Source: Chloroflexota bacterium
Lineage (GTDB): Bacteria > Chloroflexota > Anaerolineae > UBA1429
NCBI GenBank assembly: GCA_012729455.1
Contig: JAAYDC010000013.1
Coordinates: 30,585-94,584, forward strand
DNA length: 64,000 nucleotides
Direction: 5' to 3'
The notes under the pieces are model-generated. The model saw only the letters and a list, made by a program, of their open reading frames with translations. It was not told the origin of the DNA and did not search any database. Positions 1-64,000 of the stretch are shown piece by piece. The number at the start of each line of letters is the position of its first letter. The stretch's first letter is position 1. The position numbers and the translations under genes are program-made.

Positions 1-1
1 C

Positions 2-601
2 GAGCCCAAGATGCCAGTGATCAACTCCGAGGTGAACTTTGAGGGTATCCTCGAGGGCAGCCGCGAAGAGATCCAGCGCTTTGATTTCTGGGCTACCGTG
101 CTGCTGGGAGCGGGATTCACCTATGGCGCCAACGGCTTGTGGCAGATCAACCGCAAAGAACAGCTGTATGGGCCTTCGCCGCACGGCGCCTCGTGGGGCG
201 ATACCCCGTGGGACGAAGCCGCACGGCTCAAGGGCGGCGAGCAGGTAGCGCTGGGCAAGCAATTCCTGATGCGTTACCCGTGGTGGGAGTTTGAGGCGCA
301 TCCGGAGTGGATCGACGGGGCGGCTACCAACGAAAAACCGTTGGCCCCCTACCCGGCCGGCATACCGGGCCAGCTGCGCCTGATCTACTTCCCCAAGCCG
401 ATCTTTCCGTGGGGTTCAAACCCGACCCGTCTGCGCCAACTCGAGCAGGGTGTGACCTATCGTGCCTTTTGGTTCAACCCGCGCACCGGCGCCGAGCATC
501 AGCTGGATAACATCAGCGCCGACGCCGAGGGTTCGGCTGCGCTGCCGATCCCGGTGGTGATGCAGGACTGGCTGCTGGTGCTCGAACGCATAGCCGGCTG
601 A
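2..601 (+). CDS. C-terminal part of an apiosidase-like/DUF4038-type glycoside hydrolase (5' end outside window)
   Basis: Open frame continues upstream of the ATG at 11 (E-P-K-M-PVINSEVNFEGI); 'PVINSE.NFEGI' resembles the DUF4038/apiosidase-like family. Confidence 0.6.
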   Translation, partial: EPKMPVINSEVNFEGILEGSREEIQRFDFWATVLLGAGFTYGANGLWQINRKEQLYGPSPHGASWGDTPWDEAARLKGGEQVALGKQFLMRYPWWEFEAHPEWIDGAATNEKPLAPYPAGIPGQLRLIYFPKPIFPWGSNPTRLRQLEQGVTYRAFWFNPRTGAEHQLDNISADAEGSAALPIPVVMQDWLLVLERIAG

Positions 602-613
602 GGGTGAGGTAAG

Positions 614-2959
614 ATGAACCACTATCAACAGCGCATAGTGCTGAGCCTGGATGGCGCCTGGAAGCTGGCGATCGGCAGTGAGGAGCAAAACCAGGATTAC
701 AGCACCTGGCAGGAACTTGCCGATGCCGGGCTCGAACCTCTGCCGGCAACGGTGCCCGGCAACCTGGAGCTGGACCTGCAGGCTGCCGGCCAGCTGCCCG
801 AACCGTTTTTTGGTATGAACATGACCAGGCTTGCCGAGCTGGAGCGTATGCACGTGTGGTACGGGCGCACCTTTACAGCACCGGAAGGCCTGGGCGAGGA
901 TGTGCGGCTGCTTTTTGAGGGGCTGGACTGCCTGGCTGAGATTTACCTCAACGGTGAGATGCTCGCCTACACCGATAACATGCTCATCGAGCACGAGATC
1001 TCGACTGTCGGCCTGCTCAGGCCGGGCGAAGAGAACGAGCTGCTGGTACACATCAGCCCGGTACTCATCGCCGCCCAGGACTATGCCTACCCAGCCGGGT
1101 TGCACGCCGGGGCAGCCTCGTTCGAGAGCCTCTATATCCGCAAAGCCCCGCATATGTTCGGTTGGGATATCATGCCGCGCGCCCTCTCGGCCGGCATGTG
1201 GCGGCCGGTCAGCCTGGTGGCGTATCCTGAAGAGTACATCGCCGAGGTGTACCTCGAGACGCTCTCGCTCACTGCCGACCACTCCAGCGCGGATATGCTG
1301 CTGCACTTTGATTGCGCCATCGCCAACGCCGCTCAGGATACCTATGAGATCGAGATCGCCGGCACTAGCGGCGACTTGGCCTTTGCCCATCGCCAGCGCA
1401 TCCTGTTTGGCGCGGGCAACAGCCGCTTTCGTGTGACCAGGCCGGCATTGTGGTGGCCGAAAGGACGCGGTGAACAGGCGCTCTACGACTGCACTGTGAC
1501 GCTCTACAGAAATGGCGCCCAGATCGACCAGCTATGCTTCCGCACCGGCATCCGCACCACCGAGCTCAAACGCAGTAGCATCACCGACGAGCAGGGCTCG
1601 GGCGAGTTTTGCTTTATCATCAACGGTGAGCGCGTCTTTGTGCACGGCTCTAACTGGGTGCCGGCAGATGCCTTTCACTCGCGCGACCGCGCGCGCATTC
1701 CGAGCATCATTGACATGGCGGTGGACCTGAACATCAACATGTTCCGTTGCTGGGGCGGCAACGTCTACGAAGACGACCTGTTTTATGCCCTGTGCGACGA
1801 GAACGGCATCATGGTCTGGCAGGATTTCTCGATGGCCTGCGCGGTGTATCCGCAGGATGAGGACTTTCAGCAGGCCCTTGACGAAGAGGCGCGCGCCGTG
1901 GTGCGCCGGCTGCGGATGCATCCGGCGATCGTGCTGTGGGCGGGCGACAACGAATGCGATTCGTCGTATTCGTGGAATGGCCGCCTGCGCGACCCGAACC
2001 ACAACGTGCTGACGCGCAAGGTGCTGCCGCAGGTGCTGCGCGATGAAGACCCCGCACGGCCCTATCTGCCGAGTTCACCTTATGTCGATGACGTGGCTTT
2101 CCAGGCAGGCGAGATCTACTTGCCTGAGGCGCACCTGTGGGGTCCGCGCGACTATTTCAAGAGCTCGTACTATAAAACGGCGTTGTGTCACTTTGCCAGC
2201 GAGATCGGCTACCACGGCTGCCCAGCGCCAAAATCGATCGAAAAGTTTATCTCGCCGGATAAAATCTGGCCATATCACGATAACGAAGAGTGGCAACTGC
2301 ACTCGACCTCGCCAGTGCCCGATATGCGCCTGTTTGACGGGCGTGTGCAGCTGATGGAAAAGCAGGTGCGCGAGCTGTTTGGTACCGTTCCGGATAACCT
2401 GGCGAGCTACGCCCTGGCCAGCCAGATCTCGCAGGCTGAGGCGAAAAAGTTCTTTGTAGAGCTCTTCCGTACCATGAAGTGGCGCCGAACCGGCATCCTG
2501 TGGTGGAACCTGATGGATGGCTGGCCGCAGTTCTCGGATGCCATTGTCGACTATTACTTTAACCGCAAGCTGGCCTACCAATACCTCAAGCGCTCGCAGA
2601 TGCCGCTGTGCCTGGTGCTGCGCGAACCGAGCCACTGGGAACAGGGGCTGATCGCCTGCAACGATACCCGCATCGACCTAAAGGTGCGCTACAGCGTCAC
2701 CGACCAATCCAGCGGCCAGGTAGTACTGGAAGGCGAGGGCACCGCCTGGCGCGACGCCAGCACCGAGCTCGGACGCATTCCCTTTTCGATGGGCAGCCAC
2801 CGGCTGTACGTCATCCGCTGGGGAAGCGACTTGGGCACGGGAGCCAACCACTACCTGGCGGGCAATCCGCCCTTTGATTTCGCCCAGTACGGCAGCTGGA
2901 TGCTTGGCTCGGGCCTGCTGAATGAGGACTGGCTGCGCCAAAACAGCATGCACTTTTAG
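614..2959 (+). CDS. Glycoside hydrolase family 2, beta-mannosidase-like
   Basis: 781 aa; LSLDGAWKLAIG, VPGNLELDL, RCWGGNVYEDDLFYALCDENGIMVWQDF, LWAGDNECD typical of GH2 mannosidases. Confidence 0.9.
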   Translation: MNHYQQRIVLSLDGAWKLAIGSEEQNQDYSTWQELADAGLEPLPATVPGNLELDLQAAGQLPEPFFGMNMTRLAELERMHVWYGRTFTAPEGLGEDVRLLFEGLDCLAEIYLNGEMLAYTDNMLIEHEISTVGLLRPGEENELLVHISPVLIAAQDYAYPAGLHAGAASFESLYIRKAPHMFGWDIMPRALSAGMWRPVSLVAYPEEYIAEVYLETLSLTADHSSADMLLHFDCAIANAAQDTYEIEIAGTSGDLAFAHRQRILFGAGNSRFRVTRPALWWPKGRGEQALYDCTVTLYRNGAQIDQLCFRTGIRTTELKRSSITDEQGSGEFCFIINGERVFVHGSNWVPADAFHSRDRARIPSIIDMAVDLNINMFRCWGGNVYEDDLFYALCDENGIMVWQDFSMACAVYPQDEDFQQALDEEARAVVRRLRMHPAIVLWAGDNECDSSYSWNGRLRDPNHNVLTRKVLPQVLRDEDPARPYLPSSPYVDDVAFQAGEIYLPEAHLWGPRDYFKSSYYKTALCHFASEIGYHGCPAPKSIEKFISPDKIWPYHDNEEWQLHSTSPVPDMRLFDGRVQLMEKQVRELFGTVPDNLASYALASQISQAEAKKFFVELFRTMKWRRTGILWWNLMDGWPQFSDAIVDYYFNRKLAYQYLKRSQMPLCLVLREPSHWEQGLIACNDTRIDLKVRYSVTDQSSGQVVLEGEGTAWRDASTELGRIPFSMGSHRLYVIRWGSDLGTGANHYLAGNPPFDFAQYGSWMLGSGLLNEDWLRQNSMHF

Positions 2960-2974
2960 CTAGCTGCGTCTCCC

Positions 2975-3003
2975 AAGGGGCAGCCACGCGCTGCCCCTTT
3001 TGT
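2975..3003 (+). terminator. Rho-independent terminator
   Basis: AAGGGGCAG..CTGCCCCTT followed by TTTT just after the GH2 stop. Confidence 0.7.
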
Positions 3004-3087
3004 ATTGCAGTGTTTCGTTTTGGACATGGCTTGGTCTATACTGACGTTTGAACACGCACGCGTTTCAGTGTGCCCAGGAGGCCAAGC

Positions 3088-4305
3088 ATGCCAGCAATCG
3101 AAATCCGCCCGGATATTTACTGGATCGGCGTGAACGACCGCACCACCGACCTGTTTGAAGGGATGTGGCCGATCACCGAAGAGGGCGTCTCATACAACTC
3201 GTACCTGATCCTGGATGAGAAAAAAGCACTGATCGATATCACCAGGAACACCCAGGAAGCCAACCTGCTCGCCCAGCTGCAGGGCAGGCTGGATTGCCAC
3301 GAGCTCGACTATATCGTCGTCAACCATATGGAGCCCGACCACACCGGCGCGCTGAGGGTGCTACGCAGCCTGGCACCCCAGGCCACCATCCTGTGCAGCG
3401 CCAAAGCCCAGGCGATGCTGAAGGACTACTATGGCATCACCGACAATGTGCAGGTGGTGGCGGATGGCGAGACGCTCTCGCTGGGCAAGCATCAGCTCCA
3501 GTTCCACATGATCCCCTTTGTGCACTGGCCCGAAACGATGGCCACCTACGAGACGACTGAAAAGGTGCTCTTTTCGTGCGATGCTTTTGGCGGCTATGGC
3601 GCCCTGCGCGGCAGCATCTTTGACGACCAGGCTGTCGACCTTGCGCACTATGAGCGCGAGGCGCTGCGCTATTATGTCAATATTGTAGCGCGCTTTTCGC
3701 AGCCGACTCTGAACGCCATAAAAAAGCTGGGTGGCATCGAGATCGCCGTTGTGGCACCCTCGCACGGGCTGATCTGGCGGCGCGACACGAAGCGCATCAT
3801 CGAGCTCTACCGTCAGTGGGCGCTGCTGGCAACCAACCAGCCCGATCCGGGCGTCACGCTGATCTATGGCAGCATGTATGGCAACACCGAGGCGATGATG
3901 AACGCCGTGGCGCAGGGCATCTCGCGCGCCGGCGTGCCGGTGGAAATATTCAACGCCGCGCGCACGCATGCCAGCTATATCCTGCCCTCGGTATGGACGC
4001 ACAGCGGAGTGATGATCGGCGCGCCTACCTACGAAGTGGGCCTCTTTACGCCCATGGCTGAGCAGCTGCGCTATATCATCGAAAAGCGCATCAGCAACCG
4101 CAAAGCGGCCTTTTTTGGCAGCTATGGCTGGAGCGGCGGCGCCCTCAAGACGGCCAAGCAGCTGGTCGAACCGCTCAAGTGGGAATGGGTCGAGACGCTC
4201 GAGTTCCAGGGGCGTGCCACGCTTGAGCAGCTGGCTGAGGGCGAAGCTTTTGGCTACCGCTTTGCTGAGAGCTTGAAACCGCAGCAGGGGGTAATCCCTC
4301 AATAA
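3088..4305 (+). CDS. A-type flavoprotein / flavodiiron protein (MBL + flavodoxin domains)
   Basis: NHMEPDHTGAL, flavodoxin 'IYGSMYGNTEAMMNA', 'GAPTYEVGLF'; RBS AGGAGG precedes ATG 3088, favouring it over the ORF-track GTG 3070. Confidence 0.9.
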   Translation: MPAIEIRPDIYWIGVNDRTTDLFEGMWPITEEGVSYNSYLILDEKKALIDITRNTQEANLLAQLQGRLDCHELDYIVVNHMEPDHTGALRVLRSLAPQATILCSAKAQAMLKDYYGITDNVQVVADGETLSLGKHQLQFHMIPFVHWPETMATYETTEKVLFSCDAFGGYGALRGSIFDDQAVDLAHYEREALRYYVNIVARFSQPTLNAIKKLGGIEIAVVAPSHGLIWRRDTKRIIELYRQWALLATNQPDPGVTLIYGSMYGNTEAMMNAVAQGISRAGVPVEIFNAARTHASYILPSVWTHSGVMIGAPTYEVGLFTPMAEQLRYIIEKRISNRKAAFFGSYGWSGGALKTAKQLVEPLKWEWVETLEFQGRATLEQLAEGEAFGYRFAESLKPQQGVIPQ

Positions 4306-4306
4306 C

Positions 4307-4341
4307 AAAACGCCCCGCAGGCAAGTCTTGCGGGGCGTTTT
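4307..4341. terminator. Bidirectional terminator between convergent genes
   Basis: AAAACGCCCCGCA-N-TGCGGGGCGTTTT. Confidence 0.8.
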
Positions 4342-4351
4342 ACGTTAACAG

Positions 4352-5269
4352 TTATTCGATGTTGCCCAGGTCGGCGCTGCGATGCTGGGTCTTGGGGCTG
4401 CTAAAGCCGGAGGACGTGACGGTACCGCTGGCGCCAAACAGGCGCATCTTGTGGCGCACGATCTCTTTGACGGCCTCGCGCGAGTGGGTGAGGAACTTGC
4501 GCGGATCGCTGGCTTTCGTATCAGCCGCCACGGCGGCGCGCAGGGCATCCATAAAGCCGATGTTCAGGAGCGTCGCGACGTTGATCTTGGCAATGCCATA
4601 GCCGATCGCCTCGACCTCGCTCTCTTCCAGCACGCCGGATGAGCCGTGCAGCACCAGCGGGATATCGACAGCCTCCGAGATGGATTTCAGGCGGTCGATA
4701 TCAAGACTGGCCGCCTTGCTCGACATGGCATGCACCGAGCCGATCGCCACAGCCAGCGAATCGCAGCCGGTGCGCGCGACGAAATCGGCCGCCTGGTCGG
4801 GCTTGGTCATGGCGTCCAGCACGTCCTGCGGGGTGATATCGGGGGTCGATTGCAGCACCTTGCCCAACTCGGCCTCGACGGGGATGTCGCAGATATGGGC
4901 GATCTCGACGATACGCGCAGTGGTGGCGATGTTTTCCTCATAGGGCTTTTTGGAGCCGTCAAACATCAGCGAGGTAAAGCCGGCACGCAGGCATAGGACG
5001 TTTTGGTCGAAATCGGTGCCGTGGTCTAGGTGCAGCACAACGGGCACATCCGCCATCGCGGCAGCCGTCTTGACCATCGCGGCGGCGAAATCCAGCCCGG
5101 CGTAGCGGATGGCGCCCTGGCTGACCTGCAGAATCACCGGCGCGCGCTCTTCGACGGCGGCATCGACGATCCCCTGGATCTGTTCCATGTTGTTGGCGTT
5201 AAAGGCGCCAACGGCAAATCTTCCGGCACGGGCAGCCTGAAGCATCTCTTTGCTGGTAGTAAGTGGCAT
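4352..5269 (-). CDS. Class II fructose-bisphosphate aldolase / ketose-bisphosphate aldolase family
   Basis: MPLTTSKEMLQAARAGRFAVGAFNANNMEQ, LHLDHGTDF, VLHGSSGV; RBS GAGGAG upstream of ATG at 5269. Confidence 0.9.
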   Translation of the reverse strand: MPLTTSKEMLQAARAGRFAVGAFNANNMEQIQGIVDAAVEERAPVILQVSQGAIRYAGLDFAAAMVKTAAAMADVPVVLHLDHGTDFDQNVLCLRAGFTSLMFDGSKKPYEENIATTARIVEIAHICDIPVEAELGKVLQSTPDITPQDVLDAMTKPDQAADFVARTGCDSLAVAIGSVHAMSSKAASLDIDRLKSISEAVDIPLVLHGSSGVLEESEVEAIGYGIAKINVATLLNIGFMDALRAAVAADTKASDPRKFLTHSREAVKEIVRHKMRLFGASGTVTSSGFSSPKTQHRSADLGNIE

Positions 5270-5353
5270 AGTAGTCTCCTCGTTCAATCAATTTGATAAA
5301 AAACCGCCAACGCAGGTAAACGGTTGCGTTGGCCAGCCTTTTAAGCTACACTA

Positions 5354-5436
5354 TGCCGAAGGTGGGATTCGAACCCACAAGGAGCAACCTCCAGTGGTTT
5401 TTGAGACCACCGCGTATGCCGTTCCGCCACTTCGGC
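5354..5436 (-). tRNA. tRNA-Leu(CAA)
   Basis: GCCGAAG..CTTCGGCA acceptor, TGGGTTCGAATCCCA T-arm, anticodon loop CTCAAAA, long variable arm. Confidence 0.93.
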
Positions 5437-5514
5437 ACGAGCAGTAAGAGTATACCCGAATGGGTCTACGCGTCAACTCACCGCACTGTTCTCCGCCAAG
5501 GAGCTTTAGGTTTG

Positions 5515-6099
5515 ATGAATGAAGCGGCGCTCATCGCGCAAGGCGTACAAGGCAGCGTTGAGGCCTTTAACCAACTGGTGCTGCATTACCAGCAGGCGGC
5601 CTACAACGTCGCTTATCGTATACTGGGCGATGCCGACGCCGCTACCGATGCCACCCAGGATGCCTTTATCCGCTGTTATAACGCCCTCGACCAGTTCCAT
5701 GGGCCCACGCTGCGGCCTTGGCTGTTGCGCATCGTTACCAACTGCTGCTATGACCAGTTGCGCGCACGCTTCCGCCGTCCTGCTACCCCCATCGACGATC
5801 TGGTAGAAGACGAAGAGGCTAGCTACCTCCTGCGCGACGACCAACCCTCCCCTGAGCAGGTTCTCGAACAGAGCGACCTCAACAGCCTGCTTCAGAACGC
5901 GCTCGCGCAGCTGCCGCCCGAGCAGCGTGCCGTGGTAGTGCTGGCGGATATCGAGCAGATGTCGTACGAAGAGATCGCCCTGGTCATGTCGTTGGCGCTG
6001 GGGACGGTCAAATCGCGTCTGAATCGCGCGCGCAGCAAGCTGCGCGACTATATGCTCGCTCACAAGGAACAATTACCCGATCGATACCGTTTATCCTAG
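5515..6099 (+). CDS. ECF-type RNA polymerase sigma-70 factor
   Basis: FNQLVLHYQQAAYNVAYRILGDADAATDATQDAFIRCYN; LPPEQRAVVVLADIEQMSYEEIALVMSLALGTVKSRLNRARSKLRDYM. Confidence 0.93.
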   Translation: MNEAALIAQGVQGSVEAFNQLVLHYQQAAYNVAYRILGDADAATDATQDAFIRCYNALDQFHGPTLRPWLLRIVTNCCYDQLRARFRRPATPIDDLVEDEEASYLLRDDQPSPEQVLEQSDLNSLLQNALAQLPPEQRAVVVLADIEQMSYEEIALVMSLALGTVKSRLNRARSKLRDYMLAHKEQLPDRYRLS

Positions 6100-6122
6100 T
6101 AAAGTGAACCGATCGCATAGCC

Positions 6123-6887
6123 ATGATCAGCTTGATGAAGCGTCAACACAATAGTCACCAACACACGCGCGATAACCTTTCGGCATTGTTGGATGGCCAG
6201 CTCACGACACATGAAGAGGCTGCGACCCGCGCGCACCTGGCAGGCTGCGCCAAGTGCCGCCTGGAGCTGCAAACGCTCGAACAGATGCGCGCGATCTTGC
6301 GCGAGGCGCCGCGCCTCGATGCTCCGCGCAGCTTTGTGCTGGATGCCTCTGCCGCCGAACAGCGCAGCTGGCTGGTGCGCCAGAGACAGCTCGTCACACG
6401 CTTGTATCGCGCCAGTTCCGTGTTAGCGGCTGCCATCTTGCTTCTGGCAGGGGTAGCCGGCTGGCGCATCAACACCCTGGCAAACGAATCGGCCGGGTTG
6501 GTGCCGATGAGCTATGCTATACCGGCCGAAGACACTTGGGAAGAAGGCACTGCCGACGAGGAAGCACCTGCCATGCGCTCCATGCCGGCCGACGAGCAGG
6601 AGGCCTATCCAGCGGCGGATTTAGCCAAAGAGCCCGCTTCAGACCTCGTCGCCGAAGAGGCTGCATATCCTGCCGCCGCTGACGAAACCGCGGCCACACT
6701 AGCAAAGGCATACCCCAGCGGCGGCGAAGCGCCGTCAGAAGGGTTTGGCGATATACAGCAGACGCGCGAATCGGCTTTGCAGGATCCGCTTGCCCGCACT
6801 CTGCTGACGGCGGCAGCAATCCTGGCGGTTATTGCCGCGCTGCTGCTAGCCGCCGTCTTGTGGCTGCGCGCCCGCCAGCCCGGCTGA
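6123..6887 (+). CDS. Anti-sigma factor with N-terminal zinc-finger (zf-HC2) and TM segment
   Basis: H...ARAHLAGCAKCRLELQ motif; adjacent to the sigma factor; TM helix near the C-terminus. Confidence 0.8.
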   Translation: MISLMKRQHNSHQHTRDNLSALLDGQLTTHEEAATRAHLAGCAKCRLELQTLEQMRAILREAPRLDAPRSFVLDASAAEQRSWLVRQRQLVTRLYRASSVLAAAILLLAGVAGWRINTLANESAGLVPMSYAIPAEDTWEEGTADEEAPAMRSMPADEQEAYPAADLAKEPASDLVAEEAAYPAAADETAATLAKAYPSGGEAPSEGFGDIQQTRESALQDPLARTLLTAAAILAVIAALLLAAVLWLRARQPG

Positions 6888-6967
6888 GCAGCCCTCATCC
6901 CCCGCATAAAAGCTTTGGCGCTGCCACACAGGCGCGCTATAATGTGTTTTTCAGAGGTGAACGCCCC

Positions 6968-7882
6968 ATGTTCAGCAGACCCAAACCGATGGATGAACCG
7001 CTGGCGAAAACGCGCCGCGGCTTTTTTAACCGTATCGCCGGACTCTTTCAACAGCCCAAGCTGAGCGAGGAAACCTGGGAAGAGCTCGAAGCGCTGCTGC
7101 TGCAGGGCGATGTAGGCGCCGCTACCACCATACGTCTGATCGAGACCCTGCGCGCCCAGGTAAAGCCCGGGACGCTGCCGGCCGAAGCCCAGCTGATGCT
7201 CAAAAGCGAGCTGTACAACATCCTCAAGCGCGTACAACGCCCCTACCTGCCCGATGTCAACGATCGCCTGCTGAACGTGGTCTTTATGGTGGGGGTCAAC
7301 GGCTCGGGCAAGACCACCTCGATTGCCAAGCTGGCCAACTATCACAAGGCCAGGGGCGAAACTGTCTTGCTGGCCGCCGCTGATACCTTTCGCGCGGCCG
7401 CCATCGACCAGCTCAAGGTGTGGGGCGAGCGCGTGGACGTAGAGGTGATCGCCCAGCAGCCCGGGGCCGACCCGGGCGCGGTAGTATACGATGCCATCGC
7501 GGCGGCACGCTCCCGCAACACCAGGGTGTTGATTATCGACACAGCTGGCAGGTTGCAGACCAAGTACAACCTGATGCAGGAGCTGCACAAGCTGGTCGAG
7601 GTTTCACGCCGGCGGGTGCATGAAGCCCCCCATGAGACGCTCTTGGTGGTGGACGCGACCACCGGACAGAATGGCCTCAGCCAGGCCAAAGCCTTTGCCG
7701 ACGCCGTCTCGGTGACGGGCGTGGTGTTGGCCAAGCTGGATAGTTCGGCCAAGGGCGGGATCGTCTTCCCGATCGCCGAAGAGTTCAAGCTGCCGGTGCT
7801 TTTTGCTGCCACCGGCGAGCACCTTACAGATTGGTCCGAGTTTGACCCGCAGGCCTTTATCGACGGCCTGTTTGAACACTAG
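6968..7882 (+). CDS. ftsY: Signal recognition particle receptor FtsY
   Basis: GVNGSGKTTSIAKLA, DTFRAAAIDQL, DTAGRLQTKYNLM, VDATTGQNGL, TKLD-like 'AKLDSSAKGG'; ATG 6968 preferred. Confidence 0.95.
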   Translation: MFSRPKPMDEPLAKTRRGFFNRIAGLFQQPKLSEETWEELEALLLQGDVGAATTIRLIETLRAQVKPGTLPAEAQLMLKSELYNILKRVQRPYLPDVNDRLLNVVFMVGVNGSGKTTSIAKLANYHKARGETVLLAAADTFRAAAIDQLKVWGERVDVEVIAQQPGADPGAVVYDAIAAARSRNTRVLIIDTAGRLQTKYNLMQELHKLVEVSRRRVHEAPHETLLVVDATTGQNGLSQAKAFADAVSVTGVVLAKLDSSAKGGIVFPIAEEFKLPVLFAATGEHLTDWSEFDPQAFIDGLFEH

Positions 7883-7908
7883 ACCACGATTTCCACGAGG
7901 AGTACACC

Positions 7909-9010
7909 ATGGAAGACCTGGAACTGCGCCTGAAAGCGATGCTGAGTGAAGTACGCGACCTTGCGGAGCGTCTTTGACCTCGCGAGCATGCGCGCACAGG
8001 CTGCTGAATTACACGAACGCTCTGCCGCCCAGGACTTGTGGGAGAACCCCGACCAGGCTCAGAGCCTGATGCAAGAACTTGCGGTATTGCAGGGCGAGGT
8101 GGATGCCTGGGACCAACTCATCCGCCAGACCGATGAACTGAACGAGCTTTACGAATTGGCCAGCAGCGAGCAGGATGAGGCCATGCTCGCCGACCTTGAG
8201 CCCGAGACCGAGGCGGTTGCTGCCAAACTGGCCGAAATGCGCCTGCGCACGCTGATGTCAGGCCCGCATGATAGTGCCGATGCGATCATGACGATTTATT
8301 CCGGCGCGGGCGGCACCGAATCGCAGGACTGGGCCTCGATTTTAATGCGCATGTATCTGCGCTGGGCTGAACGGCGCGGCTTTACCACCGAGATACTGGA
8401 AGAGACGGAGGGCGACCAGGCCGGCATCAAGGAAGTGACCTTTGAAATCCGCGGCAAAAACGTGTATGGCAACCTGCGCTCAGAGCGCGGCGTGCACCGC
8501 TTGGTACGTATCTCACCCTTTGATAATGCCAAACGCCGCCATACCTCGTTTGCGCTGGTAGAGGTGATCCCCGATGTGACCGATGAGGTCACCGTCGAGC
8601 TGAACATGGACGACGTGCGGGTCGATGTGTTTCACGCCTCGGGCCATGGCGGACAAAATGTGCAGAAAAACTCGACCGCGGTGCGTCTGACACACCTACC
8701 CACCGGCATTGTGGTGAGCTGCCAGAACGAACGCTCGCAGCTGCAGAATCGCGAGCGCGCTATGGCAGTGTTAAAGGCACGTCTTTACAGCCTGGGACTG
8801 GCTCGCCAGGAAGAAGAGCAGGCCAAGCTGCGCGGTGAGTTCATCACACCCGGCTGGGGCAACCAGATCCGGTCGTACGTGCTGCAGCCCTACCGCATGG
8901 TCAAGGATCTGCGCAGCGACTATGAAACCGGCAACACAACCGCCGTTCTGGACGGTGATCTTGACGAAATAATCAGCTCTTATCTACAATATATGGTAGG
9001 TAAAAACTAG
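7909..9010 (+). CDS. prfB: Peptide chain release factor 2 with programmed +1 frameshift, join(7909..7974,7976..9010)
   Basis: ATG 7909 reads 22 codons to CTT TGA (7972-7977); +1 frame continues into RF2 with GGQ (SGHGGQNVQKNSTAVRL). Confidence 0.95.
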
Positions 9011-9023
9011 AGTTTGAGGACGC

Positions 9024-9344
9024 ATGATCGATTCTGAAGGCAACCTGTCGTTTACCCCTGAACTGATCACCCTGGTCGAGCAGGTGCTGAGCGCCTATGA
9101 GGCTGCCAACGGACCGCTGGAGAGCGACTTGCAGCGGGGTCTGGCGATCTCGTTCGTACTGGGGTATCTGCACTGCAACCTCGACGCCATCTGGGACGAG
9201 CTGGCCACCGCGCCGCATTTTGCTGCCCAGCACCCGCGCGAAATGTTTGCCGATTGCCAGGGGCGCACCCCGCACATGACGAGTGAGGACGTAAAACGCC
9301 TGCGCAACGTGTTAATGCGCTACGGCTGGGTAGAAGAAGACTAA
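9024..9344 (+). CDS. Hypothetical protein, 106 aa
   Basis: ORF following prfB, ATG 9024. Confidence 0.6.
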   Translation: MIDSEGNLSFTPELITLVEQVLSAYEAANGPLESDLQRGLAISFVLGYLHCNLDAIWDELATAPHFAAQHPREMFADCQGRTPHMTSEDVKRLRNVLMRYGWVEED

Positions 9345-10183
9345 TCTGCGCTTTCCTCGGTGGTAAAGCGCTGGTAAAGCGAATTCAGGTTGGTCTGGTG
9401 GATGCGGCCGACCAGGCCATCCAGTGGGATGCGCGAAATACCGCAGGCCTCGATATCGACCGAGAGCAGGCTCGCGAGCGACTGTTTGCGTTCGACCAGT
9501 TCGCGCACGCGCTCGGTGATCGTAACTAGATAGCAGATGTTGGTCTCTATGGCTTCATCCACCTCACCGCGTAAGAGCACATCGCCATGCCCCTGCACGA
9601 TAAAGTTGGGGTTGAGCTCTTGGATGCTGCGCAACGAGGCTACCAGGCTGGTGATGTCGCCCCCGGAGATGTGCGGAATCGGCATCATCGTATCGCCGGC
9701 GATCACCACGCGGTCGTCCACCGTAAAGGCAATGATGCTGTCGCTGGTATGGCCAGGAGTGTGGATCAGCCGGACGTGGCGCGGGCCGAGATGCAGATGC
9801 ATTTCGTTGGCAAAGGTCACCTGCGGCGGGCGCAAGCGTACTTCGGCCAGGTTGGTGTTTTCGCGCTGGGCACGTGCCAGCAATCTCTCACCGCTGCGCA
9901 GCAGGATTTCGCGGCACAGGTCGTGGCTGATGACCGTCGCGCTCTCGAACAGGTATGAGCCGTAAACATGGTCGGCATGGCAGTGGGTGTTAACGACATA
10001 GCGCACTGCATCGGCGCCCAGTTTGTCCTCAATAAAGCTCAGCATCTGGCGGGTTTCAGCCGGGTATGGCAGTGTGTCGATGACGATGGCGCCCTGGTTG
10101 GTGAAGATAACCGCGGCTGTGACCTGAGCATACATCTCACTGATCACAATAAATATGTCTTCGGCAACTCGATCGAGCCGCAT
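9341..10183 (-). CDS. MBL-fold metallohydrolase
   Basis: NTHCHADHVYGS, HTPGHTSDSI, AGDTMMP motifs; start at MRLDRVAEDIF. Confidence 0.88.
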   Translation of the reverse strand: MRLDRVAEDIFIVISEMYAQVTAAVIFTNQGAIVIDTLPYPAETRQMLSFIEDKLGADAVRYVVNTHCHADHVYGSYLFESATVISHDLCREILLRSGERLLARAQRENTNLAEVRLRPPQVTFANEMHLHLGPRHVRLIHTPGHTSDSIIAFTVDDRVVIAGDTMMPIPHISGGDITSLVASLRSIQELNPNFIVQGHGDVLLRGEVDEAIETNICYLVTITERVRELVERKQSLASLLSVDIEACGISRIPLDGLVGRIHQTNLNSLYQRFTTEESAD

Positions 10184-10263
10184 TATGCAGGATTCCTTGC
10201 AGATTGATGCAATTAGGATAACATATCTGGCAGTCAGCGTCAAGGGTTCTGGCTGGAGGCGGA

Positions 10264-11094
10264 ATGCTGCTGGAAACCATTCGTAACCACTATACCACCC
10301 TGAGCAAGAGCCACCGCAAGTTAGCCGATTATATTATGGCGCATTACCGCCAGACCGCCTTTATGACCTCGGCACAACTGGCCAGTAAAGTAGGCGTCAA
10401 CTCGGGCACCATCACGCGCTTTGCACAGTATCTGGGCTACACGGGTTACCCAGAGATGGTCGCCGAGCTGCACGCCCTGGTGCTGACCGAGCTCAAAGGC
10501 CAAACGGCGGACTCCTCCGACGCGGCGCCCGGCCGGCTGCAGCACAGCTTGAGTGCCCTGAGCGAACAGGTGACCCGTATGCCCCAACAGCTCGACCTGG
10601 CAGCCGCCGAGAGCTTGGCAGGGCTTCTTGAGCGCGCTGAACGCGTCATCCTGGTGGGGCAAGGCGCAGCCGCTGAGCTTGCGGCGATCTATGCGCGTCT
10701 ATCCAAGTCGGTCGGCAAGCCAGTCATCGCTCCCTCCGGCGACCCGTACGCCATCACTGCCGAAGTGAGCACCTGCAAGCCGGGTGACCTGGTGATCGCA
10801 CTGGCGCTCTTTGAAGAAAGCCAGACCACCGCACGAGCACTGCGGCATGCCGCCGAACTGGGTGCGGATACTGCTGCGCTTTGTGCCACACCAACCAGCC
10901 CTGCGGCGCTGGCGGCCGCCCTGCCGATCACCTGGATGGCCGATGAAGACGCACCACTGGCAGCCCTGTGCCAGCTCAGCTGGTTGTTGGCAGGCCTGTT
11001 ACAGGCATGGCTGGAAGATGTGAGCCTAGCGGGGGGTGTGGAGGATGGTTTGCGCCAGACCCTCGAGCCCGGAGCGGCCCGGCGGCGCCGATAA
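10264..11094 (+). CDS. MurR/RpiR family transcriptional regulator (HTH + SIS domain)
   Basis: SHRKLADYIMAHYRQTAFMTSAQLASKVGVNSGTITRFAQYLGYTGYPEM; SIS-like C-terminal half. Confidence 0.85.
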   Translation: MLLETIRNHYTTLSKSHRKLADYIMAHYRQTAFMTSAQLASKVGVNSGTITRFAQYLGYTGYPEMVAELHALVLTELKGQTADSSDAAPGRLQHSLSALSEQVTRMPQQLDLAAAESLAGLLERAERVILVGQGAAAELAAIYARLSKSVGKPVIAPSGDPYAITAEVSTCKPGDLVIALALFEESQTTARALRHAAELGADTAALCATPTSPAALAAALPITWMADEDAPLAALCQLSWLLAGLLQAWLEDVSLAGGVEDGLRQTLEPGAARRRR

Positions 11095-11268
11095 AAAGGG
11101 ACTCCCGCCCTGCCGTGTGCCGAGTGTCTTGAACCTGCTTTCGCAGGTGGGCACCTTCCTACGGTCAGGCCTCCCAAAAGGGAAGCGAGGCCGTGAATGG
11201 ATTCCAGCGCCCTAGACAGATGTGTTGGCTCAAGACAAGAGCATCACGAACAACGCAGGAGTACGCAA
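11093..11268 (-). ncRNA. ssrS: 6S RNA candidate
   Basis: Minus strand: long closing stem (ACTCC/GGAGT, CCTGC/GCAGG, TGTCTTGA/TCAAGACA), 3' hairpin ACCTGC-GAAA-GCAGGTTCAAG, terminal hairpin GGCCTC..GAGGCC, trailing CCCTTTTT; the CACCU..AGGUUCAAG block resembles the E. coli 6S CACCUUGAACCAAGGGUUCAAG segment. Confidence 0.65.
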
Positions 11269-11304
11269 CCAGTCTAACCGATTTGAAAGGGTTAAGCAAA
11301 TCAG

Positions 11305-13065
11305 TTAGTCATTGATCGTCAGGTGCAGTTCCTTTAGCTGGCGCGGCGATACTTCAGAGGGCGCGTTGGTCATCAGATCGACGGCACTCTGTGTTTTCGG
11401 AAAGGCGATCACCTCGCGGATATTGGGTTCGTCGGCCATCAGCATCACCAGGCGGTCGACGCCGGGTGCCATTCCGCCATGCGGCGGGGCGCCGTACTCA
11501 AAGGCATCGAGCATGTGCCCAAAACGCTCACGCGTCTCAGCCTCGCTGTAACCCAGTACGCTAAAGATGCGCTGCTGGATATCCGAACGGTGAATACGGA
11601 TGCTGCCCGAGGCAAGCTCATAGCCGTTGCACACCAGGTCGTAGGCATCCGACAGGACGTTAGCCGGGTCACTCTCGAGGTGCTCGAGGTCGGCCTGGCG
11701 CGGCATGGTAAAGGGATGATGCGCCGCATCCCAGCGCTTTTCCTCGGCATTCCACTCAAACATGGGAAAGTCCACCACATAGGCAAAAGCCATCAGATCT
11801 GGATCGGCCAGGTTGAGCGCATCACGGAAATAAAGGCGCAGGGCGCCCAGCGCCTTGCTGGCAGTGAGTTCGCTATCGGCGGCGATGCACACTAGGTCGC
11901 CCTGGTTGGCGCCCATTGCGCGCACGATCGCCTCCAGCTCGCTTTCGCTTAGGAATTTCACAGCCGGACCCTTGATGCCTTCCGGGCTGAGCGCCAGGGT
12001 CGCCAACCCGCCTGCGCCCTGAGCGCGCGCCATCTCAGCCAGCTGGTCGAGCTCGCGGCGGGTGTAGCCGGCGCATCCCGGCACAGCGATAGCTCGCACC
12101 ACACCACCTGATTCGATCGCCTGGCGAAAGACCTTGAACTCGCTGGCGGCCAGTTGCGGTGTCAGGTCGGTGATCAGCATGCCAAAGCGCAGGTCGGGCT
12201 TGTCGGAGCCGTAGCGCGCTATGGCCTCGGCATAGCTCATGCGCGGGAAGGGTGTGAGCATCTTTTTATGAGGAACCACCGCCGGGATCAGCTCCGTAAA
12301 GAGCCCCTCGATCAGGTCGAGGATATCGTCGCGCGTGATAAAGGCCATCTCCACATCCAGCTGGGTGAACTCGAGCTGGCGGTCACCGCGCTGGTCTTCG
12401 TCGCGGAAGCAGCGTGCGATCTGAAAGTAGCGGTCATAGCCGGCCACCATCAGCAGCTGCTTGAGCTGCTGGGGGCTCTGCGGCAAGGCATAGAACTTGC
12501 CGGGATGCACCCGTGAGGGCACGATATAATCGCGCGCGCCTTCTGGCGTGCTCTTGAACAGGATGGGCGTTTCGATCTCGAGAAAGCCGCGCTGCGAGAG
12601 ATACTGGCGCATAAAGAGCACCGTATCGTGGCGCAAGGTCAGATTGCGCTGCATGCGCTCGCGGCGCAGGTCGAGATAGCGGTAACGCAGACGCAGGGAT
12701 TCGTCGGGCACGATCTCTTCGTTGATGGCAAAGACGGGCGGCTTGGCTTCATTGAGGATCTCGAGTTCCTGCACAGCCACTTCGACTTCACCCGTGGCCA
12801 GCTTGGGGTTGGCCAGGCCGGGCGGGCGCATGCGCACCAGCCCCACCACGCGGATGACGTACTCGATGCGCAGCTTTCCGGCCAGCTCGTGTACCGCAGC
12901 GTTGATATTTGGGTCAAACACCACCTGGGTCAGGCCCCAGCGATCGCGCAGGTCGACAAAGATCAGGTTGCCGTGATCGCGGCGGCGGTGCACCCAGCCA
13001 GCCAAATGGACGACCTCGCCGCTGGAGGCGGCACGTAATTCACCGCAGGTGTGCGTCTTGAGCAT
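11305..13065 (-). CDS. aspS: Aspartyl-tRNA synthetase
   Basis: [79 protein letters not shown]-like GVDRLVML. Confidence 0.96.
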
Positions 13066-13190
13066 CTTGGTGTACCTCTTCGGAGTCATTGCAATATACT
13101 ATTATAAGCAGCCCTGAGGTGCATACAAAACCGGTTTGCGAGCCTCCTGCAGCACCTTTATAATGCCGATATCGCATCAGGAGTTACCGC

Positions 13191-14525
13191 ATGCCGCAGG
13201 AGACACGCCCCCAGCCCAACATTGTGCTTGTCTTTGCCGACCAGTTGCGTTCCTCGGCGGTTGGTTATAACGGCAACCCGGACGTGCGCACGCCGGTGAT
13301 GAACCATCTGGCAGCCGACGGGGTTGTCTTTACCTCGGCGGTGGCTGGCTGCCCGGTGTGCACCCCCTACCGCGCCTGCCTGCTGACGGGGCGCTATCCG
13401 CTTTCGCACGGCCTGTTTATGAACGATGTGCGGCTGCCCGAGTCGGAGCGCACTTTTGGCGAGATCTACAGTGCCGCCGACTACGACACGGCCTACATCG
13501 GCAAGTGGCATCTGGATGGCAACCAGCGCTTAGCCTACACCCCGCCCGGGCCGCGCCGCCATGGGTTTGGTTTTTGGGCTGTCGGCAATTGCACGCACGA
13601 CTATTTTCACTCGCTTTACTATTGCGATACGCCCGAGCCGCTTTACTGGGAGGGCTACGACGCGCATGCTCAGGCACGTCTGGCGTGCGACTATATCCGC
13701 AGCCGCGACCCGCAGCGCCCCTACTGCCTGTTCCTCTCATGGGGGCCACCGCACAATCCCTTTGAGTGGGTGCCGCAGAACTATCTGGATATGTACGCTC
13801 CCGACGCGCTGCACATCCCGCCCAACACACCCAAGCCAGTACGGCGCGACCTGGCGGGCTATTATGCGCATATTACCGCCCTAGATGAGGCCCTCGGATG
13901 GGTGCTCGAGGCAATCCGCGCGAGCGGTCAGGAAGAAAACACCATCGTGGTGTTTACCTCTGACCATGGCGAGATGCTGGGCGCGCAGGGCTATAACCGC
14001 AAGCAGCTACCCTGGGATGATTCGGTGCTTGTGCCTCTGATCGTACGCTACCCGGCGGCGCAGCGCCCGGCCTGCCGGGTGGATGTGCCCATCAATGCCC
14101 CCGACCTGCTGCCCACGCTGCTGAGTTTGTGCAGGCTGACCATCCCGGCCGAGGTGGAGGGCACCGATCTGGCACACTTGGTAACGGGCACTGAGGGAAC
14201 AGCCCCCGATTCGGCGCTGATCGAGGTAATCGCCCCGTTTTCGGAATACACCGGTCCAGAATGGCGCGGCGTGCGCACCAACCGCTACACCTATGCGCGC
14301 ACGCTGGAGGGACCCTGGATCCTTTATGACAACCTGATAGACCCCTATCAGGTGCACAACCTGGTGGGTGATCCAGCCTACAACGCTTTACAGGCCGAGA
14401 TGGAGGCCAAGTTGCAGGGCTGGCTCGAACGCACCAACGACACCTTTGAGCCCGCTGCCACCTACCGCGAGCGCTTTGGGCATGTGGATATCGACGAGCG
14501 CAACGCGATCCGTTATACCCCCTAG
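13191..14525 (+). CDS. Sulfatase family protein
   Basis: NIVLVFADQLR, CTPYRACLLTGRYP (CxPxR formylglycine-type motif), YIGKWHLDG. Confidence 0.9.
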   Translation: MPQETRPQPNIVLVFADQLRSSAVGYNGNPDVRTPVMNHLAADGVVFTSAVAGCPVCTPYRACLLTGRYPLSHGLFMNDVRLPESERTFGEIYSAADYDTAYIGKWHLDGNQRLAYTPPGPRRHGFGFWAVGNCTHDYFHSLYYCDTPEPLYWEGYDAHAQARLACDYIRSRDPQRPYCLFLSWGPPHNPFEWVPQNYLDMYAPDALHIPPNTPKPVRRDLAGYYAHITALDEALGWVLEAIRASGQEENTIVVFTSDHGEMLGAQGYNRKQLPWDDSVLVPLIVRYPAAQRPACRVDVPINAPDLLPTLLSLCRLTIPAEVEGTDLAHLVTGTEGTAPDSALIEVIAPFSEYTGPEWRGVRTNRYTYARTLEGPWILYDNLIDPYQVHNLVGDPAYNALQAEMEAKLQGWLERTNDTFEPAATYRERFGHVDIDERNAIRYTP

Positions 14526-14535
14526 GAGGCGCTTT

Positions 14536-15291
14536 ATGCAGTTCGGAGACCTGACCTATCTGGAGATTCGCGAGCTGATCGAGGCAGGGGCAATCGCCCT
14601 GTGGCCGACGGGCTGCACCGAGCAGCAGGGCCCGCACTTGCCGGTTGATTATGACACCTTCTGGATCTCCAGCGTGGCCGAGACGCTCTCGGAGGCCGCC
14701 CAGGAACGCGAGGGGCTGCTCTCGCTGGTGGTGCCCACTATGCCCTTTGGGCCCACGCCTGAGCATCGCAACTATGGCACGGGGTTTATCGACCTGCCGC
14801 AGGAACTCTATGAGCAGCTCTGTACGGCGGTGCTGCAGTCGCTCGCCGACCAGGGCTTTACACGGGTAATCTGGCTGGCGGGCTGCGGCGGGCACCACCT
14901 GCTGCCCACCATCGAGGCCTTTAACCGGCGGATGGCGGGTCGCTGTTACGTGCAGCAGCTGCAGCTGCCGTTATATGATATCTGGTGCCGGTTGGGAGAT
15001 GAATCCGTCGAGGAAGGCCACGCCGACAGCTTTACCACCGCCATTGCGCTGCACCTGCGCCCGGAGAGTGTGCGGCGCGAGCTGATCTATGCGCCGCACA
15101 TGCTGCCAGTGCCCTGGGATGACCCAAAGCTCGATTTTTCGCTCTATTCGGATACCGGTGTGGTAGGCGACCCGACCTACTCCTCCTCCGAGCTGGGCGC
15201 TCAGCTGTGGGAAGAGGTTATCAACAGCGGCTTACAGTCACTGATGGCGCTCCTGCAAGAGCCGCCGCCCGCCGCTCCAAAGGCTCAGTAA
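14536..15291 (+). CDS. Creatininase family protein
   Basis: EAGAIALWPTGCTEQQGPHLPVDYDTF, GCGGHHLL, EEGHADSFTTAIAL; ATG 14536 after AGGAGG. Confidence 0.85.
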   Translation: MQFGDLTYLEIRELIEAGAIALWPTGCTEQQGPHLPVDYDTFWISSVAETLSEAAQEREGLLSLVVPTMPFGPTPEHRNYGTGFIDLPQELYEQLCTAVLQSLADQGFTRVIWLAGCGGHHLLPTIEAFNRRMAGRCYVQQLQLPLYDIWCRLGDESVEEGHADSFTTAIALHLRPESVRRELIYAPHMLPVPWDDPKLDFSLYSDTGVVGDPTYSSSELGAQLWEEVINSGLQSLMALLQEPPPAAPKAQ

Positions 15292-16106
15292 AGCTCGCCC
15301 TTTTTGGAGCCAGTCTTGCGCCGTTCGACGCCGGCTGCCGCCAGTTCGTCCTGGGCCTGCTTGGTCATAAAGCGTGCATCGCTGGCGCACGCCAGAAACT
15401 GAAATCCCTCAGCGATGCGTTGGCGCACTTCGGCGCCATCGTTGCAGTGTTTGCCGACCGGTGTGCCGACCTTTTGCCCAACCTGCAGCACATGCTGGAT
15501 AAGCGCCTCGTGTTCGGTGCCGGGGCCCATCTGGTCGAGCCGGATGCCCATCGAGAGCGCCAGGTCGACGGGCCCGATAAAGCAGGCATCCACTCCTGGC
15601 ACGGAGAGGATCTCGTCGGAGTGCTGAGCCGCCTCGACGGTCTCGATCATCACCACGCACAGCATATTGGCATCCGACCAGGACTTCCAGTCGCCCTGTA
15701 CATACGGCCGCAGACGGCTGCCGCCATAGCTGCGTTCGCCGGCTGGCGAGTAGTGCATATTGGCGACCGCCTTTACGGCATCGGCCTCGCAGTTAATCAT
15801 TGGGATGATCAGCCCCATCGCGCCGGCATCCAGGGTGCGCTGCATCCAGACGGGGTCGTTCCAAGGGATACGCGCCATCGGCACCCCGCCGCCCAGTTGG
15901 ATGGCGCGGAAACAACTCACCGTGGTATCCCACCCGACGGGGCTGTGCTGGATATCAACCGCCAGCCAGTCAAAGCCCAGCGGAGCCATAGCCTCGGCTA
16001 CCACTGCCGAGCTAAAGGTGATCCAGCCCCCAATCGTGGCATCGCCGGAGATGAGGGCTTCTTTAACGGGGTTGCGACCGATGCGGGTGAACCCGATGCC
16101 TGGCAT
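15285..16106 (-). CDS. HpcH/HpaI aldolase family protein
   Basis: GFDWLAVDIQHSPVGWDT, RIPWNDPVWMQRTLDAGAMGLIIPMI, FIGPVDLALSMG. Confidence 0.88.
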   Translation of the reverse strand: MPGIGFTRIGRNPVKEALISGDATIGGWITFSSAVVAEAMAPLGFDWLAVDIQHSPVGWDTTVSCFRAIQLGGGVPMARIPWNDPVWMQRTLDAGAMGLIIPMINCEADAVKAVANMHYSPAGERSYGGSRLRPYVQGDWKSWSDANMLCVVMIETVEAAQHSDEILSVPGVDACFIGPVDLALSMGIRLDQMGPGTEHEALIQHVLQVGQKVGTPVGKHCNDGAEVRQRIAEGFQFLACASDARFMTKQAQDELAAAGVERRKTGSKKGELY

Positions 16107-16125
16107 ATGGCTCCTTTATGCTGGC

Positions 16126-16650
16126 TTACCAGCGTTCCTGATGGATACGGCCCGCATTATATTGGGTGCGGGGCTCTTTTTGCTCGCCCGGCTGGCCGAT
16201 GCACACCACACAGAACGGCACAATATGTTCGGGAATCCCGAGCAGCTCGCGTATCGCCTGCACGCGTTCGGCGTTGGGGTGCACACCGCACCACACTGCC
16301 CCCAGCCCCAAGCCAGTCGCGGCGAGGAGCAGGTTCTGGGTAGAAGCAGCCAGGTCCTGGATCCAAAAGTCGTTCATGTTGGGAAAGCTGGCACCCGGCT
16401 CTCCACAGGGGATGATCACCACGGCTGCCTGAGCGGCCATCCCGGCGTAGGGGTGCTTTTCTGCGATGCGCTTACGCATCGCAGCTTCACGCACGACGAT
16501 ATAGTGCCACGGCTGGCGGTTGCCGGCATTGGCGGCGGCCATGGCAGCCTTCAACAGGGTGGTGATCTGCGCGTCAGTCACCTCGCCGGGCGCGTACTGG
16601 CGGATCGAACGGCGTGCAAACAAGTTCGGGATTGGTAGATTTGGTGGCAT
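16126..16650 (-). CDS. Nitroreductase family protein
   Basis: FARRSIRQYAPGEVTDAQITTLLKAAMAAANAGNRQPWHYIVV; GLGLGAVWCG. Confidence 0.88.
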   Translation of the reverse strand: MPPNLPIPNLFARRSIRQYAPGEVTDAQITTLLKAAMAAANAGNRQPWHYIVVREAAMRKRIAEKHPYAGMAAQAAVVIIPCGEPGASFPNMNDFWIQDLAASTQNLLLAATGLGLGAVWCGVHPNAERVQAIRELLGIPEHIVPFCVVCIGQPGEQKEPRTQYNAGRIHQERW

Positions 16651-16742
16651 GTCAGTCCCTCCACTGGTCTGCCGTCAGTATAAAAGCCGCGGAGCGACCC
16701 GTCAACCGGCGTGCCGCCCCGCGGTAGTTGAGCCAGGGATCG

Positions 16743-17678
16743 TTACTGGCCCTTGGATTCCCTCCACAGCGCCGAATCGGGGGTAAAGAGCGCCCCGCCG
16801 TACTCTTCGACGCCATATTGCGAGATTTTCTCCTGCACCGGCACCGAGATAATCCAATCAACAAACTTGGTGGCCAGGTCAGCCTGGATCATATCGTTCT
16901 TTTCAGGGTTAACGGTGATGACGCCGTAGGGGTTAAAGAGCGCCTTGTCGCCCTCGACGAGCACCACCAGGTCAAGCCCACCCTTGACGCGCGAAAGGTA
17001 GGTAGCGCGGTCGGAGAGGGTATAGGCCTGTTTTTCCTGAGCCATGGTCAGCAGGTCACCCATGCCCAGGCCAGTCTTGACGATGAACGCGCTGTTTGGG
17101 TCGATGCCGTTAGCTTCCCACAGGGCGATCTCTTTGGCGTTGGTGCCGGATTTGTCAGCGCGCGAGAGGAACTCGGCACCGCTGTCGGCTAGCATCCTTA
17201 AGGCATCCGCCACCGACATGCCCTTGATGCCCACCGGATCATCAGCCGGGCCGATGATCACAAAGTCATTATACATCACATCTTCGCGGCGGGTGCCGTG
17301 GCCGCCATCCATGTATTCCTTCTCGGCCTTGGGCGAGTGCACCAACAGCACGTCGGCATCGCCGGCCTGGCCCAGGCGCATAGCCTCGCCCGAACCCACC
17401 GCGATCACGTCCACCTTGACGCCAAACTCTTTTTCGAAATCGGGCAGAATGTCATCCAGCAGGCCAGAATCCTGGGTCGAGGTGGTGGTGGCGAGGATCA
17501 GGCGCCCCGCAGTGTGTTGGGGCAGATCTTTGGTTGGCTCAGCGTCAGCCGCAGGAGCTTTGGTCGGTTCGGCAGCTGATTCTGGCACGGCAGTTTCCGC
17601 CGGGGCAGCGGGCGAGCAGGCACTCAGCCCCAACGACAACAGCAGCACACAGACGATCAGTACAGACAGTTTACGCAT
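16743..17678 (-). CDS. tupA: Tungstate/anion ABC transporter substrate-binding protein (TupA-like)
   Basis: LILATTTSTQDSGLLDDILPDFEKEFGVKVDVIAVGSGEAMRLGQAGDADVLLVHSPKAEKEYM is the TupA-type signature. Confidence 0.85.
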   Translation of the reverse strand: MRKLSVLIVCVLLLSLGLSACSPAAPAETAVPESAAEPTKAPAADAEPTKDLPQHTAGRLILATTTSTQDSGLLDDILPDFEKEFGVKVDVIAVGSGEAMRLGQAGDADVLLVHSPKAEKEYMDGGHGTRREDVMYNDFVIIGPADDPVGIKGMSVADALRMLADSGAEFLSRADKSGTNAKEIALWEANGIDPNSAFIVKTGLGMGDLLTMAQEKQAYTLSDRATYLSRVKGGLDLVVLVEGDKALFNPYGVITVNPEKNDMIQADLATKFVDWIISVPVQEKISQYGVEEYGGALFTPDSALWRESKGQ

Positions 17679-17721
17679 CTTCTTTCTCCTATTAAACATA
17701 TTTGATCAAGCCCGGATTGGC

Positions 17722-18453
17722 TTAATACACCATATCACCGCGCACAAAGGCAGCCGTGCGCGCATCATCGGGAGCATTAAAGAACGCCTCGGTCGGCAGA
17801 GTCTCCACCAGGTGGCCATCCAGCAGGAGCGCGGTGCGATGCGCCAGACGACGAGCCTGAAACACGTTATGGGTGACGATTACCACAGTAGCAGCACGCT
17901 GCTGGTTGATGCTGCGGATGGCGTTCTCGATCAACGAGACGTTGTACGGGTCGAGGTTGGCAGTCGGCTCGTCCAGCAGCAGGATGGGGGTCTCCAGTAC
18001 CATGGCACGCGCCAGGCTGACGCGCTGCGCTTCTCCACCCGAGAGATTGCGCGCATTGGCACGCGCCAGGTCGGTTAGACCGAGCTGCTCAAGGACTTGC
18101 GCCACGCGTTCCTTGGCCTTCAGGCCGCGCAACCGCAGCCCATATTCGATGTTGGCCGTCACATTACGGTTTAAAAGGAGCGGCCGCTGGAATACCATCG
18201 TCAGCTGGCGGCGCATCGCCAGGCTGGGGCGCGCCCCGCCCATGGCTACCTCGACCCCCTGGAATTGGAGCGATCCCGAGGTGGGTGCCTCCAGCAGCGC
18301 CAGCAACCTCAGCAGGGTGCTCTTGCCCGCCCCGCTGGGCCCCACCAGCGCCAGGATCTCGCCGCGCTCGATTTCGAGCGAGGCCACATCGACCACAGTG
18401 CGTTCTTCATAACGCTTGGTCAGGTTGGTGGCGCGATAGAGGAGCTCGCTCAT
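17722..18453 (-). CDS. tupC: ABC transporter ATP-binding protein (tungstate, TupC-like)
   Basis: GPSGAGKSTLLRLLA, LSGGEAQRVSLARAM, LLLDEPTANLD; linked to tupA/tupB. Confidence 0.85.
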   Translation of the reverse strand: MSELLYRATNLTKRYEERTVVDVASLEIERGEILALVGPSGAGKSTLLRLLALLEAPTSGSLQFQGVEVAMGGARPSLAMRRQLTMVFQRPLLLNRNVTANIEYGLRLRGLKAKERVAQVLEQLGLTDLARANARNLSGGEAQRVSLARAMVLETPILLLDEPTANLDPYNVSLIENAIRSINQQRAATVVIVTHNVFQARRLAHRTALLLDGHLVETLPTEAFFNAPDDARTAAFVRGDMVY

Positions 18454-19157
18454 TGGTCGAGTGCCTTCCCCTGCAGGCGCAGCATGGCGGCGTTGGCGAT
18501 GAACGAGATGAGCAGCAGGATCAGCCCCAATGCCATGGCCATACTGAATTCGCCCTTGCGTGTCTCAAGGACGATGGCAGTGGTGAGGGTGCGTGTCGAG
18601 CCCTCGATGTTGCCGCCCACCATCATCACCGCACCGACCTCGGAGATGATCGAGCCAAACCCGGCGATCACCGCGATCAGCACACCCACCCTGGCTTCCA
18701 CCAGCATGGTCCACAGCGCCTGCCAGGAGGTGGCACCCAGGGCATGCAGCTGCAACCGCAGGTGGCTATCCAACCCCAGCACAGCTGCCATGGTAAAGCC
18801 CGCCACCAGCGGAAACGAGATGATGATCTGTGCCATGATCATGGCGCCGGTGGAATAGAGCGCGGGCACCAGCGGTGAGCCCAGCTGCCCCAACGGACCG
18901 GATCGCGAGAGCAGCATGTACACAAATAAACCCACCACTACGGGCGGAAAACCCATACCAGTGTACAATAGAGCGATCACCAGACGTTTGCCGACAAAGC
19001 GTTTGAGCCCCAAAAAGATGCCCAGCGGGATCCCCAGGGCCGAGGCGATCACCAGCGAGATGCCGACCACCTGCAGCGACACGGCGATCACATTCGCCAG
19101 TGCCGTATCCGCTTGCAGGATCAGTCTTAGTGCTTCAATCAGGCTCTTGCCAAACAA
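18450..19157 (-). CDS. tupB: ABC transporter permease (tungstate, TupB-like)
   Basis: Hydrophobic permease; TTG 19157 with GGAGG RBS (LFGKSLIEALRLI..); the longer ORF-track start reads through the leader RNA. Confidence 0.83.
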   Translation of the reverse strand: MFGKSLIEALRLILQADTALANVIAVSLQVVGISLVIASALGIPLGIFLGLKRFVGKRLVIALLYTGMGFPPVVVGLFVYMLLSRSGPLGQLGSPLVPALYSTGAMIMAQIIISFPLVAGFTMAAVLGLDSHLRLQLHALGATSWQALWTMLVEARVGVLIAVIAGFGSIISEVGAVMMVGGNIEGSTRTLTTAIVLETRKGEFSMAMALGLILLLISFIANAAMLRLQGKALDQ

Positions 19158-19184
19158 AATATCCTCCACAACAAAAAACCGCGG

Positions 19185-19330
19185 CTCACCAAAAAGGAGA
19201 GCAGCGGCTGCAGGCAACCGATGCGCAACTCTCCTTTCCAAAGATGGGAGGCGTGCGCGTTTCCACGCACACCCTCGCCAGCCCCTTCCGGGGCTGGACC
19301 GATCATCCGCCATCACCGTGACCAAGGTCG
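19185..19330 (-). promoter_or_regulatory. MoCo/TuCo riboswitch-like leader of tupBCA
   Basis: Minus strand: hairpins CCAGCCCC-GGAA-GGGGCTGG and GTGTGCG..CGCGCAC, conserved-looking GCCTCCCA..TGGAAAGGAGAG..CGGTTGCC, then AGGAGAG..CTCTCCTTTTT terminator-like stem. Confidence 0.5.
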
Positions 19331-19357
19331 GATGACTCGAAGAGTGACTATCAAGTT

Positions 19358-19816
19358 TTAGGACGCAGGATCAAGCACCTCCACAACGTCGCCAACGGCA
19401 ATCTGCCCGTCTGCCAGTATGCGCACAAAGACGCCCTCGCGCGGCATCACGCAGTCGCCGGCTGTCTCATAGATGGCGCAGCGAGTGTGACATTCCTTGC
19501 CGACCTGGGTCAGTTCAGTAAGCACATTACCGAGGCGGATGCGCGTGCCCACCGGCAGGGTATGCAGCTCGAGGCCCTCGGTGGTAATGTTCTCAGCAAA
19601 GCTGCCTGGATGCACATTGAGCCCCCTGGTGCGCATCTTGTCGATGCTTTCCTGCGCCAGCAGGCTGACCTGGCGATGCCAAGGCCCGGCATGCGCGTCG
19701 CCCACGATGCCCCACTCGGTGCGCAGCTCGGCCTGGCCGATATCGTGCTTTTGCACACCCTTTTTAGCGCTGACGCACACGGCCACGATTTTGCCTTTAG
19801 CTGCCATCTGCCTCAT
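19358..19816 (-). CDS. MOSC domain-containing protein
   Basis: [66 protein letters not shown]. Confidence 0.85.
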
Positions 19817-20291
19817 CTTCCAGGACGATGTCGCCGCTACGCCCGCCCGACTTGCGTAACAGGCGCACCTCCGTCAGGCGCATGCCGCGGTCGACCGCCT
19901 TGCACATATCATAGATCGTCAGCCCGGCAATGACAACCGCCGTGAGGGCTTCCATCTCGGCGCCGGTGCTGCCATGCGTGCGCACGGTGGCGCGGATGTT
20001 CACCAGGCTGTGTTCGCGGTCGGGCGTCAGCTCGAGTGCCACATGGCTGAGCATCAGCGGGTGGCACAGCGGGATCAGCTCGCTGGTGCGCTTGGCCGCC
20101 ATAATGCCGGCGATGCGCGCCGCCGCCAAGACGTCGCCCTTGGGCAGATCGCCCTGCAGGATGAGCGCCAGCGTGGCGGACTGCATCAGTACGCTTCCGC
20201 CTGCTACGGCCTCGCGCCAGGTAGCTGGTTTATCAGAGATATCAACCATGCGGGCGTTTCCCGCGCTGTCGAGATGCGTGAGTTCGCTCAC
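19797..20291 (-). CDS. moaC: Cyclic pyranopterin monophosphate synthase MoaC
   Basis: [65 protein letters not shown]. Confidence 0.94.
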
Positions 20292-21275
20292 TCAGCCTCC
20301 TGTACGCGACATGGCGCGCCCAGCTGGACCAGGGGTGGCGCTGCGGCGACGTCCAGCCGGCTTGGCTGCCACGATCTGGCTTAGCAACTCGGCGATCGCG
20401 TTGTCATCCGCCCCCCTGCGCAGCGGGGTGCGCAGGTCATATTCCAGAGAACTGAACAGGCAGGGCAGCACTCGGCCATCGGCACTCAGGCGCAGGCGGT
20501 TGCAGCTGCCGCACAGATGCCAGTTATCCGCCGCGATCAACCCGATGGTGCCGGGCGCGCCGGCAATACGCCAATATTGCGCCGGGCCACTGCCATGCAG
20601 GTCTGCCGGCTCCAGGGCGCCATACACAGCCTCGATTCGGGCGCGCATCTCTGCAACATCCATGCCTGCGGCACCCTCGGGGGGCGGTATGCCGATCGCC
20701 ATGCGTTCAATCAGGCGTACATGCCAGCCGTGGGTCAGGCTACGGGCGGCGAAATCCACCACTTCGTCGGCATTCATATCCGACAGCACGACCATATTGA
20801 TCTTGACCGGCTCCAGGCCGGCAGCATGCGCCGCCTCGATGCCAGCCAGGGTATCATCCAGGGCACCCCCGCGTGTGATAGCGCGATAGCGCCCAGGCTT
20901 GAGGGTATCCAGACTGATGTTGACCCTGTGCAGCCCTGCCTGGCGCAGCGCCATGGCGTGCGACGCCAGCAGAGTGCCGTTGGTAGTCATTGACAGGTCG
21001 CTCAAGCCCTCGATCTGCCCGAGCATACTCACCAGGCCGACCAACCCCTTGCGTGCCAGAGGTTCACCGCCCGTCAGGCGCAGCTTGTCGAACCCCAGCT
21101 TTACGGCGATACGCGCCACGCGCGCGATCTCTTCATAACTGAGGATATCCGCGTGCGCCAGGAGAGGAATGCCCTCGGGGGGCATGCAATAGCTGCAGCA
21201 CAGGTTGCAGCGGTCGGTCACCGAGATGCGCAGGTAGTGCACCTGCCGGCCGCACGCATCCGTCAGGCGAGTCAT
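20292..21275 (-). CDS. moaA: GTP 3',8-cyclase MoaA (radical SAM)
   Basis: LRISVTDRCNLCCSYCMP, LRLTGGEPL, C-terminal Cys cluster, ends ...TGG (GG tail typical of MoaA). Confidence 0.94.
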   Translation of the reverse strand: MTRLTDACGRQVHYLRISVTDRCNLCCSYCMPPEGIPLLAHADILSYEEIARVARIAVKLGFDKLRLTGGEPLARKGLVGLVSMLGQIEGLSDLSMTTNGTLLASHAMALRQAGLHRVNISLDTLKPGRYRAITRGGALDDTLAGIEAAHAAGLEPVKINMVVLSDMNADEVVDFAARSLTHGWHVRLIERMAIGIPPPEGAAGMDVAEMRARIEAVYGALEPADLHGSGPAQYWRIAGAPGTIGLIAADNWHLCGSCNRLRLSADGRVLPCLFSSLEYDLRTPLRRGADDNAIAELLSQIVAAKPAGRRRSATPGPAGRAMSRTGG

Positions 21276-22510
21276 TCCCTCAACTCAGGCAGATTGATAA
21301 AGATCACTTCGACTTCTTCGCCCGCATCATAGTCGCCCTTGCCGGCCGACAGCACCGCCAGACCGTTGGCACCCACCAGCGACTTGAGCCTTCCTGAGCT
21401 CTGTCCGCCGGTCGAGTAGGCGACCGCCCCCTCACCCGAGCAGCATACACAGACGCGCTGGAACTCGGTGCGATCGGGATCGTGCTTTAGGGTTTGTGCC
21501 AGCTTGATGCGCATACTCGGGCGCCACAACAGGCGGTGCCCCGCCAGGATGCGCAGCACCGGGCGCACGAACTGCTCAAAGCATACCAGCGACGAGACAG
21601 GGAAGCCGGGCAGCCCGAAAAAGGGCTTTCCGGTGATGAGGGCATAGGTAAGGGGCTTGCCGGGTTTGATCGCCACACGCCCAACCAGGATCTCGCCCAG
21701 CCCCGAAACGACCTCTTTAATCAGGTCGCGCCGGCCCATCGAAACACCGCCGGTCGAGATGACCATATCGGCGCTGATAAAGCCGGTACGGATAGCCTGT
21801 TCAATGGCGGTCTGCGTATCGGCCACCGGGTCGGGACGCGCGATCGGCTCCGCGCCGGCTGCGCGCAGGGCGGCGGAGAGCGCCAGAGTGTTGGAATCGC
21901 GGATCTGCCCGGGCCTGAGCGGGGCGCCTACGCGCACCAGCTCATTACCGCTGGCAAACACAAATACCCGCGGGCGCGGGTACACCAGCACCTCACTATA
22001 GTTGAGTGAGGCCAGCAACCCGATCTCGGGCGGCCCCAGAGGCGTGCCCTTTTTCATGGCCACCTCACCGGCCTTGATATCCTGGCCGACGGGGCGCACG
22101 TTGGCGCCCGGCTTGATGGGAAATTGAGGATGCAAGAGCCCTTCGTGCTCGACCGACTGCTCAAAAGGCAGCACAGCGTCGGCGCCCTCCGGCAGGGCTC
22201 CGCCCGTCATAATCCGCAGCGCAAAGCCAGGACTAATGCTATAGTCGCGCCGCAAGCCGGCCTCCTGTTCGCCCACCAGGGTGCGCACAGCAGAGGGGTC
22301 GTCGGCGATCACAGCATAGCCATCCATACCCGCCGCGGCAAAGGGTGGCGAGTCGTCGCGCGCGACGATATCCTCAGCCACCACCAGGTTGGCAGCCTTG
22401 GCCAGTTCGACACGGCTGGGAGGCAGCGGTTCCACGGTCTGGGCGATGGTCTCCCACGCCTGGGCATGCGAGATCATCGGAAAACTATCAGCTCGTAACG
22501 GCTGGGTCAT
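21272..22510 (-). CDS. moeA: Molybdopterin molybdotransferase MoeA, copy 1
   Basis: PPFAAAGMDGYAVIADD, MTGGALPEGADAVLPFE, ISTGGVSMGRRDLIKEV, GLPGFPVSSLVCFE. Confidence 0.9.
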   Translation of the reverse strand: MTQPLRADSFPMISHAQAWETIAQTVEPLPPSRVELAKAANLVVAEDIVARDDSPPFAAAGMDGYAVIADDPSAVRTLVGEQEAGLRRDYSISPGFALRIMTGGALPEGADAVLPFEQSVEHEGLLHPQFPIKPGANVRPVGQDIKAGEVAMKKGTPLGPPEIGLLASLNYSEVLVYPRPRVFVFASGNELVRVGAPLRPGQIRDSNTLALSAALRAAGAEPIARPDPVADTQTAIEQAIRTGFISADMVISTGGVSMGRRDLIKEVVSGLGEILVGRVAIKPGKPLTYALITGKPFFGLPGFPVSSLVCFEQFVRPVLRILAGHRLLWRPSMRIKLAQTLKHDPDRTEFQRVCVCCSGEGAVAYSTGGQSSGRLKSLVGANGLAVLSAGKGDYDAGEEVEVIFINLPELRE

Positions 22511-23742
22511 ATCAGGAGCACCTCCACTTCTGTGCCAGCGGCAAGCTCTTGCGCTGATTCCGGTATAACGACCAGCGCATCAGCAGCCGTTAGCGACGAC
22601 ATGATTCCTGAGCCCTGATCCCCAGTCAGAGTAGCGGATAAACCGTCCGGTCCGTTGTGCAAGCGGGCGCGCAGATAATGACGCCGCCCATCCTTGCGTT
22701 TAATCGCCTCAGCCAGGCGCGCACGAATTACCGGCCGTTCGCGCTCGACGCCGCCCTGCAGCCTGATAATGGCCGGGCGCACAAACAGCTCAAAACTGAT
22801 AAAGGCTGCCACCGGGTTGCCCGGCAGCGCCACGATCGGCGCCCCAGCCAGTGTGCCAAACGCCAGAGGACGCCCCGGCTTTATGTTGATCCACCAAAAG
22901 TCGAGCTCGCCCTGGCTGAGCATCATGTGTTTGATGAGGTCATAGTCGCCCGCTGAGACACCGCCGGATGTCACAAAAAGCTGCACACCCTGTCGCAAAC
23001 CGCGCCGGATCGCCCTGGTAATCGCCTCGGGTTCATCACGCACAACCCCGAGGTTGATACCGATGCCGCCGCTGCGCGCCACCTGCGCCAGGTTGGTGAC
23101 GGCGTTTGTGTTATAGATCTGCCCAGGCTGCAGTTCCTGGCCAGGCTCTACCACCTCGTTGCCGGTAGCCATCACAGCCACGCGCGGCTGCTGCCCCACT
23201 AGCACGGTGTCGATGCCCGTAGCGGCGATCAGCCCGAGCTCTTGCGGACGCAGGATACATCCGCGCTTCAGCACAAGGCTACCGCTTTGCAAATCCTCGC
23301 CAGCCTGACGTACGTTGCGTCCCAGACGTTCCGGCTTGCCAAAGATAACCCGGTCACCCACACAGTATACGTCTTCAAAGCGCACCACCGTATCCGCTCC
23401 TGGCGGCAGCGGTGCACCTGTCATTATCCTTATCGTATGACCAGGCAGCAAGGCTTGGGCAGGCTCCCCGGCAGCGCCGGTGCCCTGCACCACCAGGCTG
23501 ACAGGCAGCTCCAGGCTGGTGCTGGCCAAATCAGAGGCGCGCAGCGCATAGCCATCCATGGCTGAATTCGCCCAGGGCGGCACATCCCGAGCCGCGATAA
23601 TATCCTGCGCCAGCACGCGCCCTAGGGCCTCAGCCAGGGGCAGCTCCACGGCGCCCAACGGTTCCAGGCCTTCCAGGATGCGTTCCTGTGCCTCTTCGAC
23701 CGAGAGCAGCCGGTACTGGGCCGGAGGGGTAGCTTGGGTCAT
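22507..23742 (-). CDS. moeA: Molybdopterin molybdotransferase MoeA, copy 2
   Basis: PPWANSAMDGYALRASD, MTGAPLPPGADTVVRFED, VTSGGVSAGDYDLIKHM, ALPGNPVAAFISFE; ATG 23742 overlaps mogA stop. Confidence 0.92.
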   Translation of the reverse strand: MTQATPPAQYRLLSVEEAQERILEGLEPLGAVELPLAEALGRVLAQDIIAARDVPPWANSAMDGYALRASDLASTSLELPVSLVVQGTGAAGEPAQALLPGHTIRIMTGAPLPPGADTVVRFEDVYCVGDRVIFGKPERLGRNVRQAGEDLQSGSLVLKRGCILRPQELGLIAATGIDTVLVGQQPRVAVMATGNEVVEPGQELQPGQIYNTNAVTNLAQVARSGGIGINLGVVRDEPEAITRAIRRGLRQGVQLFVTSGGVSAGDYDLIKHMMLSQGELDFWWINIKPGRPLAFGTLAGAPIVALPGNPVAAFISFELFVRPAIIRLQGGVERERPVIRARLAEAIKRKDGRRHYLRARLHNGPDGLSATLTGDQGSGIMSSLTAADALVVIPESAQELAAGTEVEVLLI

Positions 23743-24230
23743 GCGTGCTCCGTATGGTCGCCGCGTGCCATCTGCAGGGCGTGCAGCAGAACCGGCTCCA
23801 GGAACTGTATATTTTCTACCACCGCCTTGTAGCTCCCGGGCAGATTGATGATCAGGCAGCGCCCGCACAAGCCGGCTATGCCGCGCGAGAGGACGGCTGT
23901 CGGCACTGTTTCGGCGCCTTTACGGCGCAAAAGCTCGGGGATGCCTGGTACTTCGCGCTCGATGACAGCGCGGGTGGCTTCGGGAGTCCAGTCGCGCGGG
24001 GCAAAACCGGTGCCGCCGGTTGTGATCACCAGGTCGAGGCCCATCTCCAGAGCCCATATCGCCAACCGGTCGCTGATCTGGTCCGCTTCGTCGGCGACGA
24101 TGGCCGTCGCTGCCACCTCAATACCTATCGCAGAGAGTGCCTCAACAATGGCAGGGCCGGCGGTATCGCGCCGCTGGCCGCGAGAGCCCTTGTCGCTGAC
24201 GGTCAGAACAGCTGCACGATAGGTTTGCAC
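23739..24230 (-). CDS. mog: MogA/MoaB family molybdenum cofactor biosynthesis protein
   Basis: YRAAVLTVSDKGSRGQRRDTAGPAI, LVITTGGTGFAPRDWTPEATRAVIEREVPG, LIINLPGS. Confidence 0.9.
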   Translation of the reverse strand: MQTYRAAVLTVSDKGSRGQRRDTAGPAIVEALSAIGIEVAATAIVADEADQISDRLAIWALEMGLDLVITTGGTGFAPRDWTPEATRAVIEREVPGIPELLRRKGAETVPTAVLSRGIAGLCGRCLIINLPGSYKAVVENIQFLEPVLLHALQMARGDHTEHA

Positions 24231-24527
24231 ACGTCCTCCAAAAACAGCACGCCGGCATTCTAGCCCAGAACGCCGGCTTACCGCTGCGTTCACCATATAT
24301 CGGGGCGCCCAATATCTGGCGCCGAAAACGCGTGTCACACAGGACGCGTGATGGCAGCTCTAACTCTATGAACCGCCATCTGGGGGCAGTTTAGCATGCT
24401 TAGTTTACTTGATCAAGTTACCCGCGCTAAACACTGGTGTGGATTATTGCCGGTAGTTTGTTTATGGTATAATCGATCTTTAGAACTGTCACAAAAGCTG
24501 CGCGTCTCTGCAGAACCGCGGTGAGGA

Positions 24528-26237
24528 ATGTCAAAGAAAACAAGCATCATCCTGGTTGTTGCTGTGCTCGTGCTTTGCCTTGGCGCATCGTTATGCGCCG
24601 GCAGTTTCCTAGTCTACCGCTCAATTATCTCTAAAGTGCAAGCTACCCTGATGCCGAGAGAGCCGACGCCCGGAGGGCGTGCCACCCGGATGCCGGGCGA
24701 ACCGACTCCCAGAGTGCGCGCCACGCGCATGCCCGCTGATGACGGCGGAGTAGGCGTCCTGCGGCTAGTCGGCGGATACCCCCCCACCCTCGACCCGGCC
24801 ATGAGCCAGGATAGCACCTCGGCCGAGTACATTGTCAATATCTTTAGCGGGCTGGTGACGCTGGATAGCCAACTCGAGGTTGTGCCCGACCTGGCGGAAC
24901 GCTGGGAGCTCTCAGACGATGGCCTGACTTATACGTTTTACCTGCGCGAGAACGCCGTCTTTCAGGACGGCAAAGCCATTACCTCTCAGGATGTGATCTA
25001 TTCGATCGAACGCGCCTGCAGCGTGGCAATGGGTTCGCCGGTAGCCGCCAGCTACCTGGATGACATCGTGGGCGTGGCGGAATTTGCCAGCGGTGAGGCA
25101 CGCAGTATCAGCGGCCTCTCGGCGCCCGATAAGCGCACCGTAGTGATCACCATTGACGCGCCCAAAGCCTACTTCCTGGCTAAGCTGACCTATCCCGCCA
25201 GCTTTGTGGTCGATCGCGAACAGGTCGAAGGCGACTACGAAGCCTTTTTGGAATCGCCCAATGGCAGCGGGCCTTTTGTGCTGGAAAGTATCAGCCGCGA
25301 CAGGATCGTGCTGGTTCGCAATGCGCTTTACTATCGCGAGCCTGCCAAACTCGAACGGGTCGAGTTCAACCTTGCGGGCGGCGATCCGATGACCATGTAC
25401 GAAAACGGCCTGCTGGACATCGTGGATGTGGGGTCTTCGGCTATCGAACGTATCCTGGACCCGGTCAACCCGCTCAATGCCGAGTTGTCCAGCAGTTCTG
25501 AGCTGTCGATCCAGTACATTTCGTTCGATGTCGAGATGCCGCCCTTTGATGACCCCAACATCCGGCGCGCCTTTACCATGGCGATCGATCGCGAAAAACT
25601 GGCCCACTTGGTCATGCTGGGCACCGCCGAGGCAGCCAAAGGCATTCTGCCGCCTTCGATGCCCGGATACAACGATGCATTGGAAGGCCTGCCCTACGAC
25701 CCGGCAAAGGCGCGCAAGCTGTTGGCAGCCTCGCGTTATGGCCGTCCCGGGCAGATGCCCGAGCTGGTGTTGTCAGTTACCGGCACATCGGGGCACATGG
25801 ATGACATCACCCGCGCGGTGCTGTATATGTGGGAAGAAAACCTCGGCGTCAAGGTCAATGTGGAGCAGGTGGCCTGGGAAGACTTTTTGGACGATATGAA
25901 CCGGCGCACGTACCAGATGTATTCGTCGGGTTGGATTGCCGACTACCCCGACCCGCAGAACTTTGTTGACCTGCTGTTCCATTCCAGGAGCTCACAGAAC
26001 CACGCCGGTTACAACAACCCCGAAGTCGACCGCTTGCTCGAGGCCGCGCGTGTGGCCGAAAGCCCCGACGAGCGTTACGCGCTCTACCATCAAGCCGAAG
26101 CGCTCATCGTCGAGGACGCGCCCTGGCTGCCCCTGACACATGGCATCGAATACACGCTGGTAAAACCCTATGTGCAGGGCTTTCATTCGGCCTCTGCCAT
26201 TTATCCGTGGCTCATCGATATCTCGGTAAACCAATGA
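24528..26237 (+). CDS. Peptide/nickel-type ABC transporter substrate-binding protein (SBP_bac_5)
   Basis: LDPAMSQDSTSAEYIVNIFSGLVTLD, LAERWELSDDGLTYTFYLRENAVFQDGK. Confidence 0.9.
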   Translation: MSKKTSIILVVAVLVLCLGASLCAGSFLVYRSIISKVQATLMPREPTPGGRATRMPGEPTPRVRATRMPADDGGVGVLRLVGGYPPTLDPAMSQDSTSAEYIVNIFSGLVTLDSQLEVVPDLAERWELSDDGLTYTFYLRENAVFQDGKAITSQDVIYSIERACSVAMGSPVAASYLDDIVGVAEFASGEARSISGLSAPDKRTVVITIDAPKAYFLAKLTYPASFVVDREQVEGDYEAFLESPNGSGPFVLESISRDRIVLVRNALYYREPAKLERVEFNLAGGDPMTMYENGLLDIVDVGSSAIERILDPVNPLNAELSSSSELSIQYISFDVEMPPFDDPNIRRAFTMAIDREKLAHLVMLGTAEAAKGILPPSMPGYNDALEGLPYDPAKARKLLAASRYGRPGQMPELVLSVTGTSGHMDDITRAVLYMWEENLGVKVNVEQVAWEDFLDDMNRRTYQMYSSGWIADYPDPQNFVDLLFHSRSSQNHAGYNNPEVDRLLEAARVAESPDERYALYHQAEALIVEDAPWLPLTHGIEYTLVKPYVQGFHSASAIYPWLIDISVNQ

Positions 26238-26259
26238 ACCGTCACCGAAGGAGTTGTGC

Positions 26260-27252
26260 ATGGCGGCCCTGCTCGATGTTCAGAATCTAGAGACCAAGTT
26301 CTTTACCCAGGATGGCGTGGTTAACGCCGTCAATGGGGTCAGTTTTCATGTGGATGAGGGCGAGACCCTCGGCCTGGTTGGCGAAAGCGGCTGCGGCAAG
26401 AGCGTCTCGATGCTTTCGGTGATGCGCCTGGTCTCGCCGCCGGGTCGCGTGACGGGCGGCAAGGTCTTTTTCGAAGGCCGTGACCTGCTTACGCTGAGCG
26501 AAGAGGAGATGCGCGACTTACGCGGCAACCAGATCGCCATGGTCTTTCAGGACCCAATGACCTCGCTCAACCCGGTACTGACGATCGGCCAGCAGATGGC
26601 CGAGAGTTTAAGGCTGCACATGGGCATGACCCAGGCGCAAGCCTACAAGCGCGCTATCGAGCTGCTCGAGATGGTCAACATCCCCGAGGCCGCTAACCGC
26701 ATCAAGGACTATCCCTTCCAGTTCTCGGGCGGGATGCGTCAGCGTGTCATGATCGCCATGGGGCTTTCGTGCAACCCAAAACTGCTGATCGCCGACGAAC
26801 CCACTACCGCGCTGGACGTAACCATCCAGGCGCAGATTATCGATATTGTTAAAAGCCTAAGGCGCGAGCTGGGCATGGCGATCGTGTGGATCACCCACGA
26901 TCTGGGGGTGGTGGCTGGCCTGGTCGACCGTGTGCAGGTGATGTACGCCGGCTTTATTGTCGAACGCGCCGAGGTGCACGAGTTTTTCAACAACCCGCTG
27001 CACCCCTATTCGCTGGGGCTGATTGGCTCGCTGCCAAGGCTGGATGCGCGCACTCGCGAAAAGCTGGTGCCGATCGAAGGGTTGCCGCCTGACCTGATCG
27101 AGCTGCCCAAAGGCTGCCCCTTCTTTGCACGGTGCCGCTACCGGGTGGCCAAATGTCAGAACGAGAATCCCCCGCTCAAGCCCACCCGCCGGCCTGGCCA
27201 TGAAGTGGCCTGCTGGGTTGCAAGCGAAAAGCAGATGGAGGCCGCACAATGA
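26260..27252 (+). CDS. Oligopeptide ABC transporter ATP-binding protein (OppD/DppD-like)
   Basis: [56 protein letters not shown]. Confidence 0.93.
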
Positions 27253-28244
27253 GCAGCGCCGAACCCAGCACCATCCTGCAAGTGCAGGATTTAAAGGTAT
27301 ACTTTCCGATTACGCGCGGCGCGCTGTTCCAGCACCATGTCGGCGATATCAAGGCTGTGGATGGCATCAGCTTTGATGTGTACCGTGGTGAGACGCTCGG
27401 TCTGGTAGGCGAAAGCGGCTGCGGGAAATCCACCACCGGCCGCGGCGTGTTGCAGCTCTACAAGCCCACCGGCGGTGATGTGATCTTTAAAGGGCAAAGC
27501 CTGATCAAGTCGCGCCCCAATGAGATCCGTAAACTGCGTCAGAGCATGCAGATGATCTTTCAGGACCCTTATTCATCACTCAACCCGCGCATGACGGTTG
27601 GGTCGATCATTGGTGAGCCGCTCGAGGTCTTTAATCTGCTGCCCAAAGCCCAGCGGCGCGAACGCATTCAGGAGCTGTTAAAGCGCGTCGGGCTAAACCC
27701 GTACTTTATCAACCGCTATCCGCACGAGTTTTCGGGCGGACAGCGCCAGCGCATCGGCGTGGCGCGCGCGTTGGCGGTCGAGCCCGAGTTTATCATCTGC
27801 GATGAGCCGATCTCAGCCCTGGACGTCTCGATTCAGGCTCAGATCATCAACCTGCTCGAGGAACTGCAGGCCGAGATGGGGTTGACATACCTGTTTATCG
27901 CCCACGACCTCTCGGTGGTGCGCCATATCAGCGACCGCGTGGCCGTGATGTACCTGGGCAAGCTGTGCGAGCTCACCGACCGCGCCGCGCTCTACGATAA
28001 CCCGATGCACCCCTATACCAAGGCGTTGCTTTCGGCGGTGCCCATCCCCGATCCCGATACCGAAGAACAGCGTCAGCGCATCCTGCTGGAGGGCGATATC
28101 CCCAGTCCGGCCAACCCGCCTTCGGGCTGCCGCTTCCGCACGCGCTGCTATATGGCGACCGACCGCTGCACTGAAGAAGAGCCCGAGTGGCGTAATGTGG
28201 GCGATGGATCGCGCGCTCATTGGGTAGCCTGCCACCACGTCTGA
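27249..28244 (+). CDS. Oligopeptide ABC transporter ATP-binding protein (OppF/DppF-like)
   Basis: [60 protein letters not shown]. Confidence 0.93.
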
Positions 28245-28263
28245 TAAATCCAGGCATAACAAC

Positions 28264-28297
28264 GCCCAGCCCCGTTTTGGCTGCTGGGCATTTTGTT
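28264..28297 (+). terminator. Rho-independent terminator
   Basis: GCCCAGC...GCTGGGCATTTTGTTT after oppF-like stop. Confidence 0.65.
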
Positions 28298-30333
28298 TAC
28301 TGATGGATCAGCACCGCCCCCAAAGGCGGTACTGTTGCCGTCAGGGCGCCCTCACGCGCCTCGAGCGTCTGACCCGAGGTGTGCAACTGCCAGGTGCCCG
28401 CCAGACGGGCATCTCTTAGCGTGACCTCACGTTCGATAGTACCCCAGTTCGCCAGCACCACCCCTAGGCGGCCATCGGGGGCCTGCCAGCACCTCTGATA
28501 CAACGCCGGAATGCGGTGTACACGCGCGTTGTACTCCCAGATAACGAGATCGATGCCCTCAGTTGCCAGCGGACGCTGCATGCGTCCAAACACCAGCCAA
28601 TCGCGCGCCGGCCCGCGCCTCAGGGCGGTAGCAGAGCGCAGCGAGGCGAGCGCGTCGTCGTTCGAGCCGATGTAGGGCTCCCAGGGAGCCCAGTTTTCGG
28701 TGTCATAGTTGAGCAGCCGGCCGTCGCCCGTCAGCACCGCGCCCGGTATCTCGCCTACCACCAGGTTATAGGCTGTGCGGATCGGCATGTGGAAGGGCTC
28801 AGGCCCCATGCCAAAGCCGCCCTGTATGAGGATGCACTCGTGGTAGAGGTAGTGATAGAGGGGGATCCAGCTGGCCGGCCAGTGGCGGTGCCCCTCCGGC
28901 ACCACGCGCACATCGCAGATAACAAAATCCTGCAGATTGTACTCGTTGCAGGGCGCCTCGACCGAGAGCACGACCTGCCGCCGGCTATCTTTGGACTGGG
29001 CGCGCTGGCCTTCATCGAGCAGGCGCTTGATCAGGACGCCCATCGCCTCTGTCATCCAGCGCCCCGGCTCATGGGCGTAGCCGTAGGCGTCGCTGGTGAC
29101 CTGCGACGCGCTGCAACAGGCATAGCTCGGCCGCCACGAGGTGTCCCAGCCTTCCTTCCAGGGTTGTTGGTCGGCAGCGATCGAAACCGATTCTGGCCCA
29201 CGGTTGGCCTCGTAGTAAGCGTCGCCCTGATAGCCGGTCCAGCGATGGCCGGTGACCCAGCGCGTGCCGTTGCAAAAGGTACCCACACGCCAGCCGCGCT
29301 CGCGCGCCAGAGCGCTGAACTCGCTCAGCAATTCATCGCCGCCGGCCGGCGGGAAGCAATCCGGATACACCCACGGGCCAGGGCGCTCCCACGACATGAT
29401 CATCGGCACAAGATGCGAGCATCCTGGCTATTGGCTCGAGCAAGGGGATCAGTTTGCGATAGGGCAGGAATTCCTCGTTGGGTTCGGCGGGCCCGGCATC
29501 CAGCTGGCCCTGGATGCGAACTATGATGTACGGCGGCGAATCGAGCAGCCACTCGGGCACGTCGTCGCGTTTGGCAATCGGTCTGGCCCAGGGCTGCTGC
29601 AGGCTCCAGCTGCGGTAAAGATCCGCCGCCGTGTACCAATCGCCTGTAAATGACCCGAGCGATAGCCCATAAGGCAGCCGCCGCGTGCCCCGGCGCGGCC
29701 AATCGCCCAGATGCGCCATCCCCAGGCGCAGGCCGCCGGCGCGATGCACCGCCTTGATGAACTTGATATAGCCTTCGGCGTCGCGGGCGTGCAGCATCAA
29801 CCCCGCCTGCGGCCCATAATAAGCGAGAAACTGCGCACCGATATAGTCCGGGTAGTGATAGGCGTTGCATCTGCCAGAGGGCGGCGTGGGCGGGCTGCAG
29901 CTGGTGCGGTTCGGGTGAACGCAAGAGAGATTCGGGACCGTAGGGGATCACCAACCCCTCAGGACCCTCCCCGAGGCGATAAGGCATCACCACAAAGGGG
30001 AACTGCACGCCGGTGATGTGCAGGTCCGCCTGGTTGGTAAGTGAGAGGCTCCAAAAGGTCAGCTCGCCTTCAGCGCGGACCTCGAACTCGGCCGACAGAT
30101 CGAATCCTCAATCTTTCATAGGTGAACGTCAGGCGGTCGGACTGCTGCCGGCAATTGACGGAGGCGGCCTGGCGCGAGGTGACCTCGTAAAAGCGCCTTT
30201 CCTGCAGGTGATGGATGACAAAGGCCATACCATCAGCCGGTGTGATCAGCTCGCACTCGGGCGCATCCAGGGGCTTTAGCGAGAGCAGCGCGTCGCGGCT
30301 GCTCGAGAGGTGCACAACGCTTACCGTGGTCAT
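28297..30333 (-). pseudogene. DUF6259-like glycoside hydrolase-type gene disrupted by three frameshifts
   Basis: Contiguous protein text moves between frames near 30108, 29870 and 29405: MTTVSVVHL..TFTYERLRI / FDLSAEFEV..PAHAALWQ / YHYPDYIGAQFLAYYGPQAG..LLEPIARMLASC / MIMSWERPGPWVYPD..LGAVLIHQ. Confidence 0.75.
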
Positions 30334-30344
30334 CGCTTGCCTCC

Positions 30345-31481
30345 TTACGGGAGTACTGCCAACTCGTGCGCCAGCGGCAGGACCTCGAGGGTCTGAGCGC
30401 GGTCCATCTCCAGCGGGATCGGCATGGGGATGCCGCGCCAATGGCGTGTGGTAAAGGCCGGGAAGGCGCACCGGATGAACTGCTCGCATGTCAGATGCGG
30501 CAGATCGTTGCAGGTAAGCAGAGCGTGGTGCGCCAGCAGCACCTGCTGCGAGCTCAGGCGGTCGAGTACGGTATCCAGGTTGGTCTCGGTGATGCTGATG
30601 TTGATGCCCACCAACCCGTGCGTGGCAGCCAGGGCCGGCAGGTTGTGCTCGATACTGCCGCAGGAATGGATCACGGTGCCGCCCCAGGCGCGTGCGATGC
30701 GCTCGTTATAGGGCACTCCAAACTCGCGATAGAGGCGCGGCGAAACGACTGCCAGCAAGTCCTCGCTGAGTGCCACCCCTGCCGCACGCGGCATCCACAC
30801 GGATGGCATGCAGTGCAGCGGCACCCAGTCGCCCTCGGAAGCCTCACTGACCAAGCGCAGGTAGCGGATATAGTCGTTGGTCACCAGCTCCAGCAGGGCG
30901 TGCACCGCCTCGGGGGCTTCCATCATCGCCATGATCAAATCCTGAGTACCCCACAGGTTGCTGGCAAGGTCGAGCGGCCCCTGCATGTCGGGCATCTGGA
31001 TGGGGATGCGCCCATGGGTGAGCGCGCGCCAGGTGCGGATCATCTCGAGGAACTCGGCCGCCACACCCTCTCGCGTGAAATCGGGCGGTACCAGGCTGTA
31101 GACATCCGCCGGGTCATTGATGATCGGTTCAGCCCAGATGTGTCCGCCCGTCTCGATCTCACGCGCACCATAAGGTGTGGTGAGCAGGCCCTGGCGAAGA
31201 CCCGGAAAGAGCGAAGGGATGTAATCATCCGTCAACACCGCGCGCGCGATAATGCTCTCCAGCTGGCCGCGTAGGCTGGCCTCGGCTTTCAATTCGCCCT
31301 CTGGTACAGGCGCTTCATCGGCTGCTGCGTCTGCGGGCAGGTGAGTAAAGACAAAGGGCAAGCGGTCGGGCAGTTCATGCCCGAACCACACCGCCGCCAG
31401 GCGCCGGCGGCTGGCATTGATGCGCTCGGGCGGATATAACCGATCGATCTCGTCCAGCAGGGTATTGATGACCTGGCTCAT
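30345..31481 (-). CDS. Uroporphyrinogen decarboxylase (URO-D) superfamily protein
   Basis: LPDRLPFVFTH, YREFGVPYNERIARAWGGTVIHSCGSIEHNLPAL, GINISITETNLDTV. Confidence 0.75.
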   Translation of the reverse strand: MSQVINTLLDEIDRLYPPERINASRRRLAAVWFGHELPDRLPFVFTHLPADAAADEAPVPEGELKAEASLRGQLESIIARAVLTDDYIPSLFPGLRQGLLTTPYGAREIETGGHIWAEPIINDPADVYSLVPPDFTREGVAAEFLEMIRTWRALTHGRIPIQMPDMQGPLDLASNLWGTQDLIMAMMEAPEAVHALLELVTNDYIRYLRLVSEASEGDWVPLHCMPSVWMPRAAGVALSEDLLAVVSPRLYREFGVPYNERIARAWGGTVIHSCGSIEHNLPALAATHGLVGINISITETNLDTVLDRLSSQQVLLAHHALLTCNDLPHLTCEQFIRCAFPAFTTRHWRGIPMPIPLEMDRAQTLEVLPLAHELAVLP

Positions 31482-31963
31482 GCTTTATAGCCGATCGTGC
31501 GCAAGAATTGGGTGCGCCAGGCGACGCCCTCGGGCCCCTCAATGCCGCTGGGAGCAGAACCATCGATGACCCCAAGAATGCCGCGTCCCTGCTCGCTGAC
31601 GGCTACGATTACCTCGAGCGGGTTGGCAGTGGCGCAGTAGATGCCGCACACCTCGGGCACAGCCTGCACCGCTTTGAGCACGTTGCTGGGGTAGTAGCCC
31701 TCCCCCAGGAAGATGATAAAGCTGTGTCCAGCGCCCAGAGCGAGGGCATTTTGTGCAGCCAGCTCTGTAAGGACAGGATCGGTGCCGGAGCAGCGCACCA
31801 GGCAGGCGCCTGAGGCTTCGCAAAAGGCCAGCCCGAAACGGATGCCCGGCACTGCACCCACCAGAGCCTCGTGCAGGTCTTCGACGGTCTTGATAAAGTG
31901 CGACTGCCCGAGGATCAGGTTTACCTCGGCAGGCTTGACGATCTTGATGCTTTCCAACTGCAT
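31478..31963 (-). CDS. Adenosine-specific kinase (Adenosine_kin) family
   Basis: KPAEVNLILGQSHFIKTVEDLHEALVGAVPGIRFGLAFCEASGACLVRCSGTD; ILGVIDGSAPSGIE. Confidence 0.85.
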   Translation of the reverse strand: MQLESIKIVKPAEVNLILGQSHFIKTVEDLHEALVGAVPGIRFGLAFCEASGACLVRCSGTDPVLTELAAQNALALGAGHSFIIFLGEGYYPSNVLKAVQAVPEVCGIYCATANPLEVIVAVSEQGRGILGVIDGSAPSGIEGPEGVAWRTQFLRTIGYKA

Positions 31964-32081
31964 GGCAACGCTCCTAGGTGATGTCAGAGCTACGATATCA
32001 TCCCCAAATGGGGGTGTCAACAGCTTTGCGGGGCGTCCTGTTTTGCATTATGCTAAGCGCAATCCACCTGCAGGAGCCAGG

Positions 32082-32711
32082 ATGTCCTGCCTCAGAAAGT
32101 CAAGCATCCGAGCGTTACTGGGCGCGATTGTTGTATGCAGCCTGCTGCTGACTGGTTGCGACCCGGTGCATCAGATGCGCATCGAAAACCGCACCACCAA
32201 AAAGATCTCGGTGGGCGTCGAACCACTCGGGCGCGATTTCGTGCTGGCGGGCTGCTCGGTACGCGTGCATCGCTGGGCAGGGCCGCCTCTGCCGGGTAAA
32301 CCGATCACCTTTACAGCGATTTACGCCGAACGCCATGAGCCGCTCAGCACCACCGTGCTGACCGCCACCAACTCGAGCGATCCCGGTTTTGTGCTCAAGC
32401 TGACATCGGCGATCGACCACTGCCCCGGCGACATCACCGACCGCTACCAGCTGTGGGTGCACAACCAGACCAACCTGGACCTGACTGTGGCGCCCAAGGG
32501 CCAGGAGCCGATGCTGGTGCGAGCCGGCAGCGACACGCTCCTGGGCCCGTACGTTGGCAGCATCAGCGCAGTGTGGGGTGAGATCGGCATCTTCGCAGCG
32601 CCCTACCAGCCCAAATCCGGGCAGTTACGCCCGGTTCGCGAGCTGATGGTAGAGTACCCCCTTGGCGAAGTGCCCACCGGACACCTGACCCTGACGGGCG
32701 AGCTCAAGTGA
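32082..32711 (+). CDS. Putative lipoprotein, unknown function
   Basis: Signal peptide and lipobox (CSLLLTGCDP); ATG 32082 with AGGAG-like RBS. Confidence 0.65.
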   Translation: MSCLRKSSIRALLGAIVVCSLLLTGCDPVHQMRIENRTTKKISVGVEPLGRDFVLAGCSVRVHRWAGPPLPGKPITFTAIYAERHEPLSTTVLTATNSSDPGFVLKLTSAIDHCPGDITDRYQLWVHNQTNLDLTVAPKGQEPMLVRAGSDTLLGPYVGSISAVWGEIGIFAAPYQPKSGQLRPVRELMVEYPLGEVPTGHLTLTGELK

Positions 32712-32738
32712 TGATGTGTGTTGAATCGGCAAGTGCGC

Positions 32739-33521
32739 ATGCGTTTTGATATACTGACACTCTTTCCGCAACTGTTTGATGCGATCTTTAGCGAGAGCAT
32801 CTTGGCCAAGGCCCAGACAGAAGGCCTGGCAGAGATCCGCGTGCACAATATCCGCGATTGGGCGCTCGACAAACACCACATCACCGACGATACCCCCTAC
32901 GGCGGCGGCGGCGGCATGGTGATGAAGGCCGAGCCGATTCTGCTGGCGATCGATGCTCTGCTGGGCGAGGGGTTTGCCGCGGCGCAAAAGGCCAGCGGTG
33001 ATGTAAAGGTGCCGATCATCCTGCTGACGCCGACGGGCACACTGTTTAACCAAACCTGCGCGCGCACCTTGGAAGGCTACAGCCGTATGATCCTGATCTG
33101 CGGGCGATACGAGGGCGTGGATGAGCGCGTGAGCAGCCTGGCCGTGACCCACGAGCTCTCGATCGGCGATTATGTGCTTTCGGGCGGCGAGATCGCCGCG
33201 ATGGTAGTGGTAGAGGCCGTCACCCGCCTGGTGCCCGGCGTGCTGGGTGATATGCGCGCTATGATCGACGATTCGCATTCCTCCGGGCTGCTCGAATACC
33301 CGCATTATACCAAGCCGGCCGAGGTGCGCGGCTTGGGCGTGCCGGAGGTACTCACCTCGGGCAACCATGCCCGCATTGCGCATTGGCGCCGCGAACAGGC
33401 CCTCTTGCGCACCCGCGAGCGCCGCCCCGATATGCTCGCAAAGGCAGAGCTGACACAGCAGGAGCGCGATTTGCTGGCAAATCTGGAGGCTGACGAGGAG
33501 CATTCGCATCAGCCCGAGTGA
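32739..33521 (+). CDS. trmD: tRNA (guanine-N1)-methyltransferase TrmD
   Basis: [74 protein letters not shown]. Confidence 0.96.
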
Positions 33522-33591
33522 TAATTTTGGGGATTCACCACCCATGTGCTATACTGCACGATCGTGAAACGGCACGAAAGGTGGTTATCCG

Positions 33592-33948
33592 ATGACCGAC
33601 ATCATCAAATCGCTCGTTCCTGAAGCGAACCCCAATATCCCTCGGCTGCGCAGCGGCGACACGGTGCGTGTGCATGCCCGCATTGTCGAAGGCAACCGTG
33701 AGCGTATCCAGGTCTTTCAGGGAATTGTGATCCGCAACATCAACCGCGGCGTGAGCTCGTCCTTTACCGTGCGGCGGATCGCATCCAACGGCATCGGTGT
33801 CGAACGTACCTTTTTGCGTCTTTCTCCGCGCATCGAAAAGGTTGAAGTGCTGCGTCACTCCAAAGTGCGCCGCGCCAGGCTCTACTTTTTGCGCACCACA
33901 CGCGGCAAGGCCGCCCGTCTGCGCGAAGTGCGCATGGAGAATCAATAG
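33592..33948 (+). CDS. rplS: 50S ribosomal protein L19
   Basis: [50 protein letters not shown]. Confidence 0.96.
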
Positions 33949-33965
33949 CTCGTACCCGGGCGATC

Positions 33966-34607
33966 ATGCGTACACGTTGCCTGCCCGATCCGCAGCATGA
34001 GGAACGGTTGAGGGCGCGGGGGTACCGTACGATCGCCGGTTTGGATGAAGCCGGTCGCGGCGCATGGGCAGGGCCCGTGGTCGCGGCCGTTTGTATTTTG
34101 CCGGATTCCCCCTCCCTATTACGCCCCCTCGAGGGCGTGTGCGATTCCAAGCTGCTGACAGCCCGCCAGCGCACCTATTTCGAGGGGCGAATCCGCGCTG
34201 CTGCCCAGGATTTGGCGCTGGGCGAAGCCTCGGCCTGCGAGATCGACGCTTTCGGGATCGTACCAGCCACGCGTCTGGCGATGCAGCGCGCCCTAGCGCG
34301 TCTGCGGCTGCAGCCCGATCTGCTGGTGATCGACGCACTGCACCTGGAGGTACCCACCCCGCAGCTGGTGACCTATCATGCTGACCTGAACTATCTCTGC
34401 GTGGCATGCGCTTCGATTGTGGCAAAAACCGCACGCGACCGCCTGATGTGCGCCCTGGACGATTCAGTGCCAGGCTATTACTTTGCCCGGCACAAAGGCT
34501 ATGGCACCGCACTGCACCGCCGCATGCTGGCACAAAACGGGATATGTGCAGAACACCGCCGCAGCTACCGCCCGGTAGCACAATGCCAAGCACCTGCCAA
34601 TGCTTGA
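33966..34607 (+). CDS. rnhB: Ribonuclease HII
   Basis: IAGLDEAGRGAWAGPVVAAVCIL, DSKLLTARQR, VIDALHL, KTARDRLM. Confidence 0.93.
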   Translation: MRTRCLPDPQHEERLRARGYRTIAGLDEAGRGAWAGPVVAAVCILPDSPSLLRPLEGVCDSKLLTARQRTYFEGRIRAAAQDLALGEASACEIDAFGIVPATRLAMQRALARLRLQPDLLVIDALHLEVPTPQLVTYHADLNYLCVACASIVAKTARDRLMCALDDSVPGYYFARHKGYGTALHRRMLAQNGICAEHRRSYRPVAQCQAPANA

Positions 34608-34754
34608 GCAGCCTGAGCTCGAGGTGCTGGCCGCTAGTTTAGTTCGACAAACACCTCACCAGTTGGTGTGCCGCATGTCAACCGAGCAGCCTTATTCGCC
34701 CGCCCGAAGGCAGCCCGCTATAATACAGGGCAGAGATCCTCAAGGCAGTGACGC

Positions 34755-37700
34755 ATGGATGAAGTAAAAAACATAGAACCCAACAATGTCCAGAGTATCG
34801 ACATTGTCGACAAGGTGCGCTCCTCGTACCTCGACTATGCCATGAGCGTGATCACCGCGCGCGCCCTGCCTGATGTGCGCGACGGACTCAAGCCGGTACA
34901 GCGCCTGATCCTCTACGCCATGCACGACATGCACCTGACCCACGACCAACCCACCCGCAAGTCGGCACGCATCGTGGGTGAGGTGATCGGTAAATATCAT
35001 CCGCACTCCGACACAGCCATTTATGACGCCATGGTGCGCATGGCGCAGGATTTCACCATGCGTTACGCCCTGGTAGAGGGCCAGGGCAACTTCGGCTCGG
35101 TGGATGGCGACGGTGCGGCTGCGATCCGTTACACCGAGGCGCGTCTGGCACGCCTGGGCGAAGAGATGCTGACCGACCTGGACATGAACACGGTCGACTT
35201 TGTGCCCAACTATGACGGCTCAACCGACCAACCGACCGTCCTGCCGGCCAAGCTGCCCAACCTGTTGGTGAATGGCACCAGCGGCATCGCCGTGGGGATG
35301 GCCACCAACATCCCACCCCACAACCTGGGCGAAGTGGCCGATGCAATCTGCTATGTGATCGACCACCTCAAGCAGGTCGATGACATCAGCGTCGACGACC
35401 TGATGGGCCTGATCCACGGGCCCGACTTTCCGACGGGCGGCGCCATCCTGGGCGATGAGGGCATCCGCCTGGCGTACGCCACTGGCAAGGGCACCATCAT
35501 GGTGCGCGCGCGGGCGCATGTTGAGGATATCCGCGGCGGACACAGCGCCATCATCGTCACCGAGCTGCCCTTTCAGGTCAACAAGGCTAACCTGATCGAG
35601 CGCATCGCCGGGCTGGTACGTGATGGACGGGTCGAGGGCATCACCGACCTGCGCGATGAATCCGACCGCACCGGCATGCGCATCGTCATCGAGCTCAAGC
35701 GCGGCCTGGATGCCGAGCCGGTGCTGGTCTCGCTCTTGAAGTTGACTCAGATGCAGGGGTCATTCGGCATCAATATGCTGGCGCTGGTAGATGGCGAGCC
35801 GCGTACCCTGCCGCTCAAGCGCATCCTGGTCGAATACATCGAACACCGCCGCATCGTCATCCGCCGGCGTTCCGAGTTTGAACTTGAGCGCGCACTGGCA
35901 AGGGCCCACATCCTAGAAGGCCTGCTCAAGGCACTCGACCAACTCGACGAAGTGATCCAGACCATCCGCCGCTCGCGCACGGCCGATACGGCGCTCACCA
36001 ACTTGATGGAAAAGTTCAAGTTCAGCGAGCTGCAAGCGCGCGCGATCCTGGATATGCAGCTGCGGCGTCTGGCAGCCCTCGAGCGCCAGCGTATCGAGGA
36101 CGAGTACCGCGAGATCAAGGCACGCATCGCCTATCTGCAAGCGCTCCTGAAAGACCCCGGCAAGATCCTGGCGTTGGTGAAAGAGGACGTCCTGGCGCTC
36201 AAGGCTGCCTATGGCGACCCGCGCCGCACGCGCATCATCATCGGCGGCGGTGAGGGCACCGTGCTGGACGATATGGTACCCGACGAAGAGTCGCTGGTGG
36301 TAGTGACCACCAACGGGCTGATCAGGCGCATCCCCTTTAGCCAGGCGACGCAAGCCACGCAGGCTGCCTTGAGCGGCTTTGGCGAGGTGCCGGATGATTC
36401 GGTGCGCTGGGTGATGCGCGCCCACAGTAAAGATACCCTGTGTCTGATCGGGGCGGGCGGGCGGGCCCAGCTGGCAGCCGCGCATCAGGTGCCCGATACG
36501 ATCCAGCAGGAACGCGGTATCCCGTTAGGCAACCTGGTCAGGTTGCCCAACGATGAACCCATCGCGGCCATCGTGGTGCTGCCAGCCGCCGATGAGGAGC
36601 GCTTCCTGACGACCTTTACCCGATTGGGCAAGGTCAAGCGCTCGTCACTGGCCGAAGTGGCGGGCTTGGGCGCGGGCGGGATCCTGATCGGCATTGCCGA
36701 TGACGACGCCGTGCTGACCGCCTTTGTCACCGACGGCAAGCAGGAGCTGCTGGCGGTCTCGGCGCAGGGCCGCGCGCTGCGCTTTAATGAGGACGAGGTG
36801 CGCCCGCAGGGCCGCACCGGCGGCGGCGTGCGCGCCATGGATTTAGCTTCCGGCGATGCCCTGGTAGGAACCAGCGTAGTGAACCCCGAGGGCATGTTGG
36901 TAATCGTTAGCGAAGAGGGCTTTGCTAAACGCTGCGCCCTGAAAGAGTTTAGTCTGCAGCGCCGCGGCGGGCAGGGTCTGCTGGTGAGTGATGCCGCCAA
37001 GGCCAGCCTGAGCGGCGCTCTGTTCGGCAGCAGCATGCTCACCCCCCAGGAGGATCTGGTTTTAGTGACCAGCGCGCACCGCATGCTGCGGCGAGAGTAT
37101 GGCGAGATCCCTGTAGCACCGCGCGCCGGGTGGGGACGTATCGTCTCGGCCAGCAAAAAGGGCGCCCTGGTGGTGCTGGGCGATGACCGACTGGCAGGCA
37201 TCTTTTGCGTGCCGGCAGCACCGACCGCTTCAGCGGCGCCCACGCGTGCTGCCAGCGCAGAACAGGCCACCCTGGCGGGTATGATGGGCGCTGAGCCGGC
37301 CCCAAAGCGGGTGAAAGCAAGTCCGACAGCAAGAACCAAAGCGAGCACCGCGAAACCCTCGGCTCAGACCGAGTTGCCTAAACCAGCCACGCGCTCGCGC
37401 AAGGCGACCAGGGAGTCCGTGGTGGCACCAGTAAAGACACGTACCACAAAGGCATCTGCTGCGACATCCGCTACGGTGTCAAAAACCGCGACGAAATCGC
37501 GCGACGCGGCCGAGGAGCCCGTGCCGACACCAACCAAGACGCGTACGACCAAGGCTTCTACCGCGACATCCGCGGCACCCAAACCTGCGGCGCGATCACG
37601 CAAGACGGCAGAGGAACCCGTGCCGACACCAACGAAGACGCGCACGACCAAAGCTACGCCGGCAACCGCCGAGACGCCCAAACCTGCGGCGCCCGCTCCT

Positions 37701-37841
37701 GCCAAACCATCTCCCAAAAGCGACACGCAACCAGCCGCGCCCAAAGGCGTAAAGCCTGAAGAGCCGACCGACAAAGCGCCGGTCGCCGGGCGTCGCCGGC
37801 CAATCGTGACCCGCCGGCCAACGCGCAGCATCAAGGAGTAA
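34755..37841 (+). CDS. gyrA: DNA gyrase subunit A with a long repetitive C-terminal tail
   Basis: [54 protein letters not shown], GyrA-box-like QRRGGQG; tail rich in A/K/P/T after about residue 825. Confidence 0.93.
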
Positions 37842-37844
37842 GCA

Positions 37845-38309
37845 ATGGACTGGAAGTCCAAGCTGATAGCGATCGCCAACCGCTTGCGCATCGTGGGCAT
37901 TATCATTTTTGTCCTTATTTTGGTAGCTGCTGGCTGGCAGGTATACATCATCATCCGCAACTCAACCGGTATGAACGCCTCGCACACAGCCGTGGCCTGG
38001 TTCACCGCCTTTGACCGCGGCGATTATGACACCGTCTATAATCTGACGGCCAAAGCCGACCTGGTCGATCTCTACGGCCGGCCGATCAGCCGAGAGGCCT
38101 TTACCCGGCAGCTGGCACGCCTGCATGATCCTGTGTTAAAGATGAGCAACATCCAGGCCAACCTCATATATGAGACGCGCGGCCGACAGTATTTTGCCGT
38201 TACCTGGAAAAGTGGCTCCGGCACTTTATCCGTCACCAGGGTAGTGGTCGAGGTGCGCAGCGAGAATAACCAGTGGGTGGTCACCTGCCCCTTTGCGATC
38301 AAGCTCTAG
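37845..38309 (+). CDS. Membrane-anchored hypothetical protein
   Basis: N-terminal TM helix (IVGIIIFVLILVAAGWQVYIII), soluble C-terminal domain. Confidence 0.6.
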   Translation: MDWKSKLIAIANRLRIVGIIIFVLILVAAGWQVYIIIRNSTGMNASHTAVAWFTAFDRGDYDTVYNLTAKADLVDLYGRPISREAFTRQLARLHDPVLKMSNIQANLIYETRGRQYFAVTWKSGSGTLSVTRVVVEVRSENNQWVVTCPFAIKL

Positions 38310-38335
38310 GAGCCGACCCGTTACAAGGAGGTGCG

Positions 38336-39706
38336 ATGAAGTTGCCGAGCATGCTGGCACGCGGACGCGGACCGCTGCTGGAATTCATCCCCGAACCTGA
38401 TGCCGAGCTGCTGGCGCGCACCATCGCTGCGATGGCTAACTCGGCCGGCGGCACGATCGCGCTGGGCATCGACAGTTCCGGACAGGCCCAGCCGGATACC
38501 CTCGAATGGGCCGAAGCTACCTACACGCGTGCCCTGCGCCAGTTCTCGCCTCCGCTTGAAGCCGACCAAATGCCCCTCTGGCAGACCGAAGAAGTGCCAG
38601 GCGGCATGGTGGTGTTGATCGTGGTGCGCCCGGCAGCGCGCAACGTGCTCCTGAATGGGCGCGAGCTGCTTATCCGCACGGGCAGCGCCAACGTGGCGCG
38701 TCATACCGAACCAACCCCCGCTCCGCCTGTGACGCTAGAAGCCGAAGAGGAACGTGAGTTGGCGGGCGCCACCCTGGACGATTTTGACGAAGAGCTGCTG
38801 ACCGAGTACGAACGGCTTCGCCAGCAGCGCGGTGCACGCGGCAGCACTGCTACTCGTGCCGAGTTACTGCGCGATGCCGGCGCGGTGACAGCCGACAACC
38901 GCCCCACTGTGGCGGGGATGCTGCTGTTTGGTCGCGTCCCCGAGCAGTTTCTGCCACAAAGCGGTTTATTGATTCTCCGTTTTCGCGGCAAGAGCCTGCG
39001 CGAGGCGGCCAGCTCGGGCGAACGTTACCAGCGCCGCATCGAGATCGGCGGACCAGCCGCGCGCCAGATCGAGCGCGCCTGGGAGGTGCTGCACGAAGAA
39101 ACCCAGCGCAGCCCACAAGTGGATGGCCTGGTACGTCGCGAAGAAACCGATTATCCGCCCGAGGCGGTGCGCGAGGCAGTGGTCAATGCCGTCTGCCACC
39201 GCGATTACGGCGTGCGCGGGCAGCGTATTGAGATCCGCCTGTTTGATGACCGCATGGAGATCATGTCGCCGGGCGGGCTGCCGGGGCACATCACGCTGGA
39301 TAACATCCTCGACGAGCACTATTCGCGCAACCCGCGCCTAGTGCGCGGCCTGTACTATTGGGGATATATCGAAGAGCTCGGGCAGGGCATCGATATTATC
39401 TATGACGCCATGCAGCGCTCGCACCGCACCGCCCCCGAGATGCGCGATAGCGGGCGAAACTTTACCCTCACGCTCTATAATGCCGTCGATGACCTCGAGG
39501 CCGAATATGGCGAGGAGCTCAACCCGCGCCAGATCGCGGTGCTCAAATACCTGCGCGCCAACGAGCGCATCACCAATGCCGATTTCCGGCGCCTGGCCCC
39601 CGAGGTGAGCGCCGAGACGCTGCGCCTCGACCTGCGCGACTTGGTGGGAAAGGGCTTTTTGCTGCGCGTGGGCGATAAGCGCGGCACTTATTATGTAAAC
39701 AAATAA
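38336..39706 (+). CDS. AlbA_2 (Schlafen-type) / RecG-like C-terminal ATP-binding domain protein
   Basis: LARTIAAMANSAGGTIALGID, YPPEAVREAVVNAVCHRDYGVRGQRIEIRLFDDRMEIMSPGGLPGHITLDNI. Confidence 0.85.
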   Translation: MKLPSMLARGRGPLLEFIPEPDAELLARTIAAMANSAGGTIALGIDSSGQAQPDTLEWAEATYTRALRQFSPPLEADQMPLWQTEEVPGGMVVLIVVRPAARNVLLNGRELLIRTGSANVARHTEPTPAPPVTLEAEEERELAGATLDDFDEELLTEYERLRQQRGARGSTATRAELLRDAGAVTADNRPTVAGMLLFGRVPEQFLPQSGLLILRFRGKSLREAASSGERYQRRIEIGGPAARQIERAWEVLHEETQRSPQVDGLVRREETDYPPEAVREAVVNAVCHRDYGVRGQRIEIRLFDDRMEIMSPGGLPGHITLDNILDEHYSRNPRLVRGLYYWGYIEELGQGIDIIYDAMQRSHRTAPEMRDSGRNFTLTLYNAVDDLEAEYGEELNPRQIAVLKYLRANERITNADFRRLAPEVSAETLRLDLRDLVGKGFLLRVGDKRGTYYVNK

Positions 39707-39807
39707 ATTTAGTACGCGATCGCTTCAGGGCGATTTCGAGGGCATCAAATCGCAGGCCGGCGGACGGCAAGGTCAGCCAGATCCTCTAACTGCCGCCAGC
39801 ATACACA

Positions 39808-39841
39808 ACCGGGCACGGTCAGGGTCCTGACCGTGCCCGGT
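39808..39841. repeat. 34-bp perfect inverted repeat (16-bp arms, 2-nt centre)
   Basis: ACCGGGCACGGTCAGG-GT-CCTGACCGTGCCCGGT between convergent genes. Confidence 0.9.
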
Positions 39842-39872
39842 GTTATCACAAGTATCCCAAACGTTATCCCAA

Positions 39873-41225
39873 CTATCCCAAGTCGTCCGGTTTTTTACCC
39901 TCAGCGCGGCGCACCAGGCTGGCTAACCAGCGCGGCAGCCGGCCGCGCACCCGCGAACCGCCGCTTCGGTAGCTTGTCGCCTCCACAATGCCCTGCTTGT
40001 GCCACAGGTGTAAGAGATCGCCAGCATCATAAGGCAGCACCGCCTCAAGCGGCACCATCTGTTCTACCAGAACCGCCTCGAGCCGGCTGAGCAGTTCGTC
40101 GATGCCAACCCCCTGCAGCGCCGAGATGTGCACCACATCAGGAAAGCGGTCTTCCAGAAGCGAGCGGGAATTCTGAGCGCTCACAAAGCGGTTGGTGGCA
40201 GGCTCCAGGTCGGTCTCGGGGTCGAGCTGGTCGATCTTGTTGAGCGCCAGAATGATGGGTTTGTCGTCAGCCCCCAGATCAGCGAGCACCTCTTCGACGG
40301 TACGCACCTGTGCCAGCAAATTGGGGGCGGTGATATCCGCCACCAGTACCAGCACATCGGCTTCCTGCACCTCTTCGAGGGTCGCGCGAAAAGCCGCCAC
40401 CAGCTCGGTGGGCAGTTTTTGGATAAAGCCGACCGTATCGGTAAACAGCACCTGCTTGCCGCCCGGCAGCTCGACGCGCCGCGTGGTCGGATCAAGCGTG
40501 GCAAAGAGCTTGTCTTCGACCAGCACCTCGGCATCCGAGAGGGCGTTCAGCAAGGTCGATTTGCCGGCGTTGGTATAGCCGACGATCGCCACCACCGGCA
40601 GTTCGGCGCGGCGGCGCTGGCGGCGCTGCAAAGCCCGCTGCTGGCGCACACGCTCGAGCTCTTCACGCAGCCTGGCGATGCGGCGGTTGATCTCACGGCG
40701 GTCCGATTCGAGCTGCGTCTCACCGGGGCCACGCAGACCCACCCCGCCGACAGTCTGGCGCGAAAGGTGGGTCCATTGGCGCGTCAGGCGCGGCAGGCGG
40801 TAGCTGTATTGCGCCAGCTCGACTTGCAGCGCGCCTTCCCGCGTGCGGGCATGCTGTGCAAAGATGTCCAAAATCAGCGCGGTGCGATCGAGGATCAGCA
40901 CCGGGATGGCAGTCTCCAGGTTGCGCAGCTGGGCCGGTGAGAGCTCGTCATCCAGGATCAGCACATCGTAGTCGAGCCTGGTCTGCAGGTTGATCAGTTC
41001 CTGCACCTTGCCCGAGCCGATATAGGTGGCCGGGTTGATCGCATCCAAGCGTTGAATGCTGCGCCCCACCACTATCAGCTCGGCCGTCTCGGCCAACTCA
41101 GCCAGCTCATCGAGTGACGACTCGCCGGTAAAGAGCTGGTCGCTGCCATGGACCTCGGCCGCCAGCAAATAGGCGCGTTGGCGCTCCCGCAGAGCGGGCC
41201 GAGCCTCGAGTGTGCGTTGCGTCAA
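39873..41225 (-). CDS. hflX: GTPase HflX
   Basis: GVGLRGPGETQLESDRREINRRIARLREELE, VGYTNAGKSTLLNALS, TLDPTTRRVELPGG, LALNKID; TTG 41225 start likely. Confidence 0.93.
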   Translation of the reverse strand: MTQRTLEARPALRERQRAYLLAAEVHGSDQLFTGESSLDELAELAETAELIVVGRSIQRLDAINPATYIGSGKVQELINLQTRLDYDVLILDDELSPAQLRNLETAIPVLILDRTALILDIFAQHARTREGALQVELAQYSYRLPRLTRQWTHLSRQTVGGVGLRGPGETQLESDRREINRRIARLREELERVRQQRALQRRQRRRAELPVVAIVGYTNAGKSTLLNALSDAEVLVEDKLFATLDPTTRRVELPGGKQVLFTDTVGFIQKLPTELVAAFRATLEEVQEADVLVLVADITAPNLLAQVRTVEEVLADLGADDKPIILALNKIDQLDPETDLEPATNRFVSAQNSRSLLEDRFPDVVHISALQGVGIDELLSRLEAVLVEQMVPLEAVLPYDAGDLLHLWHKQGIVEATSYRSGGSRVRGRLPRWLASLVRRAEGKKPDDLG

Positions 41226-42376
41226 ATTGCCAGTAACCTCTCCCCTGCCTGAATGAGCTGCTCCTCGGGCACACAGATCGAGATGCGCAGATAGCCATCG
41301 CCATGCTGTCCAAAGGCAGTGCCCGGAGTCAGCCAGACCCCGGCATTCTCGAGCTTGCCGAGGGCATAACTCTCGCAATCCTGCCCGGCTGGCACCTTGG
41401 CCCACACATACAGTCCGCCCTGGGGCTTGTGCGCCGTCATTCCCAGTTTAGCCGTCCAATCCATCACGATGTCGCGGCGGTGCTGGTAGATCATGTTGCG
41501 TTCGGCCAGCCAGGATTGGTCGCCGTTCAGGGCGACGACACTGGCATCCTGCAGCGGGCGAAAGATGCCCGAATCGATATTGGTCTTGATGGTGGTAAGG
41601 GCTTCCAGTGCCTGGGCGTTGCCCACCGCCATGCCCACGCGCCAGCCGGCCATGTTATAGGTCTTGCTGAGCGAGTTGAACTCGACACACACCTCTTTGG
41701 CGCCCGGCACTTCCAGGATGCTGGGAGCAACGTAACCGTCAAAGCACAGGTCGCAGTAGGGGTTATCGTAGCAGATCACCATGTCGTAGCGTGCAGCATA
41801 TGCCACGGCGCGCTCCAAGAATTCCATAGTGGCGCCGGCGCCAGTGGGGTTGTTGGGATAGTTGAGCCACATGAGCGTAGCACGCTCGGCTGCCGCGGAG
41901 GGGATCGCCTCGAAATCCACTAGGTAGTCGTTTTCTTCCAGGAGCGGCATAGCGTAAGACTCGCCGCCTGCCATCATAGCGCCCATGCGGTAGGTGGGGT
42001 AGCCCGGGTCGCTGGCCAGCACCAGATCACCCGGATCCACAAAAGCCAGCGCCATATTGGCGAGGCCTTCTTTGGAGCCGATCAGCGGGCGCACCTCGTT
42101 GGCCGGGTCGAGCGTAACGCCAAAGCGCCGCTCGTAATAGTTGGCAATCGCCTTGCGCAAATCCGGTGTACCGTAATAGCCGGCATAGCCGTGCGTATCG
42201 GCGCGGTTCACCGAAGTATAGAGCGCATCGATGATAAACTGGGCCGGTTTCAGGTCGGGGCTGCCGATGCCCAGGTTGATCACATCCACGCCCTTGGCAC
42301 GCGCAGCCGCAATGCGCTTTTCGACGGTCGCAAAGACATAGGGCGGCAGATTGGTGATACGGTCAGCGATCTTCAT
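41222..42376 (-). CDS. LL-diaminopimelate aminotransferase-like (class I/II PLP aminotransferase)
   Basis: DVINLGIGSPDLKPAQFIIDAL, WLNYPNNPTGAGATMEFL, FNSLSKTYNMAGWRVGMAVGN. Confidence 0.88.
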   Translation of the reverse strand: MKIADRITNLPPYVFATVEKRIAAARAKGVDVINLGIGSPDLKPAQFIIDALYTSVNRADTHGYAGYYGTPDLRKAIANYYERRFGVTLDPANEVRPLIGSKEGLANMALAFVDPGDLVLASDPGYPTYRMGAMMAGGESYAMPLLEENDYLVDFEAIPSAAAERATLMWLNYPNNPTGAGATMEFLERAVAYAARYDMVICYDNPYCDLCFDGYVAPSILEVPGAKEVCVEFNSLSKTYNMAGWRVGMAVGNAQALEALTTIKTNIDSGIFRPLQDASVVALNGDQSWLAERNMIYQHRRDIVMDWTAKLGMTAHKPQGGLYVWAKVPAGQDCESYALGKLENAGVWLTPGTAFGQHGDGYLRISICVPEEQLIQAGERLLAI

Positions 42377-42409
42377 CGGTCCTCCTTGGGGAATCCGTTT
42401 ATTTGGCAG

Positions 42410-43324
42410 CTATTGAGCTGCCGGATTGGATGCGAACGGCTCCCCTTCGAGCAGCGTTTGCAACACAATGCCCACGCGTTGGAGGCTATCGGCACTGACG
42501 CGTTCCAAAGTATCTTGGGTTGTGTGCCAATAAGTATAATCAAAATCGATAATCAATACAGATGGATACCCCCGCCGTACAAAGGGGATGTGGTCGTCGA
42601 TAACGGCATGGTTATAACGCGGGATAAACCACTGGCTGTAACCCAGCGTATCGGCAATGTGCCAGATGTGCTCCATCAGCACCAACGACGAGTTCCACTC
42701 GTAATAGATCTCCTGCTGGGCGTCGCCTACCATATCCACCACGATCACCATGCGCGGGGCTATCTCGAGGTGCGCAGCCATGTACTCTGCGCCGACACTA
42801 AAGGGCCAGTCATTCAGGTTACCGCGATCCTCGGCATCGAAAAAGGCCAGCATGATCTGGTAGCGGTCGGTCACCTTGGGGCTGATCACCCGCGAGAGCT
42901 CGAGCAGCACGGCCGTGCCGCTGGCGCCATCGTTGGCCCCCAGGATTGGCTGCGAGCGGTCGACCGGGTCGCGGTCGGCCACCGGGCGGGTATCAAAGTG
43001 CGTCCCCAGCAGGATCAGCGGCCCCGTGCCTTTGGTAGCGATCACATTGCGGATCGGCAGGCCCCCCTGAGTAAATTCCTGGAACTCGACCTGCCAGCCG
43101 TTGCGTTCAAGCACCTGGGCGATGTAATCCGAGGTGCGCCGGTTGGCTTCTGACCCGACCGGGCGCGGGCCAAAGCCCACCTGTGTACGCAGGTGGTTCA
43201 TCGCCTGGCGCCCCGAAAAGGCCGCCCCGCCATCATCGCAGCCAACGGCGAGCAGCACAAACACGAGTACCAGACTGGCTGCCAGGCCCCGCCAGATTGT
43301 TAGCTGTATGGGAGATCGACGCAT
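42410..43324 (-). CDS. M28 family peptidase (glutaminyl cyclase-like)
   Basis: LLGTHFDTRPVADRDP, GANDGASGTAVLLELSRV, FFDAEDRGNLNDWPFSVGAEYMA. Confidence 0.85.
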   Translation of the reverse strand: MRRSPIQLTIWRGLAASLVLVFVLLAVGCDDGGAAFSGRQAMNHLRTQVGFGPRPVGSEANRRTSDYIAQVLERNGWQVEFQEFTQGGLPIRNVIATKGTGPLILLGTHFDTRPVADRDPVDRSQPILGANDGASGTAVLLELSRVISPKVTDRYQIMLAFFDAEDRGNLNDWPFSVGAEYMAAHLEIAPRMVIVVDMVGDAQQEIYYEWNSSLVLMEHIWHIADTLGYSQWFIPRYNHAVIDDHIPFVRRGYPSVLIIDFDYTYWHTTQDTLERVSADSLQRVGIVLQTLLEGEPFASNPAAQ

Positions 43325-43329
43325 CCGGT

Positions 43330-44667
43330 TTACTCCATCGCGTTGGGAAGCTGATTGTCGTACAGGAAGGCGAGCAAGTCAACCTCGGAGCGCGTGATGA
43401 TAGCGTCGAGCTGGCGATGATGGTCACCCCCCAGCGGGTTTGGAAGCGGCAGGAGCCCCAGGTTGGCCTTCATGGGCTGAAAGGGCGAGTTGGTGCTGTG
43501 GCTGATGTAATGCATCAGCGCACCCCACATGGTGGTACGCGGTGCCGTGAGGGGCTCCATTCCAGCAGCCAAGCGCGCTGCGTTGAGCCCCGCCAGGAGC
43601 CCGCTGGCGATCGAGCCGAGGTAGCCCTCGGTGCCAGCCAGCTGCCCGGCGAACAGGATCTGCGGCATGGCGCGCGCCTGCAAGGTGGCCTGCAGCACAG
43701 CCGGCGATTGCAAATAGGTATTGCGATGCATCTGCCCGTAACGCACCCATTCGGCGTGCTCGAGCCCGGGAATGAGAGCAAAGACCCTTTTTTGTTCACT
43801 TTGGCGCAGGTTAGTCTGGAAACCCACCAAGTTGTAGAGCGTGGCAGCCAGGTCGTCCTGGCGCAGCTGGGCAACTGCGTAAGGGCTCTGGCCGGTGCGC
43901 GGATCGCGCAGGCCGACAGCGCGCATCGGCCCATAGGCGAGCGTCTCACGTCCGCGCGCAGCCAGCACCTCGATCGGCAGACATGCCTCGAAAAAGCGCT
44001 TGTCGAGTCGTTCAAAGGCCGGCAGCGGATAGCCTTCTGCCATCAGCAGCGCGTCGATAAAGGCATCGTACTGCTCCTTGGTGAGCGGGCAGCAGATGTA
44101 ATCCGAGCCAGCCAGGCCATAACGCGTAGCGCGATAGGTGTGTGCGGCATCCACCGAGCTGCCCAGCACGATCGGCGCCATGGCATCGTAAAAGCCCAGC
44201 GCCTTGCGCCCTGTCAGGCGGGCGATCGCTTCTGCCAGCGCCGGAGAGGTCAGTGGACCACTGGCACATACCAGCACGCCGGCGCCCGCATCCAGGCTGG
44301 TCACTTCACGGCGCTCAATGCGGATGTGCGGGTGGCTTGCGATGGCGCGCGTTACCGCCTTCCTGAAAGCATGCCGATCGACGGCCAAGGCACTGCCGGC
44401 CGGCACCGCGGTGGATTCGGCACACTGCAGCAGGAGCGATCCAAGCCTGCGCAGCTCGTCCTTTAACATGGCGGAGGCTTTGCCCTTTTGGGTGGTGCCC
44501 AGCGAGTTGCTGCATACCAGTTCGGCCAGGTCTGCCGTCTGATGCGCGGGCGTGGTGCGGGTCGGACGCATCTCGTAAAGCGTCACCTCGGCGCCCAACC
44601 GTGCAGCCTGCCAGGCGGCTTCGCAGCCAGCCAGCCCGCCGCCGATCACCGTAACCGCTTGTGACAT
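43330..44667 (-). CDS. trmFO: Folate-dependent tRNA-uridine(54) C5-methyltransferase TrmFO
   Basis: VIGGGLAGCEAAWQAARLGAEVTLYEMRP, LVCSNSLGTTQKGKASAMLKDELRRLGSLLLQ, FAGQLAGTEGYLGSIASGL. Confidence 0.95.
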   Translation of the reverse strand: MSQAVTVIGGGLAGCEAAWQAARLGAEVTLYEMRPTRTTPAHQTADLAELVCSNSLGTTQKGKASAMLKDELRRLGSLLLQCAESTAVPAGSALAVDRHAFRKAVTRAIASHPHIRIERREVTSLDAGAGVLVCASGPLTSPALAEAIARLTGRKALGFYDAMAPIVLGSSVDAAHTYRATRYGLAGSDYICCPLTKEQYDAFIDALLMAEGYPLPAFERLDKRFFEACLPIEVLAARGRETLAYGPMRAVGLRDPRTGQSPYAVAQLRQDDLAATLYNLVGFQTNLRQSEQKRVFALIPGLEHAEWVRYGQMHRNTYLQSPAVLQATLQARAMPQILFAGQLAGTEGYLGSIASGLLAGLNAARLAAGMEPLTAPRTTMWGALMHYISHSTNSPFQPMKANLGLLPLPNPLGGDHHRQLDAIITRSEVDLLAFLYDNQLPNAME

Positions 44668-44766
44668 CGTTTGCCTCCAAGAAGATCATACTTGGATCAG
44701 CAGCCGATCACAAAAGCTCATTGCTTTTGACAACCCTCCTGCTTTCGGTTAGAATGCGAGCGTGCT

Positions 44767-44839
44767 GCCGAGGTAGCTCAGTTGGTAGAGCACTTGACTG
44801 AAAATCAAGGCGTCCCCAGTTCAAGTCTGGGCTTCGGCA
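44767..44839 (+). tRNA. tRNA-Phe(GAA)
   Basis: GCCGAGG..CTTCGGCA, anticodon loop CTGAAAA, T-arm AGTTCAAGTCT. Confidence 0.94.
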
Positions 44840-44845
44840 CTGTGA

Positions 44846-44917
44846 GCGGAAGTGGCTCAGTGGTAGAGCATCTCCTTGCCAAGGAGAGAGTCGCGGGTTC
44901 GAATCCCGTCTTCCGCT
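44846..44917 (+). tRNA. tRNA-Gly(GCC)
   Basis: GCGGAAG..CTTCCGC, anticodon loop TTGCCAA, GGGTTCGAATCCC. Confidence 0.94.
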
Positions 44918-44933
44918 CCTTGTCATCTGACAC

Positions 44934-45005
44934 GGCGACGTAGCCAAGTGGACAAGGCAGGGGTCTGCAAAACCCCGATCGTCGGTTCAATTCCGACCGT
45001 CGCCT
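44934..45005 (+). tRNA. tRNA-Cys(GCA)
   Basis: GGCGACG..CGTCGCC, anticodon loop CTGCAAA, CGGTTCAATTCCG. Confidence 0.94.
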
Positions 45006-45008
45006 CTC

Positions 45009-45035
45009 GCGGCCAGCCAGTCTGGCCGCTTTTTT
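45009..45035 (+). terminator. Rho-independent terminator after tRNA cluster
   Basis: GCGGCCAG-N-CTGGCCGC-TTTTTT. Confidence 0.85.
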
Positions 45036-45099
45036 ATGTTTGACGCCCCCCCGCCCTACCCTATAATGACCCCACATTGCTTGTAAAGGGCGTATTGAT

Positions 45100-46185
45100 A
45101 TGCGCGCAGCGTGTGATTTGGGCAGCCTGGCGGGCGCGGATGGCATCATCCGTCTCTCGCAGCTGGCCCCCGGCGCGGGTTGAGGCTCTAAAACAGCCCC
45201 GGCGGTGCTGGGGCGCATCACCCGCCAACTGAGCGGACTCTTTGCGCCGGCGGATTATCCCGACCTGATCGTTGGGCTATCCGAGCCGGATGATGCCGCC
45301 GTGTGGCGCATCGACGGCCAGCGTGCCCTGATCCTGACGGCCGACTTTTTCACGCCCGTGGTCGATAATCCATATGACTGGGGGGCGATCGCGGCCGCTA
45401 ACGCCCTCAGCGATGTATATGCCATGCGCGGGCGCCCGCTGATGGCACTCAACCTGGCGGCGTTGCCCAAAGCCCTGCCGGAAGAGATGACTACGGCGAT
45501 CCTACGCGGGGCGGCCGAGCAGGTGCTCGCGGCTGGCGCAGTCGTTGCCGGCGGGCACACCGTCGATGACGACGAACCCAAGTTCGGCCTGTGCGTACTG
45601 GGCGAGGTGAGCCTAGAGCGCATCGGCACCAAAAAGGGAGCGCGTCCGGGCGATGTGCTGCTCCTGACCAAACCGCTCGGTACCGGCATTATTGTGACGG
45701 CAGCCAAGGCTGATCTGGCGCAGGCTGAGCATCTGGCCGAGGCGGTGCAGTGGATGAAACAGCTCAACCGCAGCGCGGCGGAGGCACTCGAGGGCATCGC
45801 CTACCACGCGCTGACGGATGTAACCGGCTTTAGCCTGCTGGGGCACGCACTCGAGATCGCCCAGCAGAGCGCGGTACAATTGGAGATGCGCTATTCTGAA
45901 CTGCCCTGGATGGATGGTGCGGTCGGTTACGCCGACGACCTCTTGTTCCCGGCGGCGGCGGGCAACAACGCCAGCGCCTATGGTGACCTAGTGGCCTTTG
46001 ACGAGACCCTCACCTATGAAGCGCGCATGCTGGCCTTTTGCCCCGAGACCTCGGGCGGGCTGCTGGTGAGCCTGGCGCCCGACGAAGCGCAGCGTTACCG
46101 GGCTGCTCTGGAAGCGCTCGGTTTGAATGCCTGGCAGGTTGCTGAGGTGCAAGCCGGCGAGCCCGGCATCCGCATGAGGCCCTGA
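45100..46185 (+). CDS. selD: Selenide, water dikinase SelD; in-frame UGA (45181-45183) predicted as selenocysteine
   Basis: ATG 45100 in frame with TGA 45181 and the downstream ORF: IIRLSQLAPGAG-U-GSKTAPAVLGRI, matching E. coli SelD [59 protein letters not shown]. Confidence 0.93.
45197..45213 (+). promoter_or_regulatory. Bacterial SECIS-like hairpin of selD
   Basis: CCCCGGC-GGU-GCUGGGG stem-loop starting 13 nt after the UGA, GU in apical loop. Confidence 0.65.
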
Positions 46186-46203
46186 AATAACGAGGAGTAT
46201 ACC

Positions 46204-47046
46204 ATGACCTTTGCCGAAGCGGCCGTCGCGATTCTGGAAGAAGCTGGCCATCCGCTGCACTTTCGCGAGATTACCCAGCGTGCCATGGCGCAGGAACTGG
46301 TCGAAATCCAGGGTCTGACCCCCTGGAACTCGATGAACGGCGCCCTGCGGCGCATGATCCGTGCGCAGCCCGGTAGCTCGCCGGTGGTATCGCTGGGAGG
46401 CGGGCGTTTTGCTCTGCGCAGCTGGAACCTGCCGGGTGAAGAGATCCTCACCGGCATCGATGAAGACGACCTTACCAACAACGACACCCTGGGCACGATC
46501 ACCTATACGCCACGCATCCAGCAGGATATCGAGCGCGGCATGCATAAGCTGATGATGGACGGCGTCTCGGCTGCCAAAACGGTCGCCAACCTGATGGTGC
46601 CGGTGACGACAGAGTACCAGCCGCTGCACAGTACCCTCAGCACCATCCTGGGCACCGGGCTTGTCAGCGTGGTATGGGGCCTTGGGCTGGCTGCCAGCCG
46701 CAAGCCGACCTCGATGGGACTGGCTGATACGTTGCTGACGGTGGGCCTGGCAGAGAGTGCTGCGGCGGTCGCCAGCCTGCACCAGCTCAGCCGGTCCGAA
46801 ACCGAAGTCTCAGCCGGACAGATGTCGATGCGCCAGGTGAGCTCACAGATGCACGCCTATGACCGTGTGCTGGGCTATGGCACCACGCTCGGCTTCCTGG
46901 CTCTCGGCCTGGGTCTCTTCATGCAGGTAGCGGCACCCTCCCAGTCACGCTCCAAGGGTGCGGCCGCTGGGCTGATCTCACATGGCCTGATGCTGGGATT
47001 GATGACCTGGCGCGCGGCGCGGCGTGCCTGCCGCAGGAACCGCTGA
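46204..47046 (+). CDS. HARE-HTH (HB1/ASXL-like winged helix) domain protein with hydrophobic C-terminal half
   Basis: MTFAEAAVAILEEAGHPLHFREITQRAMAQELVEIQGLTPWNSMNGALRRMI; hydrophobic stretches at VVWGLGLAA and TLGFLALGLGLFMQVAA. Confidence 0.75.
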   Translation: MTFAEAAVAILEEAGHPLHFREITQRAMAQELVEIQGLTPWNSMNGALRRMIRAQPGSSPVVSLGGGRFALRSWNLPGEEILTGIDEDDLTNNDTLGTITYTPRIQQDIERGMHKLMMDGVSAAKTVANLMVPVTTEYQPLHSTLSTILGTGLVSVVWGLGLAASRKPTSMGLADTLLTVGLAESAAAVASLHQLSRSETEVSAGQMSMRQVSSQMHAYDRVLGYGTTLGFLALGLGLFMQVAAPSQSRSKGAAAGLISHGLMLGLMTWRAARRACRRNR

Positions 47047-47055
47047 GCCGGAAGA

Positions 47056-48321
47056 ATGGCGGGCATGCTAAAACTGCGCAACGAACGCACCGGCCAGCTC
47101 GAGCCCTTTGAGCCGCTTGAGCCGGGCAAGGCTACTGTGTATGTTTGCGGCATCACCCCCTACGATACTACTCATCTGGGGCATGCATTTACCTACCTTT
47201 CGTACGACGTGCTGATCCGCTACCTGGAGTATCGCGGTTATGCGGTGCGCTATGTGCAAAACGTCACCGATATCGACGATGATGTGCTGCGCAAGGGGCA
47301 CGAGACTCGCGAGGATTGGTTCGAGCTCGGGAACCGTTGGACCCGCCGCTTTCTGGAGGACCTGCGCGACCTGAACGTGCGGACGCCAGACGTTCTCCCA
47401 CGCGCTACCGAGACGATCCCCGATATGTTTGCGCCGATCCAGGCAATGATCGACGCCGGCAAAGCCTATGTGGCGGCCGGCAACGTCTATTATTCGGTCG
47501 CCAGCTATGGCGATTTTGGCGAGATCAGCGGCCTGCCGGAGGCCGAGTGGCTTTCCACCGCCAACGAGCGCGGCAATCATCCCGATGACCCTCACAAACG
47601 CGACCCGCTCGATTTCGTGTTGTGGCAGGCTACTGTGCCCGGCGAACCGAGTTGGCAGAGCCCGTGGGGCGCGGGACGCCCGGGCTGGCATATCGAGTGC
47701 TCGACCATGGTCAGTAAATACCTGGGCGAACAGATTGACCTGCACGGCGGCGGCGCCGACCTGACCTTTCCGCACCACGAATGCGAATCGGCGCAGGCAC
47801 GCACCGTCAACGGCAAGACGTTCTTTGTGCGCTACTGGCTGCACACCGCCATGGTGCGTTATAATGGCGAAAAGATGGCCAAATCGCTCGGCAACCTGGT
47901 CTGGGTGCGCGACCTGATAGACGAGTATTCCGCCGACGCGGTGCGCGCCCTGGTGCACGCCCATAACTATGACGAGACCTGGGAGTACCGCGCCGAGGAG
48001 AGCCAAGCCGCCAATACCCTCGCCAAAAAGCTGCGCCGCGCCGCATGGCGCGAAAGCGGTACGGGCACACCTTATCAGGCCGAGGATGCTGTGCAGGCGT
48101 TTTTGGCGGCTCTCGAGAATAACCTGGATAGTGCCAGCGCCCTGACGGTGCTGGAGTGCCTGTCGGATGATATCCTGGCGCAGATCGCCAGTGGTGCGGA
48201 TGTGAGCGCCGCACAAAAGACGCTGCGCAGCGCTGCCGGCATCCTGGGGATGCGCCTGGGAACCGAAGCCGATGCCGAACAGACGCGCGTCTGGGATGCC
48301 CTGATCAAACGCTTTGAATAA
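47056..48321 (+). CDS. cysS: Cysteinyl-tRNA synthetase
   Basis: VYVCGITPYDTTHLGHAFTYLSYDVLIRYLEYRGY, NVTDIDDDVLRKG, GWHIECSTMVSKYLGEQIDLHGGGADLTFPHHECESAQ, GEKMAKSLGN. Confidence 0.93.
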   Translation: MAGMLKLRNERTGQLEPFEPLEPGKATVYVCGITPYDTTHLGHAFTYLSYDVLIRYLEYRGYAVRYVQNVTDIDDDVLRKGHETREDWFELGNRWTRRFLEDLRDLNVRTPDVLPRATETIPDMFAPIQAMIDAGKAYVAAGNVYYSVASYGDFGEISGLPEAEWLSTANERGNHPDDPHKRDPLDFVLWQATVPGEPSWQSPWGAGRPGWHIECSTMVSKYLGEQIDLHGGGADLTFPHHECESAQARTVNGKTFFVRYWLHTAMVRYNGEKMAKSLGNLVWVRDLIDEYSADAVRALVHAHNYDETWEYRAEESQAANTLAKKLRRAAWRESGTGTPYQAEDAVQAFLAALENNLDSASALTVLECLSDDILAQIASGADVSAAQKTLRSAAGILGMRLGTEADAEQTRVWDALIKRFE

Positions 48322-48334
48322 AGAGAGGTACCAT

Positions 48335-49159
48335 ATGTCTTACAAAAGCCCCAAGGAAATCTTGGTTGCCGTTGACGCAGCCGCCCGCCATAAGGTTCAA
48401 CTCTCGTCCGGCAAGCAGCTGCTGCTGGGCTTTATGGCTGGTATGTTTATAGCCATGGGCGCCATGCTGGGCATGACGGTCAGTTATGGCAGTCCCGCCA
48501 TCGCCGAGGCCAACCCGGGCTTGGCCAAGTTCCTGTTAGGAGCGGTCTTCCCGGTAGGCATGATCATGGTGGTGATCACCGGCGGCGAACTCTTTACCAG
48601 CAACACCGCCGTCATCATCGCCAGCCGCCTGGGCGGCGGCGTGCACTGGCGCAGCCTGTTGCGCAACTGGACCATGGTCTACCTGGGCAACGCCTTGGGT
48701 GCGGTGCTGACTGCCTTGTTTCTGGCATATTGGTCGGGCCTGATCGCAGCCGGCGACGGAGCCACTATCAGCTTGCCACAGAGTCTCGGCCTGGCAGCAC
48801 GCGAGATCGCTGTAGCCAAGACAACCCTGCCGTGGGGACAGGCTTTTTTGCGGGGCGTGCTGTGCAACGTGCTGGTGTGCACCGCTATCTGGATGGGGAT
48901 TGCCGCCGAGGATATTGCTGGTAAGGTGCTGGCGATCTGGTTCCCGGTGATGGCCTTTGTGGCGCTCGGCTCTGAGCATTCGATCGCTAATCTGTTCTTT
49001 GTGCCGTTGGGGATGCTCAACGGCGCAAATGTGACCATTGGGCAGTTTTTGTTAAACAACCTGCTGCCCGTGACACTCGGGAACCTGGTAGGCGGGGCGG
49101 GATTGATCGGCATCCTCTTCTGGCTGGCTTACCGCGAACGACCAGCCCGTGAGGGGTAA
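48335..49159 (+). CDS. Formate/nitrite transporter (FNT) family protein
   Basis: YKSPKEILVAVDAAARHKVQLSSGKQLLLGFMAGMFIAMGAMLGM; GGELFTSN, ALGSEHSIANLFFVPLG. Confidence 0.9.
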   Translation: MSYKSPKEILVAVDAAARHKVQLSSGKQLLLGFMAGMFIAMGAMLGMTVSYGSPAIAEANPGLAKFLLGAVFPVGMIMVVITGGELFTSNTAVIIASRLGGGVHWRSLLRNWTMVYLGNALGAVLTALFLAYWSGLIAAGDGATISLPQSLGLAAREIAVAKTTLPWGQAFLRGVLCNVLVCTAIWMGIAAEDIAGKVLAIWFPVMAFVALGSEHSIANLFFVPLGMLNGANVTIGQFLLNNLLPVTLGNLVGGAGLIGILFWLAYRERPAREG

Positions 49160-49164
49160 AAAAT

Positions 49165-49197
49165 AAAGCTGCCATCCTTTTGGATGGCAGCTTTTTC
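49165..49197. terminator. Bidirectional terminator
   Basis: AAAGCTGCCATCC-TTTT-GGATGGCAGCTTTTT. Confidence 0.85.
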
Positions 49198-49205
49198 GTT
49201 ACAGC

Positions 49206-49415
49206 CTAAAAGTTACCAAAGCGGCGTTCGATAGCGGCATTGATCTTGGCTACCTGCTGAGGATCGACCTCCTGCGGGGCGACAAACTCGCGCCGCTGCG
49301 CATATTCGGCTTTTTTGCCCTTGTTCCACTGCTGGACAGGCCGTAAGTACCCAACCACGCGCGAATAAACCTCACAGGGTTCGCCGCAAACCTGCTCACG
49401 CTTTTCTTCAGCCAT
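49206..49415 (-). CDS. Standalone 69-aa protein resembling the NrdD C-terminal Zn-site region
   Basis: CGEPCEVYSRVVGYLRPVQQWNKGKKAEYAQRREF; RBS-preceded ATG, adjacent terminator. Confidence 0.75.
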   Translation of the reverse strand: MAEEKREQVCGEPCEVYSRVVGYLRPVQQWNKGKKAEYAQRREFVAPQEVDPQQVAKINAAIERRFGNF

Positions 49416-49597
49416 CCTATTGCCTCCTCGTGCTAACCTATATCAACACTGTATGTAGAAGGTACTATAGCATAATGCCTGCATTTAGTCAATCCATAAT
49501 TTGTTAATCAAGTAATTAAGCATATGCCACCCCTCGCCATTGACTCATCCTCCCGGCTGTGGTAAAGGAAGGGCAGCAAGAGCCTGAGGAAGGTAAC

Positions 49598-50785
49598 ATG
49601 AACGAGATCCGTATCCCCGAGGGTGAATTCGCCGAGCGCGTTGAGCGCATCCGCCACGAGATGCTCTCACGCGGCTATGACCTGATGTTTGTTTATGGCG
49701 ACGAGTATCGCCGCGAGTACCTGCGTTATGTGAGCAACTATTGGCCGATCTTTGAACGCGGCGCGCTGGTGATTCCAGCCAGCGGCGAGCCGGTCTTGCT
49801 GGCGGCCCCCGAAGGCGAGGAAGTGGCGCGCGAGATGTCGCCCTGGCGCGATGTGCGCCTGACGACCAACTTTGCCTGCGTAACAGTGCCGGATGACATC
49901 TCTTTTGCGCTGGCGGACCTCACCAGCTTCCCGGCGATCTTTGGCGACCTGACCAAGCGTCGGCCGATCCATACCATGGGGGTAATCGGCATCGACGCGA
50001 TGTCGCCGACGGTCTACTGGGCGCTTGAGGCGGCTTTGCCGGGCGTCAAGCTTGTGGATGCCAACGATGTGATCATCCAGGCGCGCCTGAGCAAATCCGC
50101 CAACGAGATTGCCTGTCTGCGCGAAGCCGCGCGCATCTGCGACCTGGCGTTTGCCGATCTGATGACCGCCTGCGTGCCGGGCAACACCGAACGCCAGGCG
50201 GCTGCAGCTGCCGAGGGGACAGCGCGTGCCGCCGGCGCCGAATACGTGCCCTTTACCGTGTTTGGCAGCGGCAAACGCACCGATTCGATCGTCGGGCGCG
50301 CCACCACAAAGCTTATTGAAGAGGGCGACATGATCATGGCAGCCCTGGCAGTGCAATATGAGGGCTATATCGCCAGCATAGAGTGGCCCTTTGTGGTCGG
50401 CAAGATGAACGACGCCCAGCGTCACTTTATCGATGCCATCATCATGGCCGAAGAGCTCTCGTTGCCTTTATTGCGCGCGGGCGTTGAACAGGGCGCCTTT
50501 GTGCGGCGTGTGCATCAGCATTTCAGCGAGACCGGCTACGGCTCAAACTACGTCTACACCCCGCTGCACGGCATCGGCTGCGCTGAGGCGGAGGCCCCTT
50601 ATCCGGATGCCGAAGCAAAGGCACCCTTTACCGACGGCATGTGCGTTAACACCGATATCTCGCTGTTTCGCTCGAGCGTGGGCTCGAACCGCATCGAAGA
50701 GGGCTTTGTGGTGCGTGAGGGCGGCTACGAGGCGCTCTCCCCGCTGGTGCGGCGCTTGTGTGCTGAATGGGCGGCAGGACGCTAG
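49598..50785 (+). CDS. M24 family metallopeptidase (Xaa-Pro peptidase-like)
   Basis: AEFAERVERIRHEM, ARLSKSANEIACLREAARICDLAF, TPLHGIGCAEAEAPY. Confidence 0.8.
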   Translation: MNEIRIPEGEFAERVERIRHEMLSRGYDLMFVYGDEYRREYLRYVSNYWPIFERGALVIPASGEPVLLAAPEGEEVAREMSPWRDVRLTTNFACVTVPDDISFALADLTSFPAIFGDLTKRRPIHTMGVIGIDAMSPTVYWALEAALPGVKLVDANDVIIQARLSKSANEIACLREAARICDLAFADLMTACVPGNTERQAAAAAEGTARAAGAEYVPFTVFGSGKRTDSIVGRATTKLIEEGDMIMAALAVQYEGYIASIEWPFVVGKMNDAQRHFIDAIIMAEELSLPLLRAGVEQGAFVRRVHQHFSETGYGSNYVYTPLHGIGCAEAEAPYPDAEAKAPFTDGMCVNTDISLFRSSVGSNRIEEGFVVREGGYEALSPLVRRLCAEWAAGR

Positions 50786-50806
50786 GTTACACATCAGAGG
50801 CAAAGC

Positions 50807-51169
50807 ATGGCAGGCGCGAAGACATGGTACTTTCCGGATGGCTACCTGCCCGAAAAGCTGGGCAACAGCCGTATAGAGGCCCGGGAGGCGTTGATGCTGC
50901 TGAACATCAACACCAAACCAGTCGAGGTGCTGCTCGACTTTTTTGAGGATCGCGACCCGGTGCTGGGCGTACCCATCACGATCGGCGCTGAGAGGGTGCT
51001 GTGCCTGCGCATGGATAAAGCCCCCGAGTTCGGCAGCCCAGCTATCCGCGCGCTGGTGCCGTATGCCCTGCGGGTGCGCTTGGACCGCGAGATCATTGCG
51101 CAGTTCGGCCGTCTGGACGCCACCCAGGATAACCTGGCTTACTATAGCTCGATGGGCTTTAACGACTAG
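50807..51169 (+). CDS. Sensory rhodopsin transducer (ASRT/PF07100-like) family protein
   Basis: KTWYFPDGYLPEKLG..EAREALMLLNINTKPVEVLLDFFEDRDPV..AERVLCLRMDK..PYALRVRLDREIIAQFGRLDATQDNLAYYSSM. Confidence 0.65.
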   Translation: MAGAKTWYFPDGYLPEKLGNSRIEAREALMLLNINTKPVEVLLDFFEDRDPVLGVPITIGAERVLCLRMDKAPEFGSPAIRALVPYALRVRLDREIIAQFGRLDATQDNLAYYSSMGFND

Positions 51170-53234
51170 GTGCGAGCCAGACCTCAAAGGCTTCCATACC
51201 GCGGCCGGGGATCCGCCCGCTGAAAGTGGAGCCCTCGATGGGCACCTCATAGCCGGCGAATTTGGTCAGGCAGCTGACGCATTCGATCGGCCGGCCCATC
51301 TCGACCAGCGGGTGGTTATAGTAATAGTTGTCGTTGCCGATGAACACGCGGTAATGATCGGGCGTGTGCCACACGCTGATCAGGTTACAGGGGTTGCGCG
51401 CCTCGCCATCATGCACCAGGCTGGGGGCGCCCGTCAGGCGAGTGATGACGTGCGCACATGCGCGGAAAAACGCCTCCGAGAGTGGCGCGAAATCGAGCGG
51501 CCGGGTCCACAGCATACCCACCGCTTCCATATAGCGGCACGGGTCGGCCTCATAGACAGCTGGGTTGGTCACCACGACGGTTTCCGCAGCTGTATCCTGC
51601 GCAGCTGCGTTATAGTGCCACAGGGCAGCGCCGCCAAAGCTGTTTACTTCACGCACCAGGCAGCTTCCAGCCTGCGGGAGCTCCCCACAGGCGAGCGCCA
51701 GTACCGCACCGCCCTGATACGTGCGTAGAAGGGCCTGCTCATCGGGAGGCAGCAGGTCGGGGTTGGTCACCAGCAGCGCCCCGCGGATACCCTCCAGGTC
51801 GTCGATACGCGCAGCCGCGTAAAGCGGCGCACCGCCATATAGCAGCTCGGATACCAGGCGATGGCTGGGCGTGCGACGCGTCGCTATAAAAGCCGTCAAC
51901 TCGTGATCCACCCGCGCGTCAGACCAGATCACCGCAGCACCCGCCGGCTTGAGCGGCTCGGGGCTGTAAGCAGTATCCCATATCTTGCAGATAAAGGCCC
52001 AGTCGGAGGCGCTCAACCCATCCGCGAGACAGAAATAGGGCCCGTCGGTGGCCGGGCGGTAGCTGCCGCGATGAAAAACCAAGGTGTTGAGGTTGCTCAT
52101 CACGTTGCGTACCATCGACGTCGGAGCGTGCTGCAGAACTCCCCACTGTTCCATGGTATCGTGGATGCTGGCCAGCGGCGTGATGCGCAGCGCGGGCATG
52201 GCGGCACGGTTAAACATCAGCGTCACCAGGAACTCGTAATACAGGCGGCGGCGCTGAGCATCGTTCATCAGGTAGCCGTTATCCCGCTCTGAAAGGATCG
52301 CCAACCCCGGCGAGACGTCCTCTACCATGCAGCCATCGATGCCAGTAGCGGCTACAGCGCGGTAATCGACCCCGTAGCGATAGATGGCCTCAAAGGGCTC
52401 GCGGGTCCAGGCACTGTTAAAGATCACCTGCTTGCCAGCTGCATGCAGGGCGCCGACAAAAGTGCGATAGTAACGCTGCCAGCGGCGCGTGTGATGCGCG
52501 ATCCAGGCAGAGCGCTGAGACTGCCAGATCCACTCAGCGCGCGCCAGCATGGCGTCCGGGTCGCCATCAGCGGTTAGAGCCAGCTGCGGCGGCAATGCGA
52601 TGCCCGTTTCCGCCAGAAAACTGCCCACAGAGTCATCCGAGTAGTCGCCTTCCTGCAGCGCCAGGCGCGGTGACGAGATGCCATCGGCGATCTGCAGCCC
52701 GTCCAAGTTATAGTCCTGCAGCACCTGCAGGGTGCGTCGTTGGAGGATGTCGGCAAAGGGCTGGCCGTCTACATGTTTGAGCACGTTGATGGAAGCCTGG
52801 CTGCTGCCATCGCGGCGCGTCTCGTTCAGCTCGGGGCGCTGGGTGAACCAGGGTTCCGAGATCACTCCGCCGGCGTCGTCGTTGTATTGGTACAGGTTCA
52901 GGTAACTCAGGTAGACCAGACAGCCATGTTGGTGCAGCACCGCGATCAGATCACGCAGGAGGTGATTGGTCCACACCTGGCGGGCACGCTCGATGCTGTG
53001 CGAATGCGCGGCATAAGAGGCATCCACCGGCGCGAGTTTGGTCTCTTTGTCCATGCCGGCATGGCGCATCACAAAGCCGGCTGACGAAAAGAGCAGCGCC
53101 ACGCCATCGGGCTGGAAACCGCAGCGCGCGAGAAACTCGGCGACACCGAAATCCGGCAAGGTGTTATCAAAGCCGATCAGCTCGATCCACAGCCACTTGT
53201 GCGTTGCGGGATGATCAAAAAAGGGTGCTGTCAT
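51159..53234 (-). CDS. Putative glycosidase-like protein of unrecognised family, 691 aa
   Basis: Long ORF with aromatic/acidic TIM-barrel-like text (DGLQIADGISSP, GKQVIFNSAWTREPFEAIYRYGVDY, GIDGCMVEDVSPG). Confidence 0.6.
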   Translation of the reverse strand: MTAPFFDHPATHKWLWIELIGFDNTLPDFGVAEFLARCGFQPDGVALLFSSAGFVMRHAGMDKETKLAPVDASYAAHSHSIERARQVWTNHLLRDLIAVLHQHGCLVYLSYLNLYQYNDDAGGVISEPWFTQRPELNETRRDGSSQASINVLKHVDGQPFADILQRRTLQVLQDYNLDGLQIADGISSPRLALQEGDYSDDSVGSFLAETGIALPPQLALTADGDPDAMLARAEWIWQSQRSAWIAHHTRRWQRYYRTFVGALHAAGKQVIFNSAWTREPFEAIYRYGVDYRAVAATGIDGCMVEDVSPGLAILSERDNGYLMNDAQRRRLYYEFLVTLMFNRAAMPALRITPLASIHDTMEQWGVLQHAPTSMVRNVMSNLNTLVFHRGSYRPATDGPYFCLADGLSASDWAFICKIWDTAYSPEPLKPAGAAVIWSDARVDHELTAFIATRRTPSHRLVSELLYGGAPLYAAARIDDLEGIRGALLVTNPDLLPPDEQALLRTYQGGAVLALACGELPQAGSCLVREVNSFGGAALWHYNAAAQDTAAETVVVTNPAVYEADPCRYMEAVGMLWTRPLDFAPLSEAFFRACAHVITRLTGAPSLVHDGEARNPCNLISVWHTPDHYRVFIGNDNYYYNHPLVEMGRPIECVSCLTKFAGYEVPIEGSTFSGRIPGRGMEAFEVWLAPSR

Positions 53235-53263
53235 GCATCACTCCGTAGTGTGAAACGAGCACG

Positions 53264-53599
53264 TTACAGGGCAAATGCCAGCGCAACCAATACAAGCACC
53301 AGCACGATCATGACGCGGCCAAAGCGCCTGAGCGTCGTGCGCAGGTCTGGGGCAGTATCATAGTAGTGCTGCGACCAGATGGTAAAGGCCAGCCATGCGA
53401 TCGCCAGCAGGATGAATCCGAGCTTGTCGATGACGCCATAGGTCCAGCGGTTGATGCCGGCCATGGCTGAGAGCTTGCCCAGCAGAGTGCGCGAACCCAG
53501 CAGGATCGGCACAGCGACCGCCCCGCTGAGAAACATCAGCACAAAGGGCAGAATACCAGTCCACGTGATGCGGTCGGGCTTGACGGGTTCAAAGCTCAT
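53264..53599 (-). CDS. Small membrane protein, unknown
   Basis: MSFEPVKPDRITWTGILPFVLMFLSGAVAVPILL, multiple TM helices; inner ATG of a longer open frame. Confidence 0.6.
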   Translation of the reverse strand: MSFEPVKPDRITWTGILPFVLMFLSGAVAVPILLGSRTLLGKLSAMAGINRWTYGVIDKLGFILLAIAWLAFTIWSQHYYDTAPDLRTTLRRFGRVMIVLVLVLVALAFAL

Positions 53600-53939
53600 C
53601 GAAGGGTTTGGTCTCCCATGCGCTGCGCACCTGAGCCAGCTCAGATAGCACCTCGCTGCGGGCCGCCTCGTCCTCCACCAGCGTCGTGGAACGCACATAG
53701 CCGACCAGCTTATCCAACTGAGCCAGGTAACGGCAGCGTTCGGCTGCCTGCGCATCGGGCGTGACCGCGCGGCGCCAGCGCTCTGGCACCCTGCCATCGG
53801 TGCGGATCTCGTCCAAGTCACGATGGCGGGCACCCACCGAACGCTCCACCACGATTTTGCCGATCCATACCGCCAGCGCCAGCAGCGCCACAAAGACCAG
53901 CAGCAGGAGCAGCATGGCTGCCAGAAAGGGCATATCCAT
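53589..53939 (-). CDS. Small membrane-anchored protein, unknown
   Basis: MDMPFLAAMLLLLLVFVALLALAVWIGKIVV; overlaps next gene's start. Confidence 0.6.
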   Translation of the reverse strand: MDMPFLAAMLLLLLVFVALLALAVWIGKIVVERSVGARHRDLDEIRTDGRVPERWRRAVTPDAQAAERCRYLAQLDKLVGYVRSTTLVEDEAARSEVLSELAQVRSAWETKPFDEL

Positions 53940-53989
53940 TACGTAACTATCCTGTTAACGGCAACGCCTGACACCGAGCCAGTGCGGAT

Positions 53990-55069
53990 TTACCCGCCGC
54001 AGACCTCGCGCAGCTTTTCCATATAGTAGCAATGGTTGGCGAACGAGATATCGGGCGGCTCGGAATGGTCGGTGTATGGGATGTACCCGCCCGATTCGAT
54101 GGCTGGGCGCACGCGTTCGAGCTCGGCGTCGATCGCCGCCGGGCCTTCAGCCAAGGCGCGCTTGTCGACACCGCCCCACATCAGCAGGTCACGCCCAAAG
54201 AGCTTGCGCGCGCGGTTGACATCCATATTGGCCTGCACCTCAAAGGGGTAGGCGATATTGATACCGGCATCCAGCCAGATGGGGATGAGCGGCTCGGAAA
54301 AGCCGTCCGAATCCAGTCCCACGAACTCGACGCCGCGGCCGCGCACGAAATCGACCACTCGGCGGTAACGCGGGTACATGTACTTGCGCACCAGTGCCGG
54401 GCTGATCAGCGGAGCCGTCTTGTAGGCCATGTCTTCCCAAAAGATATAGACGTCTGGCACGACCACATCGAGGATTTGGTCCATGATGGCAATGATCATA
54501 TCGGCGTTGGCGTCCATCATCTCTTCAACAAAAGCCGGGTCGTCGTAAAAGAGTTGGCAGAGGGTCTCGACGCCCACCATATTGCGCAGCGGACCGAAAA
54601 AGCCGCCCCAGCGGTCCGACATGACGATCATCGGAATAGGTTCGGCGCGCCAGGCCTTGAGCTGGTTTTGCCAATCCGGGCCGATGCGCTCGGTCAGGTT
54701 GGGCTGCATGCGTTCCTGCCAGAACGAACGGAACTCCTCGCGGTTGACGACTGGGAACTTGATGAACTGGGGCATCGAACTAAAGGGCTGGTCCTTGCGC
54801 TCGCGCATGAGGATGCCCTCGTGGTTGACATAGGTGATGTGCATGTCGTCTTCGGCGATCACCTTGTGCTCAAAGGGCGGGTGGGGAAAGAACCACTGCG
54901 AGAACCAATGGCGCTTGTCGGCCCCGCAGGTGATGTCAAAGGTATCGGGATCCCAGCCCTCCGAGATCCAGCGCTCGTGCGTCTCGGGCCAGCCGCCGGT
55001 GGCATAAACCGGCACGCGGTCGACTGGTTGGTAACGCATACAGGCTAGGAACCGTTCGCGGTCGTTCAT
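53990..55069 (-). CDS. Uroporphyrinogen decarboxylase (URO-D) superfamily protein
   Basis: MNDRERFLACMRYQPVDRVPVYATGGWPETHERWISEGW; DVYIFWEDMAYKTAPLISPALVRKYMYPRYRRVVDFVRGRG. Confidence 0.85.
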   Translation of the reverse strand: MNDRERFLACMRYQPVDRVPVYATGGWPETHERWISEGWDPDTFDITCGADKRHWFSQWFFPHPPFEHKVIAEDDMHITYVNHEGILMRERKDQPFSSMPQFIKFPVVNREEFRSFWQERMQPNLTERIGPDWQNQLKAWRAEPIPMIVMSDRWGGFFGPLRNMVGVETLCQLFYDDPAFVEEMMDANADMIIAIMDQILDVVVPDVYIFWEDMAYKTAPLISPALVRKYMYPRYRRVVDFVRGRGVEFVGLDSDGFSEPLIPIWLDAGINIAYPFEVQANMDVNRARKLFGRDLLMWGGVDKRALAEGPAAIDAELERVRPAIESGGYIPYTDHSEPPDISFANHCYYMEKLREVCGG

Positions 55070-55098
55070 TACTTGTCTCCTACATTTCTCTAGTTGGG

Positions 55099-56103
55099 TC
55101 AGCTCGCTGCGCGGGTGACCATTGAACAGGCCACATAGTGCGGGTTGGTGTCGCTGCCCATATTATACAGTGTCGGGGTGCCCTCGCTGCAAGCCGCACA
55201 CGCCTCGGGGCAGCGATCACGGAACAGGCATCCCTCGGCATCCATGGGCGGATGGGTCACCTCGCCATCCAACACCTTGACGGTACCGCGATACTTGGGG
55301 TGCGGGCGCGGCGAAGCGCCCAACAACGCACGGCTGTAAGGGTGCATCGGCTGGCTAAAGAGCGTCTGGCTGTCGGCAATCTCGACCAGGCGGCCCAGGT
55401 ACATCACCGCCACACGGTCACTGACATGCCGCACCACCCCCAGATCATGCGAGATAAAGACATAGGTCAGGCCGAACTCGTCCTGCAGGTCCTTGAGTAG
55501 GTTGAGGATCTGAGCCTGCACCGAGACATCCAGGGCTGAAACAGGCTCGTCGCAGATGATCAGCTTGGGGTTGAGCGCCAGGGCGCGCGCAATGCCGATG
55601 CGTTGGCGCTGACCGCCGGAGAAAGCGTGCGGATAACGGATCATGTATTCAGAGGGCAACCCAACCGCTTTCATCAGGTATGCGATACGCGCCTCGTGTT
55701 CGCTTTCCGGCATGGGCGTGTTGACGCGCAGCGGCTCGCCAATGATGTCGCGCACACGCTTGCGCGGGTTGAGCGAGGCGTAAGGGTCCTGAAAGATCAT
55801 CTGGCAGTTTTGCCGCACGGTTGCGAGGGCGTGCTTGTCGGCGGTGGTGACGTCGATCTCTTTATCGCCAACCCGAAAGAGCACCTTACCCGAGGTGGGT
55901 TCGACGGCGCGCAGGATACAGCGCGCTACAGTAGTCTTGCCGCAGCCTGATTCACCGACCAGCCCGAGGGTTTCGCCCTGGAATACCTGGAAACTGACAT
56001 CATCAACCGCGCGCACATAACCGACCACGCGCTTGAGGAACCCCTTTTGCACCGGATAGTTCTTGCGCAGGTGCTGGACATCCAACAGTACAGAGCTATC
56101 CAT
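55099..56103 (-). CDS. Oligopeptide ABC transporter ATP-binding protein (OppF-like)
   Basis: [70 protein letters not shown]. Confidence 0.93.
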
Positions 56104-57110
56104 TATGGTTTCTCCCTCAGCAAGAAACAGGCAGCGGTGTGGTCAGCGGTAACTGTATATTGAGGCGGTTCGGCCGCATCACACACACCGGGCATAAAGA
56201 ACTTGCAGCGCGGATGGAATCGGCAGCCCTCCGGCAGGTGATACGGGTCGGGCACACCGCCCTTGATCGATTCCAGGCGATCCGCAACCGGCCCCTCCAT
56301 CTTGGGTATTGAGCGCAAAAGCGCCTGGGTATAGGGATGTGACGGGTTGTCGAACAGCTCCCAGACGGGAGCGCTCTCCACCACCTTGCCCAGGTAGAGC
56401 ACTGCGACGGTATCCGCCATTTCGGCGATAACTGCCATATTGTGGGTGATGAGCATGATCGACATGCCAAATTCACTCTGCAGGCGCTTCATCAGGTCAA
56501 GGATCTGGGCCTGGATGGTCACATCCAGGGCGGTAGTCGGCTCATCGGCAATCAGGAGCGAAGGGTTGCAGATCAGCGCCATGGCGATCATAGCGCGCTG
56601 GCGCATCCCGCCCGAAAGCTCGAATGGATAAGCATCGAAACGCTGTTCGGGCATGTTGATGCCAACCGTGCTCAGCAGCTCGATCACCCGTGCGCGCGCC
56701 TCGGCCTTGGATACCTTTCGATGCACCAGCAATGCTTCGCTCAGCTGGCGGCCAATCGTATAGACCGGCGAAAAGGCGCTGGATGGCTCTTGAAAGATCA
56801 TCGCGATGCTGGCGCCGCGGATGCGGCGGATCTCTTCACTCATGGGACCGTACTTGGCCAAGTCAACCACCGTGTCGTCCTTCCGGAAAAGGATTTCGCC
56901 ATCCACGATACGGCTTCCGGAGCCCGAAATCTGCAGGATCGACTGCGCCGTGACCGACTTGCCGCAGCCCGATTCACCGACCACACCGAGGGTCTTGCCT
57001 TCGTAAAGGCTCAACGACACGCCATCCACGGCTTTGACGACACCCTCATCCAGAAAAAAGTGCGTTTTAAGCCCCTTGATCTCGAGGAGTGTCTCGGGAG
57101 CCTGGTTCAT
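56103..57110 (-). CDS. Oligopeptide ABC transporter ATP-binding protein (OppD-like)
   Basis: [66 protein letters not shown]. Confidence 0.92.
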   Translation of the reverse strand: MNQAPETLLEIKGLKTHFFLDEGVVKAVDGVSLSLYEGKTLGVVGESGCGKSVTAQSILQISGSGSRIVDGEILFRKDDTVVDLAKYGPMSEEIRRIRGASIAMIFQEPSSAFSPVYTIGRQLSEALLVHRKVSKAEARARVIELLSTVGINMPEQRFDAYPFELSGGMRQRAMIAMALICNPSLLIADEPTTALDVTIQAQILDLMKRLQSEFGMSIMLITHNMAVIAEMADTVAVLYLGKVVESAPVWELFDNPSHPYTQALLRSIPKMEGPVADRLESIKGGVPDPYHLPEGCRFHPRCKFFMPGVCDAAEPPQYTVTADHTAACFLLREKP

Positions 57111-57132
57111 GACCGTTACCTCTTCCATCATC

Positions 57133-58239
57133 TCAGTATGGATCGGCTGCATCACGCATACCGTCTCCCATAAAGTTAAACATCAAGACTGTGATGATCA
57201 CAAATATCACTGGGATCAGCTTCCAGGGCGTCTGTGAGATCGTCACGATGTTCTGAGCATCCTGCAGCAGCACACCCCAGCTGACGGCAGGCGGCTGCAT
57301 GCCCAAGCCCAAAAAGCTCAGCGAGGTCTCGCCCAGGATCATGCTGGGGATCTGCAGCGTCAATGTCACGATCAGGTGGCTGGTAAAGGAGGGCAGCAGA
57401 TGCCCAAACATGATGCGCATCTCGCCCATGTTAGCCAACCGGGCAGCGGTGACAAAGTCCTCATCGCGCAGAGAGAGGATCTTGCCGCGCACCTGACGTG
57501 CCAGAGTACACCACGATACCAGCGAGAGGATGATCGTGATAAAGAAATAGGTTTTGGTCACACCCCAATCGCGCGGCAGAGCCGCCGAAAGCGCCATCCA
57601 GAGCGGGATCGTGGGAATCGACAGGATGAACTCGATGATGCGCTGGATGATGACATCCAGGACCCCGCCAAAGTAGCCCGATACACCGCCGATAATCAAG
57701 CCCAGCAAAAAGCTCATAAAGACGCCCAGCAGGCCGATTGTTAGCGAGATGCGCGAGCCATAGATGACGCGTGAAAACAGGTCGCGCCCCAGCCGGTCGG
57801 TACCAAAGAGCGAAACAGGCACATCTACCGGTGAGGTAAAAAGGTGAAGGTCTGAACTGATCAATCCCAGCCATTTGTAGGGTTCGCCGTGGCTAAAGAA
57901 ACGCACCTCGACGGGATTGGCAGTATCTGCTACTAGGACCATCTTGAATGTTTTTGGGTCTATGCGTTGCTTCATCGGGTAGATGATCGGGCCTGTCAGG
58001 TGGCCTTCGTGAGTCCAGTAGACCTGAGATGGCGGACTATCGCGGTACTTTTCGAGGCGCAAGTCGGGCGGATAGGGAGCAATAAACTCACAAAACAGGG
58101 CGCAAAAATAGAGGATTCCCAAGACCACCAGGGCAACGCGCGCCATGATGCTCTTGCGGAACTTCCACCACATCAACTGCCACTGGGTGGCCTGGTAATA
58201 CTTTTGGGTATCTTGCGTGGTATCCGGTTTCTTGCTCAT
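57133..58239 (-). CDS. ABC transporter permease (OppC-like)
   Basis: FGTDRLGRDLFSRVIYGSRISLTIGLLGV; RQVRGKILSLRDEDFVTAARLANMGEMRIMFGHLLPS. Confidence 0.92.
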   Translation of the reverse strand: MSKKPDTTQDTQKYYQATQWQLMWWKFRKSIMARVALVVLGILYFCALFCEFIAPYPPDLRLEKYRDSPPSQVYWTHEGHLTGPIIYPMKQRIDPKTFKMVLVADTANPVEVRFFSHGEPYKWLGLISSDLHLFTSPVDVPVSLFGTDRLGRDLFSRVIYGSRISLTIGLLGVFMSFLLGLIIGGVSGYFGGVLDVIIQRIIEFILSIPTIPLWMALSAALPRDWGVTKTYFFITIILSLVSWCTLARQVRGKILSLRDEDFVTAARLANMGEMRIMFGHLLPSFTSHLIVTLTLQIPSMILGETSLSFLGLGMQPPAVSWGVLLQDAQNIVTISQTPWKLIPVIFVIITVLMFNFMGDGMRDAADPY

Positions 58240-59234
58240 GATCCGCTCTGCCCAAAGCGTATGCGCGGATCCAGGTATACCAACAGGATATCCGCGATGA
58301 GGGTACCGATAATAGTCAGGGCCGACATGATCAGGGTGATTGCCCCCGCCAGGTACATATCCTGGGTCTTTACCGCCTGCAGCAGGACAGGACCGGTGGT
58401 TTGCAGGTTGAGCACAATGGAGGTGAGCGTCTCGCCGCCAATGATGCCCGGCAGGATCCAGCCGATGGTGCTGATGACCGGGTTGAGCGCGATGCGCACT
58501 GGGTAGCGCATGATCACTTTACGCTCGGGAAGGCCTTTAGCGCGCGCCGTGATCACATATTGCTTTTTGAGCTCATCCAGCAGGTTACCCCGCAGCACGC
58601 GGATCAGCCCGGCTGTACCGGACATACCGATGATCAGGAGCGGGAACCAGAGACGCTTGAGCATATCCAGCACACGTGCCATGCTCCAGGGTGCGGCAAC
58701 AAACTCGGACGAGAAGAGCCCGCTGACCTGGATGCCAAAGTTGGCATACATCAACCACATCAGTACCAAGGCGAGCAAAAAGCCAGGCACTGAGAGGCCA
58801 AAGAAGCCGAAAAACGTTGCGAGATAATCGAGGAACGAGTATTTGTGGGTTGCTGAATAGATGCCGATCGGGATCGACACCAGATACACAAAGGCGGTCG
58901 TGAGCAGCGAAACCACTGCCGTGAGCGGGATACGCTCAGCGAGGATCTCACTGACGGGCTTGTTCCAGCCAAAGGACCTGCCAAAATCACCGCGCGTGAT
59001 GATGTTTTTCATCCAGATGAAATACTGGGTATATATCGGCTGGTCGAGCCCATATTGGCGCTTGAGCGCGGCAGCCACATCCTCTGAGACGGTGATGCCA
59101 GAAGTTTCAAGCTGGGTGATGTAGGTTGTTAGATAGTCGCCCGGCGGCAGCTGGATAATCACAAAGATGACGATCGAGATGGCAAAGAGCAGCGGGATGA
59201 TAAAAAGCACCCGACGGAGGATATATTTTACCAA
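58236..59234 (-). CDS. ABC transporter permease (OppB-like)
   Basis: VKYILRRVLFIIPLLFAISIVIFVIIQLPPGDYLTTYI; LRGNLLDELKKQYVITARAKGLPERKVIMRYPVRIALNPVIS. Confidence 0.92.
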   Translation of the reverse strand: MVKYILRRVLFIIPLLFAISIVIFVIIQLPPGDYLTTYITQLETSGITVSEDVAAALKRQYGLDQPIYTQYFIWMKNIITRGDFGRSFGWNKPVSEILAERIPLTAVVSLLTTAFVYLVSIPIGIYSATHKYSFLDYLATFFGFFGLSVPGFLLALVLMWLMYANFGIQVSGLFSSEFVAAPWSMARVLDMLKRLWFPLLIIGMSGTAGLIRVLRGNLLDELKKQYVITARAKGLPERKVIMRYPVRIALNPVISTIGWILPGIIGGETLTSIVLNLQTTGPVLLQAVKTQDMYLAGAITLIMSALTIIGTLIADILLVYLDPRIRFGQSGS

Positions 59235-59332
59235 GGTGGTCCCTTTCTCGCAGCAGCCTGCTCGGAGCAGGTAGCCCCGCCAATGCCCCAGGAGCGGGGT
59301 GCCAGCCCAAATCGCGGACACTCCACAAGCCT

Positions 59333-59362
59333 GCCGCAGCCGGCTCCCAAGCCGGCTGCGGC
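59333..59362 (-). repeat. Intercistronic GC-rich stem-loop between SBP and permease genes
   Basis: GCCGCAGCCGGCT-N4-AGCCGGCTGCGGC, 13-bp perfect stem, no T-tract. Confidence 0.85.
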
Positions 59363-59372
59363 CATCGAAGGA

Positions 59373-61367
59373 CTATTCCTCCATGTACCACTGTTCCATG
59401 GAGTGCATCGTAACGATGCCCATCGTGTTGCTGATCCCGACGGGGACGTTGCGCATCTTCTTCGTAAAGAAGGTCGGATAGTACGAGTGCTCGACAGGCA
59501 CGAAATACCAGATATTGTCGCGATAGTTTTTCAGGATCTCCTGGTAAGCTCCCAATGACTCGGGCGAGCCCACCGGCAAGGTCACCAGCTTTGTATGGTT
59601 GGCATAAATCTCTCGCACTTCGGTGGGCGGCTCTTCGCCCGTTTCGCCGGAGGTCGCATACCACTGCTGCCATTCGCGGCCGGGGATATCAGTATAGTCG
59701 GTATAGGCATAGGGCCACAGGTCGTGAGTGCCCCATGAAGCAGTCGCCATGATCTCGTTGGCGTTCCACTTGGGTCCATAGAGGGCTGAGTCCATATTCG
59801 ATGCGGTGGTGTAGACACCGACGTTGCTCCAGTATTCCGCCACCAACTCACCGATTGGCAGCAGGTCCTCGTCACTTTGAACAATATCAAAGCGGATCTC
59901 AAAACGCTTGCCATCCGGGCCAAGGCGGAAGCCCTCGGCATCCTTTTTGTCCATGCCCATCTCGTCGAGCAGGGCGTTGGCCCTCTCGACGTTGTATTCC
60001 GGGTCGTTCAACTCGGTTGCCAGCTGGCCATATTCGCCAAAGTAGAATATGTCGAGGATCTCCTGGCGGTTGATCGCCAGGCTGAGGGCACGGCGGAAGC
60101 GTATATCTCTGACAACCTTGCGCCAGTTCTCGTCGGGGTAGGTAAAGTTCAGCCGATACGAACTGGGCAGGCGGTGCATGCGTGCCATATAAATGTTGAT
60201 CAGCCCTTTGTCTTCCTGCTCCTTCATCAGAGGCAGTTTTTTCAACGAAGAGCGCTCGCCGGGGTAGTCATACTCGCCCGTCAAGGCGCGCATCATCAGG
60301 GTTTCGCGGTCTGCCACCACCTCGGAGCGGATGCCGTCGATATAGGGCAGTTGGTTGCCCTCGGTGTCGACCTTGTAGTAGTAGGGGTTGCGCTCAAAGG
60401 TAAAGACACCGGCTTCTACCTTTTTGACCACCCAGGGCGTGAGGACGGGGTGCCCGATGCCAGCCTCGTTGGTGATATTCCAGGCCCAGCCAGTGATCTG
60501 CTTGGCGTTAAAGAGGTTAAACCACTGGTCATCAGCAATCGACTCGGCCGCCATGAGCGGCTGCAGTTCTTCGAGCGGCGTGTACTTGATATGAAATTGT
60601 TTGAGGTAGTGCGCCGGCTTGATCAGGTCCTGGTAGCCAATCCACCCACTGATCGCCACGTGAGCCGGGAAGCTGCCATAGGGCTTGTCAAAGGTGAGTT
60701 TAAAGGTAAAGTCATCCACCACCGTAAGGGTGGCGGGGTTCCCATCGGGATTATACTCGGACTTGTAGCGCGCTGGAAAGATGGGGGTGATCTCTTCATT
60801 CATCAGGACGTCTTCCCAGGCGAACTTGACGTCAGCCGTGGTGACGGGCTCGCCGTCGGACCAGCGCAGGCCTTCGCGCATGAAAAAGGTAAACTCGGTG
60901 CCCTCGTCATTGACCTCATAGCCCTTGACAACGTTGCCATGCACGCCCTTTTCGAACTCAAAGGCGGCGGGAGCCCAGAGAAGCGCCTCGTTCATGCCGA
61001 TAAAGATGTGCGGGTCTCCAGTAGCGCTTTCCTGCGAGAGGCGCATGATCCCGCCATACTTGCCGGGCTGCCAATCCAAGTCAGCTTCATTCAAAAGGAC
61101 GCCAGGTCCCACCACGTAGGGCTCGAGCGGTAAGCGCTCTTCGATGGGCGGAAGGGTGCCGGCCTTGACCATCTCTGCCAGCATGGGCGCTTCCTGGTAC
61201 TTGGCCGGTGCTGCCAGAGTGGGCTGCTGCTCGGCATCTTTGGTGGTCTCAGTAGTATCCTTGGTTGGTTCGGGCTCAGAAGCGGACGGTGCGCCGCAGG
61301 CAACCAGGGCTGCCCCAGCAGCGCCCACCAGCGACATCTGTAAGAATTGACGACGCGTGTGTTTCAT
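59373..61367 (-). CDS. ABC transporter substrate-binding protein, lipoprotein/TAT-like signal
   Basis: MKHTRRQFLQMSLVGAAGAALVACGAPS; SBP_bac_5-like body (YEVNDEGTEFTFFMREGLRWSDGEPVTTADVKFAWEDVLMNEE). Confidence 0.92.
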   Translation of the reverse strand: MKHTRRQFLQMSLVGAAGAALVACGAPSASEPEPTKDTTETTKDAEQQPTLAAPAKYQEAPMLAEMVKAGTLPPIEERLPLEPYVVGPGVLLNEADLDWQPGKYGGIMRLSQESATGDPHIFIGMNEALLWAPAAFEFEKGVHGNVVKGYEVNDEGTEFTFFMREGLRWSDGEPVTTADVKFAWEDVLMNEEITPIFPARYKSEYNPDGNPATLTVVDDFTFKLTFDKPYGSFPAHVAISGWIGYQDLIKPAHYLKQFHIKYTPLEELQPLMAAESIADDQWFNLFNAKQITGWAWNITNEAGIGHPVLTPWVVKKVEAGVFTFERNPYYYKVDTEGNQLPYIDGIRSEVVADRETLMMRALTGEYDYPGERSSLKKLPLMKEQEDKGLINIYMARMHRLPSSYRLNFTYPDENWRKVVRDIRFRRALSLAINRQEILDIFYFGEYGQLATELNDPEYNVERANALLDEMGMDKKDAEGFRLGPDGKRFEIRFDIVQSDEDLLPIGELVAEYWSNVGVYTTASNMDSALYGPKWNANEIMATASWGTHDLWPYAYTDYTDIPGREWQQWYATSGETGEEPPTEVREIYANHTKLVTLPVGSPESLGAYQEILKNYRDNIWYFVPVEHSYYPTFFTKKMRNVPVGISNTMGIVTMHSMEQWYMEE

Positions 61368-61535
61368 GATCCCTCCTTTGTGATGAACCGTTGTTGATTG
61401 GACGTTACCGCGTGACCCACTAACACGGATGCCTCAATCTATTGCATCACAATCATCTTAACGCAAGGTTAATAAATGTCAACCAAGTTGAGACATCATT
61501 CTGTTTGCCAGGAGAATGTGTCATCAGCTTAATGT

Positions 61536-61564
61536 GTATTCCCCACACGCGTGGGGATGGATTA
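61536..61564 (+). CRISPR. Solitary type I-E-like CRISPR repeat (no array visible)
   Basis: GTATTCCCCACACGCGTGGGGATGGATTA; resembles I-E repeats of form G(T/A)NTTCCCC..GGGGATGAACC; no second copy at 60-62 bp spacing. Confidence 0.6.
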
Positions 61565-62067
61565 CCAGCAGGACGCAATGGCGCTGCTGATACCCAGGTC
61601 CGATGATGAGGGAAGCAGACAGCTCCCCAGAAAACAAATGTCATCGCGAATCAAGCATAAAAAGGACCTTTTACCTGATAGCTGGAGTGATATTATCACC
61701 GAACTTCATCTTTTTATCCTCGGCATAACAACCGGGCAGTAGTTACAGATGACTCTACTATCTTGTATTATATGCTTGGTGCGGCTTGTCTTGATAGCCG
61801 TGGTTTAGTAAAGCGAGCTTCATGGTAACGTTTTATGAAAAGCTCTAGTTCACTGGAATTACGAGTTCCTTATCCTGACCGTCATGTTGCCACTTGACGT
61901 ACACACCAACTTCCAATCAATTGTTCATAGTTGGAGCACCAAGGATCTGTGCGGTAGTTGCAACAATTGTGTGATATGCTTACTTCAGACCGATATGTCT
62001 GTGTCAGACTATCACAAGTCGCTTGTTGACCTGGTCAATTGTCGCCTTTAGTGCTAGGGAGGCTTGA

Positions 62068-64000
62068 ATGGATCTGCAAAGTACAAATCTCGGACCATCT
62101 GGGGAATACTCTCTACCTTTATACAGCGGGCTTCTTAATTTTTGGGGCAAGTATGACGCTGAGACAGGCCTGTATCACCCATTACTTTATCACTTGATCG
62201 ACACAGGCCTAGTTGCAGCCACACTGCTCAGTACCAGTCGAGGCAGGCTCTGGGCTGATTCACTTGCGACCAACTTTAGGTGTACCACCGAAAGCCTGAT
62301 CTGTTGGTTGCCGTTCTGGGTTGCAGTGCATGATATTGGTAAGCTAACCAGCGCATTTCAGGGTAGCATACAAAGCCAGTCCGAGAGACTGGCAGGCCAG
62401 GGAATAACAGCACTGCCTTATCCTGTTCAAGCCGCATATCACAGCACCTATTCTTCCAGTATCCTGAAAGAATATGCCCAAAAAACACTCTCAATAGACC
62501 TGGCAACCGTTGTCTTGACAGCTCTGGGCGGACATCATGGCGTATATCCGACCGCTCAGCAGCGACGACAGGCGGATAGTCACCTGCGGGAGTTCGAATC
62601 AGAGTACTGGCAAACGAAGCAGGAAACATGCCTCCAATGTGTGGCTGATATACTCCCTGCCGTGAGCTGGCCAGAGGCACAGGTCAACAATGTATCTACT
62701 GCTATTGCCTCGCTAACTGGGTTGGTCATTCTATGTGATTGGTTAGCGTCCAACGAGATTGACTACCCCATGCAGCCCACCATGAATATCACAGACTATG
62801 TAAAACACTCTCGTATGGTTGCAGAGCAAGTGGTGGAGAAACGCGGGTTTGACCTTCCACCTCAGAGTACCAGCCCGACTTTGTTTGGTGATTTGTTCTA
62901 CGAATACGATCCTCGTCCTCTTCAGCAGGCGATCGACCATATTCCTGATAACATGCTATGCCATGCATGCTTGACTATCATCGAAGCTCCAACTGGTGAA
63001 GGTAAAACGGAAGCCGCTCTGGCATTGGCACATCGGATTGCCCAGCACACAGGTAGTGATGCTTTCTACTATGCGCTGCCTACGACCGCCACCAGCAACC
63101 AGATGTTTCAACGTATCGCACGCTACCTGAAGGACACACTTGGTCTCGATACGAGCGTCAAGCTCGTGCATGGACAATCTTTTATGACCGAGAGCGCACT
63201 CCTTACTCGGGCTCTAGGCACAGACGAGGGGCGTCTTCCAGACGATTGGTATACCCCTAAAAAACGTGCTCTATTAGCACCGTTTGGCGTCGGGACCGTC
63301 GATCAAGCTGAACTTGCTGTTCTCAATGTGCGATACGGTATTCTGCGTTTATTTGGCCTATACGGAAAGACGGTAATTATCGACGAAGTTCACGCATATG
63401 ACACCTACATGAGCACCATTATCGATCGCCTGCTCGCCTGGTTAGCCGCAGCGGGTAGCTCTGTCATTTTGCTCTCTGCGACACGGCCTCAGAGTAGGAA
63501 ACGTGAGTTAATGCTAGCCTACTCAAATCAAGCGTTCGAGTCTGACTCTAACGCGTACCCAAGTATAGCTGTCACTCAAGCTCCAGGATCGGAAAGCACG
63601 GTATTACCAGAACATTGCGTCCTCAATCCTCCTGCTACACATCCAGAGCGTATACTGCAACTCCAAAAGCTCCCGGATACCATCGACCCAGTTGCCGCAG
63701 CCGTATGGCTCGTAGATACCATTCGTGATGGTGGGTGCGTATCTTGGATTACAAACACCGTTCGTAGAGCCCAGGAGATATTCATCGAGGTAGACAAGCT
63801 AGCGCCACCTGATGTCCATCGGCTTCTGATCCATGCTCGCTACCCTCTAGATACTCGTTCGAGCCTTGAGGAGCAAGTGACTAACCGCTACGGCAAAGGA
63901 GGTGCCAGGCCCGCTAAAGGCATCGTGATCGGTACCCAGGTCCTTGAGCAGAGCTTGGATCTGGATTTCGATGTAATGGTATCTGACCTCGCGCCGATTG
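62068..64000 (+). CDS. cas3: CRISPR-associated helicase/nuclease Cas3 (type I-E-like), truncated at window end
   Basis: Open frame from ATG 62068 to window end: HD motif VAVHDIGK, GGHHG, Walker A APTGEGKTEAALALAHR, DEVHAYDTYMSTIID, LLSATRPQ, GTQVLEQSLDLDFDVMVSDLAP; absent from ORF track because no stop is inside the window. Confidence 0.92.
   Translation, partial: MDLQSTNLGPSGEYSLPLYSGLLNFWGKYDAETGLYHPLLYHLIDTGLVAATLLSTSRGRLWADSLATNFRCTTESLICWLPFWVAVHDIGKLTSAFQGSIQSQSERLAGQGITALPYPVQAAYHSTYSSSILKEYAQKTLSIDLATVVLTALGGHHGVYPTAQQRRQADSHLREFESEYWQTKQETCLQCVADILPAVSWPEAQVNNVSTAIASLTGLVILCDWLASNEIDYPMQPTMNITDYVKHSRMVAEQVVEKRGFDLPPQSTSPTLFGDLFYEYDPRPLQQAIDHIPDNMLCHACLTIIEAPTGEGKTEAALALAHRIAQHTGSDAFYYALPTTATSNQMFQRIARYLKDTLGLDTSVKLVHGQSFMTESALLTRALGTDEGRLPDDWYTPKKRALLAPFGVGTVDQAELAVLNVRYGILRLFGLYGKTVIIDEVHAYDTYMSTIIDRLLAWLAAAGSSVILLSATRPQSRKRELMLAYSNQAFESDSNAYPSIAVTQAPGSESTVLPEHCVLNPPATHPERILQLQKLPDTIDPVAAAVWLVDTIRDGGCVSWITNTVRRAQEIFIEVDKLAPPDVHRLLIHARYPLDTRSSLEEQVTNRYGKGGARPAKGIVIGTQVLEQSLDLDFDVMVSDLAPI

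Follow-up and report, generated by a model that had tools for sequence, protein, structure and literature searches.

Solitary and degenerate repeats outside CRISPR arrays

In the CreA regulators, guide positions 1–5 and 7–11 pair with a target promoter beside a PAM; most creA genes possess two degenerate repeats, and a one-repeat form occurs in H. hispanica (PMC8501985). CreR is a related form that acts on cas promoters (reviewed in PMC12737573). Racrs are phage RNA anti-CRISPRs derived from solitary repeats, which often lie just downstream of a predicted promoter and whose products bind Cas6f and Cas7f; the Racr RNA possesses the Cas6-binding stem without the 5′ handle, and Racrs have been described on viruses and plasmids, away from cas genes (PMC10651486).

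The stretch of DNA analyzed here (the window) is 64,000 nucleotides long, corresponds to bases 30585–94584 of the 94,584-base contig C9, and contains a solitary, nearly perfect type I-E CRISPR repeat of 29 nt, GTATTCCCCACACGCGTGGGGATGGATTA, located 503 bp before cas3. As in the CreR/CreA systems, a repeat-like sequence with a Cas6 stem stands outside an array and adjoins the cas operon (PMC8501985, PMC9458426, PMC12737573). In contrast to them, the window repeat has no PAM-flanked seed target at the sites examined and no retained handle, second repeat or T-rich terminator. With Racrs it shares the single repeat, the intact Cas6 stem, a handle that is non-functional by its sequence and a promoter-like site just upstream (a weak consensus match), whereas it is chromosomal and lies between an ABC-transporter operon and cas3, not on a recognizable mobile element. 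It also resembles ectopic and terminal I-E repeats, being a single cognate-type repeat near cas genes with the stem kept and the handle degenerate, but it has no adjoining array, and its descent is deduced while its own array is unassembled. We favor, with moderate confidence, the reading that it is an ectopic type I-E repeat, a relic left behind when an array next to cas3 either collapsed or was moved elsewhere. The features of the locus are as follows.

59373–61367, minus strand: divergent neighbor, a family 5 extracellular solute-binding protein of a peptide-type ABC transporter (Pfam SBP_bac_5, 2e-48)
61488–61517, plus strand: weak sigma-70-like promoter match, TTGAGA-18-GAGAAT, 9/12, a consensus match only
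61536–61564, plus strand: solitary type I-E CRISPR repeat, identical at 26/29 positions to the L024 array repeat and unique in the window and the genome
61540–61557, plus strand: intact Cas6e-type stem-loop with a 7 bp stem and a 4-nt loop (RNA fold −12.8 kcal/mol)
61557–61564, plus strand: would-be crRNA 5′ handle ATGGATTA, its end decayed (relatives have ATGGACCG)
61565–61596, plus strand: would-be spacer of 32 nt, with a self-complementary hairpin at about 61566–61589 and no PAM-flanked seed target found
62068–64000, plus strand: type I-E cas3, truncated where the contig stops (PADLOC Cas3e, 8.7e-151; Pfam Cas3_HD, 1.1e-39)

The cas locus and the limits of the assembly

The cas3 frame carries the Pfam domains Cas3_HD, DEAD and Cas3 C-terminal and stays open up to the contig end, which falls inside the gene and coincides with the final base of the window. 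Its closest publicly named Cas3 relatives belong to Chloroflexota, mostly to Anaerolineae MAGs, and in relatives the arrays typically sit at the distal end of the cas gene cluster, approximately 8–9 kb after the cas3 start. Neither Cas1 nor Cas7 was found in the other contigs of this 99.2%-complete assembly, and no I-E repeat pair occurs anywhere in it; the cas operon and the array probably lie in an assembly gap. The original prediction spoke of a repeat with no array, which holds for both the window and the assembly; however, because the contig stops inside cas3 and cas1, cas7 and the array are unassembled, this is not a biological statement.

Identity and uniqueness of the repeat

A single near-canonical I-E repeat about 500 bp before cas3 had been predicted from the sequence, and both the exact repeat and its distance from a gene that PADLOC assigns as Cas3e were confirmed. 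At up to three mismatches, it is the sole match in the 64-kb window (0 matches in 100 dinucleotide shuffles) and the sole I-E-like repeat of the 2.64-Mb genome, in which a full-length search finds itself alone. The expectation that no second copy stands at array spacing was also correct: none was found at ±61 bp or anywhere within 200 bp, the best other stretch reaching 15/29 (the palindrome's own reverse strand excepted), and a search for a decayed array near the repeat returned nothing. An array comprises at least two repeats with unique spacers, and a single copy was found here in the window and the genome. Rfam yielded only sub-threshold Chlorobi-1 matches (E 4–6), and a 63-aa frame running through the repeat (61551–61742) had no Pfam match.

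For comparison, array repeats were gathered from the cas loci of relatives. The first 26 bases of the window repeat are contiguously identical to the array repeat of L024, a related Anaerolineaceae MAG (GTATTCCCCACACGCGTGGGGATGGACCG), and the sole difference lies in the last three bases, in which CCG is replaced by TTA. The array repeat of the same-family genome G001 reads GTTTTCCCCACACGCGTGGGGATGGACC followed by G or A. Among the 396 genomes of the class, matches with up to three mismatches, besides that in its own genome, occur in G001 and G029 alone, and both of these genomes have loci with array spacing; no orthologous repeat was found in the family, either by DNA or by repeat pattern. The putative ancestral repeat sequence is that of the relatives' arrays, not of its own array. 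Since the repeat forms a strong inverted repeat inside a 700-bp divergent intergenic region, it might be a palindrome that arose by chance or binds a protein and only looks like a CRISPR repeat, but this is extremely improbable: the identity runs past the palindrome (GTATT before, ATGGA after), the other close matches in the class fall only in the two genomes whose loci show array spacing, and the profile score in the window is 29.6 at the repeat and 8.6 at the next best site. The 26-nt identity with repeats of genuine arrays that accompany I-E cas genes in relatives refutes the palindrome reading in practice. Nor is the motif a common non-CRISPR palindrome of this genome, as the core at up to two mismatches finds only one other place, an unrelated palindrome on contig C27.

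Stem, handle and a possible Cas6e-binding RNA

The fold energy of the stem-loop was equalled by 6 of 200 shuffles, the shuffle tests throughout being simple composition models. At repeat positions 27–28, CC is kept in 859 of 863 array repeats of relatives and is TT here, so that the handle ends in ATTA; the altered positions are not variable in arrays. With the stem intact and CC lost, the repeat retains its Cas6e-bound part and has a damaged crRNA 5′ handle. The would-be spacer forms a self-structure more stable than those of 98.8% of shuffles and, as a self-target in the genome, finds itself alone at up to three mismatches. A viral origin of this pseudo-spacer was rejected, as the one 18-nt IMG/VR match extends to just 21/32 and was taken as chance.

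The main rival to the relic is a Cas6e-binding RNA element carried by the leader of the cas3 transcript or by a short RNA, with transcription starting at the promoter-like site at 61488–61517; Cas6e and Cas7 would bind or cut this RNA, which could result in feedback on cas3 or act as a Racr-like decoy. Such an element is consistent with the intact stem and damaged handle, with the location of the repeat on the strand of cas3, with the promoter-like match that ends 18 bp upstream, and with the precedent of solitary repeats that bind Cas6f/Cas7f (PMC10651486). However, Racrs are viral or plasmid-borne and lie away from cas genes, whereas the neighbors here are an ABC-transporter operon and cas3, and with a promoter match of only 9/12 consensus positions we consider this reading possible but unlikely. 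No terminator was found near the repeat, and none that is T-rich after the would-be spacer. It is decidedly improbable that a host-encoded solitary repeat is transcribed ahead of cas3 and binds Cas6e/Cas7 handle-free, tuning Cascade or cas3 as a self-Racr or Cas6e-sensed leader and not as a guide. If true, a Cas6e-sensed element would mean guide-free regulation by the host of its own CRISPR system.

Guide-regulator tests of the window repeat

A one-repeat or degenerate two-repeat regulator of the CreR/CreA type would guide Cascade to the promoter of cas3 or of a toxin. The repeat does stand before cas3, the one-repeat creA of H. hispanica provides a precedent (PMC8501985), and two relatives, L050 and L073, bear such modules upstream of cas3. 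Comparison of the 32 nt after the repeat with the promoters of the cas locus, proposed in the original prediction and possible for the assembled part of the locus, gave a best local seed match of 7/10, a value that 98% of shuffles reach (p 0.98), and no PAM stood beside it, the PAM tested being AAG/ATG, which may not be that of this organism. In the genome, the seed pattern has 31 occurrences including the repeat's own copy, equal to the count for the reversed-pattern control. Among the 30 others, 29 were read (a match on contig C30 was left out); none of the 29 has an AAG/ATG PAM, and all sit within long open frames. Alternative guide starts between 61380 and 61700 reached 10/10 solely at two self-palindromes, and a scan of the window for handle, stem, seed and PAM combined gave zero matches. 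The repeat was also considered as the second of a pair, with an upstream pseudo-spacer, and no seed match of at least 9/10 was obtained from guide starts 61495–61515.

A guide regulator is made less likely mainly by the failed seed and handle tests, and we regard it as improbable at this locus; the window repeat probably makes no working guide. The CreA-like regulator suggested originally thus found no support here, given that neither the local matches nor the genome matches read include a PAM-flanked seed target, that the handle is lost and a second repeat is lacking, and that the pseudo-spacer is self-complementary.

Two-repeat modules upstream of cas3 in relatives

The regions upstream of 75 relatives' cas3 loci, which include a few duplicates of one contig and some stretches of only a few hundred bases, were scanned with the repeat profile. 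Only L050 and L073 were positive, each with two degenerate I-E repeats. In L050 (JAICWV010000093.1, Chloroflexi MAG LS_FP_2_bin.70, positions 5790–6086), the repeats are 61 bp apart just before cas3, and the pseudo-spacer TAGCGCGCTCTCGTGAGT... matches TAGCGCGCTCTTGCGAGT next to AAG upstream and also TAGCGCGCT next to ATG between the second repeat and cas3. In L073 (JACDGP010000067.1, Herpetosiphonaceae MAG, positions 8530–8790), the repeats are 62 bp apart, and the pseudo-spacer ATGAGTTGTAACTTCTTG... matches ATGAGATGTAAATTCTTG next to AAG, with mismatches at positions 6 and 12; this target site is located upstream of a WYL-domain regulator gene, which precedes cas3. By a test identical to that applied to the window, both loci show a 10/10 seed match with an AAG PAM, and both keep the handle (GTGGACCG in L073 and GTGATCCA in L050). 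When handle, stem, seed and PAM were required jointly and the repeat profile was set aside, three matches emerged against a null of 0.4 per set, namely L050, L073 and L035, the last of which has no repeat-like context. Further loci from across the class, many of them duplicates, contributed no additional repeat upstream of cas3, and no such repeat precedes cas3 in the closest relatives whose loci extend far enough upstream, among them L007–L010 and L027.

Judged from their sequence, the L050 and L073 modules are apparently genuine CreR-type modules and would place CreR-type control among the type I-E systems of Chloroflexota. The general idea of a regulator upstream of cas3 was therefore right for the wider clade, in which the CreR/CreA anatomy is present at these two loci. 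The test for handle, stem, seed and PAM separates the window repeat, which fails it, from L050 and L073, which pass, and the window repeat serves as a negative case in which a repeat plus its position is insufficient to call CreR.

Probable origin of the window repeat as an array relic

Of the readings offered originally, an array remnant fits best, as the stem is intact and the handle decayed as in some terminal repeats. We infer that the repeat arose by array collapse and lacks function. The array may have been lost by repeat–repeat recombination or displaced from beside cas3. The stem would be kept as in some leader-distal terminal repeats, in which the last crRNA uses it at its 3′ end, and the 5′ handle would decay, having no following spacer to serve; an array recombined down to one repeat could leave this intact-stem, decayed-handle form at the trailer side. 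In the array of L134, the terminal repeat GGGGCTGGATCT agrees with the consensus GGGGATGGACCG at 21/21 positions of the stem part and at 5/8 of the handle. Terminal handles of 5/8 or worse occur in four of the 12 arrays with a visible end, and the handle is intact or nearly so in seven, so that this asymmetry is not a rule for terminal repeats. A neutral relic would be expected to degenerate over its whole length; with 26 of 29 bases intact, this relic would be recent or its stem selected.

No recognizable leader or earlier repeat was found upstream of the window repeat. It is directly preceded by ATGT, whereas AG stands at −3/−2 in 29 of 36 relatives' arrays (mostly AAGG or TAGT), and the suggestion of a leader-end relic was not borne out. 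On its own, the window repeat is most likely a minor relic.

Additional observations on related loci

In L138 (positions 421–4173), the N-terminus of Cas3 continues into a helix-turn-helix/WYL-like regulator within one 1,250-aa frame, the domain having been read by eye; the window cas3 is without this part. Frames of 1,100–1,270 aa, similar in length to that of L138, occur in many relatives, for example L135, L137, L141, L143 and L146. Short I-E arrays are also present on three IMG/VR contigs labelled viral, L132 (5490–5720), L133 (95–370) and L134 (3070–3350), and the core of their array repeats, CCCCACACGCGTGGGGATGGA, is the same as that of the window repeat.
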